The notes under the pieces: model-generated | The model's input: only the letters and a program-made list of their open reading frames with translations | What the model was told of the DNA's origin: nothing | Databases searched by the model: none | Position numbers and translations under genes: made by a program | Assembly: GCA_016758965.1 (NCBI GenBank) | Contig: JAEPRB010000058.1 | Span: forward strand, 120,978 to 184,977 | Source of the DNA: Circinella minor | Lineage: Eukaryota; Mucoromycota; Mucoromycetes; Mucorales; Lichtheimiaceae | Direction: 5' to 3' | Length of the DNA stretch: 64,000 nucleotides | Shown here: positions 1 to 64,000 of the stretch, piece after piece | Position numbering within the stretch: the stretch's first letter is position 1 | Layout of the letters: every line of letters starts with the position of its first letter

Positions 1-526
1 TAAAGATAATATACATCATCATCATCATCATCATTATGCGATCACAAGCACCTATTTAATACATTCTGATGTATTTATATTTATATATATAATTGATTTA
101 ATATATTTTTCATCATGCTAAAAGACAATTTTAAAGGGGATATGATGTTATCTGGTTTTTTTTTTTTTAAAAAAAAAAAAGACCGAGATTATGTATATTT
201 ATGTATGTATGTGTGTATAATGTTATTGTTATTGTTGTTGTGTCAATTTGGAAAGTATATAAGTTGATAAGAGAACAATTATAAATTGTACATTCTTCGT
301 TAAAGGAAAGAGGGGGGGGAAGAAGAGTAAAAAAAAGGGGGGGGGTGGAAAATATGTCAATAGTTACAAAAAAAAACTATTTCTCACTCTTTTAATACAA
401 AAAGAGAAAAATTATAAAATATTGCCTGTTTGATATATAATGTGTATATGTGATTCCTTTTTCTTTTTGGTTGTACAATATAAACAACAAAACTGGCATA
501 TATATAAATGTATATAAAATTGAATC
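1..526. other. AT-rich spacer, no gene seen
   Basis: Downstream flank of the first gene. It holds an ATC-type trinucleotide run at the left edge and several A, T and G homopolymers. I see no coding or RNA signal. Confidence 0.6.
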
Positions 527-2054
527 TTATAAAAACTCATACCGCAAATTTGACTCGCGTCGACGTTCACCACGAACAAAAGGGTCTTTACGTCGTGGTA
601 AGAAACCTCGCGGTTTTAAAGGACTCAACAATTTGCGAGCACGGATCATATTGAGCTCGGATGAAATGATTCGTAAATGATCTGGGTTGGATCGGGTATC
701 TCGGGTGTAAGTGTTCGTATCAGGATTAAACCTTGGTTGTGTTGTAGCTTCGGAACGTCGCCGTTGTGATGCCGGTCGACGAGGAGCAGGGGGCATTGGG
801 ATAAGGCCTTCTTTCTTAGTTGGTTTTGTTGGTTTAGATGGAGTAATGGTGGATGAGACTGGGGATGACACTGATGATGACAGAACCAGTGACCGACGAA
901 GCTGTGCTATAGTTTGTACCCATCGCACCTGATGTGTATTAGATTGCTGTGGTGGTGATGATGATAGGATAGGTTTTTTGGTTGTCCATGTTGACGGTGT
1001 TTGTGCCTTGGAAAAAGATGAAATCGAATGTCGACGTACCAACGACTTTTCATTATCAGTTAATGCCGCACTTTTAATACTAAGTTCATCATCATCAATA
1101 TCGTCGTCGTCATCGTCATCTTCATCCTCTTCTTCTCCATCACTTTTCCAGTTTGGATGCATTCGTCGTCCACCTTTTAGTCTAGTATGATGGCGAGGAA
1201 TTACTTGTACTTCATCGTCTTCTTCCTCATCCAAATCTTCCTCTAATCCTTCGTCATCCTCAAGATCTTCATCATCTGCTTCATCCACAGTTTGGACTTG
1301 AGCAAGGTCATTTTCACGCAGTCCAGTAGTAGTAGGTCGACCAGGAATAGCTATAGGCTCACTGGGAGTAGCACTTAATGAAGGAGGCGGCATATGCAAC
1401 GGCAGGACCTGCGTCAAAAAGTCCGCCGACAGGAACGATTGAAATGGTGATTTGCGTATCTAAAACATTTCAAACAAGAAACAAACGGGAGAAAATAGAA
1501 GAAAACAAGAAAAAAAAAGAACGAGTATTATTATTAAAAGATATGAATTTAATAAATACAAAAAGAAAAAGAACCATTCATGAAAATGAACTGCACAATC
1601 AATTAATCCCTCAGAGCGTACACACACACACACACTCTCTCTCTCTCTCCAAGAAAGATAATAATATAATAGAGTAATATATTACCAATTCCTCTTCGTC
1701 TGGTAAACTCTCTTTACTGTCTACTACAATCCAATCTTCAACATGGGACATTCGACGCATTGGTTTTTGTTGTTCGGGATCGGGTGGGGAAGCGGAAGAT
1801 TTTTGTTGTTGCCGCTTTTGTTGTCCATGTTTCCTTTGTCGAGACTTTCCCTGAGTTCCCATTCCCTTTTGATGCCGTCCACTGTTTTTCTTTCTGCGCT
1901 TTTTCAATAACGGCGGAATGTCGCCATACGGTTTAGGAGCTTGAGCAGCAAGCTGTTTAATAATCTCCTTGTATGAGGACGGCTGCTCTTCACTCATCAT
2001 GTCATGGATTGGAAATGGTTCTGAGCAAGAAGCTGACAACAAGGTGGGCATCAA
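527..2054 (-). CDS. Acidic low-complexity protein of unknown function, two exons
   Basis: Not recognised. I join exon 1 (2054-1686) and exon 2 (1459-527) across an intron at 1685-1460 that starts GTAATA and ends TTTTAG. The exon lengths sum to 434 codons (433 aa) with the frame kept. The N-terminus has a lysine/arginine/glutamine-rich stretch, the middle has a long Glu/Asp run (about residues 170-230), and the C-terminus is Ser/Thr/Pro-rich and ends in a basic segment. This layout suggests a nuclear or nucleic-acid-associated protein, but that is inference. The intron carries CA and CT microsatellites. An internal Met about 18 residues in could be the true start. Confidence 0.7.
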
Positions 2055-2237
2055 TAAAGAAGAGAAAAAAGGTTGAGGGGTGAAGGTAGGTTTGGTAAAA
2101 TAGGACTTGAAAAAAAAAATTCAAGGCGTCCCCTCGCTCTCACTCACTTACCTACTCACTCACTCACTCATTCATTCAAAATCACCTATTATGTTCCCAA
2201 ATAGTCACATAGTGAACCATTTTTTTTTCTTTTTCTA

Positions 2238-2270
<33 letters not shown>

Positions 2271-2693
2271 TCTTATCCAACAATAACAATAAACAATCAT
2301 TTTTCATTCTTTTTTACGCCCAAACTCCAAATTCAAACGCCTAAAGAAATATATATAAAGTATGAAACTTTTCCCTTTCTCCCTCTCCTGTATGTTACCA
2401 TGATATGTATATTTTTTTTTGTTTATCAACTCCAAAAAAAAAGTAGTGTGTTACTAGGCAACAATGAAAAATGATTCCCATGTTATCTAAAATAGGGATC
2501 CAATGTAACAGCTGTGCATTATAACGCACAGCACATGAGAAAACTGATGTTACTAATATTATTACAGGTTTATGTGTATATGAGGGTAATGGGTGGGGTA
2601 TCTTTTGGGTTATGAGCTCCAAGTTCAGCCTCCATATATATATATATATATGTAACAACCCTTTTTTTCTATAACACCCTACTACTAATTCAT
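2055..2693. other. Spacer with ACTC repeats and a long T run
   Basis: Likely promoter region of the acidic-protein gene and 3' flank of the J-domain gene. It holds a degenerate CACT/ATTC tetranucleotide repeat at about 2148-2178 and a T run at about 2240-2262. A 104-codon open frame at 2395-2709 overlaps the J-domain gene end, is rich in Ile/Tyr/Phe and looks fortuitous. Confidence 0.5.
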
Positions 2694-3185
2694 TTAAGCT
2701 TTTCGCCATTGACGATAACTTGTACCATTAGCTTGTTGTTGTTGTTGCTGCTGTAGTTCTTCTTGTAACTTTTGTTGTTGCTGCCATGTAGATTGATATT
2801 TTGTTGAATCTAACTTCACAATGTCATTCTTTTCCGGCTCGAAACGTGAATAGGCAATGATTGTCGTTACCATTGCAATACCCGTAAACAGTGACCACTT
2901 TGACCATTGTTGTTGCTCTTCCGGTGACGCTCCTCGTTGTGCTTCTGGTGGTCTGTCTTCCCATGATCCTCCTGGTCTGTTTGATGCAAAATACGATTCT
3001 TTTCCAGTCAAACGTCGATACGCTGCTGTGATATCTCGAATGTCTATTGTGCCATCATTATTACTGGCTACGTCTGGATGATATTTTTTACAAAGTTCTA
3101 TATATCGTTTCTTAATTTCTTTTTTTGATGCGGTTCGAGCTACTCCTAATAATTGACGATCTTTTAAACGAGATATTGTTGACAT
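2694..3185 (-). CDS. J-domain (DnaJ-type) membrane protein
   Basis: A 163-aa single-exon protein. The N-terminal 60 residues form a J domain with the HPD tripeptide at about residues 36-38, which is the motif that stimulates Hsp70 ATPase activity. A hydrophobic segment at about residues 97-112 is a likely single transmembrane helix, and the C-terminal tail is a Gln-rich coiled-coil-like stretch. There is no Gly/Phe region or zinc finger, so it is a class C J protein. J domain plus one helix is seen in small ER or mitochondrial co-chaperones, and I cannot choose between those locations. Confidence 0.85.
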   Translation of the reverse strand: MSTISRLKDRQLLGVARTASKKEIKKRYIELCKKYHPDVASNNDGTIDIRDITAAYRRLTGKESYFASNRPGGSWEDRPPEAQRGASPEEQQQWSKWSLFTGIAMVTTIIAYSRFEPEKNDIVKLDSTKYQSTWQQQQKLQEELQQQQQQQANGTSYRQWRKA

Positions 3186-4952
3186 GATAATGTGGTTCTT
3201 TTAAAAAAAAGGAGAAAAAGTCCATATATATTATGTGGCCCCACTTTCTTTTTTTTTTTTTGAAATTCAGCAAAAACTTTTGAAATGAATCACTTTTGGG
3301 TTCGACAGGTTTTATTTCTCTTGTTCTACATTGCACTGTATTGTTTTCTTTCCCACAGAATTCATACATGGTTGATAAGCGGTATACATAAGTTCAACAG
3401 TCATTGAGTAATAAAAACACATACAGAATACAAAATATGGTGGATCTAAATCGTATATTTTATTACTCTTTCTTGGAACCTTCAAGGCTTTTTTTTTGTT
3501 TCATTTTACAATGATATGAGTAGCACCACTTCACATTACTTTTACGAATTATTAAAGGTATGAAATTAAACAATAAACTTCAAACTCCCAGGGTACGAAT
3601 AATAAGAAAAAGTAATGACTCGTTTCATATAGTGTTTGTAAACGAAAGAACCTGGTTTTCGGAAACAATCCAGTGCAGGAAGTTTATACGCATAACAAAT
3701 ATAAGAAATAAAACTCGACGTTACATGTGGTTGAAAAAAAAAACCAAAACATTTCAGTTCTCCATTTTTCATTGTAACTAAAGTAATAATATTTATAGAA
3801 ACCTACATAAAAGATATCATAAGCAGTTCCTCCAAAGTGCCCACGATTCATGAACACAAGATCCACACGATTCATTTACTTGTGTAACTTTCCTCCTATT
3901 TTCCTCATGCATTATTTTGTTACTGTGTGAAAGGTGAGGTTGAATATGCTTCGCATAAAAATTCTTCGAGCTATATAAATAACTATGCGTTAACATTAGT
4001 TTCATTATGATCATATATATATATATATGCAGATCTGAATATCTCTATGAAAAAATATACTGCTATAATAATATGTCATTTTTTATACTGATTATTATTA
4101 TTTTGAAAAAAAAATTCATTTATATACATGTTAACATGAAATATAATTCGAAAACTTAGAATTCGGACCCTTCCGGTTTAATGCTCATGCTTATTGCTCG
4201 CGTACCCTCATCCTATGCTCTCAGATACTTGTTTTTTGTTTACATATTGTGCATATCGAGGATGGAATTTATTGTGTATTGACACCATATTTATTTATAT
4301 ATTCTATCCACAAGTTGTTCTTACATAATGGGTAACAAGATCAAAATGATATCTTGAAAAAGCTGTCAGTATATAAATTAGCTTATATGGTTTTTTACAA
4401 ATTGCATATGAAAAGCAGGTGCGTCACTGATTCTATGCCTGAAAAAAACGTCATGAGTAACTAGTACAAAATAACCTGCTAAAAAAAATGGGTGAGGTAA
4501 CGGATTCGTTTCAATAGGTATTATGTTGGTTTAAACTGCTATATAGTTTCTGATGAGTAAATATGAATTACCAATCTGTACTTTTATTTTTATCGAATGA
4601 CTTTTTTTCTTTTTTTATATTAACGAAAAAAAGAAAGAAGAAAGAAGGGCGTTAATATATAGTTTATCGGAGACCTATAAGAGTTGATAATATTTCATTA
4701 TAATAAATTTGTTTACATTCAAAATTTGTGGATGGTGCATGTTGATAATAAAAATAACTGAAAATAATCTTATTAGCGAAGGCCATGGGAACAAAGCATG
4801 AGTGCTTACTTTTTTTTCTTTCCTCTTTGGTTTGATTTCCGTGTGAAATCCCCGCAATGCATAATTAAACAAAATTCAGATAAATCCACCGCTTTTTTTT
4901 TTATTTACCCTCTTTTTCCCGTTCTTTCACTTCCTTAATAAAAATAAAAATC
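3186..4952. other. Long AT-rich spacer between divergent genes
   Basis: A 1.77 kb region upstream of both the J-domain gene and fumarase, so it probably carries both promoters. Open frames here are short, Phe/Tyr/Ile/Asn-rich and overlap on both strands, as expected for random AT-rich DNA. There is a short TA run near 4014-4028. No gene is supported. Confidence 0.6.
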
Positions 4953-7232
<2,280 letters not shown>

Positions 7233-7641
7233 ATAAATAATATATCTAGTAATAGTGTAGCCGTGTCCTAATAAGGCGATGATAATTTAGGGATGTTGAT
7301 GATAATAACAGTGATAATAAAATATTAAAAAAATCCATTACTCTTACTATTACTCTTATGATAAGCATAAAGTCAAGTACCACTAATATATTCTATGGGA
7401 TAATCTACTTTAATAGAAATCAAAATGATTTGGTTTCAGTCGTCGTTGTGATCACAAGTAGATTTTTGAAAAATCATGTGCAACATCAAAAAAAGCCTTA
7501 GCTTAGCGGTGTTCTATCAACCAATAATCATTGATATTGTGTTCCTTTGTCGTCGCGAACCTCTCTTTTTTTTTTTGGTCTTTCTTTTTTGCTCTTACAG
7601 ATATACTCATACATAAATATATAACATAAAGGAAACACACA
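7233..7641. other. Short spacer between fumarase and YIF1
   Basis: About 400 bp holding the fumarase 3' flank and the YIF1 promoter. It has T runs at about 7566-7590 and AT-rich sequence before the start codon. No other feature seen. Confidence 0.5.
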
Positions 7642-9154
7642 ATGTACCAAAATAATCCAAATGCTTATAACAACTATTATAATCCACATGGTTCGCCACC
7701 AGTGAATACTCGGACACCACCTCCTTTACAACATCCAATTCCACAACATCCTATTCCAAATTTTAATCAAACCGTTCATCAAACATCCGCGTCGACTCCG
7801 GGTTATCATCAGCAACAACAACCACAACAGCAGCAACAACAGCAACAACAACAACAAAATTTTCAATATCGTCAAGGCCCTCACCAACCAACACCACAAC
7901 AAGGAACTGCATATACACCTAATATGGGTGGCCCAACACCTCAAGGAGATATGTATTCTCAATTCGGCTTCAATGAACCTGCTACACAATTAGGTATGCA
8001 ATTTGCTGGTAACGCAGTTGCTCAAGGAACAGCTTATATGGAACGTAACGTAAGTTTTCTATTTTTATTTTTTGAGAGATAAACTAGTTGAAAACATTGT
8101 TAACATATATGACTTAGTTTAATCGATGGGTTGATATGCCTGCTTTGCGCCATTATTTCAACGTAAGCAATATGTATGTTATTCATAAATTGAGATTAAT
8201 TCTCTTTCCCTGGCGACATTCGGTAAGAAATAATTATCATTATACTTAGTATATATAAGTTGATAATTAAATATATATCTATATATCTATATATTAATGA
8301 GTGATTATTATTATAAAGCCATGGAGTCGCTCAATAATGCGGACAGAAACTGGCCAAATGGAAGGATTCAAGCCTCCACGAGAAGATATAAATTCACCTG
8401 ATTTATATATACCAGGTAGCTAGATAAAGAAATAGGGGAGTTGATAAGATAATATGAAATGGAGAACAACACTAAGGAGTAAATATTCTTTTTATATAGT
8501 GATGGCTTTGGTGACTTATATTTTACTCTGTGGACTTGCCGCTGGACAGCAGGGATCGTAAGTATAAGTGTAAATATGTGGGATAAAAATAAATAAGTCA
8601 GGATGAGTAACTTAAAGGAGGGAAAAGAAACTAACCTAGATGGAGGGAATTATTGATAGATTTCATCCGGAACAATTATATGTAGCAGGATGGTGTTCAT
8701 TAGCGTTTTTACTATTTGAACTTGTTAGTATGCGTTTGACTTGCTATTTTCTGAATATACCCTTTGAAGCATCTATGCTTGATCTTATTGCATATTCAGG
8801 TTATAAATACGTTTGTATAATCGTAACTGATGTTATTAAGCTTCTTGGTGCTGGTAAATGGCTTTCTACAGCTGTTTTTCTATATACCGCTTTAAGTGTC
8901 GGTTTTTTCTTGGTAATTCAACGCTCCTTCTTATAACCACGTAAAGATTTCTGTTGTTGTACTTATCAATAGTATTAACTTTATAATTATTATTACATAT
9001 AAATTTATACTAGCTTCGATCGATGCGTTATGTTGTCTTGCCAGATGCTGCTGCTGGACCTTCTACTTTTAATCCTCAACGTAAACGAAGAATGTGGTTT
9101 TTACTGACTATTGCAGCCATGCAAATGGTTTTTATGTTCTTTCTTGTGAATTAA
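7642..9154 (+). CDS. YIF1: YIF1-family ER-Golgi membrane protein
   Basis: Yip1-interacting factor homologue, a multi-spanning protein of ER-Golgi vesicles that works with Yip1 and Rab/Ypt GTPases. Six exons (7642-8049, 8118-8222, 8319-8415, 8500-8557, 8660-8912, 9014-9154) sum to 353 aa. The N-terminal third is Asn/Pro/Gln-rich cytosolic sequence with a polyglutamine run. It is followed by the family core that begins with FNRWVDMPALRHYF and contains several hydrophobic helices; the last is at the C-terminus and ends MVFMFFLVN. The order and length fit Hrf1/YIF1 proteins. Its stop lies about 65 bp from the stop of the convergent Rab escort gene. Confidence 0.9.
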
Positions 9155-9219
9155 TAAAAAAAAGGCATTATATTTATACATAATAAAGAGACTGTTACAT
9201 ATTTAAATTATATTATTGA

Positions 9220-11839
9220 TTAATAATCTTCTTCAGGATCTTGAGGTTGTTCTGGCATAAAGGGGGTGTCTTTGGGAACACATTGGAAAAATATCTCCAT
9301 TGCCTCACGTATAGCTTCTTCAAAAGTAAGGGAACTAGATGGATCGCTACATGGAATAATATTTTTTGGAAGGTTCCATGAATCATCTCGAGTTATGTGT
9401 CGAGAACGTTGACTGTAAAAAAGTGAAAATTTGATGTGCGCATCTACAAAGATTTATGTTTGTCATCAGTAAAAAGTAAAAAAAAAAAAAAAAAAAGCAA
9501 ATCTAAATAGAATTTTGTACTTTACCTTCTGGTAAAAGTAATTCAATTGCTTTTTCTAATATATTTTGGTCTTCTTGAGTTGATTCTTTCCATAAATAGG
9601 TGACATCTATCGTAATAATATTTGTATAGTGAATATCTCAATGCTGATCATTTTGTTTTTTTTCCTCTTTATTACTATTTTTACTTACATTCTCCTCGAG
9701 GGCAAGCCATTGTCTCATGGTTTTGATGTATAACAAGTACAGGCTTATCGTGATTGCCGGCAGAACTACCTGGAGGGAATACACTATAGCATAACATTTC
9801 ATCATTTTCCCCAAATGATACCAATGGTTTATCTGTCACAACAATAGCTCGAGATACTGATTTTCTAAATAATGATAAAAAACAAGAGTATGTTAGTATG
9901 AAGATAGAGTTTTATCTTATTCAGTAAACGGTAATTGAAAAAAAAAACCTACTCAAAATCAGTCAAAGACGGTGATACCCAGCTTTTGTCTAAATAATCA
10001 ATTCCAGCAACAACCCAATTTGCATTAAACTTTTGGCCATCTTTAGTTTCTATGCCTTTACATTCACCAGTATTTTCGTCAATTAAAAATCCAGCCAATT
10101 CTTGACTAAGTATATATACACCACCAAACACTGCACAAACACTTTTGATAAATTTGTAATGTTAATCTATATGATAGTGAAATATATATACAGTAATCAT
10201 ATTCCGTAGAAAGAAAAACAAAAAGGATTTACTACTTACCGACAAAATGCCTGTGCAATTTCACTACCTCCGCCATATAATGGACATAAATATCCACCTT
10301 TGCTAAAACGTCCCATAGATCGTACAAATGCTTGTGTTTGTTCTAATCCAAACTTTGTTGGTGCTATATATTTGATTTTTGATTTCCATCATGATTAATA
10401 ACTATAAAACTCAATTCTCTTCTGATGTATAGTAATAACTGTAAACATACTTTGATTATCGACGTTTGCAATTGCATAGATAATGGCAGTTTGTAACTTT
10501 CCAGATATCTTGAATTTTTCATCTAAGAATTGTATATATGGCATTTCCTCGTTTCCTGGTAGAGTTAAGAAAAATTATTCTCATCAGGTCCCTTTCATGA
10601 CTAAACCTATTTTTTATATATATTCTGCCCTATTTTGTCCTTACTTACCCTCAAGCACATCAGGATTAGAATCGAAATCAATGGCAAATGTCAAAAACCT
10701 CATTAATTTACGCTTATCAACCAAATTAATAGACTTGTTTGTAAATACATCCTGTTTTGAGCTTGGTACCTAACATAATCCAAAAAGGTAAATCTTTAAA
10801 TACCCACATCTAATTTTTTTTTAAAAAAATCCATTCCTTTAATCTTCTTACCCGATCCAATCGACCTTCCTCGCTATCATAGATACCAATATCATCCACA
10901 CCTTTAAATTCAAGATATCGACCCACACCACTTCGAATAAGAATTTCCACAAGCTCACCATTACATGACAATAACTTTGGTGTTAAATCCAAATTATATG
11001 ATCTTGATGCGCGCATTGCATTCAACAAGACAGTTAATTTGGATATACTTGGTTGCAAATTAATAGTCATCTTATCCTTTAGGTCATTATTTATTATGTA
11101 TTTGACTTCGTTATTGATCGATTCTTCAATAAGAACCTTATCAGTAGTTGCGTCAATTGAAATATGAGATTTTATCTTGTCATAAAGTGCTGTTTCCAAG
11201 GATAAAGGCTCAGTGAGCGTTGTTGTGTCGAATTCGATAACTGGTCCCTCAGGCAAACATGGTTGTTGGTACAATTTAAAAGTGACGTTATGATAATTTT
11301 CTTTGTAGTTTTTATGATAGTCTATATTGTGTTCTGTAGATTATAAATAATATAAATATTTAATTCAATGATGGAAAGGATCACGTTGATTCACTTTTTA
11401 CCTTTTTTCGTGAGTGATTCTTGATCTAAATAAAAAAGTATATAAAAATTAATTGTGTTATATATTGACAACACCTTGTCGTTTACAAAACTTCATTCTT
11501 TCTAATATAATTAGCTATTATCACTCTTACCTTTCTGTTGACTTTGATTCCATCGTAATAATTCCTTAAAACCAAAAACACTCCAGTTGCTACCATAATG
11601 GTCATTACTATCAACGTGAAGAACTTTCTTTCCTGCACGCGCAAGGGCACTATTAATAATAAGGGTACTGATTAATCATGGTGGGGGATGGTGCCTAACT
11701 TCCTTTTTTTTTTCTTTTTCCCACAACAAAGTCAAATAGTAAAAACCAACCCTGCAACAATAGACTCGATTAAGCCTGTGCCAAGTACAATAACATCGAA
11801 ATCTGTTTCGTCCAAGAGTTGAGGACTATTATTTGACAT
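9220..11839 (-). CDS. Rab escort protein (Rab geranylgeranyltransferase component A)
   Basis: Presents newly made Rab/Ypt GTPases to geranylgeranyltransferase II and delivers them to membranes (yeast Mrs6). The first exon, starting at 11839, encodes the dinucleotide-fold-like motif DVIVLGTGLIES. The next encodes ALARAGKKVLHVDSNDHYG, the classic N-terminal signature of the GDI/REP superfamily. Later exons contain the FMERI-region equivalents, a YLCPLYGGGSEIAQAF segment and an FLIDENTGECKGI segment. An insertion of roughly 150 residues (11274-10810) between the N-terminal motif and the conserved core favours REP over the shorter GDI. About ten exons are needed; some small junctions were placed by eye. 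Confidence 0.87.
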
Positions 11840-13366
11840 TTTGGTAAGAAAACTTAAAATCGAAAAGAAAAGTTTGGGGGTGGGGGTTGGATATACACTA
11901 TGGGCTTTTAAATCGTCCGAAAATGGTAATAAACTAATGCGCTGGGTTTTTTTTTCTACTTATCTGTTCCTGGGAGATAATATGTTTCAGAACGATGACA
12001 ACAAAGAACTGAGCTTTTTTTTTTATCCTCTTCACGTTCAACATAAATATCTTTCTTTTTATTGTTTAAATCTACAAAAACTCTAGAAATATAATTTAGT
12101 ATAATGATTTGTGACTAGATGTTTACAGTAGAAAAGCACATGTTTATTAGTATCAGACAAAGCGATCTTTTCAACAGTAGTAAGGACAACGATAACTATT
12201 TAGCAACTCTAATCAATTTTTGCAGTCAAGTACATATTATGATACAGTTAAATAAGATAATTAAAGTACCATGATGTTGTGGTTTTACTATCTGAAAATG
12301 TACTTTTAAAAAACGCAGATTTACTTATGAATGGTACGTACTTACAAGAAATTATACATGCATAAAAGAAACTATATTGACGATGAATATATTCCATATA
12401 GTCAGTAATTCGAATATTTTAAGTTATTTTACTTAATATACAGTACTATAATATTAGCTTTACGTGTTTTTTTTTCAGAACTGCTATGGACATTCAAAAA
12501 ACATACTAAACTATGTAGATAATTTCGATCCTTATTAATACATAGACAGCGATCCGTTACAATTATGTCTTATACCTTTATCTATATACTATTTATACAC
12601 TTACTATAATTATATATCTGAAAAATGCTTATAAAGCTGATGTTAACAGTTCAATTCTATGAATAATACTCAAAAAGGGGTTCTTATCATTTTTTTTTCA
12701 CCATATCATTATGTATACACAATTGGAGACTAATGTAGTTCATATGAAGACATACCAAACAAACATATATACTTTTTAATGGTATTAGCGTTAATAATAC
12801 TGTTCCTATAGTTTATGTGGAAGTAAGATCTTGTTTTATAGCTACTTATTTGTGTGGTATCTGTAAGGATAAAATATGGAGTATCTTTAGCATATCCCTT
12901 TGAAAGTCAAACAAATAATACGCTACATATGGAGGTTCACATATCTGAAATATATTCCATTTGAGCCCATTATAAAAATTATATATAATAAAAAGCGTGG
13001 AAATCACATCTCAACAGTTGGATATAATTTCAAATACGTATTACCATTTGGTTAATTGATGTAGCAAGATATGTAATAACAACGATCATTTGATCTACAG
13101 TCGGCTATTCAAGATTCACGAGGCAAAACTTAAATGTGTATCCTTGAATCTTAAGATATTAAGTATGCTGGACGAACAATCTCATGACTTGTATGTTAGT
13201 ACTGTCATGGGTTACGTTGCTACATTTTTCCGGTAACGAGTATGATTGTATGGCTTTTGCTCGTTTCGTTCTTTACGCATTAAAATAATAATTGTGTGAT
13301 ACAATATACTAAACAACAACAACAAAAAAAACCATGATTACTAAGAATGATTTTAATAAATTAAAC

Positions 13367-13375
13367 ATCTGATAA
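13367..13375 (+). promoter_or_regulatory. Consensus iron-GATA site (ATCTGATAA)
   Basis: Exact match to the ATCWGATAA element known for SreA/Fep1/Urbs1-type repressors. It lies about 1.67 kb upstream of the GATA factor start. Assignment to this regulator is inferred from family knowledge. Confidence 0.45.
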
Positions 13376-13443
13376 AATAATATACCAGCTGATAACAATA
13401 ATCTTAATATGAAAATGACATGGTCGAATATCATTTCTTATCT

Positions 13444-13448
<5 letters not shown>

Positions 13449-13507
<59 letters not shown>
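13449..13507. repeat. (AG)n microsatellite
   Basis: Almost perfect AG dinucleotide repeat of about 58 bp in the spacer upstream of the GATA factor. Confidence 0.9.
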
Positions 13508-13511
<4 letters not shown>

Positions 13512-13518
13512 AGTGACA

Positions 13519-13527
13519 TTATCAGAT
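13519..13527 (-). promoter_or_regulatory. Consensus iron-GATA site, reverse orientation
   Basis: Plus-strand TTATCAGAT, the exact complement of ATCTGATAA. It sits just right of the (AG)n tract, about 1.5 kb upstream of the GATA factor start. Confidence 0.45.
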
Positions 13528-13882
13528 TTTCCCAAAATAGTTTACAAACAAAAGTCATTCATTGTTACCACTATTTTTTTCAGAAATAATCGGTAAAATA
13601 ATTTATTTGGCTAGCGTACATATTTAATAATAGTATTTTAATTTATTATTTTTATTTTCTATAATCAACTATGTGTATAACTACCTTTTTATTTTGAAGT
13701 TCTAGCGATTATTTGTTATTGTTATAAAATTAAAGTTAAATATCGATCAATTAAAAAAGGATCATATGTTAAGTTTCATAAATAACCGTGTTCACAAAAA
13801 ACTAGTTATTGATTATCAAATATATAATTAGTCTTATGATATAAAAATTGTTTTGGTAATTGAGTATTTCTAGAAATACTAG

Positions 13883-13891
13883 TTATCAGAT
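13883..13891 (-). promoter_or_regulatory. Consensus iron-GATA site, reverse orientation
   Basis: A second plus-strand TTATCAGAT, about 1.15 kb upstream of the GATA factor gene. Confidence 0.45.
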
Positions 13892-14106
13892 ATTTCTGTT
13901 TTTGGTACTTTTTCAAATAATTATATCATAATTATTGTAGTACGTAAATTACGTATCATGATCGATTCTGCCAAAGAGTTTATATAGTCTTATACAATAT
14001 TTATATATAACAAAATAAAAATCAAGATCATTATATATTATTTTGGATATTAAAAAAAATCAATATTCTTCTTTTTCAAGGAGCAATTGATTAGTAAAGT
14101 TTGATC

Positions 14107-14141
<35 letters not shown>

Positions 14142-14712
14142 GTAATTAAAAGTGATCTATGTTATCAAATGTATATGTGAATTAATTTGTACATGATGTT
14201 GAGAGCAAGTCAAATAATCAGAAGAAGTCATGATGTAAAAAAAAAGAAATTATGCATGAAAGGTCCTTTTTGGTGTGCAGATCAGAAGAAAATTCATTTC
14301 AATATAGCAATTAATAATTGATCTACTTTTTTTTATTGTTCTTCCCCTTTCTTTTTTTATTATTTATTCTGTTTCTTCTCTCCGTGATATACGTAATAAT
14401 GATTTTTTATTTATTTTGTTACTCCATAATTGATAAGCCATAACTCATCCATCATACCCATAAATCAATTGAAAGCGAAGATTCCTCACAAAACTCACAC
14501 AGATAGAACCATAAATATGTAAAATTCTCAATAAATGGTCCGAAACAAGACGAACATATATATATATATATATATATAACAATATGAAATTATGACCGTA
14601 AATCTTAGTATACTAGAAAAATTGAGATTCTCACTGTTCTTTTTACTAACTCGTCATTGCGCCCAATTTCTCGGAAAATGAAAAGGATAACAATAAACCT
14701 GTAAGATTCCGG

Positions 14713-14721
14713 ATCTGATAA
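14713..14721 (+). promoter_or_regulatory. Proximal consensus iron-GATA site
   Basis: ATCTGATAA about 320 bp upstream of the GATA factor start codon. It is the best candidate for direct autoregulation. Confidence 0.5.
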
Positions 14722-15040
14722 GGAGGGGGGAAAAAAAGGTCTCCCGGTTTCCCATTTGGTCCCCCAATCTATTCAGGTAAGTATATTTGTCTTGCTTTTC
14801 TTGGCTCAAATCCACCTGTATCAATTTACTATTATCGGTTTGACCGCTGTTCCCCGTAAATTATTCAAGTCCAGTTAGTTATGATTGGTTGAACGTTACA
14901 CATAAAAATCAGTAGAAGCAATGATGGGCAACGCAAAAAAAAAAAGTAGAAGAGAGTTTGATTGAATTATTTTTTCCACGTTTTTTCTCTCTCTCTCTCT
15001 CTCTTTTTTTAAAAAAAAGCTGCTTCTTTCTATATGTCCA

Positions 15041-16591
15041 ATGGGTACATTTAGCAGTGCTAGCAACATAACAACTACAACTACCTCAACATCGAACTCA
15101 CTTCCTTTTTCGACACATAATATACCTTCTTCTTCTTCATTAACATCTCTATCAAATAAAACCGAAGGTAACAATGATATTAATGATAATAAATTAGCAA
15201 CAACAACGACAACAACGACAAACGAAGAGATAGAAGAAGAAGAAGGATCGACACAATTAAAACGAAAAGAAGTATATGAGGTATCAGCTACCTCATGTTC
15301 TAATTGTGGTACAACAAAAACACCATTATGGCGACGAGCACCTAATGGCGATACTATTTGTAATGCTTGTGGATTATATTATAAGGCTCGAAATCAATTT
15401 CGACCACCTACTTTAAAGCGTAATAGTGCACGCAAAGAAGATCCATCTTCACAAAACGATTGTGGAGCTGGTCCAGAGATTGGAACATGTCCTGGTGGAG
15501 GTCACTGCAATGGCAGTGGAGGATCTGAGTCTTGTGAAGGTTGTCCAGCATACAATCAACATCAAGTCAATCGACAATCATTAATCTGTGTCAATTGCCG
15601 TACTCGAAATACCCCATTATGGCGACGAGACGAAGCTGGTAATACCATTTGTAATGCATGTGGATTGTATTATAAATTACATAACATGCATCGTCCAGTC
15701 AGTATGAAACGAACAGTAATTAAACGAAGGAAACGAGTAGTGGTAGCGGAAACAGGAGAAGAATCAGAAGAGGGCGGTGGTTCTGGGGGTGAAAGTAGTA
15801 ATAGTAAGACAACTACTGGTGAACAACAACAACAACAACAAATAGAACGAAAACGAGGCAAACGTATTAAAGGTCCTAAAGCACCAACACAAAAAAAAGA
15901 AGAAGTGGTTCCTGCTATTGAAGATTATATTTTACCAAAACGATTACCTCCACCTACAACTACACAATCATTATCACCACCACCATCATCTTTGTCATCT
16001 CCTTCATCTCCTCCAGATATTGTCGCACCGAGACCAAGATTACCGTTACCTCAGATGGATCGGATTTATACTAGTAGCAATAATAACAACAACTCTACGC
16101 CTAATAATCATAATGAGCATCATCATCATCATTTTCATCATCGTACTTATTTACCACCTATATCTTCCTCACCCGCATCTCCACCTTCGTCACACAATAA
16201 TGGTCATCCGCCTCCTTCTTCTTCTTCTCCTTCTTCACATCTTTCTCGTCATCATACTCAAGAACAACAACGCCATCATTACCAGCATCAATACCAATAC
16301 CAACAAACACAACATCGAGGAATCGATTCTTTATTACAAGCAGCTGCGGATTGTGAAAGATTACCACCTATATCATTGCCACCACCTCAACAATCCACTA
16401 CTGTAGCACCATTATCATCCTCTTCTCATTCTCATAATAATTGCAGTGGATCTCTTGCCGAATTCGATGCGGCACTGAATCATTTAAATCATCTTCGTTC
16501 TCGTGCAACATCAGAACATGAAATATACGCATTATGTCAACTAGTTCCTTCACTTAAAGATCTTGTTCATCGTGCTGAAACTTCTTTATAA
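15041..16591 (+). CDS. Iron-responsive GATA transcription repressor (SreA/Fep1/Urbs1 type)
   Basis: A single-exon 516-aa protein with two GATA zinc fingers of the CX2CX17CX2C type. Finger 1 spans about residues 86-110 and finger 2 about 183-207. Between them is a cysteine-rich region (about 150-168) with C-X5-C-X8-C-X2-C spacing, flanked by a conserved CPAYN. That four-cysteine block is the diagnostic feature of fungal iron-sensing repressors, which shut down siderophore and high-affinity iron uptake genes when iron is sufficient. A basic stretch follows finger 2 (KRRKRV), as in DNA-binding extensions of this family. The C-terminal half is Ser/Pro/His/Gln low complexity, ending in a helix-prone segment. 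Four ATCTGATAA sites upstream suggest autoregulation. Function is inferred from the domain signature. Confidence 0.92.
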   Translation: MGTFSSASNITTTTTSTSNSLPFSTHNIPSSSSLTSLSNKTEGNNDINDNKLATTTTTTTNEEIEEEEGSTQLKRKEVYEVSATSCSNCGTTKTPLWRRAPNGDTICNACGLYYKARNQFRPPTLKRNSARKEDPSSQNDCGAGPEIGTCPGGGHCNGSGGSESCEGCPAYNQHQVNRQSLICVNCRTRNTPLWRRDEAGNTICNACGLYYKLHNMHRPVSMKRTVIKRRKRVVVAETGEESEEGGGSGGESSNSKTTTGEQQQQQQIERKRGKRIKGPKAPTQKKEEVVPAIEDYILPKRLPPPTTTQSLSPPPSSLSSPSSPPDIVAPRPRLPLPQMDRIYTSSNNNNNSTPNNHNEHHHHHFHHRTYLPPISSSPASPPSSHNNGHPPPSSSSPSSHLSRHHTQEQQRHHYQHQYQYQQTQHRGIDSLLQAAADCERLPPISLPPPQQSTTVAPLSSSSHSHNNCSGSLAEFDAALNHLNHLRSRATSEHEIYALCQLVPSLKDLVHRAETSL

Positions 16592-17188
16592 CCTCATATT
16601 TTCTCACACATTAACTCTGATTCCTCCCCTCCTCCCTTCAATATTTTTCTCCATAGCAAATTTTACACTTTTTTTTTCTCTTGACATACGTACATAATTT
16701 TTACATATTATAACATCACTACTATTTGAAATTTTTTCTTTTTATTTTATTTTTACATATATATATAAAAAAGACAAAGAATTAATATATGTTGTAATGA
16801 ATTTTGCTTATCATTATTATAATATTACTTGTGGCTGTGATATATATATATATATATATATATATACGTATTTGAAGATAAAAAAAAACAGTACGTATTT
16901 GCTAATAGTAACATCCACTTTATTAAAAAAAATAACATAATATATACATATATGACAATACGTAAAAAATCCGTTTTGAATTATTTTAATGAAATGAATC
17001 ATTTTCATAATATTATGCTGTTTAGTATACTTATCAAATAAATTGATAATACTAACATTAGGATTCATACATTCCTTATCCCACCTGCCCATTTACCAAA
17101 CTTGTTCTCTTTTCATCAACTCCTTTTAAATATAGTCATGAACAAAAAAAAAAGGTGGGCCATAACATTTGGATTAAAAAAAGATATA
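16592..17188. other. Spacer between convergent genes
   Basis: 3' flanks of the GATA factor and the CEP120-like gene. It contains a TA tract at about 16842-16866 and nothing else recognisable. Confidence 0.5.
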
Positions 17189-19489
17189 TTATTTAACAGA
17201 ACTCCTAAGCTTTTTCTTTTTAAACCAGTCGAATAATTCATTCGTATGACTAATCTGTCGCTTCATAGTACTATTATTATTATTATTATTATTATTACTG
17301 GAGCCTGATGATGATCCATGTTGTATTTTTGATGTTTTTAATGTTGCCTTTTTAGTTGTTATATTTGCTGATGACGGGGATGCTGATGATACTGATGATG
17401 ATGCTGTTGTATTTGCTGTTGTTGTTGTGGTAGTAGTCCCTCCTGTTGTTGCCGTCGTCACAGTTTCATAATCCTCTTCTCCTTCATCCTTCCACCAACC
17501 ACTCACCAATCCCAATCGTACAGTCACCTTGCTAATTTCTTCACCCAGTTTTGTATCCTCTTTCTTTCTCCAACGTCGTTTAACATCATATACAGGAAAT
17601 GTCCGTTCAATTAAGTTAGGATCCATCATGGTTGATGTAGATGAAGAAGTAGATCGCCTCCTATGATCATAACATACATCTCTGCTTCTATAAAACGCCA
17701 AATTATTCAGTGGAATATGAGCAAGACCTACAGTTTCCTTGGTAAATAATAGATGATCATTTTCTTCGTCATTCAGTTGTAAAGAAACTTCCATAAAACT
17801 TTGATCATTTAACCAATTTTGAATATCTACAAGATGTCCACGTAAATAAAAACAAGTAGGCCATAATGAACTAGGTCTTGTCATAGAAGATGCCGGACAA
17901 GTGATGCGTTGAGACAAAAAATTATATGCAAAGATAGGTTTACGTGCTACGCCACGACGACCCGATGTAGGTTTTGGCATAAGATGCTTGAGATTATCGG
18001 CGTGTACAATATTGAAATAGAAAGTGAATGCAGTAGTCCCTGATCCTATCTGATGGTATCGAGGTACACTGTCAGTGGCGATACTTGGATGATGTTGTGA
18101 TATTAAGGAAGCAGTAGTCGTTGTTCCCATCGATATAGTTGTATTTGATGTTTGTTGTCGTAAACGACGTTGTTGTTGTTTAATGTTTGTTGGATTGTTG
18201 TTAGGAAGTTGAATACGACGAAACTCTGCTGCCAGTTGATCAATATTTAAGTCAACTTTTAAATCAGTATGTGATTTTGCCCTTCGTAAACTTTTCTGAA
18301 ATTCTTTCTTTGTCTCCTGTTCTGCATCTCGTGGCTTAATCCAGCTGACTGACCGTCCTTCATTAAAACCCACTGCTCCTGTTCCTGACGACGAAGAAGA
18401 GGATGATGATGCTCCTGCTATCGTCGTCCTTTTTGTCGTTATATAATCACCAAATCCACCTGTTGCCGCTGCAGCAGCTGCTGCCTTTTTAAGCTTTTGT
18501 TGTCGTTGTTGCATTTGCTTATGACGATGTAAAGCGGAGGTGGGTTGTTTTTGATTATGTTGATTATCTTGTTGTTGTTGTTGTTGTTGCTGCTGTTTTG
18601 TGTTTTTTAGAAAAGAGTGAGTGGATGGTGAGGATAGAACTGTGGTGGCGGCAGTAGTAGTTGTGACACTATCGGAAAATAATAATGGGGTATTGTTGTT
18701 GCTACTAGTCGCTGAAAGATCCATAATAGACTTGAGCTCCATATTGTTGTAAGAAGAAGATGAAAATGAGGATGATGCTGAAGATAAATTATTACCTTTT
18801 TTATCAGGCATAGATACAATAAATAAACCAGCTTTTAGTTGTTCTTTACGATTATTATCTGGTGATAGTAACCTCCAATCAGCTCTATCGACAACAAAGC
18901 GGTTGACCTTGTCCATTTGTCCACCGTGATGAACAACCATTTTAGCATCAGCGACACTTAATGAAATGGTCCCTATTCGTTGTTGGGTTGCATCGCTCCC
19001 AACGCTATTGGCAGTAAGGTTAATTTCGGCATTATGTGTACGTAAACGTTGTAACAATTTAGTGGAAATTAAATAAGCTAATGTTGTATCGAATAATACG
19101 GTTCCATCGCGTAAGATGGAAGTAGGAGGAGTACTGATTATTGTTGTGGGAGGAATGAGATCGTCAACAGCTGCAGGAAGACGTAGCTCAAGTTTACTTT
19201 GGACGCAGATATCATGGTCTGCGCTGTGCGAAAAGTGACGACCTAGTAAACATATATATTATAAGAAGTTTTCAATTTTTAGGCGCGTATGATACATGTA
19301 TATTAATGAAAAAAGAAAAAGTTAAGAAGGAGAGACAATAAAAAGAAAAGAAAAGGGAGGGTGTGGTTCTTTATTTGATATAATATCTTATAAAGGTTTC
19401 CATGGTTTTATATATATATATATAAACTTACCTTGCTGAACGGCAACTAATATAGCATATTCACACGTCCTTGTCAGCAATAGGGACAT
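17189..19489 (-). CDS. CEP120-like protein with C2/DUF3668-type domains
   Basis: Two exons: 19489-19432 and 19242-17189, with a GTAAGT donor and a TTTACTAG acceptor. They sum to 703 aa. The N-terminus has the beta-strand pattern AILVAVQQGRHF, matching the start of the N-terminal C2 domain of CEP120, where a GRHF motif follows the first strand. A second C2-like module lies near residues 420-530: hydrophobic strands, a conserved Trp-Pro region, then GLAHIPLNNL. Between them are polyglutamine, polyalanine and polyserine stretches. CEP120 acts in centriole elongation in animals. This protein lacks the long C-terminal coiled coil of animal CEP120 and ends in a basic tail, so the cellular role here is unknown. 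The start codon and intron were chosen because they restore the N-terminal C2 strand. Confidence 0.7.
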
Positions 19490-19862
19490 ATTATTTTATC
19501 TCTGTATTATGTATGTGTAGAGAGATAGAGAGTGAGAGGGGGGGGAGAGAGAATTAAAAAAAAAAAAAAAAAAAGAGAGAGAGAGGGAGCTTTTTTTTTA
19601 TCGGGATTGAAACACAACAAAAAAAAAAAAGAGTGCATTTTTTTAGTTGGAAAAAAAAATTGTTTGTATACGGATTGTTGGTGAGGGTTTTGAGTTGAGT
19701 TGGATGTAACACAAAAAAAACAGGCTGAAATAATGGCATGCCGAAATAATTACTCATAAATTTGTTATTAATTTTTTTTAAAGGGTTGAATAAAAAAGAC
19801 TATTTACTTATTATTTATCTTCTCTTTTATTATTATTATTTTTTATTATTATTTATTATTTA
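19490..19862. other. Spacer with AG-rich and poly-A tracts
   Basis: 5' flank of the CEP120-like gene and 3' flank of importin alpha. It holds AG and G runs at 19519-19590 and poly-A. No gene seen. Confidence 0.5.
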
Positions 19863-21929
19863 TTATTGTCCAAAGTTAAAACCTCCCTGAGGTGCTTGTA
19901 CTTGAGATTGGAAAGCAAATTGATCATTTTGCATTTCTCCTGCCATACCTTCACCTGCTTCATCTTCTTCATCACTAAAGTATTTATCAATAATATTATA
20001 TGCTTTCTTGTAGATTTCTTGATTATCATGAGTTTGAAGTTCATGAATAAAATCTACTCCTCCACATTCTTCAATAGCAAGTGCATATGGATTCAAGTTG
20101 TCTACAGTATTTGTTCGTTCTACTTCGCCTACTTGAAGAATATTTTCCAATCCGTCTAGTGCAACCATCGTGATCTTGTTATCCATTACTGTTAAAATAT
20201 CACACAAAGGTTTGATACATCCTTCAGCTACGAGATAATGAATTTGTTCTGGTTTGTTGAGTCCACCTGAAGTAGCATTACAAATAGACCAACATGCTTC
20301 CTTCTTTGTCTTGAAATCACCATGCGCCAAAATTTGAATAAGAGGTCGTACTAATCCACCATCAATCACTGCTTGAATCTGTTGTGTGTTACCAGCTGTA
20401 ATATTGGATAAAGTCCAACAAGTTTCTTTGCGAATGGCCTCCTTAGGACTCATGAGTAGGTGGAGAAGTGCATTGATAGCACCACAGTTAATAATAGCTT
20501 GTGTTTGCGCATCATCACCAGTGACAATGTTACCAACAGAACGAAGTGCAGGTGTTTGTACACTAGTTTGTGGATGACCAAGAAGTTCAATAAGGCGAGG
20601 ACAGACACCAGATTCTACTACAGCTTGAATACGTTCATTAGGTCCATCAGATAAGTATGAAATAGCCCAACAAGTATCAATTAAAACTTCTTCATCGCTA
20701 GAAAGTACTAGTTTAGATAAAACTTGAAGTGCAGGTGCAACCTATATAACCCCCCCCCATTCAAAATATTAATACATCTATTTTATTACGTACGTAATCT
20801 TTCTCCCTAATTTTCTTTTTCTTTATTCATTTCATACCAATCGCCAATCAGGTTGAGGGTTCTTTCCACGACAAAAGTTGGAAAGAGTCCATGTAGCATT
20901 ACGAAGCATAGAAATCTTGGTTGTATCATCAAAAATAGTTAATAAAGGTGGAAGTGCACCATTTTGAAGTACAAAATCACGACAACGAGGACTATCACCA
21001 GCAATATTACCCAAAGCCCAAACAGCCTAAGATATAAATATATATAAATTAGTTTCCTGATCCCCATCACATTAAATGATATAATAGCAAATATTATTAT
21101 TCTTCTCTCTTTTATTTTTTCTCTTACCTGTTCCTTAACATCCATCACTGGACTACTCAATAATTCAATAAAGAAGGGTACTGCTCCTGATTCTAATACT
21201 ACTTGTGTTTGTTGTGATGATCCAGAAGCAATATTTGTTAATGCCCATGCTGCTTCAAACTGGGTTAGTGATTAAGATATTTATGGTTAACAAACGTTTA
21301 AGAACATTATATGTTTATATAAGCTTCTTTCATTATTATTTATTTTGACGTAACAAATTCTTTTCTTTTTTCTTTTTTACCTGCAAAGTTGTATTGGGAG
21401 ATCGTAAAAATTCAACAAATCGTGGTACAACACCACATGCAATAACTTCTTCAATGGGTGGATTCTTTTCTTTTGAAAGTAACTTTCTAAAATGTGCAGT
21501 TGCTTGAAGTTGTGTTTCAGATTCATTTGCATACAATCCTTGAACCATATCTGGTAACATGGACATGAGCTATATATGGGTGCGCGTTAGAACAAAAAGT
21601 AGTTTTATCATTTTGGATTCGTTCTTTCTCTTTTAATAAGAAAAAAAAATCAATTCTCTCTTATTCCCTTTTTTTTAATATTAATAATAAATTGGATTCC
21701 AAGATCTTTATTTATATACCTGAGCATCGACAGGATAACCATTATCTTCGTCATCAGAATCAGCAGGGAGACTTTCTACATTAAAGTTTCGTCTTTTGGC
21801 AAGGTTTTCCTCCTTTTTTTGTTTACGGATTTCTACTTGAGCAGTTTCACGACGACGACGTACTTCTTCTGGTTTGAATTGATTGCGTGCCTTATAATTA
21901 TTACGTCTGAGATCAGCAAGTGGGTCCAT
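19863..21929 (-). CDS. SRP1: Importin subunit alpha (karyopherin alpha)
   Basis: Adaptor that binds classical nuclear localisation signals and hands cargo to importin beta. The first exon (21929 to about 21711) encodes an importin-beta-binding domain: an arginine-rich [15 protein letters not shown] helix with a second basic cluster, AKRRN. Then follow about ten armadillo repeats with the typical [14 protein letters not shown] and WAISYLSDG ladder of Trp and Asn residues that contact the signal peptide. The C-terminus has the acidic helix and ends GFNFGQ. Five exons are visible, the last (about 20741-19863) being the longest. Length is about 530 aa, normal for the family. Confidence 0.96.
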
Positions 21930-22588
21930 GATTTTTCTCGCGTTTTTTTTTTTTGATTCACGTAAAAGGAAGAAAAAAAAAGCACAGTTTTTTTTTTCTG
22001 GTTGTCTACAAGAAAAGCTATTCTTGAAAACTTAAAAAATAATTAAATGTCAGCACTTTTGAAAAAAAAAAAAAAAAAAAAAAGCTATACTATATTGTGA
22101 TCCACTTGTACATAAATAACTTAATTATTTATATATATACAAGATAGATCATCATATGGTATGATTTTGATAAAATTAATAATAATAATAATAATAATTA
22201 TAATATCAAACATAATAAATAAAATAATAGTAATAAATCATATAAAATAAAAAAGTAATAAAATGTTTGTATTTTTTTTTTAAAAAAAAGCAATTCTTTA
22301 CACTTGTTTTTAAATTAAAACAAGCAGATGCACGATAATAATAAGATTTTGATTCTTTTTCTTTTCTCATTCTAAGGAAAAATATATGATTTTTTTTTCG
22401 GTAACAAAAAAAAAAAGGTAATGTTGTTGTTCATGGTGTTTTTGATTTGAGGGGATTGAGTTATATAATGTATGTATGTGTATAAGGTTTTTAAGAGGGA
22501 AAAAAAGAGATGGATAATATGGATAGTTGTCAGCGAGGTGGTGATGAGGAGGATAACGAACAAAAAAAAAGGTTAAGAGTTATTTTAT
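21930..22588. other. Spacer with homopolymers and an AAT repeat
   Basis: Promoter side of importin alpha and 3' flank of the PDH E2 gene. It contains an A run at about 22061-22083, an AAT trinucleotide run near 22178-22198, and further A/T runs. No gene supported. Confidence 0.5.
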
Positions 22589-25190
22589 TTACAACATCAT
22601 CTTGAGAGGGTTTTCCATGTATTCCTTGAAAGATTGTAACCAAGTAGCAGCAATGGCACCATCAACGACACGGTGATCGCTAGAAAGAGTGACTTCCATG
22701 GTATTACGAACAGCAAAACCATTTTCCTTGGTTTCATCAGGAACAAGTTTTTGTTGTGTACCACCAATAGCCAAGATACAAGATTGAGGTGGGTTAATAA
22801 TGGCAGTAAAGTGCTTGACACCGAACATACCAAGGTTAGAAATGCTGAAGGAGCCACCTTGGTATTCATGAGGAGCCAATTTGCCATTACGAGCACGAGT
22901 GGCCATATCCTTTACACTGCTGGAAATATCAGACAAACCACGCTTTTCAGCACCAGTAACAATAGGAGTGATCAAACCGTTAGGAGTAGCAACGGCAACG
23001 GAAATATCAGCAGTGTTGTATCTAAGCAATAATAATAATAATAATAGTTATAATGAGCAACCCATATAATTAATCTTCTTTTTCCTTCTTTATCTATTGT
23101 TTTAAAATATATTTCCTTTCATCTTGCCAACGTTTTGCTAATAAATAAATAAAATAAAATAACTTACTGTCTGATAAAGTCACCTTGCCAAGCAGAGTTA
23201 ACTTCAGGAACCTGCTTCAAACTGAGGGCAGACGCCTTGATAATGAAATCATTAACGGACAACTTGTACTTGCCATCAGCAGCCTTGTTAAGAACTTCAC
23301 GCAATTTGCTGACCTTATCCATGTTAATATCAACAGTGACATAGTAGTGAGGTACTTGTTGCTTGGATTCAGTCAAACGAGAAGCAATAACACGTCTCAT
23401 GTTGCTAGTAGGAATGTCAGTAAAGGCATCACCAGTAGCGGATTGAGGAGCATAGGCAGCAGGTGGAGCAGCAGCAGCAACACCAGTAGAGGCAGGAGCA
23501 GAAGCAGAAGCAGCAGGAGCAGTAGTACCTGTAAATATATATCACATTATTGTTAGTATTCTTCACTTTCCTTTTTTATTTCAAATATATATCGTCTTAT
23601 TACCCTTGAAGTTGTCAACGTCTTCCTTTACGATTCTACCGCCAGGACCAGTACCCTGAATTTGAGAGATGTCAATATTACGTTCGTTAGCAGTTTTCTA
23701 TTATTAATTGAAGAAAAAAAAAGATATTATCATTAGCATTATTATTATCATCAATATACTTTTGAAAAAAGGGAAATAGTAATTGGAAGTATAGGATTAT
23801 TGATTATTGCAAAATGTGTGGACAAGTATAGTTCCTGACCATCATATATAAGTCTGAGTATGATTGTGCATGATTATACTTACTTGAGCTAAGGGACTTG
23901 CCTTGACACGGTCTGACCCGATCGAAAATATGGTTTTTAGAAAAATTTTAATTGAGTATACCCAATTCCAATTTTTTTTTTTTTGTGTTCTTAATACAGA
24001 TACCCATCTTCCCATTTCCCCTCCCCTACACTTTCCTACTTTATTCCTTTGCTTTCTCTCTAACACACTTCTCTATTTCCCTTCTATTCAAATCCCAAAT
24101 ATACGAAACACCAATCAAATAAAAATGAGGATTGTAACTCACCACCATCAGAGGGAGCGGAAGAAGAAGCGGGCTTGCTAGAAGATTCTTGAGCAGCAGG
24201 CTTTTCTTCAGCAGCAGGCTTTTCTTCAGCAGCAGCTGGAGCAGCAGCAGCAGGAGCACCACCAGCATCTTCTAAGGTAAAGTTTTCAAAAGCAGCAACA
24301 TCGTTTTCGTCTTCAACAAGGACAGCGATGGGCTAAAAAAAAAAAAGCAGAACAATAAGAATAGTTTAAAATGTCAGTCTTTTTTTTTCTCAAATTCATA
24401 GCACGCGTTTAAAATGAAAAGATGATTTTTACCTTGCCAACAGCATAATCCTTTGCGCCAGTATCAACTAAGATCTTGGCAAGGAAACCTTCTTCTTGAC
24501 ACTCAAAGTCCATTTGAGCCTTATCGGTCTCGATCTCGACCAAAACATCACCAGGAACAATTTCGTCACCGACCTTCTTTTGCCATGTACCAATACCACC
24601 TTGGGTCATACTAATTTTTTTTTTCAAAAAATAAAAAAAAAATGAATATACATATTTTTCCAAATGAAACCTTTCTTTCTTTCTTCCTTCTTTTTTTTTT
24701 CTCTTCTTAATATCTATTTCAATTACTTACGTTGGTGACAAAGCAGGCATTGCAATCACATTGTGTTCGGGGAACGCTATTTAAGTGGCAAAATAAGATT
24801 TCATTTAGTACATATACGCGAGAAAGAATTTTTTTAACCAAAAAAGAAAACTTACACTTGGAGCTATAGAATTTGACATTGCTAGGAGCAGCAGGGTTCA
24901 AAAGGGAGCGTAAAGCAACAAACTTGACATTGCTATTTTTTGAACAAAAAAAAATACACAACAAAAAAAAAAAAATGAGTCCCAGGAAGAAGAAAAAAAT
25001 AACGATTACCGCCAAAAGCAGCATAAAAAGTAAAATGAAATAATTATTATTTTTACCTTGAGGATGAGAAAGTGCGTACACCATTAGAAGCTTGATGAGC
25101 TAAAAGAGGAGCAACTCTAGTAGAAGTCGAACGAGTGGTTGTGCGAATGCTTGCAGAAGCTCTGAAAAGTTGACGACGAGCGAAGGACAT
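22589..25190 (-). CDS. Dihydrolipoamide acetyltransferase, PDH complex E2
   Basis: Core subunit of mitochondrial pyruvate dehydrogenase; transfers the acetyl group from lipoamide to CoA. The start at 25190 gives an Arg/Ser/Thr-rich presequence ([14 protein letters not shown]). A later exon carries the lipoyl domain with the lipoylated lysine in [10 protein letters not shown]. Then come an Ala/Pro/Glu linker, the peripheral subunit-binding domain ([20 protein letters not shown]), a second Ala/Ser/Pro linker, and the catalytic domain. The catalytic domain ends with DHRVVDGA, which holds the active-site His and Asp, and then PLKMML. About nine exons; length near 490 aa. An upstream FG-like AT-rich intron set makes the 5' exon joins the least certain part. 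Confidence 0.95.
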
Positions 25191-28100
25191 TTTTGTGAAA
25201 AAAAAGTAAAAAGACAAGAAAAGCTGGAAAAACAACGGGAAACCACTGGTGTTTTTTTTTAAGGAGCCACTTCCCCAATCTTTTCCGTTTGCAATTGATC
25301 CCGACATCACCCTCTCTCTCTCTCTCTCTCTCTCACCCAAAAAAAAAATAATAAAAGCAAAGTTACCGGTCACAGAAAATATACGCCTACAAAAAACCAA
25401 CCAGCCCATACGAATTTTATTTCAGACACAGCTTTAATGCTTTTTCAAGTTATCGGAGCAACCGGTTTTGCTCTGGTAATCTTTTACCGTGTTCTTCCGT
25501 ATAACGAGGTTATTTTTTTTTCACACACATCTACTTTGACAAACGTGGTTGTATAAAAGATTCGGTCTGTTTCGCACACTGTTAATTGTTGCTTCCTTTT
25601 TATTTATTTATCTATTAACCAAAGTCGACTATAAGCTGTAGATGAAGTTTTCATACAATTTGCGGCTTTTTTCTTTATCATTCGTAACGCATTAGGAAAA
25701 AGACAAGAGAAAGAGTTTGTTTTTCTTTACTTTATAATAATAATAATCATAATAATAGTAGTAGTTTTAGCTGAACTTTGTCATAGTATTAAAGTTTATT
25801 TTTTTATATAATTGGCACCGACAAGCGAACCTCTTCAGATGCCATTTACCATAAATGCCTTTCAAAAAATTGAAGGGACATGAATTGAGGAACCGGCTGT
25901 TGCACAAAGTTTAGTGAACCCCAAGTTCACCATCTTTACCATAAGATGAACTGTTGTAAGGTTGTTTACTATATATCTAATTCACATGGATACGATTACG
26001 AAATAAAACCTGTTCAGAATGAATATTATTACATTAAGATTATATTTTTTCTTGTTGCCTTAATACATTATATCAATAGATATAGCTGTTCTCACTTTAT
26101 TGACAATAAATACAGTATCATTTTTTCTACTTCCATAAGTGTATATAGTCACACCATTAAAAATACTAAAGACTTCACTCTTCTTCCAGATTATTCTTCG
26201 TTTAGCACCATTTAATTGTATATATCAACAACGATGCATGCAGAATATTATTATTTTTTGCTTACAATCAATGTATAGTAAAATTGACTTTTTTCAAAAA
26301 AAAAAATGGTATAGATAAAACTCTTTTCTCTTTTGCACACATCCAATTACTTTTCTCCAAGAATACAATTACCTAACCAACGTATCAACTGTACGTGATT
26401 AATGTTTTGTACACTCTTCTCATCAATTTTATACTGCTTTGAGAATTTGTTGTTTGTGTCATTTTTGTAAAATATGTCTCTCTTGGTGTTTTAAGAAACA
26501 TTATATATCACTGGATACTATTGACTCACCAGAAATATACACACATTGCCCTTTTATTAATGATATTAGAAACTTATATTCTATGTACAAAAGTATAATA
26601 CTAACCTTATTTTTTTTAAAGTAAATCGTTCCAACTGACGGAAATTTAAAGTGTCTTTACATTAAACATTCACAGTCTTTTTCGATAGCTGCGACGGCTC
26701 TTAATATCTATAACAATTCGGAAAATCCATTATTGAACAAAAAAATTACTTAAAATATTTACAACACAAGTTGTTCACGAACTTTCAAATTTATTTGCTA
26801 TGTTCATTATTGTCCATGTAGAACACCAACCGACGAGAAACTACTTAAACTTTTTTTTAATTACCAATGCTCAAGTTCAGTTACAACTGTTGTCAATCTG
26901 TATATATTCATAGAATTTTTTTTATATACAATTAAAGTTCTAGTATAATCTATGTTGGTAAAATAATTCTTATTTATCTTTGTTAAGCTTCTTTATGAGG
27001 CGTAAACCAATTTGTTGGTAGGTCGTCTCTATGGTTACTAAAATTTATTACCATGACTCAACAACAAGTCTCATATAACTTACCAGATTGTTGGGAATGA
27101 AACAGGCTCTCCACTAGTAGCTGCCATATATAACAAAGCAAAATTAAAGAAATTTTCATAACTTAAACGGGAATTACTACGTACACCCCACAAATAAAAT
27201 CCAAATAACTGGCCGTAATAGCTTTATCAATATCAATAGGACTTATTCAACAGCTCATATGTAACATTAAAAGTAAATAATTCTTTTTTGTCATTTCTTT
27301 ATATGGACTACAACTCCCACTTGTGTACATAGCGATATAGTGAGAAAACATAAGAAATTTGATTGTTATGTATGAAAAATTATCTGTTGATAACACTTTC
27401 ATTAACGTTTTCGAGATATATAAATGTAATAACTGTATATATGATATATAAATGGCAGTATCTGACGTAGTTATAGCAGATTGTTGTTTGGCTTCGAAAA
27501 ATTATAAAAGTGGGGTCGAAATTACCTAATATAGTACGTTTCTGTGATGTCCGTAGCAATTCCCGAATTAAATAGCGTATCTTTGTTACATTCAACATTA
27601 AGCAGAATGTTTACCGTTTGAAATCCTAAAGATTTATATTTTTGAACTTAATACCTCAACTATATCATCCCGTTAGTGGGTAGATTGCAGTATTCCATTA
27701 TTCTTGTGGAGTAACCTAATATAATTAAGGTGTCAAACATTTGAATTGTCAAAAGGATGGGTTGGATGGTCCCGAAAAGAAGACTCAGAGTAGTATTTAT
27801 ATACATAACCATAACAGTATGTATATGTGAATAGTAGTAATTAGTATATAGTCGACCCGGCATTATAAATTATATTCCTTCTCTGAAAGGATTGTAGTAT
27901 TAGCTACGATAGATTGATATATCACGGATGATATAATACTTGATATTATATTGATTTATTATTTCTGTGGTGTCGTGTAAATATATTTTACTTGTCATTT
28001 TGTTCTAAATAATGGACAGCTCTGTTATACATAAATTATTAACTGATATTGTCTTCGAGTATCAATATATATAATACTTGCTGTACCTATTCTTATCGTT

Positions 28101-28296
28101 CGCATTAATTTTCAAGTAAACTATCTATTTAAGATGAGTGGAGAAAAGTTTAGGATTAAAATTAAAGTAAAAAAAAAATTGCTTCACCGATATGATGACG
28201 TCGCGATGTCTTTTTTCGAACACCCTTTCAATTTTTGAACCTTAGCCCCTACCCGACAAATATTTTTTCTTAACCTTAGTTAATACATTCAACGAA
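25191..28296. other. 3.1 kb gene-poor spacer
   Basis: Between the divergent PDH E2 and ATP synthase subunit k genes. It has a CT tract at about 25314-25334 next to the E2 promoter, then unstructured AT-rich sequence. The open frames (for example 25946-26215 and 26439-26624) have random-looking Ile/Tyr/Ser/Phe composition and no domain. A CRE-like site near its right edge is listed separately. Confidence 0.55.
28196..28203. promoter_or_regulatory. CRE-like site TGACGTCG
   Basis: Seven of eight bases match the bZIP/ATF consensus TGACGTCA, about 95 bp upstream of the subunit k start codon. The match and position are seen; regulation by an ATF/CREB factor is inference. Confidence 0.3.
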
Positions 28297-28689
28297 ATGG
28301 CTGGACACTACGTTATTGCTGGAAAGGCCGTCTCTAACCACATTGTAAGTTTTTTATTATCAAAACTAACCTTTCTTTTTTTTGGTGTTTATTCTACCAA
28401 CAACACTATTTATTTTTGGGAGAGAGAAGAAAGATAGCGAGGGAAAAAAAAGACATGAAGGTTTAATTTATATAATATAATTAATGAAAACTTGTTTTCT
28501 TTACTGTTATTATTGAAATAGATCGCCATGGGTTTCCTTGGTGTTTATGCTGCCGCTGGTGCTTACTTTGCTTTGAAGCCCTCTGCTCCTCAGCCTGCTA
28601 CTCCCCCAATCAAGGCCAGCTCTGCTGATGAAGAAGCATTCATCAAGGAATTCTTGAAGTCTGCCGAAGCTAATGATAACAAGCAATAA
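28297..28689 (+). CDS. ATP19: Mitochondrial F1Fo-ATP synthase subunit k
   Basis: A 71-aa protein from two exons (28297-28344 and 28522-28689), with GTAAGT and AAATAG splice sites. It matches the yeast subunit k pattern: a short N-terminus ending in GKAVSNH, one hydrophobic helix starting IAMGFLGVYAAAG, and an acidic C-terminal helix with ADEEAFIKEFLKS. Subunit k is a dimer-associated accessory subunit of the membrane Fo sector in the inner membrane. The small size, single helix and C-terminal DEExFI motif support the call. Confidence 0.85.
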
Positions 28690-29198
28690 GGGATAGAATT
28701 TTTTTCCGTTTATTATTTTCCAAAAAAAAAAAACAACACCACCTTGTTCTTTTGTCTTTTTTATGTATACAACTTACAACCAAATCAACCAACTAAAAAA
28801 TTTATAAACCATAAATTTCTTTTTTGAATTATGTAACTAAAACGTATCTTAAACTTTTTTTTTCTTCAATTCATTATTTTGTTTAAATTGATATTCTTAG
28901 TTTGAGAAAAGATTTTGGCATCAAAAAAAAACAGCTCCAAAATTATAATATAGAAATTGGTTTTTTATATGTTTAAAAAAATGTTGTATTCAACAAGTTT
29001 TAAAAGATTTACTGGGTAACAAGGAAGGGTTTGGACAATGGAAAGATAAAAAAAAAAAAGTGACAAAGAGGGAGAGCAAGTATGGTTGAGGATGTGGATG
29101 TTTGTTAGTAAAAAAGGGTTTCAAAAAGGATGTTTAAACTAGTGAGGATAAATGTAAAGGAAAATACAACTCTCTTTTATTATTTAGCTATATATAAT
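28690..29198. other. Spacer between convergent genes
   Basis: 3' flanks of subunit k and the barwin-like gene. A and T runs only. Confidence 0.5.
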
Positions 29199-29971
29199 TT
29201 ATTTAGGCTTGACAGGATAAAGCTTGGACTTAGGACATTCCTTGAGTGGCTTCCAACTAATGTCGAGAACACCAATATCAAGATCACCACCAGGAGCAAC
29301 TTCCTTGAAAGCAGCGGGGGTAAGATCAATAGCTTTGCCTATTAAAATTTATTATTTAGGGTAACACAAAAAATAGAGAGAGCGATAGAAAGAAGGGGTT
29401 AGATTGAGAGAATATTATATAAATTATATGTTTTTACTATACTTACCAACTTTACAACCAGCACACTTATCAACAATCTTAACAACAACACTAAGCTTCT
29501 TGTCTTTATTGTTAGTAATCTTCATACACTTGTAGCAGTTTTCAAAACCATCCATAGCCTAAATTTTATTTTAATATTTTAATGAGATAATGTTGATCGA
29601 ATTAAGGACTCTTTGTTTCTTTTATTATTATTATCATTTACCATAGCACCAATTAAATCGTGGTTAGTGGCATGGTAAGAGCTCAAACCGTTTCTATCGT
29701 AACAAGCAGCATTGTTCAAATCTTCACCAGTGTACCTAGAATGATAAATGATAATAAAAATACATTAGTATATAACCTATTTTTTCAATATATCGCTATT
29801 GGTTACTAACCAGGTACCACGACCTCCACGCTTGGAAAGACTCAAAGTAGAATCGCCGAATGATCTAATTTGAGCAACACCACGACGTTCAATTTCTTCA
29901 GCACGAACGACAGTTGCAACGCAGAATACAAAGATTAAAAGAAAAAGCTTGGACAAAAATTGTTGTTTCAT
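29199..29971 (-). CDS. Secreted barwin/expansin-like (double-psi beta-barrel) protein
   Basis: Four exons (29971-29811, 29735-29642, 29558-29447, 29338-29199) sum to 168 aa. It begins with a clear signal peptide: a basic N-terminus, hydrophobic FLLIFVFCVATVV, then a small-residue site before AEEIERR. The mature part contains GTWYTG at the start of the barrel, an ACYD motif, six cysteines including CYKC and KCAGC, and the DLTPAAF...G.LDI.W pattern of the RlpA-like/barwin fold. Such small fungal proteins bind or loosen cell-wall polysaccharide, or act as cerato-platanin/expansin-like surface proteins. No expansin carbohydrate-binding domain is present. A dibasic KR before GGRGTW could be a maturation site. 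Confidence 0.86.
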
Positions 29972-32027
29972 CTTGTCCTTTTTGATTTAAAATACAAAAG
30001 AAAATAAGGAATGGAAAGGGGTTTAGAGGTTTTGTTAACGAGTGAGTATTGAGGGAAAAAAAAGAAAGAGAAAGAGAAAGAAAGAAAATTAAAATAAAAG
30101 AATAAGAATTAAAAAGATCTCTATGCTAAAAAGAACTCGTAATTAAAAAAAAAAATAGAAAAACAAGTTCAAGTGGAGTTGGGTTTTTTTTTTCCCAGTC
30201 TAAAAAAAATGAAGTTCCTATGAATGAACGTGGCAAATGACAGATTTTAGTTTCTTTATTCTTTTTATGGATACCTATTATCCATTTCACTTCTTTATTT
30301 ATTAATAAAAAAAAAACCTCATGGTTTACATTTTTTTATTTTATTTTGTTTTTGTGTTCAACAAAAAAAAAATTGATCACAGACGTCAATTGCTCAAAAA
30401 AAGGATCGACAAAATAAAATAATTTTGATGTACTGGCCAGAATAAAAACATCCTTTTACGGTGATAATATTTTTAAGATCCGAGTCGTATAAAATGTGTG
30501 TGTGTGTGGGAGAGAGAAAGTATATATACTTTTGAAGGAGTGGAGTTGTACTTAATCGAGTTATTTTACCTTTCCTAGTTTGGATAAAAAAGATATTAAT
30601 TGCATCAGAAAAAAAAAAGTTTGTATCATCTTTTTTTGTGTTCATATAATTAAGATGTACTTTCAGTTAAAAGTATATAATATATTTATCTTATTATCTT
30701 AGTATTTAAGAATAATAAATTATTTAAAAAAAAGTATTAAAAGCATAACAACAACTATCAAAAAAAAAATAGAATCATAACCTCATTCATATAAATAATT
30801 TATATCAGCTAATAACAAAGGAAGAAAGGATTCCAGACCGCATTTATTGTATAATTTTTCTAAGAAGAGAAGAAAGAAAGTCCTATATAAAGCTTTTAAA
30901 GGTCTCTTTCTCTTTTTTTATCTCTCTCTCTCTCACTCACTTATTCTTTAGGTACACACCACAATGTGATTATTATTATTATTATATTTATAGAGTGATG
31001 ACTTTTTCTTTTAATTATCATCATGTTCTTTTCTTAATCATCTCCTCGCTCTCCCCTCCTTTTTTTGTTCTTTTTGTTTCTATTATAAGAAAATGTTTTT
31101 GGTTATCAAATTGAAAATAATAATAATAAAGAGGTTATTAATTATTTATAAAATTATTGCTGATCAAAAAAGACTTAGATGAACTTCTCTTTTTTTTCTT
31201 TTACAAACAAAAATAAATTGCGCCATCTTTATTTTTTTCGGCATTAAAAGAGAATCTTTTCTTACACTAAGCTTGTAATGGAAATTCCCTCGCTTTTACC
31301 TACGATAGATGGAATACCTGGTACACAATTTAAGTATTGAGTAAGGTTAATCATATTCTGAGTTCTGGAACATGTGTTTACTTTGCATATGTTTTAGTAT
31401 AATATATGATTACTTTCATTTTTTATAATATGCTTTAGCAACATAGATACACAAATACATTTAAGGTCCGTCATAATATTGATAACATCAACAGTTAATA
31501 ATAATAATATTATTATTATTAGTATTTATAAGAAGCAGTATCAATAACAATAATATAAAAGAAATATAAATATATAAATATATATTCAATCGTTGTCTTT
31601 TTTTTTTGATCGCTTATAATTGGATTGACTTTTTTTTATGGCGGTGAAAGAATTATATTTAACAATGAGACCATAACTAATAAGGTAAACCGTGTTAAAG
31701 AAAATCGACGAATTATATTTTGGTTTTTAAGTTACATGCATTCTTATTTTTCTTTTAGAAACAAAAAAAAAGTTTCTTGTTAAAAAATATCTAAAATAGC
31801 CATACGGATGAGATTAAGCATGTATGGTATAGTATAAAGTAATAATAATAACTCTGTTTTTTTACTGGATAAAATATAAATGAAAGTTACTGGCATATAG
31901 ATATGCTAAGACATATTCATCAACAAGGGATAGTTAAGCTAAATTAACCCAGGTCATATCTTGAATTATTTGTATTAGTATGAGTTACACATCACTTTTT
32001 TTTAGGCTGCTAAAGAAAAACAGTACA
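29972..32027. other. 2 kb AT-rich spacer
   Basis: Promoter side of the barwin-like gene, then AT-rich sequence with microsatellites, including CT at about 30924-30936 and an AAT run near 31498-31525. No domain-bearing frame or RNA gene seen. Confidence 0.5.
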
Positions 32028-32344
32028 TAATTACTACCACAAGTACATATCTAAATCATTTTTTTTGTATCCTATCATAGCCAAAAGAAAAACAACAATG
32101 AAGCATATATATTTATTAAAATATAGCGAAAGAAAAACAGATTCATTACTATTGCTGTAATTGGTAGTTGCATGCTCTTACACCCTTGCGTTTGTGATAA
32201 ACTACAAAATAATAAGTTTATCCTCGTTCACCCATACTTCATCTTTTTCTTTTTTTTTTTTTACAATGTTCAAAGCAGGTTTTGGGGAAAGGAATTGATT
32301 GAAACACTGCATTATAATAAAAGGACCAAGAACTCTGAATATGT
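32028..32344 (+). repeat. Left copy of a long inverted repeat (about 317 bp)
   Basis: Nearly identical to the reverse complement of 36357-36678, with one clear substitution and poly-T length differences. It carries a short frame encoding VQSRFWGKELIETLHYN that is also present in the other copy. Confidence 0.85.
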
Positions 32345-32795
32345 GGTATTTGTAAAACTGGGAGTTGCAAAAGCGGGGCTCTACTGCACAGATCCTTTTG
32401 TTTGTGATATGTTTGACAGCTAAAAGGGTATTATTATTTCACACCCTTTATCTCTCTCTCTCTCTCTCTCTCTCGGGATGTTCAATCTGGGAGAGAACAT
32501 GTATAGCAGAAAAAAGGATATGATGCGCCAATATCAAAGCATACACGCCACTGAATATAAAAAAAAAAGGTAGTACACGGGTACTAGACAAGATTTATTT
32601 GACATAATGAGTGTATATATAAACGGAATAGTAGTGGTATACTCAAAAGCACAACGGTACCAAAACATTTTATATTTTGCTACTGGCTCTTGACTGGTGT
32701 ACCATTTTTGTAATATACATGTTGATAAAAAAAAGAATAAAAAAAGAATTGGTATTGATAATGCAGGTTTGATATATACACAGATAAAATTAAAA

Positions 32796-34966
32796 TCATT
32801 GCTGTTTTTGTTTTTTTACTGAATGTTGGTCGCTTTCACTATTAGTTGTTGATGTCGATGAGGATGGTGATGATTGAGTTGTAGTAATACATGGTGGTGG
32901 TACTGGTATTAAGGCCCGTTTCTTCCCTTTTTTCCCTAATGATATAACCTTATTATCTCCTTTAATGGCTGCTACAGTATCTAACAAATAGAGGCGTGTG
33001 CGATATACAAGTTCCAGGATTGGGATAAGCGACGGAAAGCAAACATCAGGATGGAGGGGAAATCCTGCTCTCTCCGATTGCGTGACGCGGCAAACTGATC
33101 CTTTGGGACAGTCCAGCACGATGACCGACATGTGTAAACCTAAAACCACCAACAATTGTCATGGATTAATAAGTAAAATAGGACAATTGAATGGATATTA
33201 TATTTAACGCTTTATTTTGTGCATAACACGTACCTGAAATTATGAATGCTGCTGTTTTGATAGAGTGAAGAGTTGATGGGCGTTCACGTGCAATATATGT
33301 CAAAAAGTCTTAACATTTTCGGTGCTTTGATACCACGTTCATGAAGCTCCTTGCTACTGTTTTCTCCATCATCCTTTAATGCAACTTCACTAATTCCAAG
33401 TTCATAATTTAGATAACTGCACTTCATATCAGGTTGGCCACCAACACAATGACGAGCAGTGGCTCCATGTGCAGGTAGAGTACGGTTATGATTATGTCTT
33501 GCTGATGACGCCTGTGACTTTCTTTTACCACTATAAAAAATAAATAAATAAATAAGCTCCTAAATAATCATACCCATCATACTCATCATAACCCATATTC
33601 AAATATATGCAAACACGTACGATCTAGCCCGTATTTCTGTTAAGTCAAAACATTTGAACACAAGTGGCCAAACCCGATACTCTACGTCGTCCTCAATATA
33701 GTCGTTGTCAAAGAAATTCATGTTGTATAGATCCACAACCTCTTCAATGCTTTTTCTAATCCAATACAAATCAGGTTCGTCTGATGGATTAAATGTTTTG
33801 TTGGCGATGGTAGCGTTTAAGTCACGAAGAGTTTTCTATAATTTAAATATATATCATATCAATAACCATCTATAAAAGCACACATAACGATAACCCCCAT
33901 TATACCTTGCCAAGAAACGAGTATAAGTATTCATGAACAAGTTTTGGAAGTTCTTGGTCGAAATCAATTGAATTAAAATCGCCAATCTCGTTCAATTCTT
34001 GCTCTGTGAATACTTCAGCATACAATGGATCATCAGGGTTTAGAATCAAAGAATGAGATGGGCTAAGGAGCGGTTTTTGTTCAAAAGTATCAAAGAGGTC
34101 AGTTGGGTAAAAATTTGAAGCTCTAAAACAAAAGGTCGACAGCAAACAGTCACATTATCCACATTTATTCAGTGAGACACTTACTGTTCATACTTTAATC
34201 CTAATGAATAATCCATCATGACCTGTTCGACAATCCGGCCATTCTTCAACTTCCACACTTCTCCAGATTCAATCACCTTCTCGTAATTGTTTTTTACTTC
34301 ATCGAGAGCTTCTTTAGACATTAGAATTGAAGTTTTTTTGCTGGTGGTAATGCGACTAGTGACATTGGCAGTGGGTGGGTCTGGTGACGATGACGATGAG
34401 GTTGAGATTGGCTTTTCAGATTTTTTTCGCTGTGTGTTAATAACTCTCCAATCGATCTCCTACCAAATCCAAAATAAGTAATACATAAGCACAACAGTAA
34501 AAAAAATACATGTAGAAGTACAAACCTCTTCAAAAACACCTTCAACTTCTGCATCTTCAACAGCTTTTTTGAAAATTATTGTCCAGAATTCCGCAGGATT
34601 TTGTCGAATATCAGTCAGTTCCAAAATACGAACCAGCTCTTGTGAAACAAATTGTTTGAGTGATGGGCTGCTGTTGTTTTCTTTGCAGCCTGAAACATAT
34701 TCATCTGCAACTATAATGCACAAGAATCATTCAGTAGATAAATCATTTATAGAGTTTAAGCTTTACTCACGTCTTTTGCAATTTGTTTTCCTATTGCTTA
34801 TAGCTGTGGATGAGGATTTCGTTGCCATGGTAATGGTTTTTTTAATTACCAAGTTTTTCACTATGTCGGTTGCGATGAGAAGGAAGCTATGCGTATTTTG
34901 TAAACCGGAGAATGAATGATTGTGACTGCTGTGTTCTTCCATCGAATGCCTCTCGTAACATACCAT
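32796..34966 (-). CDS. Multi-exon protein of an unknown fungal family
   Basis: Several frames on the minus strand join into one gene of roughly 450-500 aa. Exons lie near 34966-34772, 34712-34535, 34457 to about 34184, 34122-33905, 33838-33620, a segment around 33530-33300, and a last exon of about 33140-32796. Recognisable blocks are an acidic EFWTIIFKKAVEDAEVEGVF helix, EDDVEYRVWPLVFKCFDL, GGQPDMKCSYLNYELGISEV and a C-terminal VIVLDCPKGSVCRVTQSE. From memory of Mucoromycota proteins this resembles a large uncharacterised family. The PD...E..(I)SEV pattern could be a PD-(D/E)XK nuclease-like core, but the lysine is not where expected, so that is speculation. The gene lies inside the long inverted repeat. 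The model between 33530 and 33150 is the least certain part. Confidence 0.5.
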
Positions 34967-34986
34967 GTTTCTTTTTCTTTTCGTTA

Positions 34987-35362
34987 TTTTTTATTCAAGT
35001 GGTTTAATATGTGAAAGCTGGCGGTTACTAATCGTCCCCTCCCTCCTATTTTACTACGAGTGGTAATATGTGAAAGCTGGCAGTTTCTAATCGTCCCCTC
35101 CCTCCTATTACTGCGTTCTTGCTCTTCTATATCATTTTTTATTCAAGTGGTTTAATATGTGAAAGCTGGCGGTTACTAATCGTCCCCTCCCTCCTATTTT
35201 ACTACGAGTGGTAATATGTGAAAGCTGGCGGTTACTAATCGTCCCCTCCCTCCTATTACTGCGTTTTTGCTCTTCTATATCATTTTTTATTCAAGTGGTT
35301 TAATATGTGAAAGCTGGCGGTTACTAATCGTCCCCTCCCTCCTATTTTACTGCGCTCTTGAT
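34987..35362. repeat. Higher-order tandem repeat, 148-bp unit
   Basis: A core beginning TAATATGTGAAAGCTGGC and ending in a CGTCCCCTCCCTCCTATT block recurs at 35005, 35064, 35153, 35212 and 35301. Spacing alternates 59 and 89 bp, so the unit is 148 bp, repeated about 2.5 times. It abuts the 5' end of the minus-strand unknown-family gene. Confidence 0.92.
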
Positions 35363-36356
35363 TCTCTATATTATATTATTTTGTTCATAACGTATATACA
35401 ATACAGTCGGTTGAAGCAGGGTTTCCATCTCTCAATACTTTATGTGTTTTTAATTGTAACTATGTTTTTACGGGAATGTCTTTGTAATCCAACGATAACA
35501 GCAGCTTCAGTATATTTTGTAATTATCATGTTTGCTATTAATTATTTTTTTTGCTCTATTTTTCATAGCGATGTATGACCTGGGAACAATTAATTCAAAA
35601 ACCAAAATTGTTTTGAAATAAAACTATACATATGTAAAGTTCGAAAAAGAAGGTACCCATGGAAAAGGGAAAAAGTACAACACATGGTTAAAATACTAGG
35701 TGGGACTAATGCAACACCATTAATAATCATATACTAACTTTGGTTTTGCTTTTTTCTCTTCCATTGATAGTAACTTACTTTTTCACGCACATGGTTATTC
35801 AAATATACATATTTTGGACTGGTTGTTTAAATGTCCATTTTATTATTATGGATTTTGATGTCCTCAAACACTGTCGAGAACCATGGATAAGAAAATATAT
35901 TTTGTTAAATAAACCATAACTTGCACTTTTTTTTACATGTTTTTATATCTGTACAATGATGGTATTTACTTGTATATCTTCAATCTTTATTTTATTTCTC
36001 GTGTATTTTGAGATGGTGCGTTCAATTTTTTTTTATGTAATCCTTAAAGGGATAGCATAAGCCTAGATGATTGGGTTTGCATTGTTCATTTTTCTATTCG
36101 ACCCAGAATAATGAGAATTGCATGGACAAGTAACAGTTAAGGAGGTATGTAGAACTATATATATTAGGTTAGTTATAAATAACGGCGCGAGGATATTTTA
36201 TTACATATAGCATGGAAAATTATCATACAAGAAAACTATTGACATCCCCAACTACTCAACTACTTGGTTCTTATTCATTTCTTCTTTCATTTTACACTAT
36301 TTTGCAGACCTGTTAGTCAATATTCTTTTACATCAATCCTCTCTCTCCATGTCAAA
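35363..36356. other. AT-rich sequence inside the inverted repeat
   Basis: No gene supported. A 103-codon frame at 35267-35578 is hydrophobic and AT-driven with no recognisable domain. Confidence 0.4.
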
Positions 36357-36678
36357 ACATATTCAGAGTTCTTGGTCCTTTTATTATAATGCAGTGTTTC
36401 AATCAATTCCTTTCCCCAAAACCTGCTTTGAACATTGTAAAAAAAAAAAAAAAAAGAAAAAGATGAAGTATGGGTGAACGAGGATAAACTTATTATTTTG
36501 TAGTTTATCACAAACGCAAGGGTGTAAGAGCATGCAACTACCAATTACAGCAATAGTAATGGATCTGTTTTTCTTTCGCTATATTTTAATAAATATATAT
36601 GCTTCATTGTTGTTTTTCTTTTGGCTATGATAGGATACAAAAAAAAATGATTTAGATATGTACTTGTGGTAGTAATTA
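36357..36678 (-). repeat. Right copy of the long inverted repeat (about 322 bp)
   Basis: Reverse-complement partner of 32028-32344. The outer ends share TAATTACTACC; flanking bases differ on the two sides and give no target-site duplication. Confidence 0.85.
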
Positions 36679-36937
36679 AATTTGATGATCCACATACGCC
36701 TATAATGTATACCTCTTGTTCAAATCAAGCTTTTATTTTCTATCACTTTAATTTATATATATAATCGTTTACTCTGAACAGTAAGTCGTCCAATAATAAA
36801 TAAAAAAAATGGTGAGATGAAGAGGAAAGTGCTCAGAGGAAATGAGTGATAATATAGGCAGCAATATTAGTGACAAAAATTATACTTGCTGTTGATTCGC
36901 TCAATATAACGATATTTCCCTGCTTATTTGGTCTTGC

Positions 36938-37614
36938 AGTCCAAAGGGGTGCGATTTTTTTCAGGTGAAATTGAAGATTCATGCTGTTCAGTCGCCGATT
37001 GATTTGAGAAGTATAAACAGTCAGTATAAGGAAAAACAGTCTGTTTTTTTATACATGTTTTTTTCTCATTTATTCCAGATATGAAAAGATACATATGATG
37101 TATAGTATATGTCTATCACCTCATATAAATCGAAACATATAAAAAAAGACTAAGTTATTGTTGAGTAGTTATCAATGGGTCTATAAATAATGGTATTTGT
37201 GATATCTTCCATGCAAAACGCATAGCGAAAATCTATACAGAAAAAATGATTAAGTGGTTATTTATGCAAATGCATATAGTGATTAAGTGATTTTTTTATA
37301 GAGAAACATATAGTGATTAATCTATACAAAAAAATGACTTAGTGAATTTTATACAAAAACATACAGTGAATTATTTATAAAAAAAATGACGAAGTGCTTT
37401 TTTATGCAAAAAATACCAAAATACCAAATCACATAAAAAAAACTTATAAAAAAAACTTATAAAAAAACCCATAAAAAAAATCACATCAAAAAAATCACAG
37501 CAAAAAAATCACATAAAACAAAATCAATGAGGTGGCAAATCACATAAAAAATATGTGGCTAGGCACATAAAAAATCTAAATTTCACCTGAAAAAACACAG
37601 CACCCAGTCCAAAG
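36938..37614. mobile_element. MULE-type non-autonomous element with 9-bp TSD
   Basis: The element body runs 36947-37605. It begins GGGTGC and ends GCACCC. The termini share an imperfect inverted repeat of about 26 bp whose inner part, TTTTTTCAGGTGAAATT, is exact. It is flanked by the direct 9-bp duplication AGTCCAAAG at 36938-36946 and 37606-37614. The interior has no coding capacity and is built of degenerate short repeats (CATATAGTGATTAA, AAAAAATCACA). A 9-bp duplication is the norm for Mutator-like elements, and a MULE transposase relic lies about 13 kb to the right. Confidence 0.8.
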
Positions 37615-37620
37615 TGAGTG

Positions 37621-37733
37621 CGAACTTTGGTCTATAGAAAACCGAAAATTGGAAGTTGCAAAACGAACTTTGGTCTGAGAACATGGCGAATTTGGTTTTT
37701 TGGAAAGCGAAAATTGGAAGTGGAGCCACTGTA
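37621..37733. repeat. Short repeats ending in a mariner-like terminus
   Basis: CGAACTTTGGTCT occurs at 37621 and 37664, and CGAAAATTGGAAGT at 37643 and 37708. The block ends with GGAGCCACTG followed by TA. Read on the minus strand this is CAGTGGCTCC after TA, like a Tc1/mariner/pogo end. No partner end was found. Confidence 0.3.
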
Positions 37734-38911
37734 TAAACTTTGTATTTTAAATGAATTTTTGTTGATTTTATTTATTTATTTACTTTGGCTGATGTTTCAG
37801 AAGAGAACTGTGTTTGTTATGTTCTTTAAATTTTCTTCTCAATTACCCGGTTTTATTCAACATGGCCTAAACGCGCTAAAAAAAAGACTTTTTAGATCTG
37901 TATCATATGTTTCAGGTACAATTTAATAATTAATCTATTAAACATGTCAATAATCCTGGTTTTCTTTCAAGAATATGATAAAGTAAATGACCAACAGTTT
38001 GTTTCTCTAAATCAAGCCAGAACAACTTTGCCCTTCCCATCTCCCCCCTCCAAAAAAAAATAATCTATACTTGAGTAGTTTACCCCTTATCAAAAGTCCG
38101 AATTAACTCAATAAGTGAAGTTCTACGTATGTGTATTTTTATAATATTGAACAGAGAATTAATCGATTAAAACTATATAAAATCATTTTAGATTTACATG
38201 ATTCTGCAACTTTGTTTATACTTATAATATTATGATAAATGAAAAAATAAAAAAAAATAAAAGAAAAAGACTTAATATAATACTAATCAATTAACCAATT
38301 CTTAACAAGTAAAGAGAAACACGAGGGATCCCTTCTTTTTTTTCTAGTATCTTTTTTATAGTTATAGTTGGGACAATATATAAAAAGAAAAGTACGATTT
38401 AATTAAAGATTCATATTATGCTTTGCTTAAAAAAAACAAGGGATGAGAAGAACAGAATTTTTTTTGACTCCTTAAAAGTCTGATAGATTTGAGATTTGAC
38501 AACTAATTTTTCTTTACTGTATTTCTCTATAAATTGCCCAGAACATTAGAATTAATAAGTACAATAGTATTGATTTTTTTCTTTAAAAAAAGTCTTTGAG
38601 CTCAATATTCTATTTAGATCATGTAGAAAGCAAGTAAAATGACGTCAATTACATCAAAATAAATAAATACTGAAAATATAAAGTTAAAAAAGTATATTCT
38701 AATAACATATTCTCGACCAATAATGATTATATCATTGAAACCTTTAAAGAAAAATAAAATATTATACGTATTTATTTATAATAGGTGGTATCGAAGACAT
38801 AGGAAATTATTATTATGAGAGAAAAGAAAAAAAAAAGATATGATACAATAATAACGCAAAAGAAAAAAAGAATAGAATTATATATAAATTATTATTACTA
38901 TTATTATTATT
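37734..38911. other. AT-rich spacer
   Basis: 3' flank of the TTC39-like gene. Only short AT-driven frames; nothing recognised. Confidence 0.5.
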
Positions 38912-41900
38912 TTAAGGATCAGTAAGAGGCATACGTTTACGTCCATTAGTAGTTTGTCCTTTAGTTTCTGGTTCAACATTTGGAACACCAATTTCATCAC
39001 ATCTTGCAAGGGCTAAACTAAGTCGGACAGCCATTCGATATTCAAAATCGTATTTGTTACAAGAAAGTGCCATTTGCCATAACTTGCGACTCTTTTTAAT
39101 ATTACCCAATCCCCAACTTGTAACACCTGCCTCTATATTTTAGAACATATAAATAAATAAAAATTGGTTATAGTTAGTCTTATAATTCTTTTTTGGTTAA
39201 AGTAATATACATTATATGTCTATTGAAAGGGATTGACATACCCCAATAAGCAAATGGTACTGTCCAAGTTTCATGTTTAATACAATCTTTATGGTCCATA
39301 ACCCAGTTAAGATGTGCAATGCCTTCATTATATCGTCCAAGTGCATTTAAAAGGGAAGCCTTTGTTAATAGCAATACGGCACGTTGATCATAATAATCTG
39401 GGGGTGTTGAACTAGGTACAAGTTCTCTTAAACGTATTGTATATTCCATTTTCTCACGCTCGTAAATCAATTCTAATGTGCGGTGTACTAAATCGAGGCA
39501 CTTTTCCAAATTTTCTGGTTCCATTTGTTCAAATGCGTTCCATACAAGCAAAATCTCCAATCCTGGAAGACTGAAATCCATATCTTGATAACCACTTTTT
39601 TGGAAAAATTCAACTTTCTTTTGAACATGTGCTTCAATATATGTTTTACGACTTTGCCGATCCTTGGCTAATTGAGGTACTTCAGCAAAGGCTAAAATAC
39701 ATTCAGTTCGCTGACCAAGCATTTCATGACATGCACCAACAAAGTATCGAGAAAATGCAGGTGACCAATATTTTTCCCGACTTAACTGTTCAAAATAAGT
39801 AGCTGCTCCTTCCCAATCCAGTTGTAGAGCAAGGTTAAAACCAATTTCATAATCTGCCATCTGTTTCATCGCTGTCTCAGCCCATTCCCCACGACTAGAT
39901 TCTACAGCAAAGCTGAAAGATTGTGTGGATAATGGAATATTTCGTGCAACACGTGCAATACGTGCAGCAAAGAAAAGAAAGAAACAAGAGCTTGGATGAT
40001 CTTTTTGTGCTTCTAAAAGACATTCAATCGCAGGTCCCATAAGTTCTTTAGCATATATTTGTGGTGCAAATGATGTTAGAACTGAATAATAAGATAATAG
40101 ACTATAATAATAATAATAAAAGATATGTATATGTAAATCTTAGTGCTACTCTTCCTTCTCTTGTATATAACTCCTTTGTATATTTTAGAAAACTTACATT
40201 AATGATGCTAAAGGGGATCGAATTCCACGACCTTCTAAGCATAGCTTTAATAAAGCAAAACCCAATTGTTTATCACTTTGCCATCCTAATGTCGAAAAGA
40301 TCTTGAGAATTTTTGTGGGCATCGATGATAAGATAAGGTGAACAGCTCCAATACCAAATTGAATTGCTGATACTGTATCACGATCGATATACTTTGTAAA
40401 TTCTTGTCCCATTCGTTTGTACTCTTGCCACACAATACTATAACTGTTATATGCTGTATACATTATATATTAAACAGCTATTCTCCACATTTTATGTCCT
40501 TCTTTTATCTACATTACATTTAAAAATAATAACTTACCTCTTCGAAGATTAAGACCACATTTCAGATATGAAACTACACTTTCTTGAGAAAGTTGGATGA
40601 TACCCATCAACAGACAGCATTCAGCTTTAATAACATGAGCGCGCAATATACTGTTTGGTAGAAAAGTTGGTAATTCTTTTGGTTGTCCGCCGCTGTTAGA
40701 TCGTGTGATTGGAGCAGGATTAGTTGGAAGATTTGATGTACTATTACGACTCAGCATAGTTGAAAAATATTGTGTAACAGCTTCTTTCAATGGTTTCTTA
40801 AATGCTGTATTATCGATTTGTGCTTTTGCAATAGTATAAGCCGATGCAAGAGTAGACATTGCAATATCAATATCATTTTCTTGATAAGTCTAATTTTTTT
40901 CAAGATATTAGTTCATGTATATTCTTTTTTTTTGTGCTTGTATATGTTTATTTGGATATTTACCATCATAGCTATAAAATAATATATATTTATTGATTTG
41001 AATTCAGTTATTCAAAATATATCTTTTATTTATTGTAAATATTAGAAATCTTTTTTCCTTACCTTTTATAAATGCCATGGCACCCAAACCAAGAGCATAA
41101 AGAGGTTCACTAAAGATATATGTATATATCATATCAGCTTTTGCGTGATTATTTTTTTTTAACCACCGAATTTATTGATGCTTACACATTGGCTTTTGAC
41201 TGGAATGCATTTTTTGCTTTCATAAACTTGTTATCAAATAAATTACGCATGCCTTCCCGTACAGGTTCATCTATGTATACAAATTAGTAAACAGATCAAT
41301 ATCTTAAACAAAGAAAGATCCAAAATACTTTATTAAAGTAACAACAGCAACATACCTGCTTCTTCTTGCTCTCGTGGCGTTAAGTAGTTAACAGGAATAC
41401 TTTTTGGATCAATCGCAGGAATATTGATAACATTGTCACGGAACATATCTAAATCAATTGGATCTTCGATTGGATGCTCAAACTCATGGCTTCGTGCGGC
41501 ACGATGTTGTTCCTCGGGTGTAATACTTGGATTATCAATTGTCACTTTAATTCGGTCATGTACAGCCATAGTTTCACGAGCCGAATCTTCCATTGCTGGC
41601 AATAAATTACCCAAACGATCTTTCTGATCCATCTCCAACTCCTTTCTGTCATCGATACTGTCACTGAAACTAGTGTTCCTAGTTGGTTCACTTTTCTCTT
41701 CAGAAGATTTTGCATCAAATACATCGCGGTCTCGATGTTCCACAGGTGATTTTTCACTAGTGTCACCATGATCACGTGGTGCATCAATATCAACAGTGGG
41801 AAATTCATACCGTGGTTGAAGGCTGCTCACGCTATTCTCAAGATCCGCAAGAACATCGACTACTCGGTGATTATGTTCTTCTTGTGCCCCATCCACCAAT

Positions 41901-43145
41901 GTCGTGAAATGTCCGTTTGATAGATTTTGTTGTTGTTGCTCCCATGGTGATTGTGTTTTTATTTCTTTGAAGTCTGTAGGAGAGTTGAAACTTTTTTTAT
42001 TGGTCGAATCGCTAAAAATGTCTTGGTACAAGGTTTCGTGTTCTTGTGATTCTTTAGATGTTTCCGCATTGTCTCGTGTTACATCAGAATCACGGATGGG
42101 CTGGGCCGTTTTAATGGGTTCTTCTGGCTCGTCGTTTTCCAGTGCCATGTTAGTTGATTCAACAGTTGGTACCTTTTTTTCTTCCTCTTTTATGAATAAT
42201 GTTGAGGGAGTGATTTCATTCTTCATAATCGAGTGATCGTCATTTATTTCATCTTTTAATTGTTCTTGTTCCACTTTTTTAGTTTGAACAGATGAATAAG
42301 AAGGTGCTTCGGCGATTTGCAAACTTTCAACTTCGTCTAGTGTAGTATGATATTTTTCTCGTTGATGTTCTTTATTGGATTGGTCATGACTAGTATTTTT
42401 ATTCAATGCTGAAAGAGCTGAATCAATCTGATCTTTCTCGGTAGATTGTTCATCAAATGTTGGTATATCGTCAAAGTAATCATCATGGTCATCAAACGCA
42501 TCCTCAAATACTTCACTTGCTGAATCCAGGGCACTAAAAGATGAACGTCGAGATCCTGCTCTAGGTGTTGATGCTCCATCATCTTCATCTCTGATAACAT
42601 CATCAGATGTATTAATCATAGTAGCTGTAGTGGTTGGTGGTGTTGTTGAGGTTGTTGAAGTTACTGGAGATGAAGCTGGAGCTGGAGACGCGATATCACC
42701 AATGATTCCGTTAAATTTATTATTCCGTTGGGCCGTTTTATTCTATTGTAATGATATGTCAAGATAGCAAATAATTTTAGTAGGAAATACAATGGGTTTG
42801 TTAGATGGAACGGAGTCAGATCTATTTTTTTTTTAATTTTCATGTGCAACATACGTTATTTGTATCTGTTTCTTTCACGTCAAGTTTTGTTGGAGTAGAC
42901 TGCTCGGTTTTGTTCAGTGATGAGATTTCGAATTCGTTAAACAAAGGTGACGAGGCTTCAACAGGTTTTTCAATTGAAGTAACGGTATGATTTGATTTAC
43001 GAGATTCCTGGGAATTAACTGAAGACGGACGACTGGGTGATTTTTGCTTCATGTTAATTCCTTTCCAAGGTGTTTTCTTTACACTTCCAGGACCATTCTT
43101 GGAACCCTGAGTTTGTGACGGATTTTTTGCCATTCCACTTGACAA
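38912..43145 (-). CDS. TTC39/IML2-family TPR protein with long acidic N-terminus
   Basis: Large multi-exon gene. Two 5' exons (43145 to about 42852, then about 42743-41360) encode a Ser/Glu/Asp-rich, probably disordered N-terminus of about 560 residues. Downstream exons encode the conserved TPR-like core: a NLFDNKFMKAKNAF helix pair, AMMTYQENDIDIAMSTL, GIGAVHLILSSMPTKILKIFSTLGW, IECLLEAQKDHPSSCFFLFFAARI and a final helical repeat ending near GAGVTSWGLG. This order matches the IML2/TTC39 family. IML2 is linked to lipid-droplet inclusion clearance and TTC39 members to lipid metabolism; the role here is inferred only. Last codons RKRMPLTDP. The N-terminal extension is much longer than in yeast IML2. 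The join of the first two exons uses a GTATGT donor and a TACAATAG acceptor. Confidence 0.82.
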
Positions 43146-43721
43146 GTTAATAAACTAGAATAGTATGGAGTAAAGCGTTAATCAAATAAAAGAAAGAACG
43201 AAAGAAAAAAAACGAGTGCAACAGTGGTAGTAATAAATAAATAAGTAAAAGTTTATATTTGAGGTGTGTGAGAAAGAAGGAAGGGGGAGAATGAAAAAAA
43301 AAACTATTAGTATAACTATAGTATTAGTTTATAATATATTTATATTCCCCTTTCTTTCTCCTATTATTTTCTATGATAACATCATTTCCTATTACTGTAT
43401 ATTAATATTATTATTATTTTACCTCAACTTTGAATCAGTAGTAAATAGAGAAAAAAAAACACCATAATTCTGATCTTATATTCCCATTTAAAAATAACTA
43501 TGTCATTTATTATTATATAATAAAGATCTGACATCAAGAGATAGTACCTTTCAAAGTAAAAACAGTAACTATAAAAGTATGTCAATAACCAATAGAGTAA
43601 ACATATCTCTTTTCCCACATCAATGCAAAAAAGTACCAGGGGTTAGTAGCGGACTTTTTTAATTTATTAAAGAATGAAAAACCTTGTGATAACTTTTTTC
43701 TTCTAAGAGAAACTTTCTACC
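43146..43721. other. Divergent promoter region
   Basis: Between the TTC39-like gene (-) and the HAX1/Mpm1-like gene (+). AT-rich, no other feature. Confidence 0.5.
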
Positions 43722-44721
43722 ATGCCACGTCAAAATGAAAATGATTCTGATATTCCACGTTCAGAACTTGATATGATTGAACAAGCAATGAATACCATGG
43801 TTCAAGGAACCTTTTCTATGTTATTTAATAGTTTATTTGGAGCTGACCAAAATACAGATTTGGGTGGAACCTTCGAGAACAATGTTAATATACAACAACA
43901 ATCCTCTCCTGGAATGATTGGTAATGATGGAAGTGATTTTAGACGACTTGCTAATAAATCCAGACAAAATCGAGGAACACCTACTACAAGTGAAGAACAA
44001 GATCGTATTGAAGAATCAACAGCACCACCACACCGATCAGCGGCAATGATAATCAGAGATGAACCTGACTTTCAAAATCGACATCATAGTGAGGACATGG
44101 CGAGAATAACAACACCATTACCGACCATGATGAATCTTTTACAGTTCATGCTTGGTACTCCTAATGGACAAACATCTCCATCAGGAAATAATGAAACTGG
44201 AACATTATTGGATTTAATGTTACCATCAGATGATCAGCTATTCAATTCTATGGATCCTGAAACAATTCCGCAGCCAAAGCAAGTAATAGAGGGAGACTCA
44301 CCACAAAAAGGAGGAATTAATGTAAGTAATAAAAAAAGAAGGGGGACGGAAGGGAAAGGGCTATTAAAGTGATTTACGCAGAATAATGATATTCATTTGA
44401 TTAAAAATCTTATACTGTTTCAAAAAGTGGTCATTTTCATCAACTTCACAACGTCGAGTTGTTCAAGCGGATGGTACAGAAGAGACATATATAACTCGTA
44501 CACAGAATGGTATCACTGAAACCATAAAGAAGATTAAATACCCAGATGGGTCAATGGAAGAAACTATAGAAACGGGCGGTCGTAACAACAGTAATAATAG
44601 TAGTGATTTTCTATCTCGACCAGCAACATCAGCTGGTCATCCTACATCTTCATCTGATCCAAATCATGCTACTCCTAGTGGCGGACCACTTGGTAGCTTG
44701 TGGAGACGACTATTTGGGTAA
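43722..44721 (+). CDS. Unknown protein with HAX1/Mpm1-like C-terminal motif
   Basis: Two exons (43722-44321 and 44428-44721) sum to 297 aa. The N-terminus has a helix, IEQAMNTMVQGTFSMLFNSLFG. The middle is polar and disordered. The second exon opens WSFSSTSQRRVVQADGTEET and continues with ITETIKKIKYPDGSMEETIE, before a C-terminal GSLWRRLFG. A strand-rich RTxNGITET...PDGSxEE motif near the C-terminus occurs in HAX1-like and fungal Mpm1-like mitochondrial proteins and in MLF relatives, but I cannot pick one. Splice choice is supported by GTAAGT and by recovery of the WSFSS motif. Confidence 0.65.
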
Positions 44722-45009
44722 AAAAAATGCGAAACAAGTATATATGTTTATATTTATATAAATATTCATTATCTGTATATATAACACCCTCAATCATTCA
44801 TGTACATATAAATCGGTAATATTTCTTGGTGACAAGTCTTTTTGTTTTATAAGTTTTATTTATATAGAATTATATATTTTAAAATAGAAAGAGAGGTGTT
44901 TAAGAAAACTAAGGAGTACACATCCTACTGCTGTCCGAGCAAAAGGAACATAAAAAATATATGGCTGACTGTTCGTTATGATATAGTAATAAAAAATATG
45001 CGATAATTA

Positions 45010-45047
<38 letters not shown>

Positions 45048-45067
45048 AAATGTTGTGTATCGTTCAT
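44722..45067. other. Spacer with a (TG)n tract
   Basis: 3' flanks of two convergent genes. TA then TG repeats at about 45010-45048. Confidence 0.6.
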
Positions 45068-46979
45068 TTATTTGGTAGTGGTCTTTTCGTGCGGTTTGTC
45101 GTCTATATAAAATATATAAATTAAATTGGTTAATCAAAAACAGAGAAATATATAATGGATTCTAGCTAATAATATACCTTTCTTTTGCAAATCGTCAGCA
45201 TCAACATCAACCAAATCATCCTCATCGGAATCATCCTCATCTTGAATGACATAAGATCTCCTCTCTTCAGTACGCTCTTCTGACTTCTTTGTAGCAGGAG
45301 ACTGAGCAGACGGTGGTGCAGTAAGTGTCACACTTTCACCTGAATTATAATATATTTTAGCGAAATGGGAAATAATTTATCCATCTCCCAATAATCTCCC
45401 GTTATATATTATTTATTACCTTCGAGTTCTTCATTGCCAGCAATGGGTGACGTGGATGGTGTTGACCTGCGTGGTGGCATCTGCGGGGGAGTAGAGTTTT
45501 CTATAACATAATTCAATTGTCAAAGTCGATCAGTCAAATATATATCCACAACAATTACTTTCTATCCTCCTTGATGAACATAAATTTTACATACCTCTTG
45601 ATGACTCCCAAAACTGATCCTCTTGTGCTAATCGTCTTGCAAGTTCCTCATCAGCACGAATCTGTTGATCGACATGTACATTTTGATTCTGTCCGCCAAG
45701 AGCAGGATTGACATGTATGACTCCACCCCGTTGTTGACCGCTAGTAGGTCGAGTTGTTTGTGCATACACATCGTTATCTGAGAGGCGAAGGGCAGAAACA
45801 TCACCGGCAAGTAGGTCGTCGCCTTCATCACTAGGTAAGCCCCTGTATTGTGCATTTGTTGTAGTAGGCATCTGAGACGATGCTCCTTGGTTGGGTGAGC
45901 CCACAGCACCTTCCCGACTGGCTTTGAATTGGTTGTAAAGATCCATTACCTTTTTTTTGGCAACTAGTTTTTTTTTTCAAGATATTATTATATAGAGCTC
46001 TATTTAGCGAACTACAATCCCTTACTCACCCGAATATTAATATACACAAAAACGTACCATTTCCAGCTTCAATGACTCTTTCTTTGATAATAGGAAGATC
46101 CTCTACTCAAAATACCGTGAGGATTTATTAATATCAAAAATTCCCATACACATATATATATTTTACCATCGCTTCTTTTTCTTTTCTTTTACCTTGGAAA
46201 TTAAATAATGGCTGATCGTCTTCCTGTTGTTGCTGTTGTTGCTGTTGACCTAGTGTTATATATAAAAAACACAGTTAGCGAGAAATCCTAATCCTAACAG
46301 AGAGCTTAAACAAAGTTGATTTTCAATATTTACGATATTGTTGTACACGAGAGCGTTCATCTTGTAAAGCCAATTGACGTGCAAACTCTTCATCCATACG
46401 CATTTGTTCTTCAACAGAGCGTGGCTCTTGTGGTTGTTGTGTTTGTTGCCAGTATCCATAGGGGGCTTGTGTTGTTGTTTCTCGATCACTTGTAGGGCGT
46501 GGTGGCATATCTGGGGTTGGGGTATCGTCATTTACATTGATCAATCCGTGCTGTTGTGATCGGGGCTGTTCTTCTGGTTTATAGTTTGGGTCGGACATGC
46601 CCAAAAGAGCCTCAAACGAACGTTCGACAGAATTACCTTGAGTTGCCAGAATAGCTTCAATAACTTCAACATCCGTTTCTGGAAATGCTTCTTTTAATGT
46701 TCGCACAGGCTCGGAAAGTTTTGGCTCATTCAAAGCAGTCTGTTGTTCTTGTTCTTGGCTCGACTGCTTTTGTGGGTACTCAACATCAACGGAATTAGCA
46801 GTTTGTTGTTGTTGAGGTGATGATGTGGATAGTTTTGCAGGTGTAGCATCATTACTATCAGTATGCTGACTGGAATCATTTGCAGCTGTTGGACTTGTCG
46901 CATCTTGCGATGGGAAAGATTCCTCTAAAGAGGAAATTTCAGATTTTCCAACAGAAGTCTTCTTTTCTTGGTCGGCCAT
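45068..46979 (-). CDS. CUE-domain ubiquitin-binding protein (Cue5/Don1-like)
   Basis: Starts at 46979. The first exon encodes a Ser/Gln-rich leader, then a CUE domain (about residues 90-135): LKEAFPETDVEVIEAIL with the FP and the leucine-rich end LLGM. CUE domains bind ubiquitin; yeast Cue5 links ubiquitinated cargo to Atg8 in selective autophagy. Two short helices with the same consensus, DEEFARQLALQDE (exon 1) and DEELARRLAQEDQFW (a later exon), resemble the paired helices of Cue5/Don1 proteins. The C-terminus is acidic (YVIQDEDDSDEDD). About seven exons, the last only about 11 codons. I did not find a clear Atg8-interacting motif. Confidence 0.82.
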
Positions 46980-47463
46980 TTTATTTTATGAAGGTAGTAT
47001 AAAGGTAGTATAATAATAATGTATGTGAAAGAAAGACTAGTATATACTGGCTATGCCAAGATTTAATTTTTTAAATCGGCGACCTCGTGTGTCATCAATG
47101 CATTGGGAGTATACTTTTAGAAGTTTCATAAAATTGACTAATAAAATAATAACTCAATTTACATTTGCTTAAGTATAGAACTGTCCCAGCTTTTATAACT
47201 TTTAAAAAAAATTAAAAAACGGTGTTCATGCCTTCGGCTACTTGAATTCAATAGCACTTCCCACTGGACATGAGGTCGTCAGACAGAAGCCTGAGACAAC
47301 ATGCACATAAATCCAAAAGAAACGAAATAAACACTTTCGGTTCTCGAGTGTTGCCTTGTAGCAGGTCTGAAAGGCCCTAATTCCATGGATTTAAGGGAAA
47401 AGAAAATAACAAAAAAAAACTATCTTCCTGCTTACGTACGTGATATATACATCCAATCATTAT
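46980..47463. other. Boundary of the genic block and the mobile-element region
   Basis: Promoter side of the CUE gene. Apart from AT-rich sequence I see nothing. Confidence 0.4.
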
Positions 47464-48600
47464 TACCAACAAAGAAACACAATGACCATTTACTCTGATA
47501 GTAGTACTTGTAGTCAACAACAGCAGCTTTTATTATTAGAACAGGAATTTGTGAATCATAGAATAACTTTAAGAAATCAATATGCGAGTAGTAATCAAAA
47601 GAAAGACCGAATGGCAAAAAATGAAAATTAGGGTTTATATATCAGTTTTTTTTTATCGTATTACGTATATACAAACAAAGAATATCTAAGCTCTTACCTC
47701 TTATTATGAAATAGAAAAAGAATTACTAATTTTATATCATTTAGTTACAGGTTTTACTTCGTTCAAAAGAAACTAAACAATTTATTTGGTATTCAACATT
47801 CTACGTATACTATTTACAAAGAATTTTGGATTACTAATTAAATAAATTTACTGATTATTGTTTAGCAATTATATTTTCAAAACTAAAGATAAATATAATA
47901 TTACTATTAGATGGACATGATTCTAAAAGAGAATTACCTACATGGGCTACAAAAATCACAGGTATGTTAGTAACTTGTAGCCTATTTCGTCTGCTTGCCA
48001 TATATGGATCCTGTAGCCTACCTCGTCTAATTACTTTTATCGTTTACTTCTCGACCCTTTTTCTCATTTTTTCTGTAATAACACTAATATCATTGAAAAA
48101 GGTTACAATTATAAAATAAACTGTATTTGATAATAGTAATAATAATAATAATAAATGAGAATGAGGGCATCAACAACAATAATATGAAAATAAAAATATT
48201 AATGGTAATATTGAAGCCTTTGTTGCTATGTCAAAGAGCTTCGGTACATATATAAAATGATATGAATTATCTCAAGAGAATAGTATAAAGGTTATACATA
48301 TTAAACTAAATAATTATGGATAATGTTTATGTGGGAGTTCTAATATTCAGGAATTTTACGTCTGAATCTATGAAAAGGAGGAAGTCTTAATAAAATTATA
48401 AAAGAAAAATCATCTAAAGATTGAAAGATAACGGATAAAATTAAGTAAAAATAGAACTGAAGAAATGGCTTTGGCAGTAAAGAAATGGTAGGAATTTATA
48501 TTGATTACCAAAGGTAAAAATATTCAATAACATTTGTGGAAATGTGCAAAAACGAAGTACAATCAAATTATGCCTGGCAGAACATATAATAAAAAAAGAA
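47464..48600 (+). pseudogene. Decayed DDE transposase relic
   Basis: Plus-strand fragments match the intact transposase at 52677-54155: TYTIYKEFWITN near 47800 corresponds to TFYDLYKRFWITN, and LLLDGHDSKRE near 47910 to FIDGHDSKI. Frames shift and stops are frequent. Downstream to about 48600 weaker pieces and AAT microsatellites follow. Same family, older copy, no intact reading frame. Confidence 0.55.
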
Positions 48601-48833
48601 AACAGTAATAATATTGTGTATAATAATAATAATAAGCACTAATACTATTAATAGTGTTATTGTGTGTGAAGAGAAGAGAAAAAAAGGGGTATCTTTAGAA
48701 CGTTATGATGTATAATAAGATAATAAGATAAAGATGTAAATACAGTAGTGGGAAGTAAATAAATTTCAGAAAAGAAAGAAAGAGGCGACAGAGATAAATA
48801 AGAGGTATACTACTATAGTGATTATCACACTGT

Positions 48834-50257
48834 TTAATCATCGTAGTCTTCTTCTACAGGATTTGGATACACATGTATGCCATATTCATGACTGCTCATC
48901 AAAATGTTGAATGCAACAATGTATGATGTGACGCTTAAATCTTCTTGAATTAAAAGAATGCTGCATTCCGGTACAAGAATGGTCTGGATAAATGTTAATT
49001 CATCCAACGGGTGGGTATCACTTCTTGTAATTCTTGATTTGTGGAGCAGCTCATGTTGTAAAACATTTACTATAATCGCTTTCCCTTTTACGCCATAATA
49101 TCCGCTCTATAATATTAGACCAGTGGTATACTATTTGTATATTTATACGTATCCATAAATTAAGAAAGAAAACAAACAGTTAATAATGGTATAAAACTAT
49201 AACTACCATATAAAACTCCACACGAGACATTCTTGCAAATAATAATCTTTTTATGACTCTTTCATTTTCTTGTACAAATTCTTTTTCAATAATACGAAAC
49301 GAACTATCGAATAAACCCTTGACAATTTTAACCAATGTGTTAAGATGTGATATGATTCAGCCAGGTAGTGACTTGAAGCTTATATTAGTAGGGTAACCTT
49401 TTTTCATGCCTTCTTGTTTATATATGAGTTCTATCTTATGAAAACGACAAAATTTCAATTGTTCTTCAAAAGCCACTTTTCGTTCAGGAGTTCTGTCACA
49501 AAGTGTTCGACGAGAAGTAGAACCTTGTTTAATTTTTTTTTCTCTATTTTTTCGGTGGGTTTCTTTAAATTGCTCGTTCTTCAGAATTTATTGATCATAC
49601 ATTTTTTTAATGGAGTTTTGTATAGGATCACCAAGTGATGTTCCACAATATGGACATGCAATTATAGCTATTGATATTTAGAGCAAATCATTATAAATTA
49701 GAATTTTTTTTAAAATAATATTTTTTCATTATTTTCCTACTCTAATATTAATTATAATATAATGTACCTTCTGTTTCTAGCTTAATAGCATCGGCTGCAA
49801 GTAATTCATTTAATGCTTGTAATTCATCTTTTTTCATTTGTGGTTTTCCACCATCACCTTCTACTGTAATCGGATTTTTTCCAGCTTGAACTATAGGATA
49901 CTTTTTTCTATGTATATACTTCCATGCAGCCTTGTAAATTTTTAGATTCCTTCCGCGAGATTCCCAGATTGCCAATGACTTGGGCGAAATAGGAGGCCAA
50001 ATCATCCTTGGAAATCTTTTTGTTCTAATTGTTTGAAAGGGATTTCCATGAACAAAATACATTATTTCGGGCAGTGGCTGTCGCGCAGGTATGTCATATG
50101 GTAGGTATAATTCTGATTCGTGGATTGAAACAGAATAGCTGGCTAGAGATAAACTGAAAGTATTCGCTGCAACTTGTATATCAAGAGCTAGATCGAACCA
50201 GTATTTCTTGCAGCAAGCAAAACAAGTTCGTAATTGTGGTGTAATACCATATGCCAT
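48834..50257 (-). pseudogene. RTC4-like domain gene, inactivated
   Basis: The 5' exon (50257 to about 49769) encodes about 160 aa and joins through a GTACAT donor to a second exon starting near 49668. That exon begins with a CPYCG zinc-binding motif. It continues through an FCRFHKIELIYKQEGMKKGYP segment, typical of the restriction-of-telomere-capping 4 domain, and ends near FNILMSSHEYGIHVYP. Two in-frame stops interrupt it: TAA after YDQ (about 49600) and TGA after SLPG (about 49360). Known RTC4 proteins are nuclear; RTC4-like genes are multiplied in Mucoromycota (from memory). Confidence 0.65.
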
Positions 50258-50536
50258 TCGTTAAAGTAGTCCATTATATAAAACACTATATCCATTACAA
50301 ATATAATCAATGCAGATATCTCGATTATCTTTGACATATGAATACATTTTCTCTTTACGTAACATTGAAGTACTTTTCTTGATCTTTATATACAATATAC
50401 GCCAAAGTCCTAAATCCATACCAACTATCATCCACAATTTTAATTTCTTCTATCATGCTCTCTGCTGGGATATCTGGATACATAATTCTATACAAATTTG
50501 AAATATAGTTATACCGTGTACATTATTAGTTAATTG

Positions 50537-52182
50537 TCAATAGGTATATTTATATATTGAATAGTCATTTACGTACTTTTTTTCCTTGTTTTCTTTAGAT
50601 GAATCGTCATCCATACCTTTTTCATTGTTTTTGAATCGTTTGTTATGATGGGGGACCAAAGGCTCGTTTGAAGGAGATAATTGCTTCTTACTTTCTTTCA
50701 ATTGGTTCGCTTCTTTTTTGTCTTTCATCTTCTGTTTTCCTTTTGCTTCTTTTTCCGACCTTACCCAACTTGATGGGATTCTTGAACCGATCGCTTTTTT
50801 TAGTGGTATTAACTGACTTGGTTAAAGCAAGTTTTTCAATAGGAACAGGGGAAAATTTCTTCAAGGCAGAATGAATGGCTCCAATTAAGTCTTGACATGG
50901 TTGATTATTTTGACATGAGATGTATGCTGAAATAATTTTTTCCTTTATTTCTTGATACATGTTAAGAGCCTGTAAGTCGTCATCAGTTTCAATTTCGACT
51001 TTATCTTTGGTAGCGGTCTTACTATGTGACTCATTAGAAGCATTGTATAATCATAATATATTAATAGAGGCATACATAAAATCAGATTATATTAATTATC
51101 TATTTTTCTATTCTTTACAGCCATACTGTACATAAATATTAAATATTCGTAATAAATATAATATTCTGTACCTGTTGGTGAGACTAAGCCCTATCTCTTA
51201 TTGTACAACTCTGGATACAAGGGCGTGCTATTAAATTGATACAACTTGTGACGACATGGCAAATTATAATTCGTCTTGGCCTTGCAAAATATACCACACT
51301 CTATTGTGTTCTCATTTATGTATCGCGCAGCTTGAATTTCGTTCACTGTCATGTAGACTGCAAAATTACATATAATACCACGTAGTGGTGCTACTTGGTT
51401 CTTGAGGCGGTTGTCATTTGGCGTGGTTCTGTCTTGAATAACCCATTCAAGCATTCCTTCTCGGTTTTGTTGTAAGTCTTCTTTCCAGTTCTATAAGTAG
51501 TAATATGAGTATATAACTACTAACTATAATATTTTAAAGCACCATCAATTATTATTTTCTTATTTTTATATTATGTACTTACAGCTGTGTCAAGATATTC
51601 ATGTATACTTTGGAACGTATGTAGCATACATCCAGGACGTTCAATTATTTTTTTCAAATTTGCATGGAAGCCTTCTACTCTTTGCGAGGATCTTGCACCC
51701 AAGTGAACGTGACATTCTATCCAAGGGCCAGCCCAGCGCTCTTTATATAATAGCATTCTATAAAAATGTTAAGTAATAATTTAAAATTTGTGAGTTTATA
51801 AATCAACATTATCATTGTGCTGTATAAAGAATATATTATATTTTTTACTTACTCTTCAAGATGTGCAATGATATCATTCGCTCCCACTTCATTATTACTG
51901 CAAGCCTTTGCTACTTTATCTTTTACTCCTCGATTGCATATTTGCATTATTAAATTGATCCATTGTTCTTGACCAAAGCAAGTTATCAACTATCTCATTG
52001 ATTTCATCATACTTCTCTTTCAACTCTTCTTTGTCGATATGTTTGGGCACCTTTTCACAATTTTTTTTTTAATATACCATATACACAGAATATGAGGAAC
52101 ATTGGGGAAATGTGTACAAAGAGCAATCTCTAAAGAACTGTTGTTATCGGTCACAAATAATCTTAGTGTAGATTCATACTCA
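50537..52182 (-). pseudogene. MULE transposase relic (FAR1/Mutator type)
   Basis: Minus-strand pieces in order: VTDNNSSLEIALCTHFP with a following WY..K (DDE-core region near 52160-52080), QRVEGFHANLKKII (51650), a SWIM-type zinc finger CGIFCKAKTNYNLPCRH (51290), and a basic C-terminal tail to about 50537. This is the layout of Mutator-like transposases. Frameshifts break the 52080-51880 part and the N-terminal half is missing at 52182. Probably inactive, but of the class expected to mobilise 9-bp-TSD elements. Confidence 0.75.
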
Positions 52183-52380
52183 GGTGTTCAAACCCACTAC
52201 TGCTGCTGCCCAACAAACATTTCAACTTACTTATGAATCCTGTGCTAAAAATACTAAAAGATCCTATGTGCCAAAGCAAGAAGAATTCTTTGACTAGTGT
52301 CGCCGTTGTTGTTCTCCAGACCATACTCAACTTTTGATTGATGATGCCAAACTACATTTTTTTTGGTTGAAAAGGTAAAA
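52183..52380 (+). pseudogene. Crypton/Ndc10-type tyrosine recombinase relic, 5' part
   Basis: Encodes PTTAAAQQTFQLTYESCAKN, a short gap, then SYVPKQEEFFD, a TAG stop, and HTQLLIDDAKLHFFLVEK. This is the core-binding N-terminus of Mucoromycota Crypton-like recombinases, as I recall them. The coding match stops at a GTAAAA that looks like an intron donor. Its continuation is at 56545. Confidence 0.55.
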
Positions 52381-52676
52381 CACCTAACTTTTATAAGTCT
52401 TATACATGAGCTTATTTCTGCTATATACTAACCTTGTACATTATTATTGGAGGCCTGCTATTAGTGGTCTAGCCATTTAGGATCTACTAGCTATTATGTG
52501 GCTAATAAATTTGCTATGGACAGTATAGCCATATGTGGCCGAACTAAAAATTTTACATTTAAATTAAAAATAAATAAAAATTGAATTTTTTTATTTATAT
52601 TGGTAGCCTCCCAAGAGAAAAAAAAGAGCCTGTATTTAAAATACATAATATTATTAACACAAACAAACAAAACACA

Positions 52677-54155
52677 ATGCAATACACTGAACAACTTGAC
52701 ACTGAAGTTAAAAATTTAGTTAGTACTAAATGGGGTTTTCTAGGAAAACCATGGCCTAAAATCCATCACAGATTTAATCATGGAACAGTTATAAAGGATA
52801 TGAAGGGTAATACACTTAATGAAATTAAGGAAGTATTACTTAATAGGTTTGGATTTATACTTGTGTTTTATTTCCTTACTGTTTTGTATGGAAATGTTGA
52901 ATATCCAGGACCATATCGAGAAATAGAAAAGGGACTTGTATTATTATACCATATGGTATCAGGTGAATCAGGAAAGGATATGCACAAAGTGATGCCATAT
53001 GCAACATTTTATGATTTATACAAGAGGTTTTGGATTACCAATTATAGTGAGTTGAATAAAAAGGTAAAACAGGACCTCAATGTTATGTTCTCATCACCAC
53101 GTATACGCATTCTTGCATCATTAATAAATAATCCAGATGGTTTTAAAAATGTCACACTATTTATTGATGGACATGATAGTAAAATAAAGTATTATAAACC
53201 AAGTGAATCACATTCGCTACTATACTCATATAAATTGAAAGGACCAGCAGTTCGTACACAAGTTATACAGGATATGAATGAAATAATTACATATGTTCCT
53301 GTATCTGAAAAGTATGCAGTTGGGAATGATGGTACAATGTTCATACAAATAAAGTTATATAATAAAATTAGCGAGGCAGATTGTTTAGGTATGGATGGTG
53401 GTTATAACTTGTTCATACAAAAGTTTAAAGATAATGCAACAGATGCTGGTTATGATTTTTATGACCGAAATTTCTTACATCCTATAAGAAAAGAACCAGG
53501 ACAAAAATTAACACTAAATGTGACACACTTCAATAATAAGTTTGGGTCATTCCGTTCATTAATTGAAGCACAATTCTCTATGCTTGGCTCTAAGTTTGAA
53601 CGATTTAATAACAATCGTGCAGCATTACAAATATCTGATATAAAATACTATAATATTCAGTTTCGCGTTGCATGCATTCTTACTAACATCTGGCGATTTG
53701 TAGATAAGTATGATATAGAGGTACAGCCACACCATAATTTATGGTATGGAAAAGGTTTCGAATTTCCAAGTAAGAAAAACAAACTCGACTTGGCATTTTC
53801 AAATGAGCAAAAGGTAAATACTGAGTATGATGAAATGGTTGAAATGCAACAGAAGTTTTTACAGCTTAATATGAATCAGTCGATAGATATGGTTATTGAT
53901 AGTGAGGAAGATGCTGATGACAATTTATCAAAACGAAGAAGAAAAGCCACAAGAGGAGGACAAAGAAATAGACAGTATGATAACTCATATGAAATTGAGA
54001 TAATTGTAGGGCATGTATATACTAACAACAAATATATATTTGAGGTTAAGTGGGTTGGATACGATGCAACGGATAATAGCTGGTTAACAATTAATAAGTT
54101 TAATGATCGGGAAATGTTACATGAATATATGGCCACACATGACATTCAGCTCTAA
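52677..54155 (+). CDS. DDE transposase with C-terminal chromodomain
   Basis: A 492-aa intact frame. I start at 52677 (MQYTEQL), because the 32 codons upstream lack an ATG. A DDE-type core is visible: Asp164 in IDGHDSK, Asp240 in LGMDGGY and Glu297 in RSLIEAQF, with an SYKLKGP segment after the first Asp. The spacing and the Gly after Asp240 fit the Harbinger/IS5-like (DDE_Tnp_4) group, though I cannot settle the superfamily. A basic linker (KRRRK, about 419-423) precedes a chromodomain at about 438-490, with FEVKWVGYDATDNSW as its aromatic-cage strand region. Chromodomains bind methylated histone lysines and steer integration in some retrotransposons; here that role is inference. The stop lies 9 bp from the Rep stop. 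Confidence 0.82.
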   Translation: MQYTEQLDTEVKNLVSTKWGFLGKPWPKIHHRFNHGTVIKDMKGNTLNEIKEVLLNRFGFILVFYFLTVLYGNVEYPGPYREIEKGLVLLYHMVSGESGKDMHKVMPYATFYDLYKRFWITNYSELNKKVKQDLNVMFSSPRIRILASLINNPDGFKNVTLFIDGHDSKIKYYKPSESHSLLYSYKLKGPAVRTQVIQDMNEIITYVPVSEKYAVGNDGTMFIQIKLYNKISEADCLGMDGGYNLFIQKFKDNATDAGYDFYDRNFLHPIRKEPGQKLTLNVTHFNNKFGSFRSLIEAQFSMLGSKFERFNNNRAALQISDIKYYNIQFRVACILTNIWRFVDKYDIEVQPHHNLWYGKGFEFPSKKNKLDLAFSNEQKVNTEYDEMVEMQQKFLQLNMNQSIDMVIDSEEDADDNLSKRRRKATRGGQRNRQYDNSYEIEIIVGHVYTNNKYIFEVKWVGYDATDNSWLTINKFNDREMLHEYMATHDIQL

Positions 54156-54164
54156 ATTATTTTC

Positions 54165-55980
54165 TTACTTATTTTGCTTATTAAAAAACCTCATATTAAT
54201 ACCAATTGTATCAGCCTTTTGTTTATTAGCCCAACTATATTCATGCTTTACATATTCATTAGTTATATTTATGCTTGGTTTTGTATCCACTATTTCTTTT
54301 TTTATCTCAGACTCTTTTGTTACATTTTTATCACCTATTATGACCTGTTTGATAGCCTTTTGCATTTTAAAATAGTCTTTAGGCTGTATTTCTTCTATGA
54401 TTTGCTTATTCTTTCGTTTATTTTTATTACGTCTTCTTTTCTTTTTATGCTTTGGTATATTACTTTGTATGCTACAGTCACTGCTTTGTTCTGATTCAGA
54501 TGTACTGATATCTATATATTTATGTTTCTCTGTATCCTCTGGTGGATTGTCCCAATTTATGTCTTCAGTTATTAGCTCGTCACACTTTGTTTCATTTAGT
54601 ACATCTTCCCAGTTTCTACAATCTGTTGGTGCTGGTGACTTCACGGTTGACCATCCTCTATTAGTTTGCTTCGGCGGGTCATATTGTTTACTGTCCTGTA
54701 TATTATGATTATTATACTTTTCCTCTTGTTTTTTCATATATTCTTCTGAATCAGCTAGTTCCTGAAGCTCTTCTGCTCTTTTATCCATTGGTGTATATTT
54801 TTTCACACCATCTTGACCACTATTCTTAGCATATCGTATAAATGTATGCTGATCTTCGTATTCATTTTCATATTCATTTTTAAATAGATCCTCATACATA
54901 TCCATGTTTCCATAATATATAAATTTCTCTTCATAATCCTTTACATTCATTGTATATGAACTCCATATAATATGTCCTTGACGGTTTTTATCAACATATA
55001 TTATATATAAACGGTTTAAAGTTGGTTCTAGTTCATATATTGATTTATTCTTATATAACATATGAGGCATATAATTACTATTCAATATTATTGGCATATT
55101 CTTTTTTTTAGTAATTGACTTGGTAAATTTACCATTCAGTTTTAATCGTGTTCCTTCTCACATTTGGTTTAGAAATGTTAATTTGAAATCAGAACCCATT
55201 TCTTCATTATACATAAAGTCATAATCATCATCCTTATAATCTGACCAATCATTTTCTTTATTCATTAAATAAGCTCTATGACCACCTTGTTCTATCATAT
55301 CAATATTATATGTCTTACCTACATTTGATGGACCTACAATCCAGTATTGTGGTATCTTATTTTTACCGCTAAACATAGTTTCAATACCAAATATAAAGCA
55401 CATATATAATTTACTTCCAGGATTATTTTCCATTTCAGTATGTATCATGGAAATAACTATTTAGGTTTGATTTCACAGTGTCATATTTCCATAATAATTC
55501 TGGATACATTTGTGTTGCTTTGGTCATTGTTATTGTTCTATTTATTAAATTATAACCGAGAAGTTGTTGGTGCATTTTTCTGGTCTTAATTTCAAAATTC
55601 GGATCCATATTGTAAGAAATATAATTATTTCCTTTCATACAATAGCTAATTGCCTTTTGTGGGTTACCACCAGGTTTCATATTTGGTGGTACACCATCAA
55701 TAGTAAAGAATTTGCGTGCTGATTTTGTATCAAATCGTTCATTCATTTGTATCCATATATGTACATGTTTTTCGCCTGTTTCTGGAGCAGTTTCATTACA
55801 TGCAATTGCCTTTTCAATATGATAACCAATCCGGTCATTTTTTACAAACCACTCCAGAACCTGTTCTTTTGTTAGGTGGAAATCTTTACAAATATATGTG
55901 AATAAGCCCTTTGTATTCTGAAATCTGAATTCTTTTCCGCCCTGCGAGGTAACCGCACTGGAAGTGACCCCATCTAACAT
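54165..55980 (-). pseudogene. CRESS-type Rep (HUH endonuclease + SF3 helicase), interrupted
   Basis: Single-stranded DNA replication initiator of the geminivirus/genomovirus-like type. The first frame (55980-55435) has HUH motif I (GLFTYICKD), motif II with the HxH (KHVHIW), and motif III with Tyr-x-x-Lys (SYCMKG). The second frame (55448-55158) has the P-loop GPSNVGKT and a Walker B-like YDFMYNEE. The same frame resumes past a stop and holds the sensor-type motif C PIILNSN, then a long acidic/basic tail rich in Lys/Arg near the end. It is broken twice: a shift of frame at about 55440, with a 14-bp overlap between frames, and an in-frame TGA at 55158-55160. The nuclease domain alone is intact. 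Whether the two frames could be joined by splicing or slippage is unknown. Confidence 0.78.
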
Positions 55981-56016
55981 TGCATCGGAAAAATGAGGGT
56001 TTGAGGATTTGAGGAA

Positions 56017-56271
56017 TCATACAAATGCTCGAACTCTGCCCATAATCCTAGAGCGGCTTTGGTCCTTAATGTTTTTGTCTACTTTTGTATTTTTCAAGTC
56101 TTTTTCTAGTTCACCTTTCAACTGGTCAATGATAATTTTAGCATCATCAATATGATGATGATGTTCAGCAAGATGTTTTGCTCTTTCAATCAAGAGCGTC
56201 AATGTTATTCCTAAAATAGGAACAAATTCAGCCATAATGGCAATAAATGTGAGCAAATTGATTTGGTCCAT
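56017..56271 (-). CDS. Small membrane/coiled-coil ORF upstream of Rep
   Basis: 84 aa starting at an ATG at 56271. An N-terminal hydrophobic stretch (LLTFIAIMAEFVPILGITL) is followed by a charged helix with a His run (HHHH) and a basic C-terminus. It is on the Rep strand, 37 bp before the Rep start, inside the element. No family recognised. It could be a third gene of the element or chance. Confidence 0.4.
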   Translation of the reverse strand: MDQINLLTFIAIMAEFVPILGITLTLLIERAKHLAEHHHHIDDAKIIIDQLKGELEKDLKNTKVDKNIKDQSRSRIMGRVRAFV

Positions 56272-56544
56272 GTTATGTTGATAGTGTTGTATATGTGTAG
56301 TATTAAAAAATATAATAAATAAATTTGACTTTATATTTTGAGATGTTATTTTATATAATAAAAAAAAATTCAATTTTTTTTTTTTCGAAATTTTTAAAAG
56401 TATGCATGCCAAGACTATTATAAATAAATTAAATTAATAAAAAATAATTTGGCTATACCGTTTTGTCTTGGCTATCTATCCGACTAGTGCCAATAGACCA
56501 GAGCATAATCACTATAACCTCGACTGGTCCCTATTAATAGGTTG

Positions 56545-57790
56545 TTTTACATGATCATTAACAACCTGGAAAAAATAGAAAAGAACTGCCTATAAGACCG
56601 CCACCCTCATCTTCTGCCGCTGCTCTTGCTACTGCTAATAACACTGTGTCACCACTATCTTTACTATCTTCATCATCATCTGCTGCTGCTCCTACTACTG
56701 CTACCATTACGTCACAATTATCTTTAACATCTTCTTTTTTTGCTGCTGCTTGTGCTCCTGCTACCATTTTGCCATCCCCTGATGCTTCCAAGGAATCTGT
56801 TGCTGCTGATGCTGCTGATGTCACTGAACCTGTTTTATCTGCTGCTAATGGCAAAGTTGGGCTTGTCATAGTACTCGCATATACTTCTGCAATTATCGAC
56901 CTACATAAGCAACAAATGCATACAGATGAAAACTTTAATAAACAACATCCTCAGTGACCATATGATTAGGCTCTCTTAGATCGACTTTGACAAGAAGATG
57001 CAACGTGTAAACATGACAAAATGGAGGATAGAGGTGCAGGCACCATAGCAGATAGATACTTAACTACTAGTGAGATAAAGAGTGTTGTCAACTATTATTC
57101 TGGCAAGAACACTTAAGAAGGCCTAAGAAATTGTACCACATTTTTGTCACAACATTTTGGTCTGCTGTATGGGGAAAGTATTCAGATAATGGAATTTGCC
57201 GACTTACAAACAATGCTCCTTGAATGGAAAGGTATCATTGAGTGCTATGCATTAGTTATGGTTTTTTTACAAGGGAAAACAAACTAAGAAAGTCGTGTGG
57301 GATTTGCTGTATATATCCGAAACCATAATATTGACATATGTCCTCAAATAGCCCTTCCTTTTTATTTATTCTATTGTTACCACATTCAAGGTGAACTGTT
57401 TCCTAGTCTGAACCAAAACCAGGATTAGTACTGGCTCAAGTTAATTAAGTCTACAGACCTGACGATGGCTGAAATGTTGTATTCTCAACACCTTAATGCC
57501 ATATCTTCTGCATTCAAAGACAAAAACACAGACAATGTGTAGATCAAGAGCAAGTATGGCAGACCATTTAGAAATAAGTGAATAATCTATTCAATAATTG
57601 GGCAGGTAGAATAGTAATGCATTATTCAAGAAATATTTAACCAGTGTACCAAGAGAAGCATTGCGAACTCTGGCGGGTTTTACAGCAGAAGCGGGTCAAT
57701 TTTATCTATCTCATGCAGCTGGGATGCCACCACCAGAATTGCGTCAAAAGGTGTCTCCTTGGATTGATGTCTGAGACAGCGTTTAAACAA
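56545..57790 (+). pseudogene. Crypton/Ndc10-type recombinase relic, 3' part
   Basis: After an Ala/Ser/Pro-rich linker (56600-56860) come segments LAYTSAIIDLHKQQMHTDEN, FLSQHFGLLYGESIQIMEFA, ICPQIALPFYFFYCYHIQGE, LTMAEMLYSQHLNAISSAFK and VPREALRTLAGFTAEAGQFY. This is the C-terminal catalytic region of Ndc10_II/Crypton-like proteins. Many stops and a few frame changes make it non-functional. It is the continuation of 52183-52380, split by the composite element. Confidence 0.65.
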
Positions 57791-58249
57791 TAGTGATGTT
57801 GAACAATGGTCGCTCGTGGCTGATGGTTTTTGAAGTTGTTCAAGCAGTTGCACGTTGTATTATTGTAGGATTCGGTTTTAATGCATGAACACTTTCCATA
57901 TTATTGTCTTTGGCAAGATTTCTTATTTCAGGATAAATTGTATTTATAATTTGAATGGTACATATTTTTATGACCATCACTAAAGTGATTTTTGGCCCGG
58001 GTACCATGTCCTTGGTGGGTGAGAATTAAATTATCTGAAATTTTAAATTGCCACGTGATATGGCTTCCTTCAGAAGCCATATCAGGAAGCGGCATTATTT
58101 TATAATACTAAATTAGTTTATGATTTGATGTCAAACAATAATATCCATATTTTTTATTAAGATATATATCTATATATATAGAAAATAGGTTCTGTATCTC
58201 TGATAATAGCTTATTTATAATGATATTTTATGGTCTACTAATGTATACT
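57791..58249. other. AT-rich spacer
   Basis: Between the Crypton relic and the DUF6729-like gene. Near 58000 is a palindrome-like GAAGCCATATCAGGAAGC / GCTTCC sequence; otherwise nothing. Confidence 0.4.
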
Positions 58250-61200
58250 TTAATTTTTGCGCCCACGATATTTTGGTAGATGAACATTAGAAACAATAAA
58301 TAAAGGACCATCAGATGACGGACTTGATGGTTGGATTCCACGAGAGGAGGTTGGTTGTGGAGATGCTACTTGATTCGATGTTTGTATATTAGTAATATTA
58401 TCTTGAGCGTATGGTAAAGAACCAGTAGCAGTAATAGTGGATTGTGTAGTAGAAGGATAATATATCCAATGAGTAGTATCAGGCAATGATGTAGCGTGAT
58501 TTGTGCTCCAGGAGACAAGAGGGCGTGTAATAGATTGTCTTATAATAGATGATGACAATGATGATGATAAAGATATATTTGAGTTTGTTAAAAAACTTCC
58601 ATGTTGAGTAGTTGGATCTAGTTGCAGAGGATATGATGTTAATGGTTGTATAGCTGACATTTGCAAATTCGATGAGGATGATAATCTGTTTGAATCAGAA
58701 GTATTTGTCAATGTTGGTTGAGAAGCTATGTAAAGAGAAGGAGATGCTTGAGCAGTCATATTTTCATATCGAGGTACTTTGTTTGTGCTTGGCTTATTAG
58801 CACTTGGAGCTTTTCGTTTTCTATCTTCAGACGAAACTATATCATGTACTTCTTTTCTACTTTCAGAATTCATTGTCATAGATAACAATGCTGTTCTTAA
58901 TTGCTCATATTTTCCATTGTAACTACGAAGATGTTCTAGGGTTTTATAAAATATGTCTTCCCCGTTGACATATGTAGACCAATTCTTTGCAAATTTCATC
59001 CAATCTATTGTACAATTCTTATACGTTGTCTTCATTTTTTCGTCAAACAAATCGTTTTCCCTTTTTGTGTGTACAGGTAAAATTGCAAATTTTGTCCATT
59101 GCTTTTGTGCAATAAATCGATATCTTGCACCTTTTGTTGCTAGCGTGGATCCAGCGAATGTTAACAGTGCTGATGTTTCGAGTATTGAATTTATTATCAT
59201 AGAAAAGTCAACATTGTTGGCTTGTATGTTTTCATCTGAAGATACTACCTCAATTCCAAGTTCTTTAGCGAGATTCTCTTGTAAGGGAGAGATTCCAAAA
59301 ACTTCCTTAGATGGTTCAAAAAAAATAGCATTCTCATGGACTCCAGGGCTATCATAGGATTGTTCCATACCAAATGATCCACGCAAATCCAATATATGCT
59401 GAGTCAACCACAGTTCATAATGACCTTTGTGTACACGACCGTATCTATTGAAAGAACCAACCTAAAACAGAGAACAGTGTGAATTAATATAACTTATATC
59501 CTGTAAAAAAAACTTACGTCAATATTATGCCTGAGTCTATAATCTGCCATTACTCCGTCAGCTAATTCAGGACTTGCTCCAAAAGACATAAATTTGCAGA
59601 TGATATTTTGATGCAGTCCCCCCTCAAGAGAGTTTGTGCCACGACTACAGCGATATAAAGGAAGGTTATTCTTATCTTTTCCAATTTCAAAATAAAACGA
59701 TATTCCAGGGGGATCAGATACGTGACCAAGTTGGATAGTGTTTAAAACATTTTCAGACTGCCGCCATGCCTCATCGTCAAAAAGTGGTCTGCCAGTTTTT
59801 GCACATCTTAAGTACCCATACGTATCAAAAACCTTTTTTACTACAGGATATAAATCTTTTCCAGGGGGGATAACTCCTAATAATATTATTAGAAAGATGT
59901 TCATTTGCTATAATAATACTGGTGCACCAAATAAAATGTAATAAACTTACTTTTTACACGTCGAAGAACCCAAGTAGGATTTTGGTCCATCGTCATATCA
60001 AACGTCATATGTTTAGTTTTTAAGTATTCTTCTATCAAACGTTTATCATTTTTATCAATCAAAAAAATGGCGTCACGCAGACGTCATGCGAACTCTTTTG
60101 CCAATCCGTGCTTCCTAGGTACTTGAATCATATCCATTAAATGGAATGCATCTTTAAGAATACGTGATGGTAATGGATTTGATGAAGTTGTTGATGGTTG
60201 TGATGTTGTTGAAGAATTTATTTGTTCGTGTGTTACTGATACAGAATGTGGCCGATTAGAATTATTATTGCCTGTGCTTTCTTCATAATCTTTAATGGAA
60301 TCATCATCTTCGGAATCAGTGTCGTTATTATCAATATTTCAATTAATCAAATCGTCCAAAACAGCGCTACTATCTATTAATAGACAAATATGTATGATGA
60401 GTAAAACATCAATGGTCCTTTTTATTAATATACGTACCAGTTGTATTTGTTTCTGCTGTTATTGCTGTTGATGATGAAGTGTAAGTTATCCTTTGAGAAA
60501 TATTTCGTGATGAAACCTCAATTGGCTTGCTTGTTCGAAGATTCTTTAAATCAACAACAACATTAAATAGAGTATCACCAAATTCTCTTAGTGATTTTTT
60601 ATGAGCTTTTAATATTATAGCTGGCTTGAGTACTTGTTTAATTGTAACAATAGCTTGATTTTTTCCAACAGTTATATCACCAAGTACACGATCTTGTTTT
60701 GCTAATTCTCCATATGCAACAGCTTCCCATAATTTCTGTGGATGCACTGAAACATGGATACCTATGATTTTCTAATCCGTTAGCTTATATAATTCAAACT
60801 GTTTATATACCATATAAGGTATAATCCAATAATTTATATTTCTGTATGGATACCTTGTAAGGGTTTCAAAACTAACTTTCCAACAGGAAAGTAACGCGTA
60901 ATAACAGCGTTAAAAACATCCAAGCCAGCCCACGCGTCATGAGCAGCATATTCGATTTGTTGTGGAGAAAGGATATCAGAATCCCAATCACTTGAACGAA
61001 TATCATCAACTTTTGGTAATGAGCAACCTAGTACTTTTTTACAAATATCTGCAAGGCTCATCCTTGCATCATGAATGACATCTCTTTCTTTACAAAATCT
61101 GCCAAGTTCAAGATCTCCTTGACACAGGACACCGAAATCACGATGGATTTTAGCCAAATCTCCACCAACTGCTCGACCAACCTTTTTTATGTCCCCATCT

Positions 61201-63230
61201 TGCAAAAACCGTTGTAGTGGCTCTGGTAGTTCAGACAGGGTGGCAAGTTTCAATATCCATATATTACGGGATGTTGCAATTTGAATCAATGCAAGTTTTC
61301 CTTGTGTACCGGTATATTTATCATATGGCCATTCACAATCAAAGCCCACTACAAAAGCTATATAATAGTGTTAGTTAAAATATAAACTAATTGAAAATTA
61401 ATATAACTAATGATGTAAATACGTACGTTTATCTTCAAGCATTGTTTCAAATGTTCGTTTGATTTCATTATAAGTCGATAATATAATAATATTTACATTT
61501 TCAGGTATTGGAACAACAGGAAGCTGGTTATTGGTTTTGATATCGGAAAGCTTTACTGGTACGACATCTCGCGTCAGCGAGGGCAAAACACTAGAAAGGA
61601 AGGCTTGCTCCCCAGTAACATTATCTGTAAAAAATATTTCTGGATGATCATGGCCATACATGTTATATGCATCACGCATCGAATCAAAAGCAAATTTCAA
61701 ATGCTTTAGAGATTTCGTTGGGATCAAAAGTTGCATCCTAATCTCCTCATATTCATTACAAACCGTATAAACAGCAAGAAAAGTGGGTGATCCATCAATT
61801 CGACCAAGATGTTTAATAATCTTAAATGTATGATCCCCTTTCAATACCCGACCTCCTAAAACCATCACCTGTTTATCTATCAAATGACGTATTTCGTTGA
61901 TTATTATAGTATATATGGTATGTAAATACTGCCCTGAAGGTATGTATCCAGCATATCCATCTTTATCGTCATATGATGAAAATGTTTGAAATGTAGGTGG
62001 GCTAATGATTTCTTCAAGAGTTGGAGATGTACGGCGAGAATTAATGTAGTTAAGATATTGAAATTCAAGTCGTGCATGTGTCAATCTTTGTAACTCTTGC
62101 AAAACCTTTTGGAAGCGTTTTGGTCCGAGTGCATTTTGAACACAGGGTCTAAATACATCGCCAACATCCCTCGAAATACCTGTGCGATGCGTAAAATATG
62201 CTGGGAATTCTTGTTGAAGATATAGAGGTAGTTTCCTGATGATTCCTTTGTTGTGTCCACTCAGTGTTTTTTTACAATGCTTATTTGTACAAATATATGT
62301 CATTGACATTACATAAAAGTTTCTGATAAATAATTTGAGTACATATATCTTTCAGGTGAGTAACTAGTATGCTATGTATTTATCGGGTAATAAAGTAGTT
62401 TTACCTTTTCAAATCGACGACTCTACGTGCAGGAGGATTTTTTGGATAGCCATTGATTGTAAGATGACTCGTACAATTAGGTTCCTGACATTTAAGTTTA
62501 TAGTTAACCAAAAGGTGCAGAAGCCATAAAAAAACTTTTGGTAAGTAGAGCATAGCAGGGTCATAGTCGAAACTCTCGTCTGCGCGTAATGCTAGTATCT
62601 CTGGCGATGGATTACGTAAAGCAAAAAAAGGATCCGGTGGTAATGTCCAAAAGGTACCACGACTGTACTCTACTAGAAGACCTTCGCCACTATTCTTTTT
62701 ATCCCTAACTAATCTTTCTTGGATGCTCAAGAGATATTTGTGAAGAAATGTTTTTTTATTTTTGTTGTCGTTCCTGTTGGGATTATTCTTGTTGATGTTA
62801 TTGCTATTATTTTGAGCCGATTCATTTTGTTTTCCATTATCCTCTACGTCGGAATCGTCATCATTATCCGTTTCACAATCACTATTGTCATCATCAAAAT
62901 CAGCCATAATAGGTATTTGTGAAGTGTTGACAGGGGAATTGTTGTCTTCTTCCAGTATCCCAGAATCAACAAGAGAAATAAGCTTTCCTAAATCGACATT
63001 ATGGTCGCCATCTCCTATTTCATTGTCTTCTATATTAAATTGGCTTTTTTATATAAATGCTTAAATCAACATCTCAAAATGAATTTACCTTGTGAAGTAA
63101 CTGTTGAAGAGGATTCACCTTTTGAAGTACCCTCATTGTTGCTATTATTATTTATGCTATTATTCGAGAACCAATTTACAGCGACTGCCCAGGCATTTCC
63201 CAAAAAACGCGGGCACGTGATCTGAAGTAA
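58250..63230 (-). pseudogene. Large DUF6729/3'-5' exonuclease transposon gene with in-frame stops
   Basis: Blocks in 5'-to-3' order on the minus strand. First an acidic N-terminus, then a DUF6729-like zinc-binding region (FWTLPPDPFFALRN, CQEPNCTSHLTINGYP, RRVVDL; 62900-62400). Next YICTNKHCKKTL and AYFTHRTGISRDV, a DDE-like part with GDHTFKI and FFTDNVTGE (61407-62309), and a DnaQ/WRN-type exonuclease starting VVGFDCEWPYD with YAAHDAWAGLD at its end (60834-61349). The last part has SDPPGISFYFEIGKD and CSRGTNSLEGGLHQN (59494-59904) and a Ser/Thr-rich tail to 58250. Similar architecture is known in fungal mobile-element genes. Two TGA stops lie in the exon at about 59950-60380 (60339-60341 and 60084-60086); the rest is open across introns. 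The exact start near 63230 is uncertain. Confidence 0.65.
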
Positions 63231-63356
63231 AAACAGTTTTGTTCGGATAAATTAGATGCCGAAAGGAAAAATAGAGACTCATAAAAAAAAGCCTTTTTTT
63301 TTTTGGAATCTTTCTAAATATACTTTTTTTTATATATTTTCTTCTTAAATCAAAAA

Positions 63357-64000
63357 ATGGACACTCCAACTGCTATCGCAACCAATAACAGATACTGCAG
63401 AAGATGCAAAACTTTTCGGAATGTTGAGTTGTTTGCGGGAAATCAGCGAGATCGTAAAACTTGTGCTATTTGCCGAGGTCGTGATAGTGATGTCGATAAA
63501 CCAGTACCTGAAGATTGGCTCGTTACCCTTGAAGAAGCTTTATTGTTGATTCCATCTCGTTACGATGACCAAGCTGGAAATGGTACAGCAATGCGTGGAG
63601 AGCGAGCTTTCATTGAGTACTCTCTTGATGTATATATACATCTTGATGAAGAATTAATTCAAATGGATGAGGAACATATCTTGGCTCATATTTGTAATGC
63701 GATTGAGGCTCGGGATGGCTATAAATACTACCGAGAATTTACACCAAATCCTTCGCTGAAGTTTGCTCGCTCATTTTGCTGTCGCTGCTCGCAAGATTAT
63801 GATGTTCAACGGCAAGTTTTTAACGATGATCGCCAGCGAATCCACTCCAGAATGGAGACTTATTTGTGCGGTGGTCAAGTGACGGGCGTGATTGACAAAC
63901 GCAACGCGTATGTACATGTCAGTATTGAGCATTCAACTGGTCATCCTGCTCTTCCAGTGTCGACCATGTATAAGGTTAGCGACGAAATCCAGGCCCATAT
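63357..64000 (+). CDS. Divergent transposon-associated cysteine-motif protein, partial
   Basis: Starts at ATG 63357 and stays open to the window end (about 214 codons seen). The N-terminus has two Cys pairs (CRRC and CAIC), consistent with a small zinc knuckle. Later blocks are FCCRCSQDYDV and METYLCGGQVTGVI. From memory, proteins of this kind sit head to head with DUF6729/exonuclease genes in other fungi. Here the two starts are about 130 bp apart and share the intervening promoter. The real end is outside the window. Confidence 0.6.
   Translation, partial: MDTPTAIATNNRYCRRCKTFRNVELFAGNQRDRKTCAICRGRDSDVDKPVPEDWLVTLEEALLLIPSRYDDQAGNGTAMRGERAFIEYSLDVYIHLDEELIQMDEEHILAHICNAIEARDGYKYYREFTPNPSLKFARSFCCRCSQDYDVQRQVFNDDRQRIHSRMETYLCGGQVTGVIDKRNAYVHVSIEHSTGHPALPVSTMYKVSDEIQAH

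What the first reader, a model, noticed from the sequence alone, without database searches (positions are those of the whole stretch)
52449..56531. A composite element pairing a chromodomain DDE transposase with a CRESS-type Rep
Two unrelated mobilisation enzymes sit tail to tail: a DDE transposase with a fused chromodomain (+) and an HUH-SF3 Rep of the geminivirus/genomovirus type (-), only 9 bp apart at their stops. A small ORF lies upstream of Rep. The block lies cleanly inside the two halves of a Crypton relic, so both genes probably arrived together. Rep genes integrated in fungi have been described (established), but I do not know of a transposon that carries both systems. This could be a new class of transposon with a virus-derived replication step, or a Rep integrated in an older element.
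Basis: partly seen in the sequence, partly recalled or inferred. Interest (0 to 1): 0.9.

Follow-up and report, generated by a model that had tools for sequence, protein, structure and literature searches.

The report
Fungal transposon carrying a virus-type Rep
In a mould genome, a jumping DNA element carries, next to its usual transposase, a gene for a replication enzyme like those of small single-stranded DNA viruses; both genes move together, and the virus-type gene was kept under selection.

Summary
Window 52449-56532 is a 4,084-bp transposon of Circinella minor (Mucorales): a 492-aa DDE_Tnp_4-chromodomain transposase (+) and, tail to tail 9 bp away, a gemini/genomovirus-like HUH-SF3 Rep (-). 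It is one mobile unit: a second full-length copy (93%) on another contig, a third locus across the junction, shared ends, an exact 3-bp target-site duplication in 7 of 7 copies with both ends located, and an empty-site paralogue. Rep was under purifying selection between diverged lineages (dN/dS 0.09-0.11 for HUH, 0.10 for SF3) and its catalytic motifs are nearly always kept. Of 40 places with this transposase family, 3 have Rep and 10 have a small Cys/His protein gene in the same convergent slot; the Rep clade nests among the latter, so Rep probably replaced that gene once. The 'small ORF' is the Rep N-terminus, and this copy's Rep is broken. One precedent was found: a truffle transposon with Rep plus transposases (Liu et al. 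2011), with different ends. That Rep replicates the element is inferred; no convincing origin was found. Verdict: real, new variant of a known kind.

The parts
52449..56532 (.). Whole element, 4,084 bp; left end GGAGGCC..., right end (reverse complement) .GGGACC.., very short imperfect terminal inverted repeat (about 7 bp, GGRGRCC in most copies)
   Evidence: Ends shared by copies on other contigs; exact 3-bp duplications at these ends in 7 of 7 copies with both ends located
52446..52448 (.). Target-site duplication, left copy (ATT)
56533..56535 (.). Target-site duplication, right copy (ATT)
52677..54155 (+). DDE_Tnp_4 transposase with C-terminal chromodomain, 492 aa, open; candidate DDE residues D164, D240, E297 of the protein
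   Evidence: Pfam, invariant columns over 33 sequences, the window's and 32 of the 87 relatives, structure model and fold match
53988..54128 (+). Chromodomain
   Evidence: Pfam residues 471-517 of the stop-to-stop frame; fold match about residues 436-488 of the 492-aa protein
56020..56271 (-).
   Evidence: Continuous with the HUH domain in L002 and L033
55435..56013 (-). Rep HUH endonuclease piece: FTY (motif I), HVH (motif II), YCMK (motif III)
   Evidence: Gemini_AL1, solved Rep matches, motifs across copies; motif names recalled
55161..55460 (-). Rep SF3 helicase piece: Walker A GPSNVGKT, Walker B-like region; frame differs from the HUH piece and ends at an in-frame stop in this copy
   Evidence: Pfam RNA_helicase only E 0.082
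54168..55157 (-). Rep C-terminal piece: SF3 motif C (IILNSN) and a long charged tail with a basic, NLS-like stretch (by eye)
   Evidence: copies
55938..56030 (-). Block shared with the short 1.1-kb elements, at one edge of two mosaic blocks; contains CCTCAAAT-like tandem 8-mers

Best explanation
A cut-and-paste DNA transposon whose second-gene slot holds a CRESS-type Rep. Step 1 (strongly supported): the chromodomain DDE transposase recognises the short ends, excises the element and inserts it with a 3-bp duplication; the chromodomain probably tethers it to methylated histones (inferred from the domain family). Step 2 (supported by the comparison, by parsimony): the ancestral family had a small Cys/His protein gene convergent to the transposase; in one lineage a geminivirus/genomovirus-like Rep replaced it. 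Step 3 (supported): Rep was maintained as a catalytic enzyme while the lineage diversified and exchanged segments. Step 4 (inferred, about 45%): Rep nicks and unwinds element DNA, so that excised or donor DNA is copied before or around reinsertion, raising copy number. The main alternative for step 4 is a DNA-binding accessory of the transposase. This genomic copy no longer makes an intact Rep.
For: One unit: C496 copy 93% over 26-4119 of 4,141 query bases, C524 across the junction; 3-bp duplications 7 of 7, off-diagonal 2 of 42; empty-site paralogue. Rep selection: HUH window vs L002/L005/L006 dN/dS 0.09/0.10/0.11, 95% intervals within 0.05-0.18, 0 of 500 resamples at 1 or more; SF3 0.10 vs L002; transposase vs L010 0.17. 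Motifs over the fetched copies that cover them, window included: FTY 6 of 6, HxH 5 of 6 (L007 has HVY), YxxK 6 of 6, GKT 4 of 4, motif C asparagine 4 of 4. Slot: of 40 transposase places 3 have Rep convergent at 16-19 bp, 10 have the Cys/His ORF convergent (9 of them at -1 to 176 bp). Tree: the Rep lineage is one clade (support 1.0) among Cys/His-bearing lineages. No Rep found outside the element family (not exhaustive).
Against: No convincing origin: the only NANTATTAC is inside the transposase ORF, is not kept in the diverged relative L010/L024, and 129 of 1000 shuffles give as much; the other sites of a looser pattern were not followed up. Insertions look like DDE products, so no step needs Rep. 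Short 1.1-kb elements with the same ends and 3-bp duplications (5 of the 7) lack Rep and transposase, so Rep is not needed in cis. No intact full-length Rep was seen in the assembly (C391 has an open N-terminal plus HUH frame but is cut within SF3); 5 of 8 Rep places have no transposase beside them: in four the match stops inside Rep, at C427 at the Rep end. The Rep structure model failed (pLDDT 34). SF3 rests on motifs: Pfam E 0.082, no Pfam match for two L002 pieces and no solved-structure match for the one tried. In the tree the node above the Rep clade has support 0.44 only. L010, used for the transposase dN/dS, is a decayed copy without the DDE residues.
Confidence: 0.6

Rival explanations
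1. Rep serves as the transposase's DNA-binding accessory protein (as second proteins do in PIF/Harbinger elements; recalled), taking over the job of the Cys/His ORF2; catalysis is incidental.
For: Same slot and convergent orientation as the Cys/His ORF in sister elements; Rep has a basic NLS-like stretch in its tail (by eye).
Against: Motif III tyrosine and lysine (6 of 6) and Walker A (4 of 4) are kept, and dN/dS is about 0.1 over HUH and SF3, which points to catalysis, not binding alone.
Confidence: 0.3
2. Rep is a passenger cargo gene with a function of its own (for example against related viruses or competing elements).
For: Rep is under selection but nothing ties it biochemically to transposition; short elements move without it in cis.
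Against: It occupies the accessory-gene slot, and it was found only inside this element family.
Confidence: 0.12
3. A virus or Rep plasmid integrated by chance into an older transposon, and the pair then amplified without any role for Rep.
For: No intact full-length Rep was seen in the assembly; transposases of the family without Rep exist.
Against: Purifying selection on HUH and SF3 across lineages with HUH dS near 1 needs long functional use.
Confidence: 0.08

Closest known systems
Geminivirus-like transposon of Tuber melanosporum (Liu et al. 2011, PMC3198968; passages, outline with abstract, and section 8 read)
   Same: A multicopy fungal transposon with a geminivirus-like Rep ORF and transposase ORFs between terminal inverted repeats
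   Different: Truffle: 37-bp TIRs, no obvious TSD, two transposase ORFs, ascomycete. Here: about 7-bp imperfect TIRs, 3-bp TSDs, one chromodomain DDE_Tnp_4 transposase tail to tail with Rep, Mucorales. Whether the transposases are related could not be tested (no letters of the truffle element at hand)
PIF/Harbinger (DDE_Tnp_4) transposons (features recalled)
   Same: DDE_Tnp_4 catalytic domain, second gene, 3-bp TSD
   Different: TSDs are not TWA (0 of 7), no Myb-type second protein found, chromodomain fused to the transposase, Rep as second gene
CRESS-DNA virus Reps (geminivirus, genomovirus type)
   Same: HUH motifs I-III, SF3 motifs in order, best solved-structure matches are chains named Replication-associated protein (organism not shown)
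   Different: About 110-aa N-terminal extension, long charged C-terminal tail, no capsid gene recognised, no convincing stem-loop origin
Teratorn, piggyBac-herpesvirus fusion (PMC10175614; passages read)
   Same: A cut-and-paste transposon joined with virus replication functions
   Different: There a whole herpesvirus in a 180-kb element; here a single Rep gene in a 4-kb element

Membership tests
PIF/Harbinger superfamily | DDE_Tnp_4 domain with D, D, E | tested here: met
   Pfam E 3.3e-8; D164, D240, E297 invariant over 33 sequences; assignment as the triad inferred
PIF/Harbinger superfamily | 3-bp target-site duplication (recalled) | tested here: met
   7 of 7 copies with both ends located
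PIF/Harbinger superfamily | Target TWA (recalled) | tested here: not met
   0 of 7; trimers ATT, ATA, AGA, TAT, AGT, TAT, AAT
PIF/Harbinger superfamily | Myb/SANT second protein (recalled) | tested here: not met
   Second genes are Rep or a Cys/His ORF; Pfam scans of the Rep pieces and of three Cys/His ORFs show no Myb family
CRESS-DNA Rep | HUH motifs I-III | tested here: met
   FTY 6/6, HxH 5/6, YxxK 6/6 of covered copies; solved Rep E 1e-7; Pfam Gemini_AL1 and Viral_Rep hit below cut-off
CRESS-DNA Rep | SF3 motifs A and C | tested here: met
   Walker A GKT 4/4, motif C asparagine 4/4; Walker B-like acidic pair changed in L005; motifs recalled
CRESS-DNA Rep | Profile match to an SF3 helicase family | tested here: inconclusive
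   Pfam RNA_helicase E 0.082 for the window piece, under cut-off; two L002 pieces match nothing in Pfam or NCBIfam, and the one tried nothing among solved structures
CRESS-DNA virus | Stem-loop origin with nonanucleotide | tested here: inconclusive
   The one NANTATTAC lies in the transposase ORF and is not conserved; looser sites were not tested
CRESS-DNA virus | Capsid gene | tested here: inconclusive
   Other frames of 80 aa or more in the element overlap the two genes on the opposite strand; they were not scanned for capsid families
Tuber-type Rep transposon | Rep plus transposase between inverted repeats, multicopy | tested here: met
Tuber-type Rep transposon | 37-bp TIR and no TSD | tested here: not met
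   about 7-bp imperfect TIR, 3-bp TSD
Tuber-type Rep transposon | Homologous transposase | not testable with these tools
   The truffle sequence is not held; section 8 gives no family name for its transposases
Helitron | HUH fused to a Pif1-type helicase, no TSD (recalled) | tested here: not met
   No such family in Pfam scans; 3-bp TSDs

The most novel reading that the evidence does not exclude
A class of eukaryotic transposon with two engines: a DDE transposase for excision and integration, and a captured CRESS Rep that copies the excised DNA by rolling-circle replication, so that cut-and-paste becomes copy-and-paste; it also serves short 1.1-kb satellite elements sharing its ends and an internal block.
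Probability: 0.35. Interest if true: 0.85.

Novelty: new variant of a known kind. Interest (0 to 1): 0.68.

Why it matters
It shows a viral-type replication gene settled in the accessory-gene slot of a transposon and kept under selection, not merely fossilised. That makes the old question of how ssDNA viruses and transposons turn into one another testable in a mould, and with the truffle case it suggests that Rep capture by fungal transposons happened more than once or is old.

Tried and rejected
Chance neighbourhood or assembly artefact: rejected, three loci span the junction (C58, C496, C524).

Separate small gene upstream of Rep: rejected.

CRESS nonanucleotide origin at 52831: rejected. 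The fold of the non-coding ends was run without a control and is not used.

Relatives of Rep or transposase in IMG/VR: no tblastn-confirmed match. Phage records: no match to the transposase.

Rep relatives in the protein database: 6 hits, all Circinella minor. A profile and a region search at a lax E-value failed, so Rep outside Circinella was hardly tested.

Rep structure: AlphaFold model useless (mean pLDDT 34), no fold search made with it.

Literature, searched in an open-licence library only: listings; a Harbinger accessory-protein search failed. 'One precedent' is limited to these.

Sister-element ends: the GGRGRCC pattern found nothing in 10 of 10 loci tried. L022 and L015 start with GGAGA; their right ends and TSDs stay unknown.

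Rows dropped: one search merges the 75 rows by hand into 40 places and leaves out four rows matching only the C-terminal part (C577, C420, C390, C450), while one such row, C219, was kept; the 30 rows were merged into 25. The TSD test used the 7 copies with both ends located; L029 (diverged ends) and L017 (no left end found) were not scored, and other copies show one end only. The tree uses 15 transposases of this genome and 24 of the 87 database proteins; the database rows carry no label for the second gene.

Full report
Host and place. The window is G000:C58:120978-184977 of a 46.6-Mb assembly in 619 contigs. Database proteins named Circinella minor lie on contigs of the same lengths as C496, C524, C275, C425 and C393, which identifies the host, a Mucorales fungus.

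One unit. The assembly holds a second full-length copy on C496 (93% over 26-4119 of the 4,141-base query), a third locus (C524) across the transposase-Rep junction, and many fragments (55 matches). Ends coincide between copies. Among seven copies with both ends located, two long and five short, all seven have an exact 3-bp duplication and none a duplication of 4 to 7 bp; 2 of 42 mismatched pairings agree. Two of 5,040 permutations reach seven, because TAT occurs twice. The trimers have A or T at both outer places and none is TWA. The joined flanks match a paralogue on C284 across the junction with 450 of 605 columns identical and 70 gap columns, 6 of them at the junction; so the site is empty there, but the duplication itself is not proved by this paralogue.

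Rep belongs to this element only, as far as seen. Rep HUH is found at six places, plus one trace in a short element, and the Rep C-terminus on six contigs, together eight contigs; each place also matches the element's DNA. Three of the eight have the transposase beside Rep; in four of the other five the match stops inside Rep, and at C427 at the Rep end. Gemini_AL1 over the whole assembly hits four places, all here, all under Pfam's cut-off, and misses two of the six known.

Selection. Window against L006, L005, L002: HUH dN/dS 0.11, 0.10, 0.09 at dS 0.92-1.07; against L008 0.24; SF3 0.10 (L002) and 0.14 (L008); C-terminus 0.29 (L025); transposase against L010 0.17; no resample of 500 reached 1 in any of these eight comparisons. 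Between close copies (dS under 0.2) values are higher, 0.31-1.83 for transposase, HUH and C-terminal pairs, as expected for decay after insertion. Catalytic motifs are nearly always kept; L007 has lost the second histidine of HUH, L002 the second aspartate of the transposase, and L010 the whole DDE triad.

Mosaic. Window and L002 are 90-99% alike in 100-base steps over most of the element but 74-90% over about 55250-56050. L005 is like L002 in HUH (87-100% in 40-base steps) but only 48-75% like the others over 56030-56150. One edge of each block falls at about 55950-56030, the stretch also shared with the short elements. The lineages therefore seem to have exchanged Rep segments. This rests on identity only; no formal recombination test was run.

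The slot. Of 40 merged transposase places, 3 have Rep convergent at 16-19 bp, 10 have a small Cys/His ORF convergent (nine at -1 to 176 bp, one at 1,002 bp), one has it on the same strand at 992 bp, and 26, many of them partial matches, have neither. C91, C239 and C472 are close to the Rep lineage but are matched only inside the transposase, C472 at a contig end. The Cys/His ORF has no convincing Pfam family; 'zinc finger' would be my reading of a CTHxxxxG...C...C..H motif. In the tree the Rep clade (window, L002, L003, L004, L010) has support 1.0 and lies among Cys/His-bearing lineages, so the parsimonious reading is one replacement of that gene by Rep. The next deeper node has support 0.44, so the exact sister is open, and ancestral states were not formally tested.

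Mechanism. The transposase explains ends and duplications. What Rep does is inferred. Catalytic conservation favours a nicking and helicase role, thus replication of element DNA; the slot favours an accessory role; both can be true. No convincing CRESS-type origin was found: one NANTATTAC site, in the transposase ORF and not conserved, while the other sites of a looser pattern were not followed up. This is the main point against the replication reading.

Comparison with print. Liu et al. 2011 (passages, abstract and section 8) describe a truffle transposon with a geminivirus-like Rep ORF and two transposase ORFs, 37-bp TIRs and no TSD, from 42 Rep genes or remnants. A 2019 Nature Communications study of HUH replicons (PMC6668415; 12 of 18 passages seen) names no such element in those passages. 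The Teratorn review (passages) calls that element the first fusion of a cut-and-paste transposon and a DNA virus.

Limits. The assembly is fragmented and may be incomplete: the database protein that reads like the window copy is listed on a 193,606-base contig, while C58 has 184,977, and other Circinella Rep proteins lie on contigs of lengths I did not meet in G000. Only one genome could be searched. The protein database failed or was off for later queries.

Noticed in passing
L011, L012, L014, L018, L021, L029 (C479, C576, C45, C297, C275, C19): 1.1-kb elements share both ends (diverged in L029) and a 69-86-bp internal block with the Tpase-Rep element but encode a different protein (258 aa open in L029); with L017 included, dN/dS is 0.12-0.45 in the 17 of 21 pairs with dS above 0.2. 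Satellites with a selected gene of unknown kind; no Pfam family above cut-off.
   Followed up: partly
window 55938-56030: Tandem CCTCAAAT-like 8-mers (three copies; one fewer in L008) sit in the block shared by Rep and the short-element protein, at the edge of two mosaic blocks; iteron-like, but also coding.
   Followed up: partly
L022, L038, L028, L041 and places: Sister chromodomain DDE_Tnp_4 elements with a small, usually convergent Cys/His protein gene without a Pfam family above cut-off.
   Followed up: partly
model ma13a11c5e0b9: The five best viral structures are giant-virus DDE transposases, one annotated as a D5 family helicase-transposase (Bodo saltans virus): another pairing of helicase and DDE transposase.
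   Followed up: no
L020 (C393:22536-23047): Two left ends of the element lie close together in opposite orientations.
   Followed up: no
window 60834-62351: 3'-5' exonuclease (PF01612, E 1.9e-20) beside a DUF6729-like frame just under cut-off, perhaps another multi-gene element of the fungus.
   Followed up: no
window 52370-52448 and 56533-56550: By eye the insertion lies near the 3' end of an intron of the Crypton-type gene (TACTAAC before, ATAG after the element).
   Followed up: no
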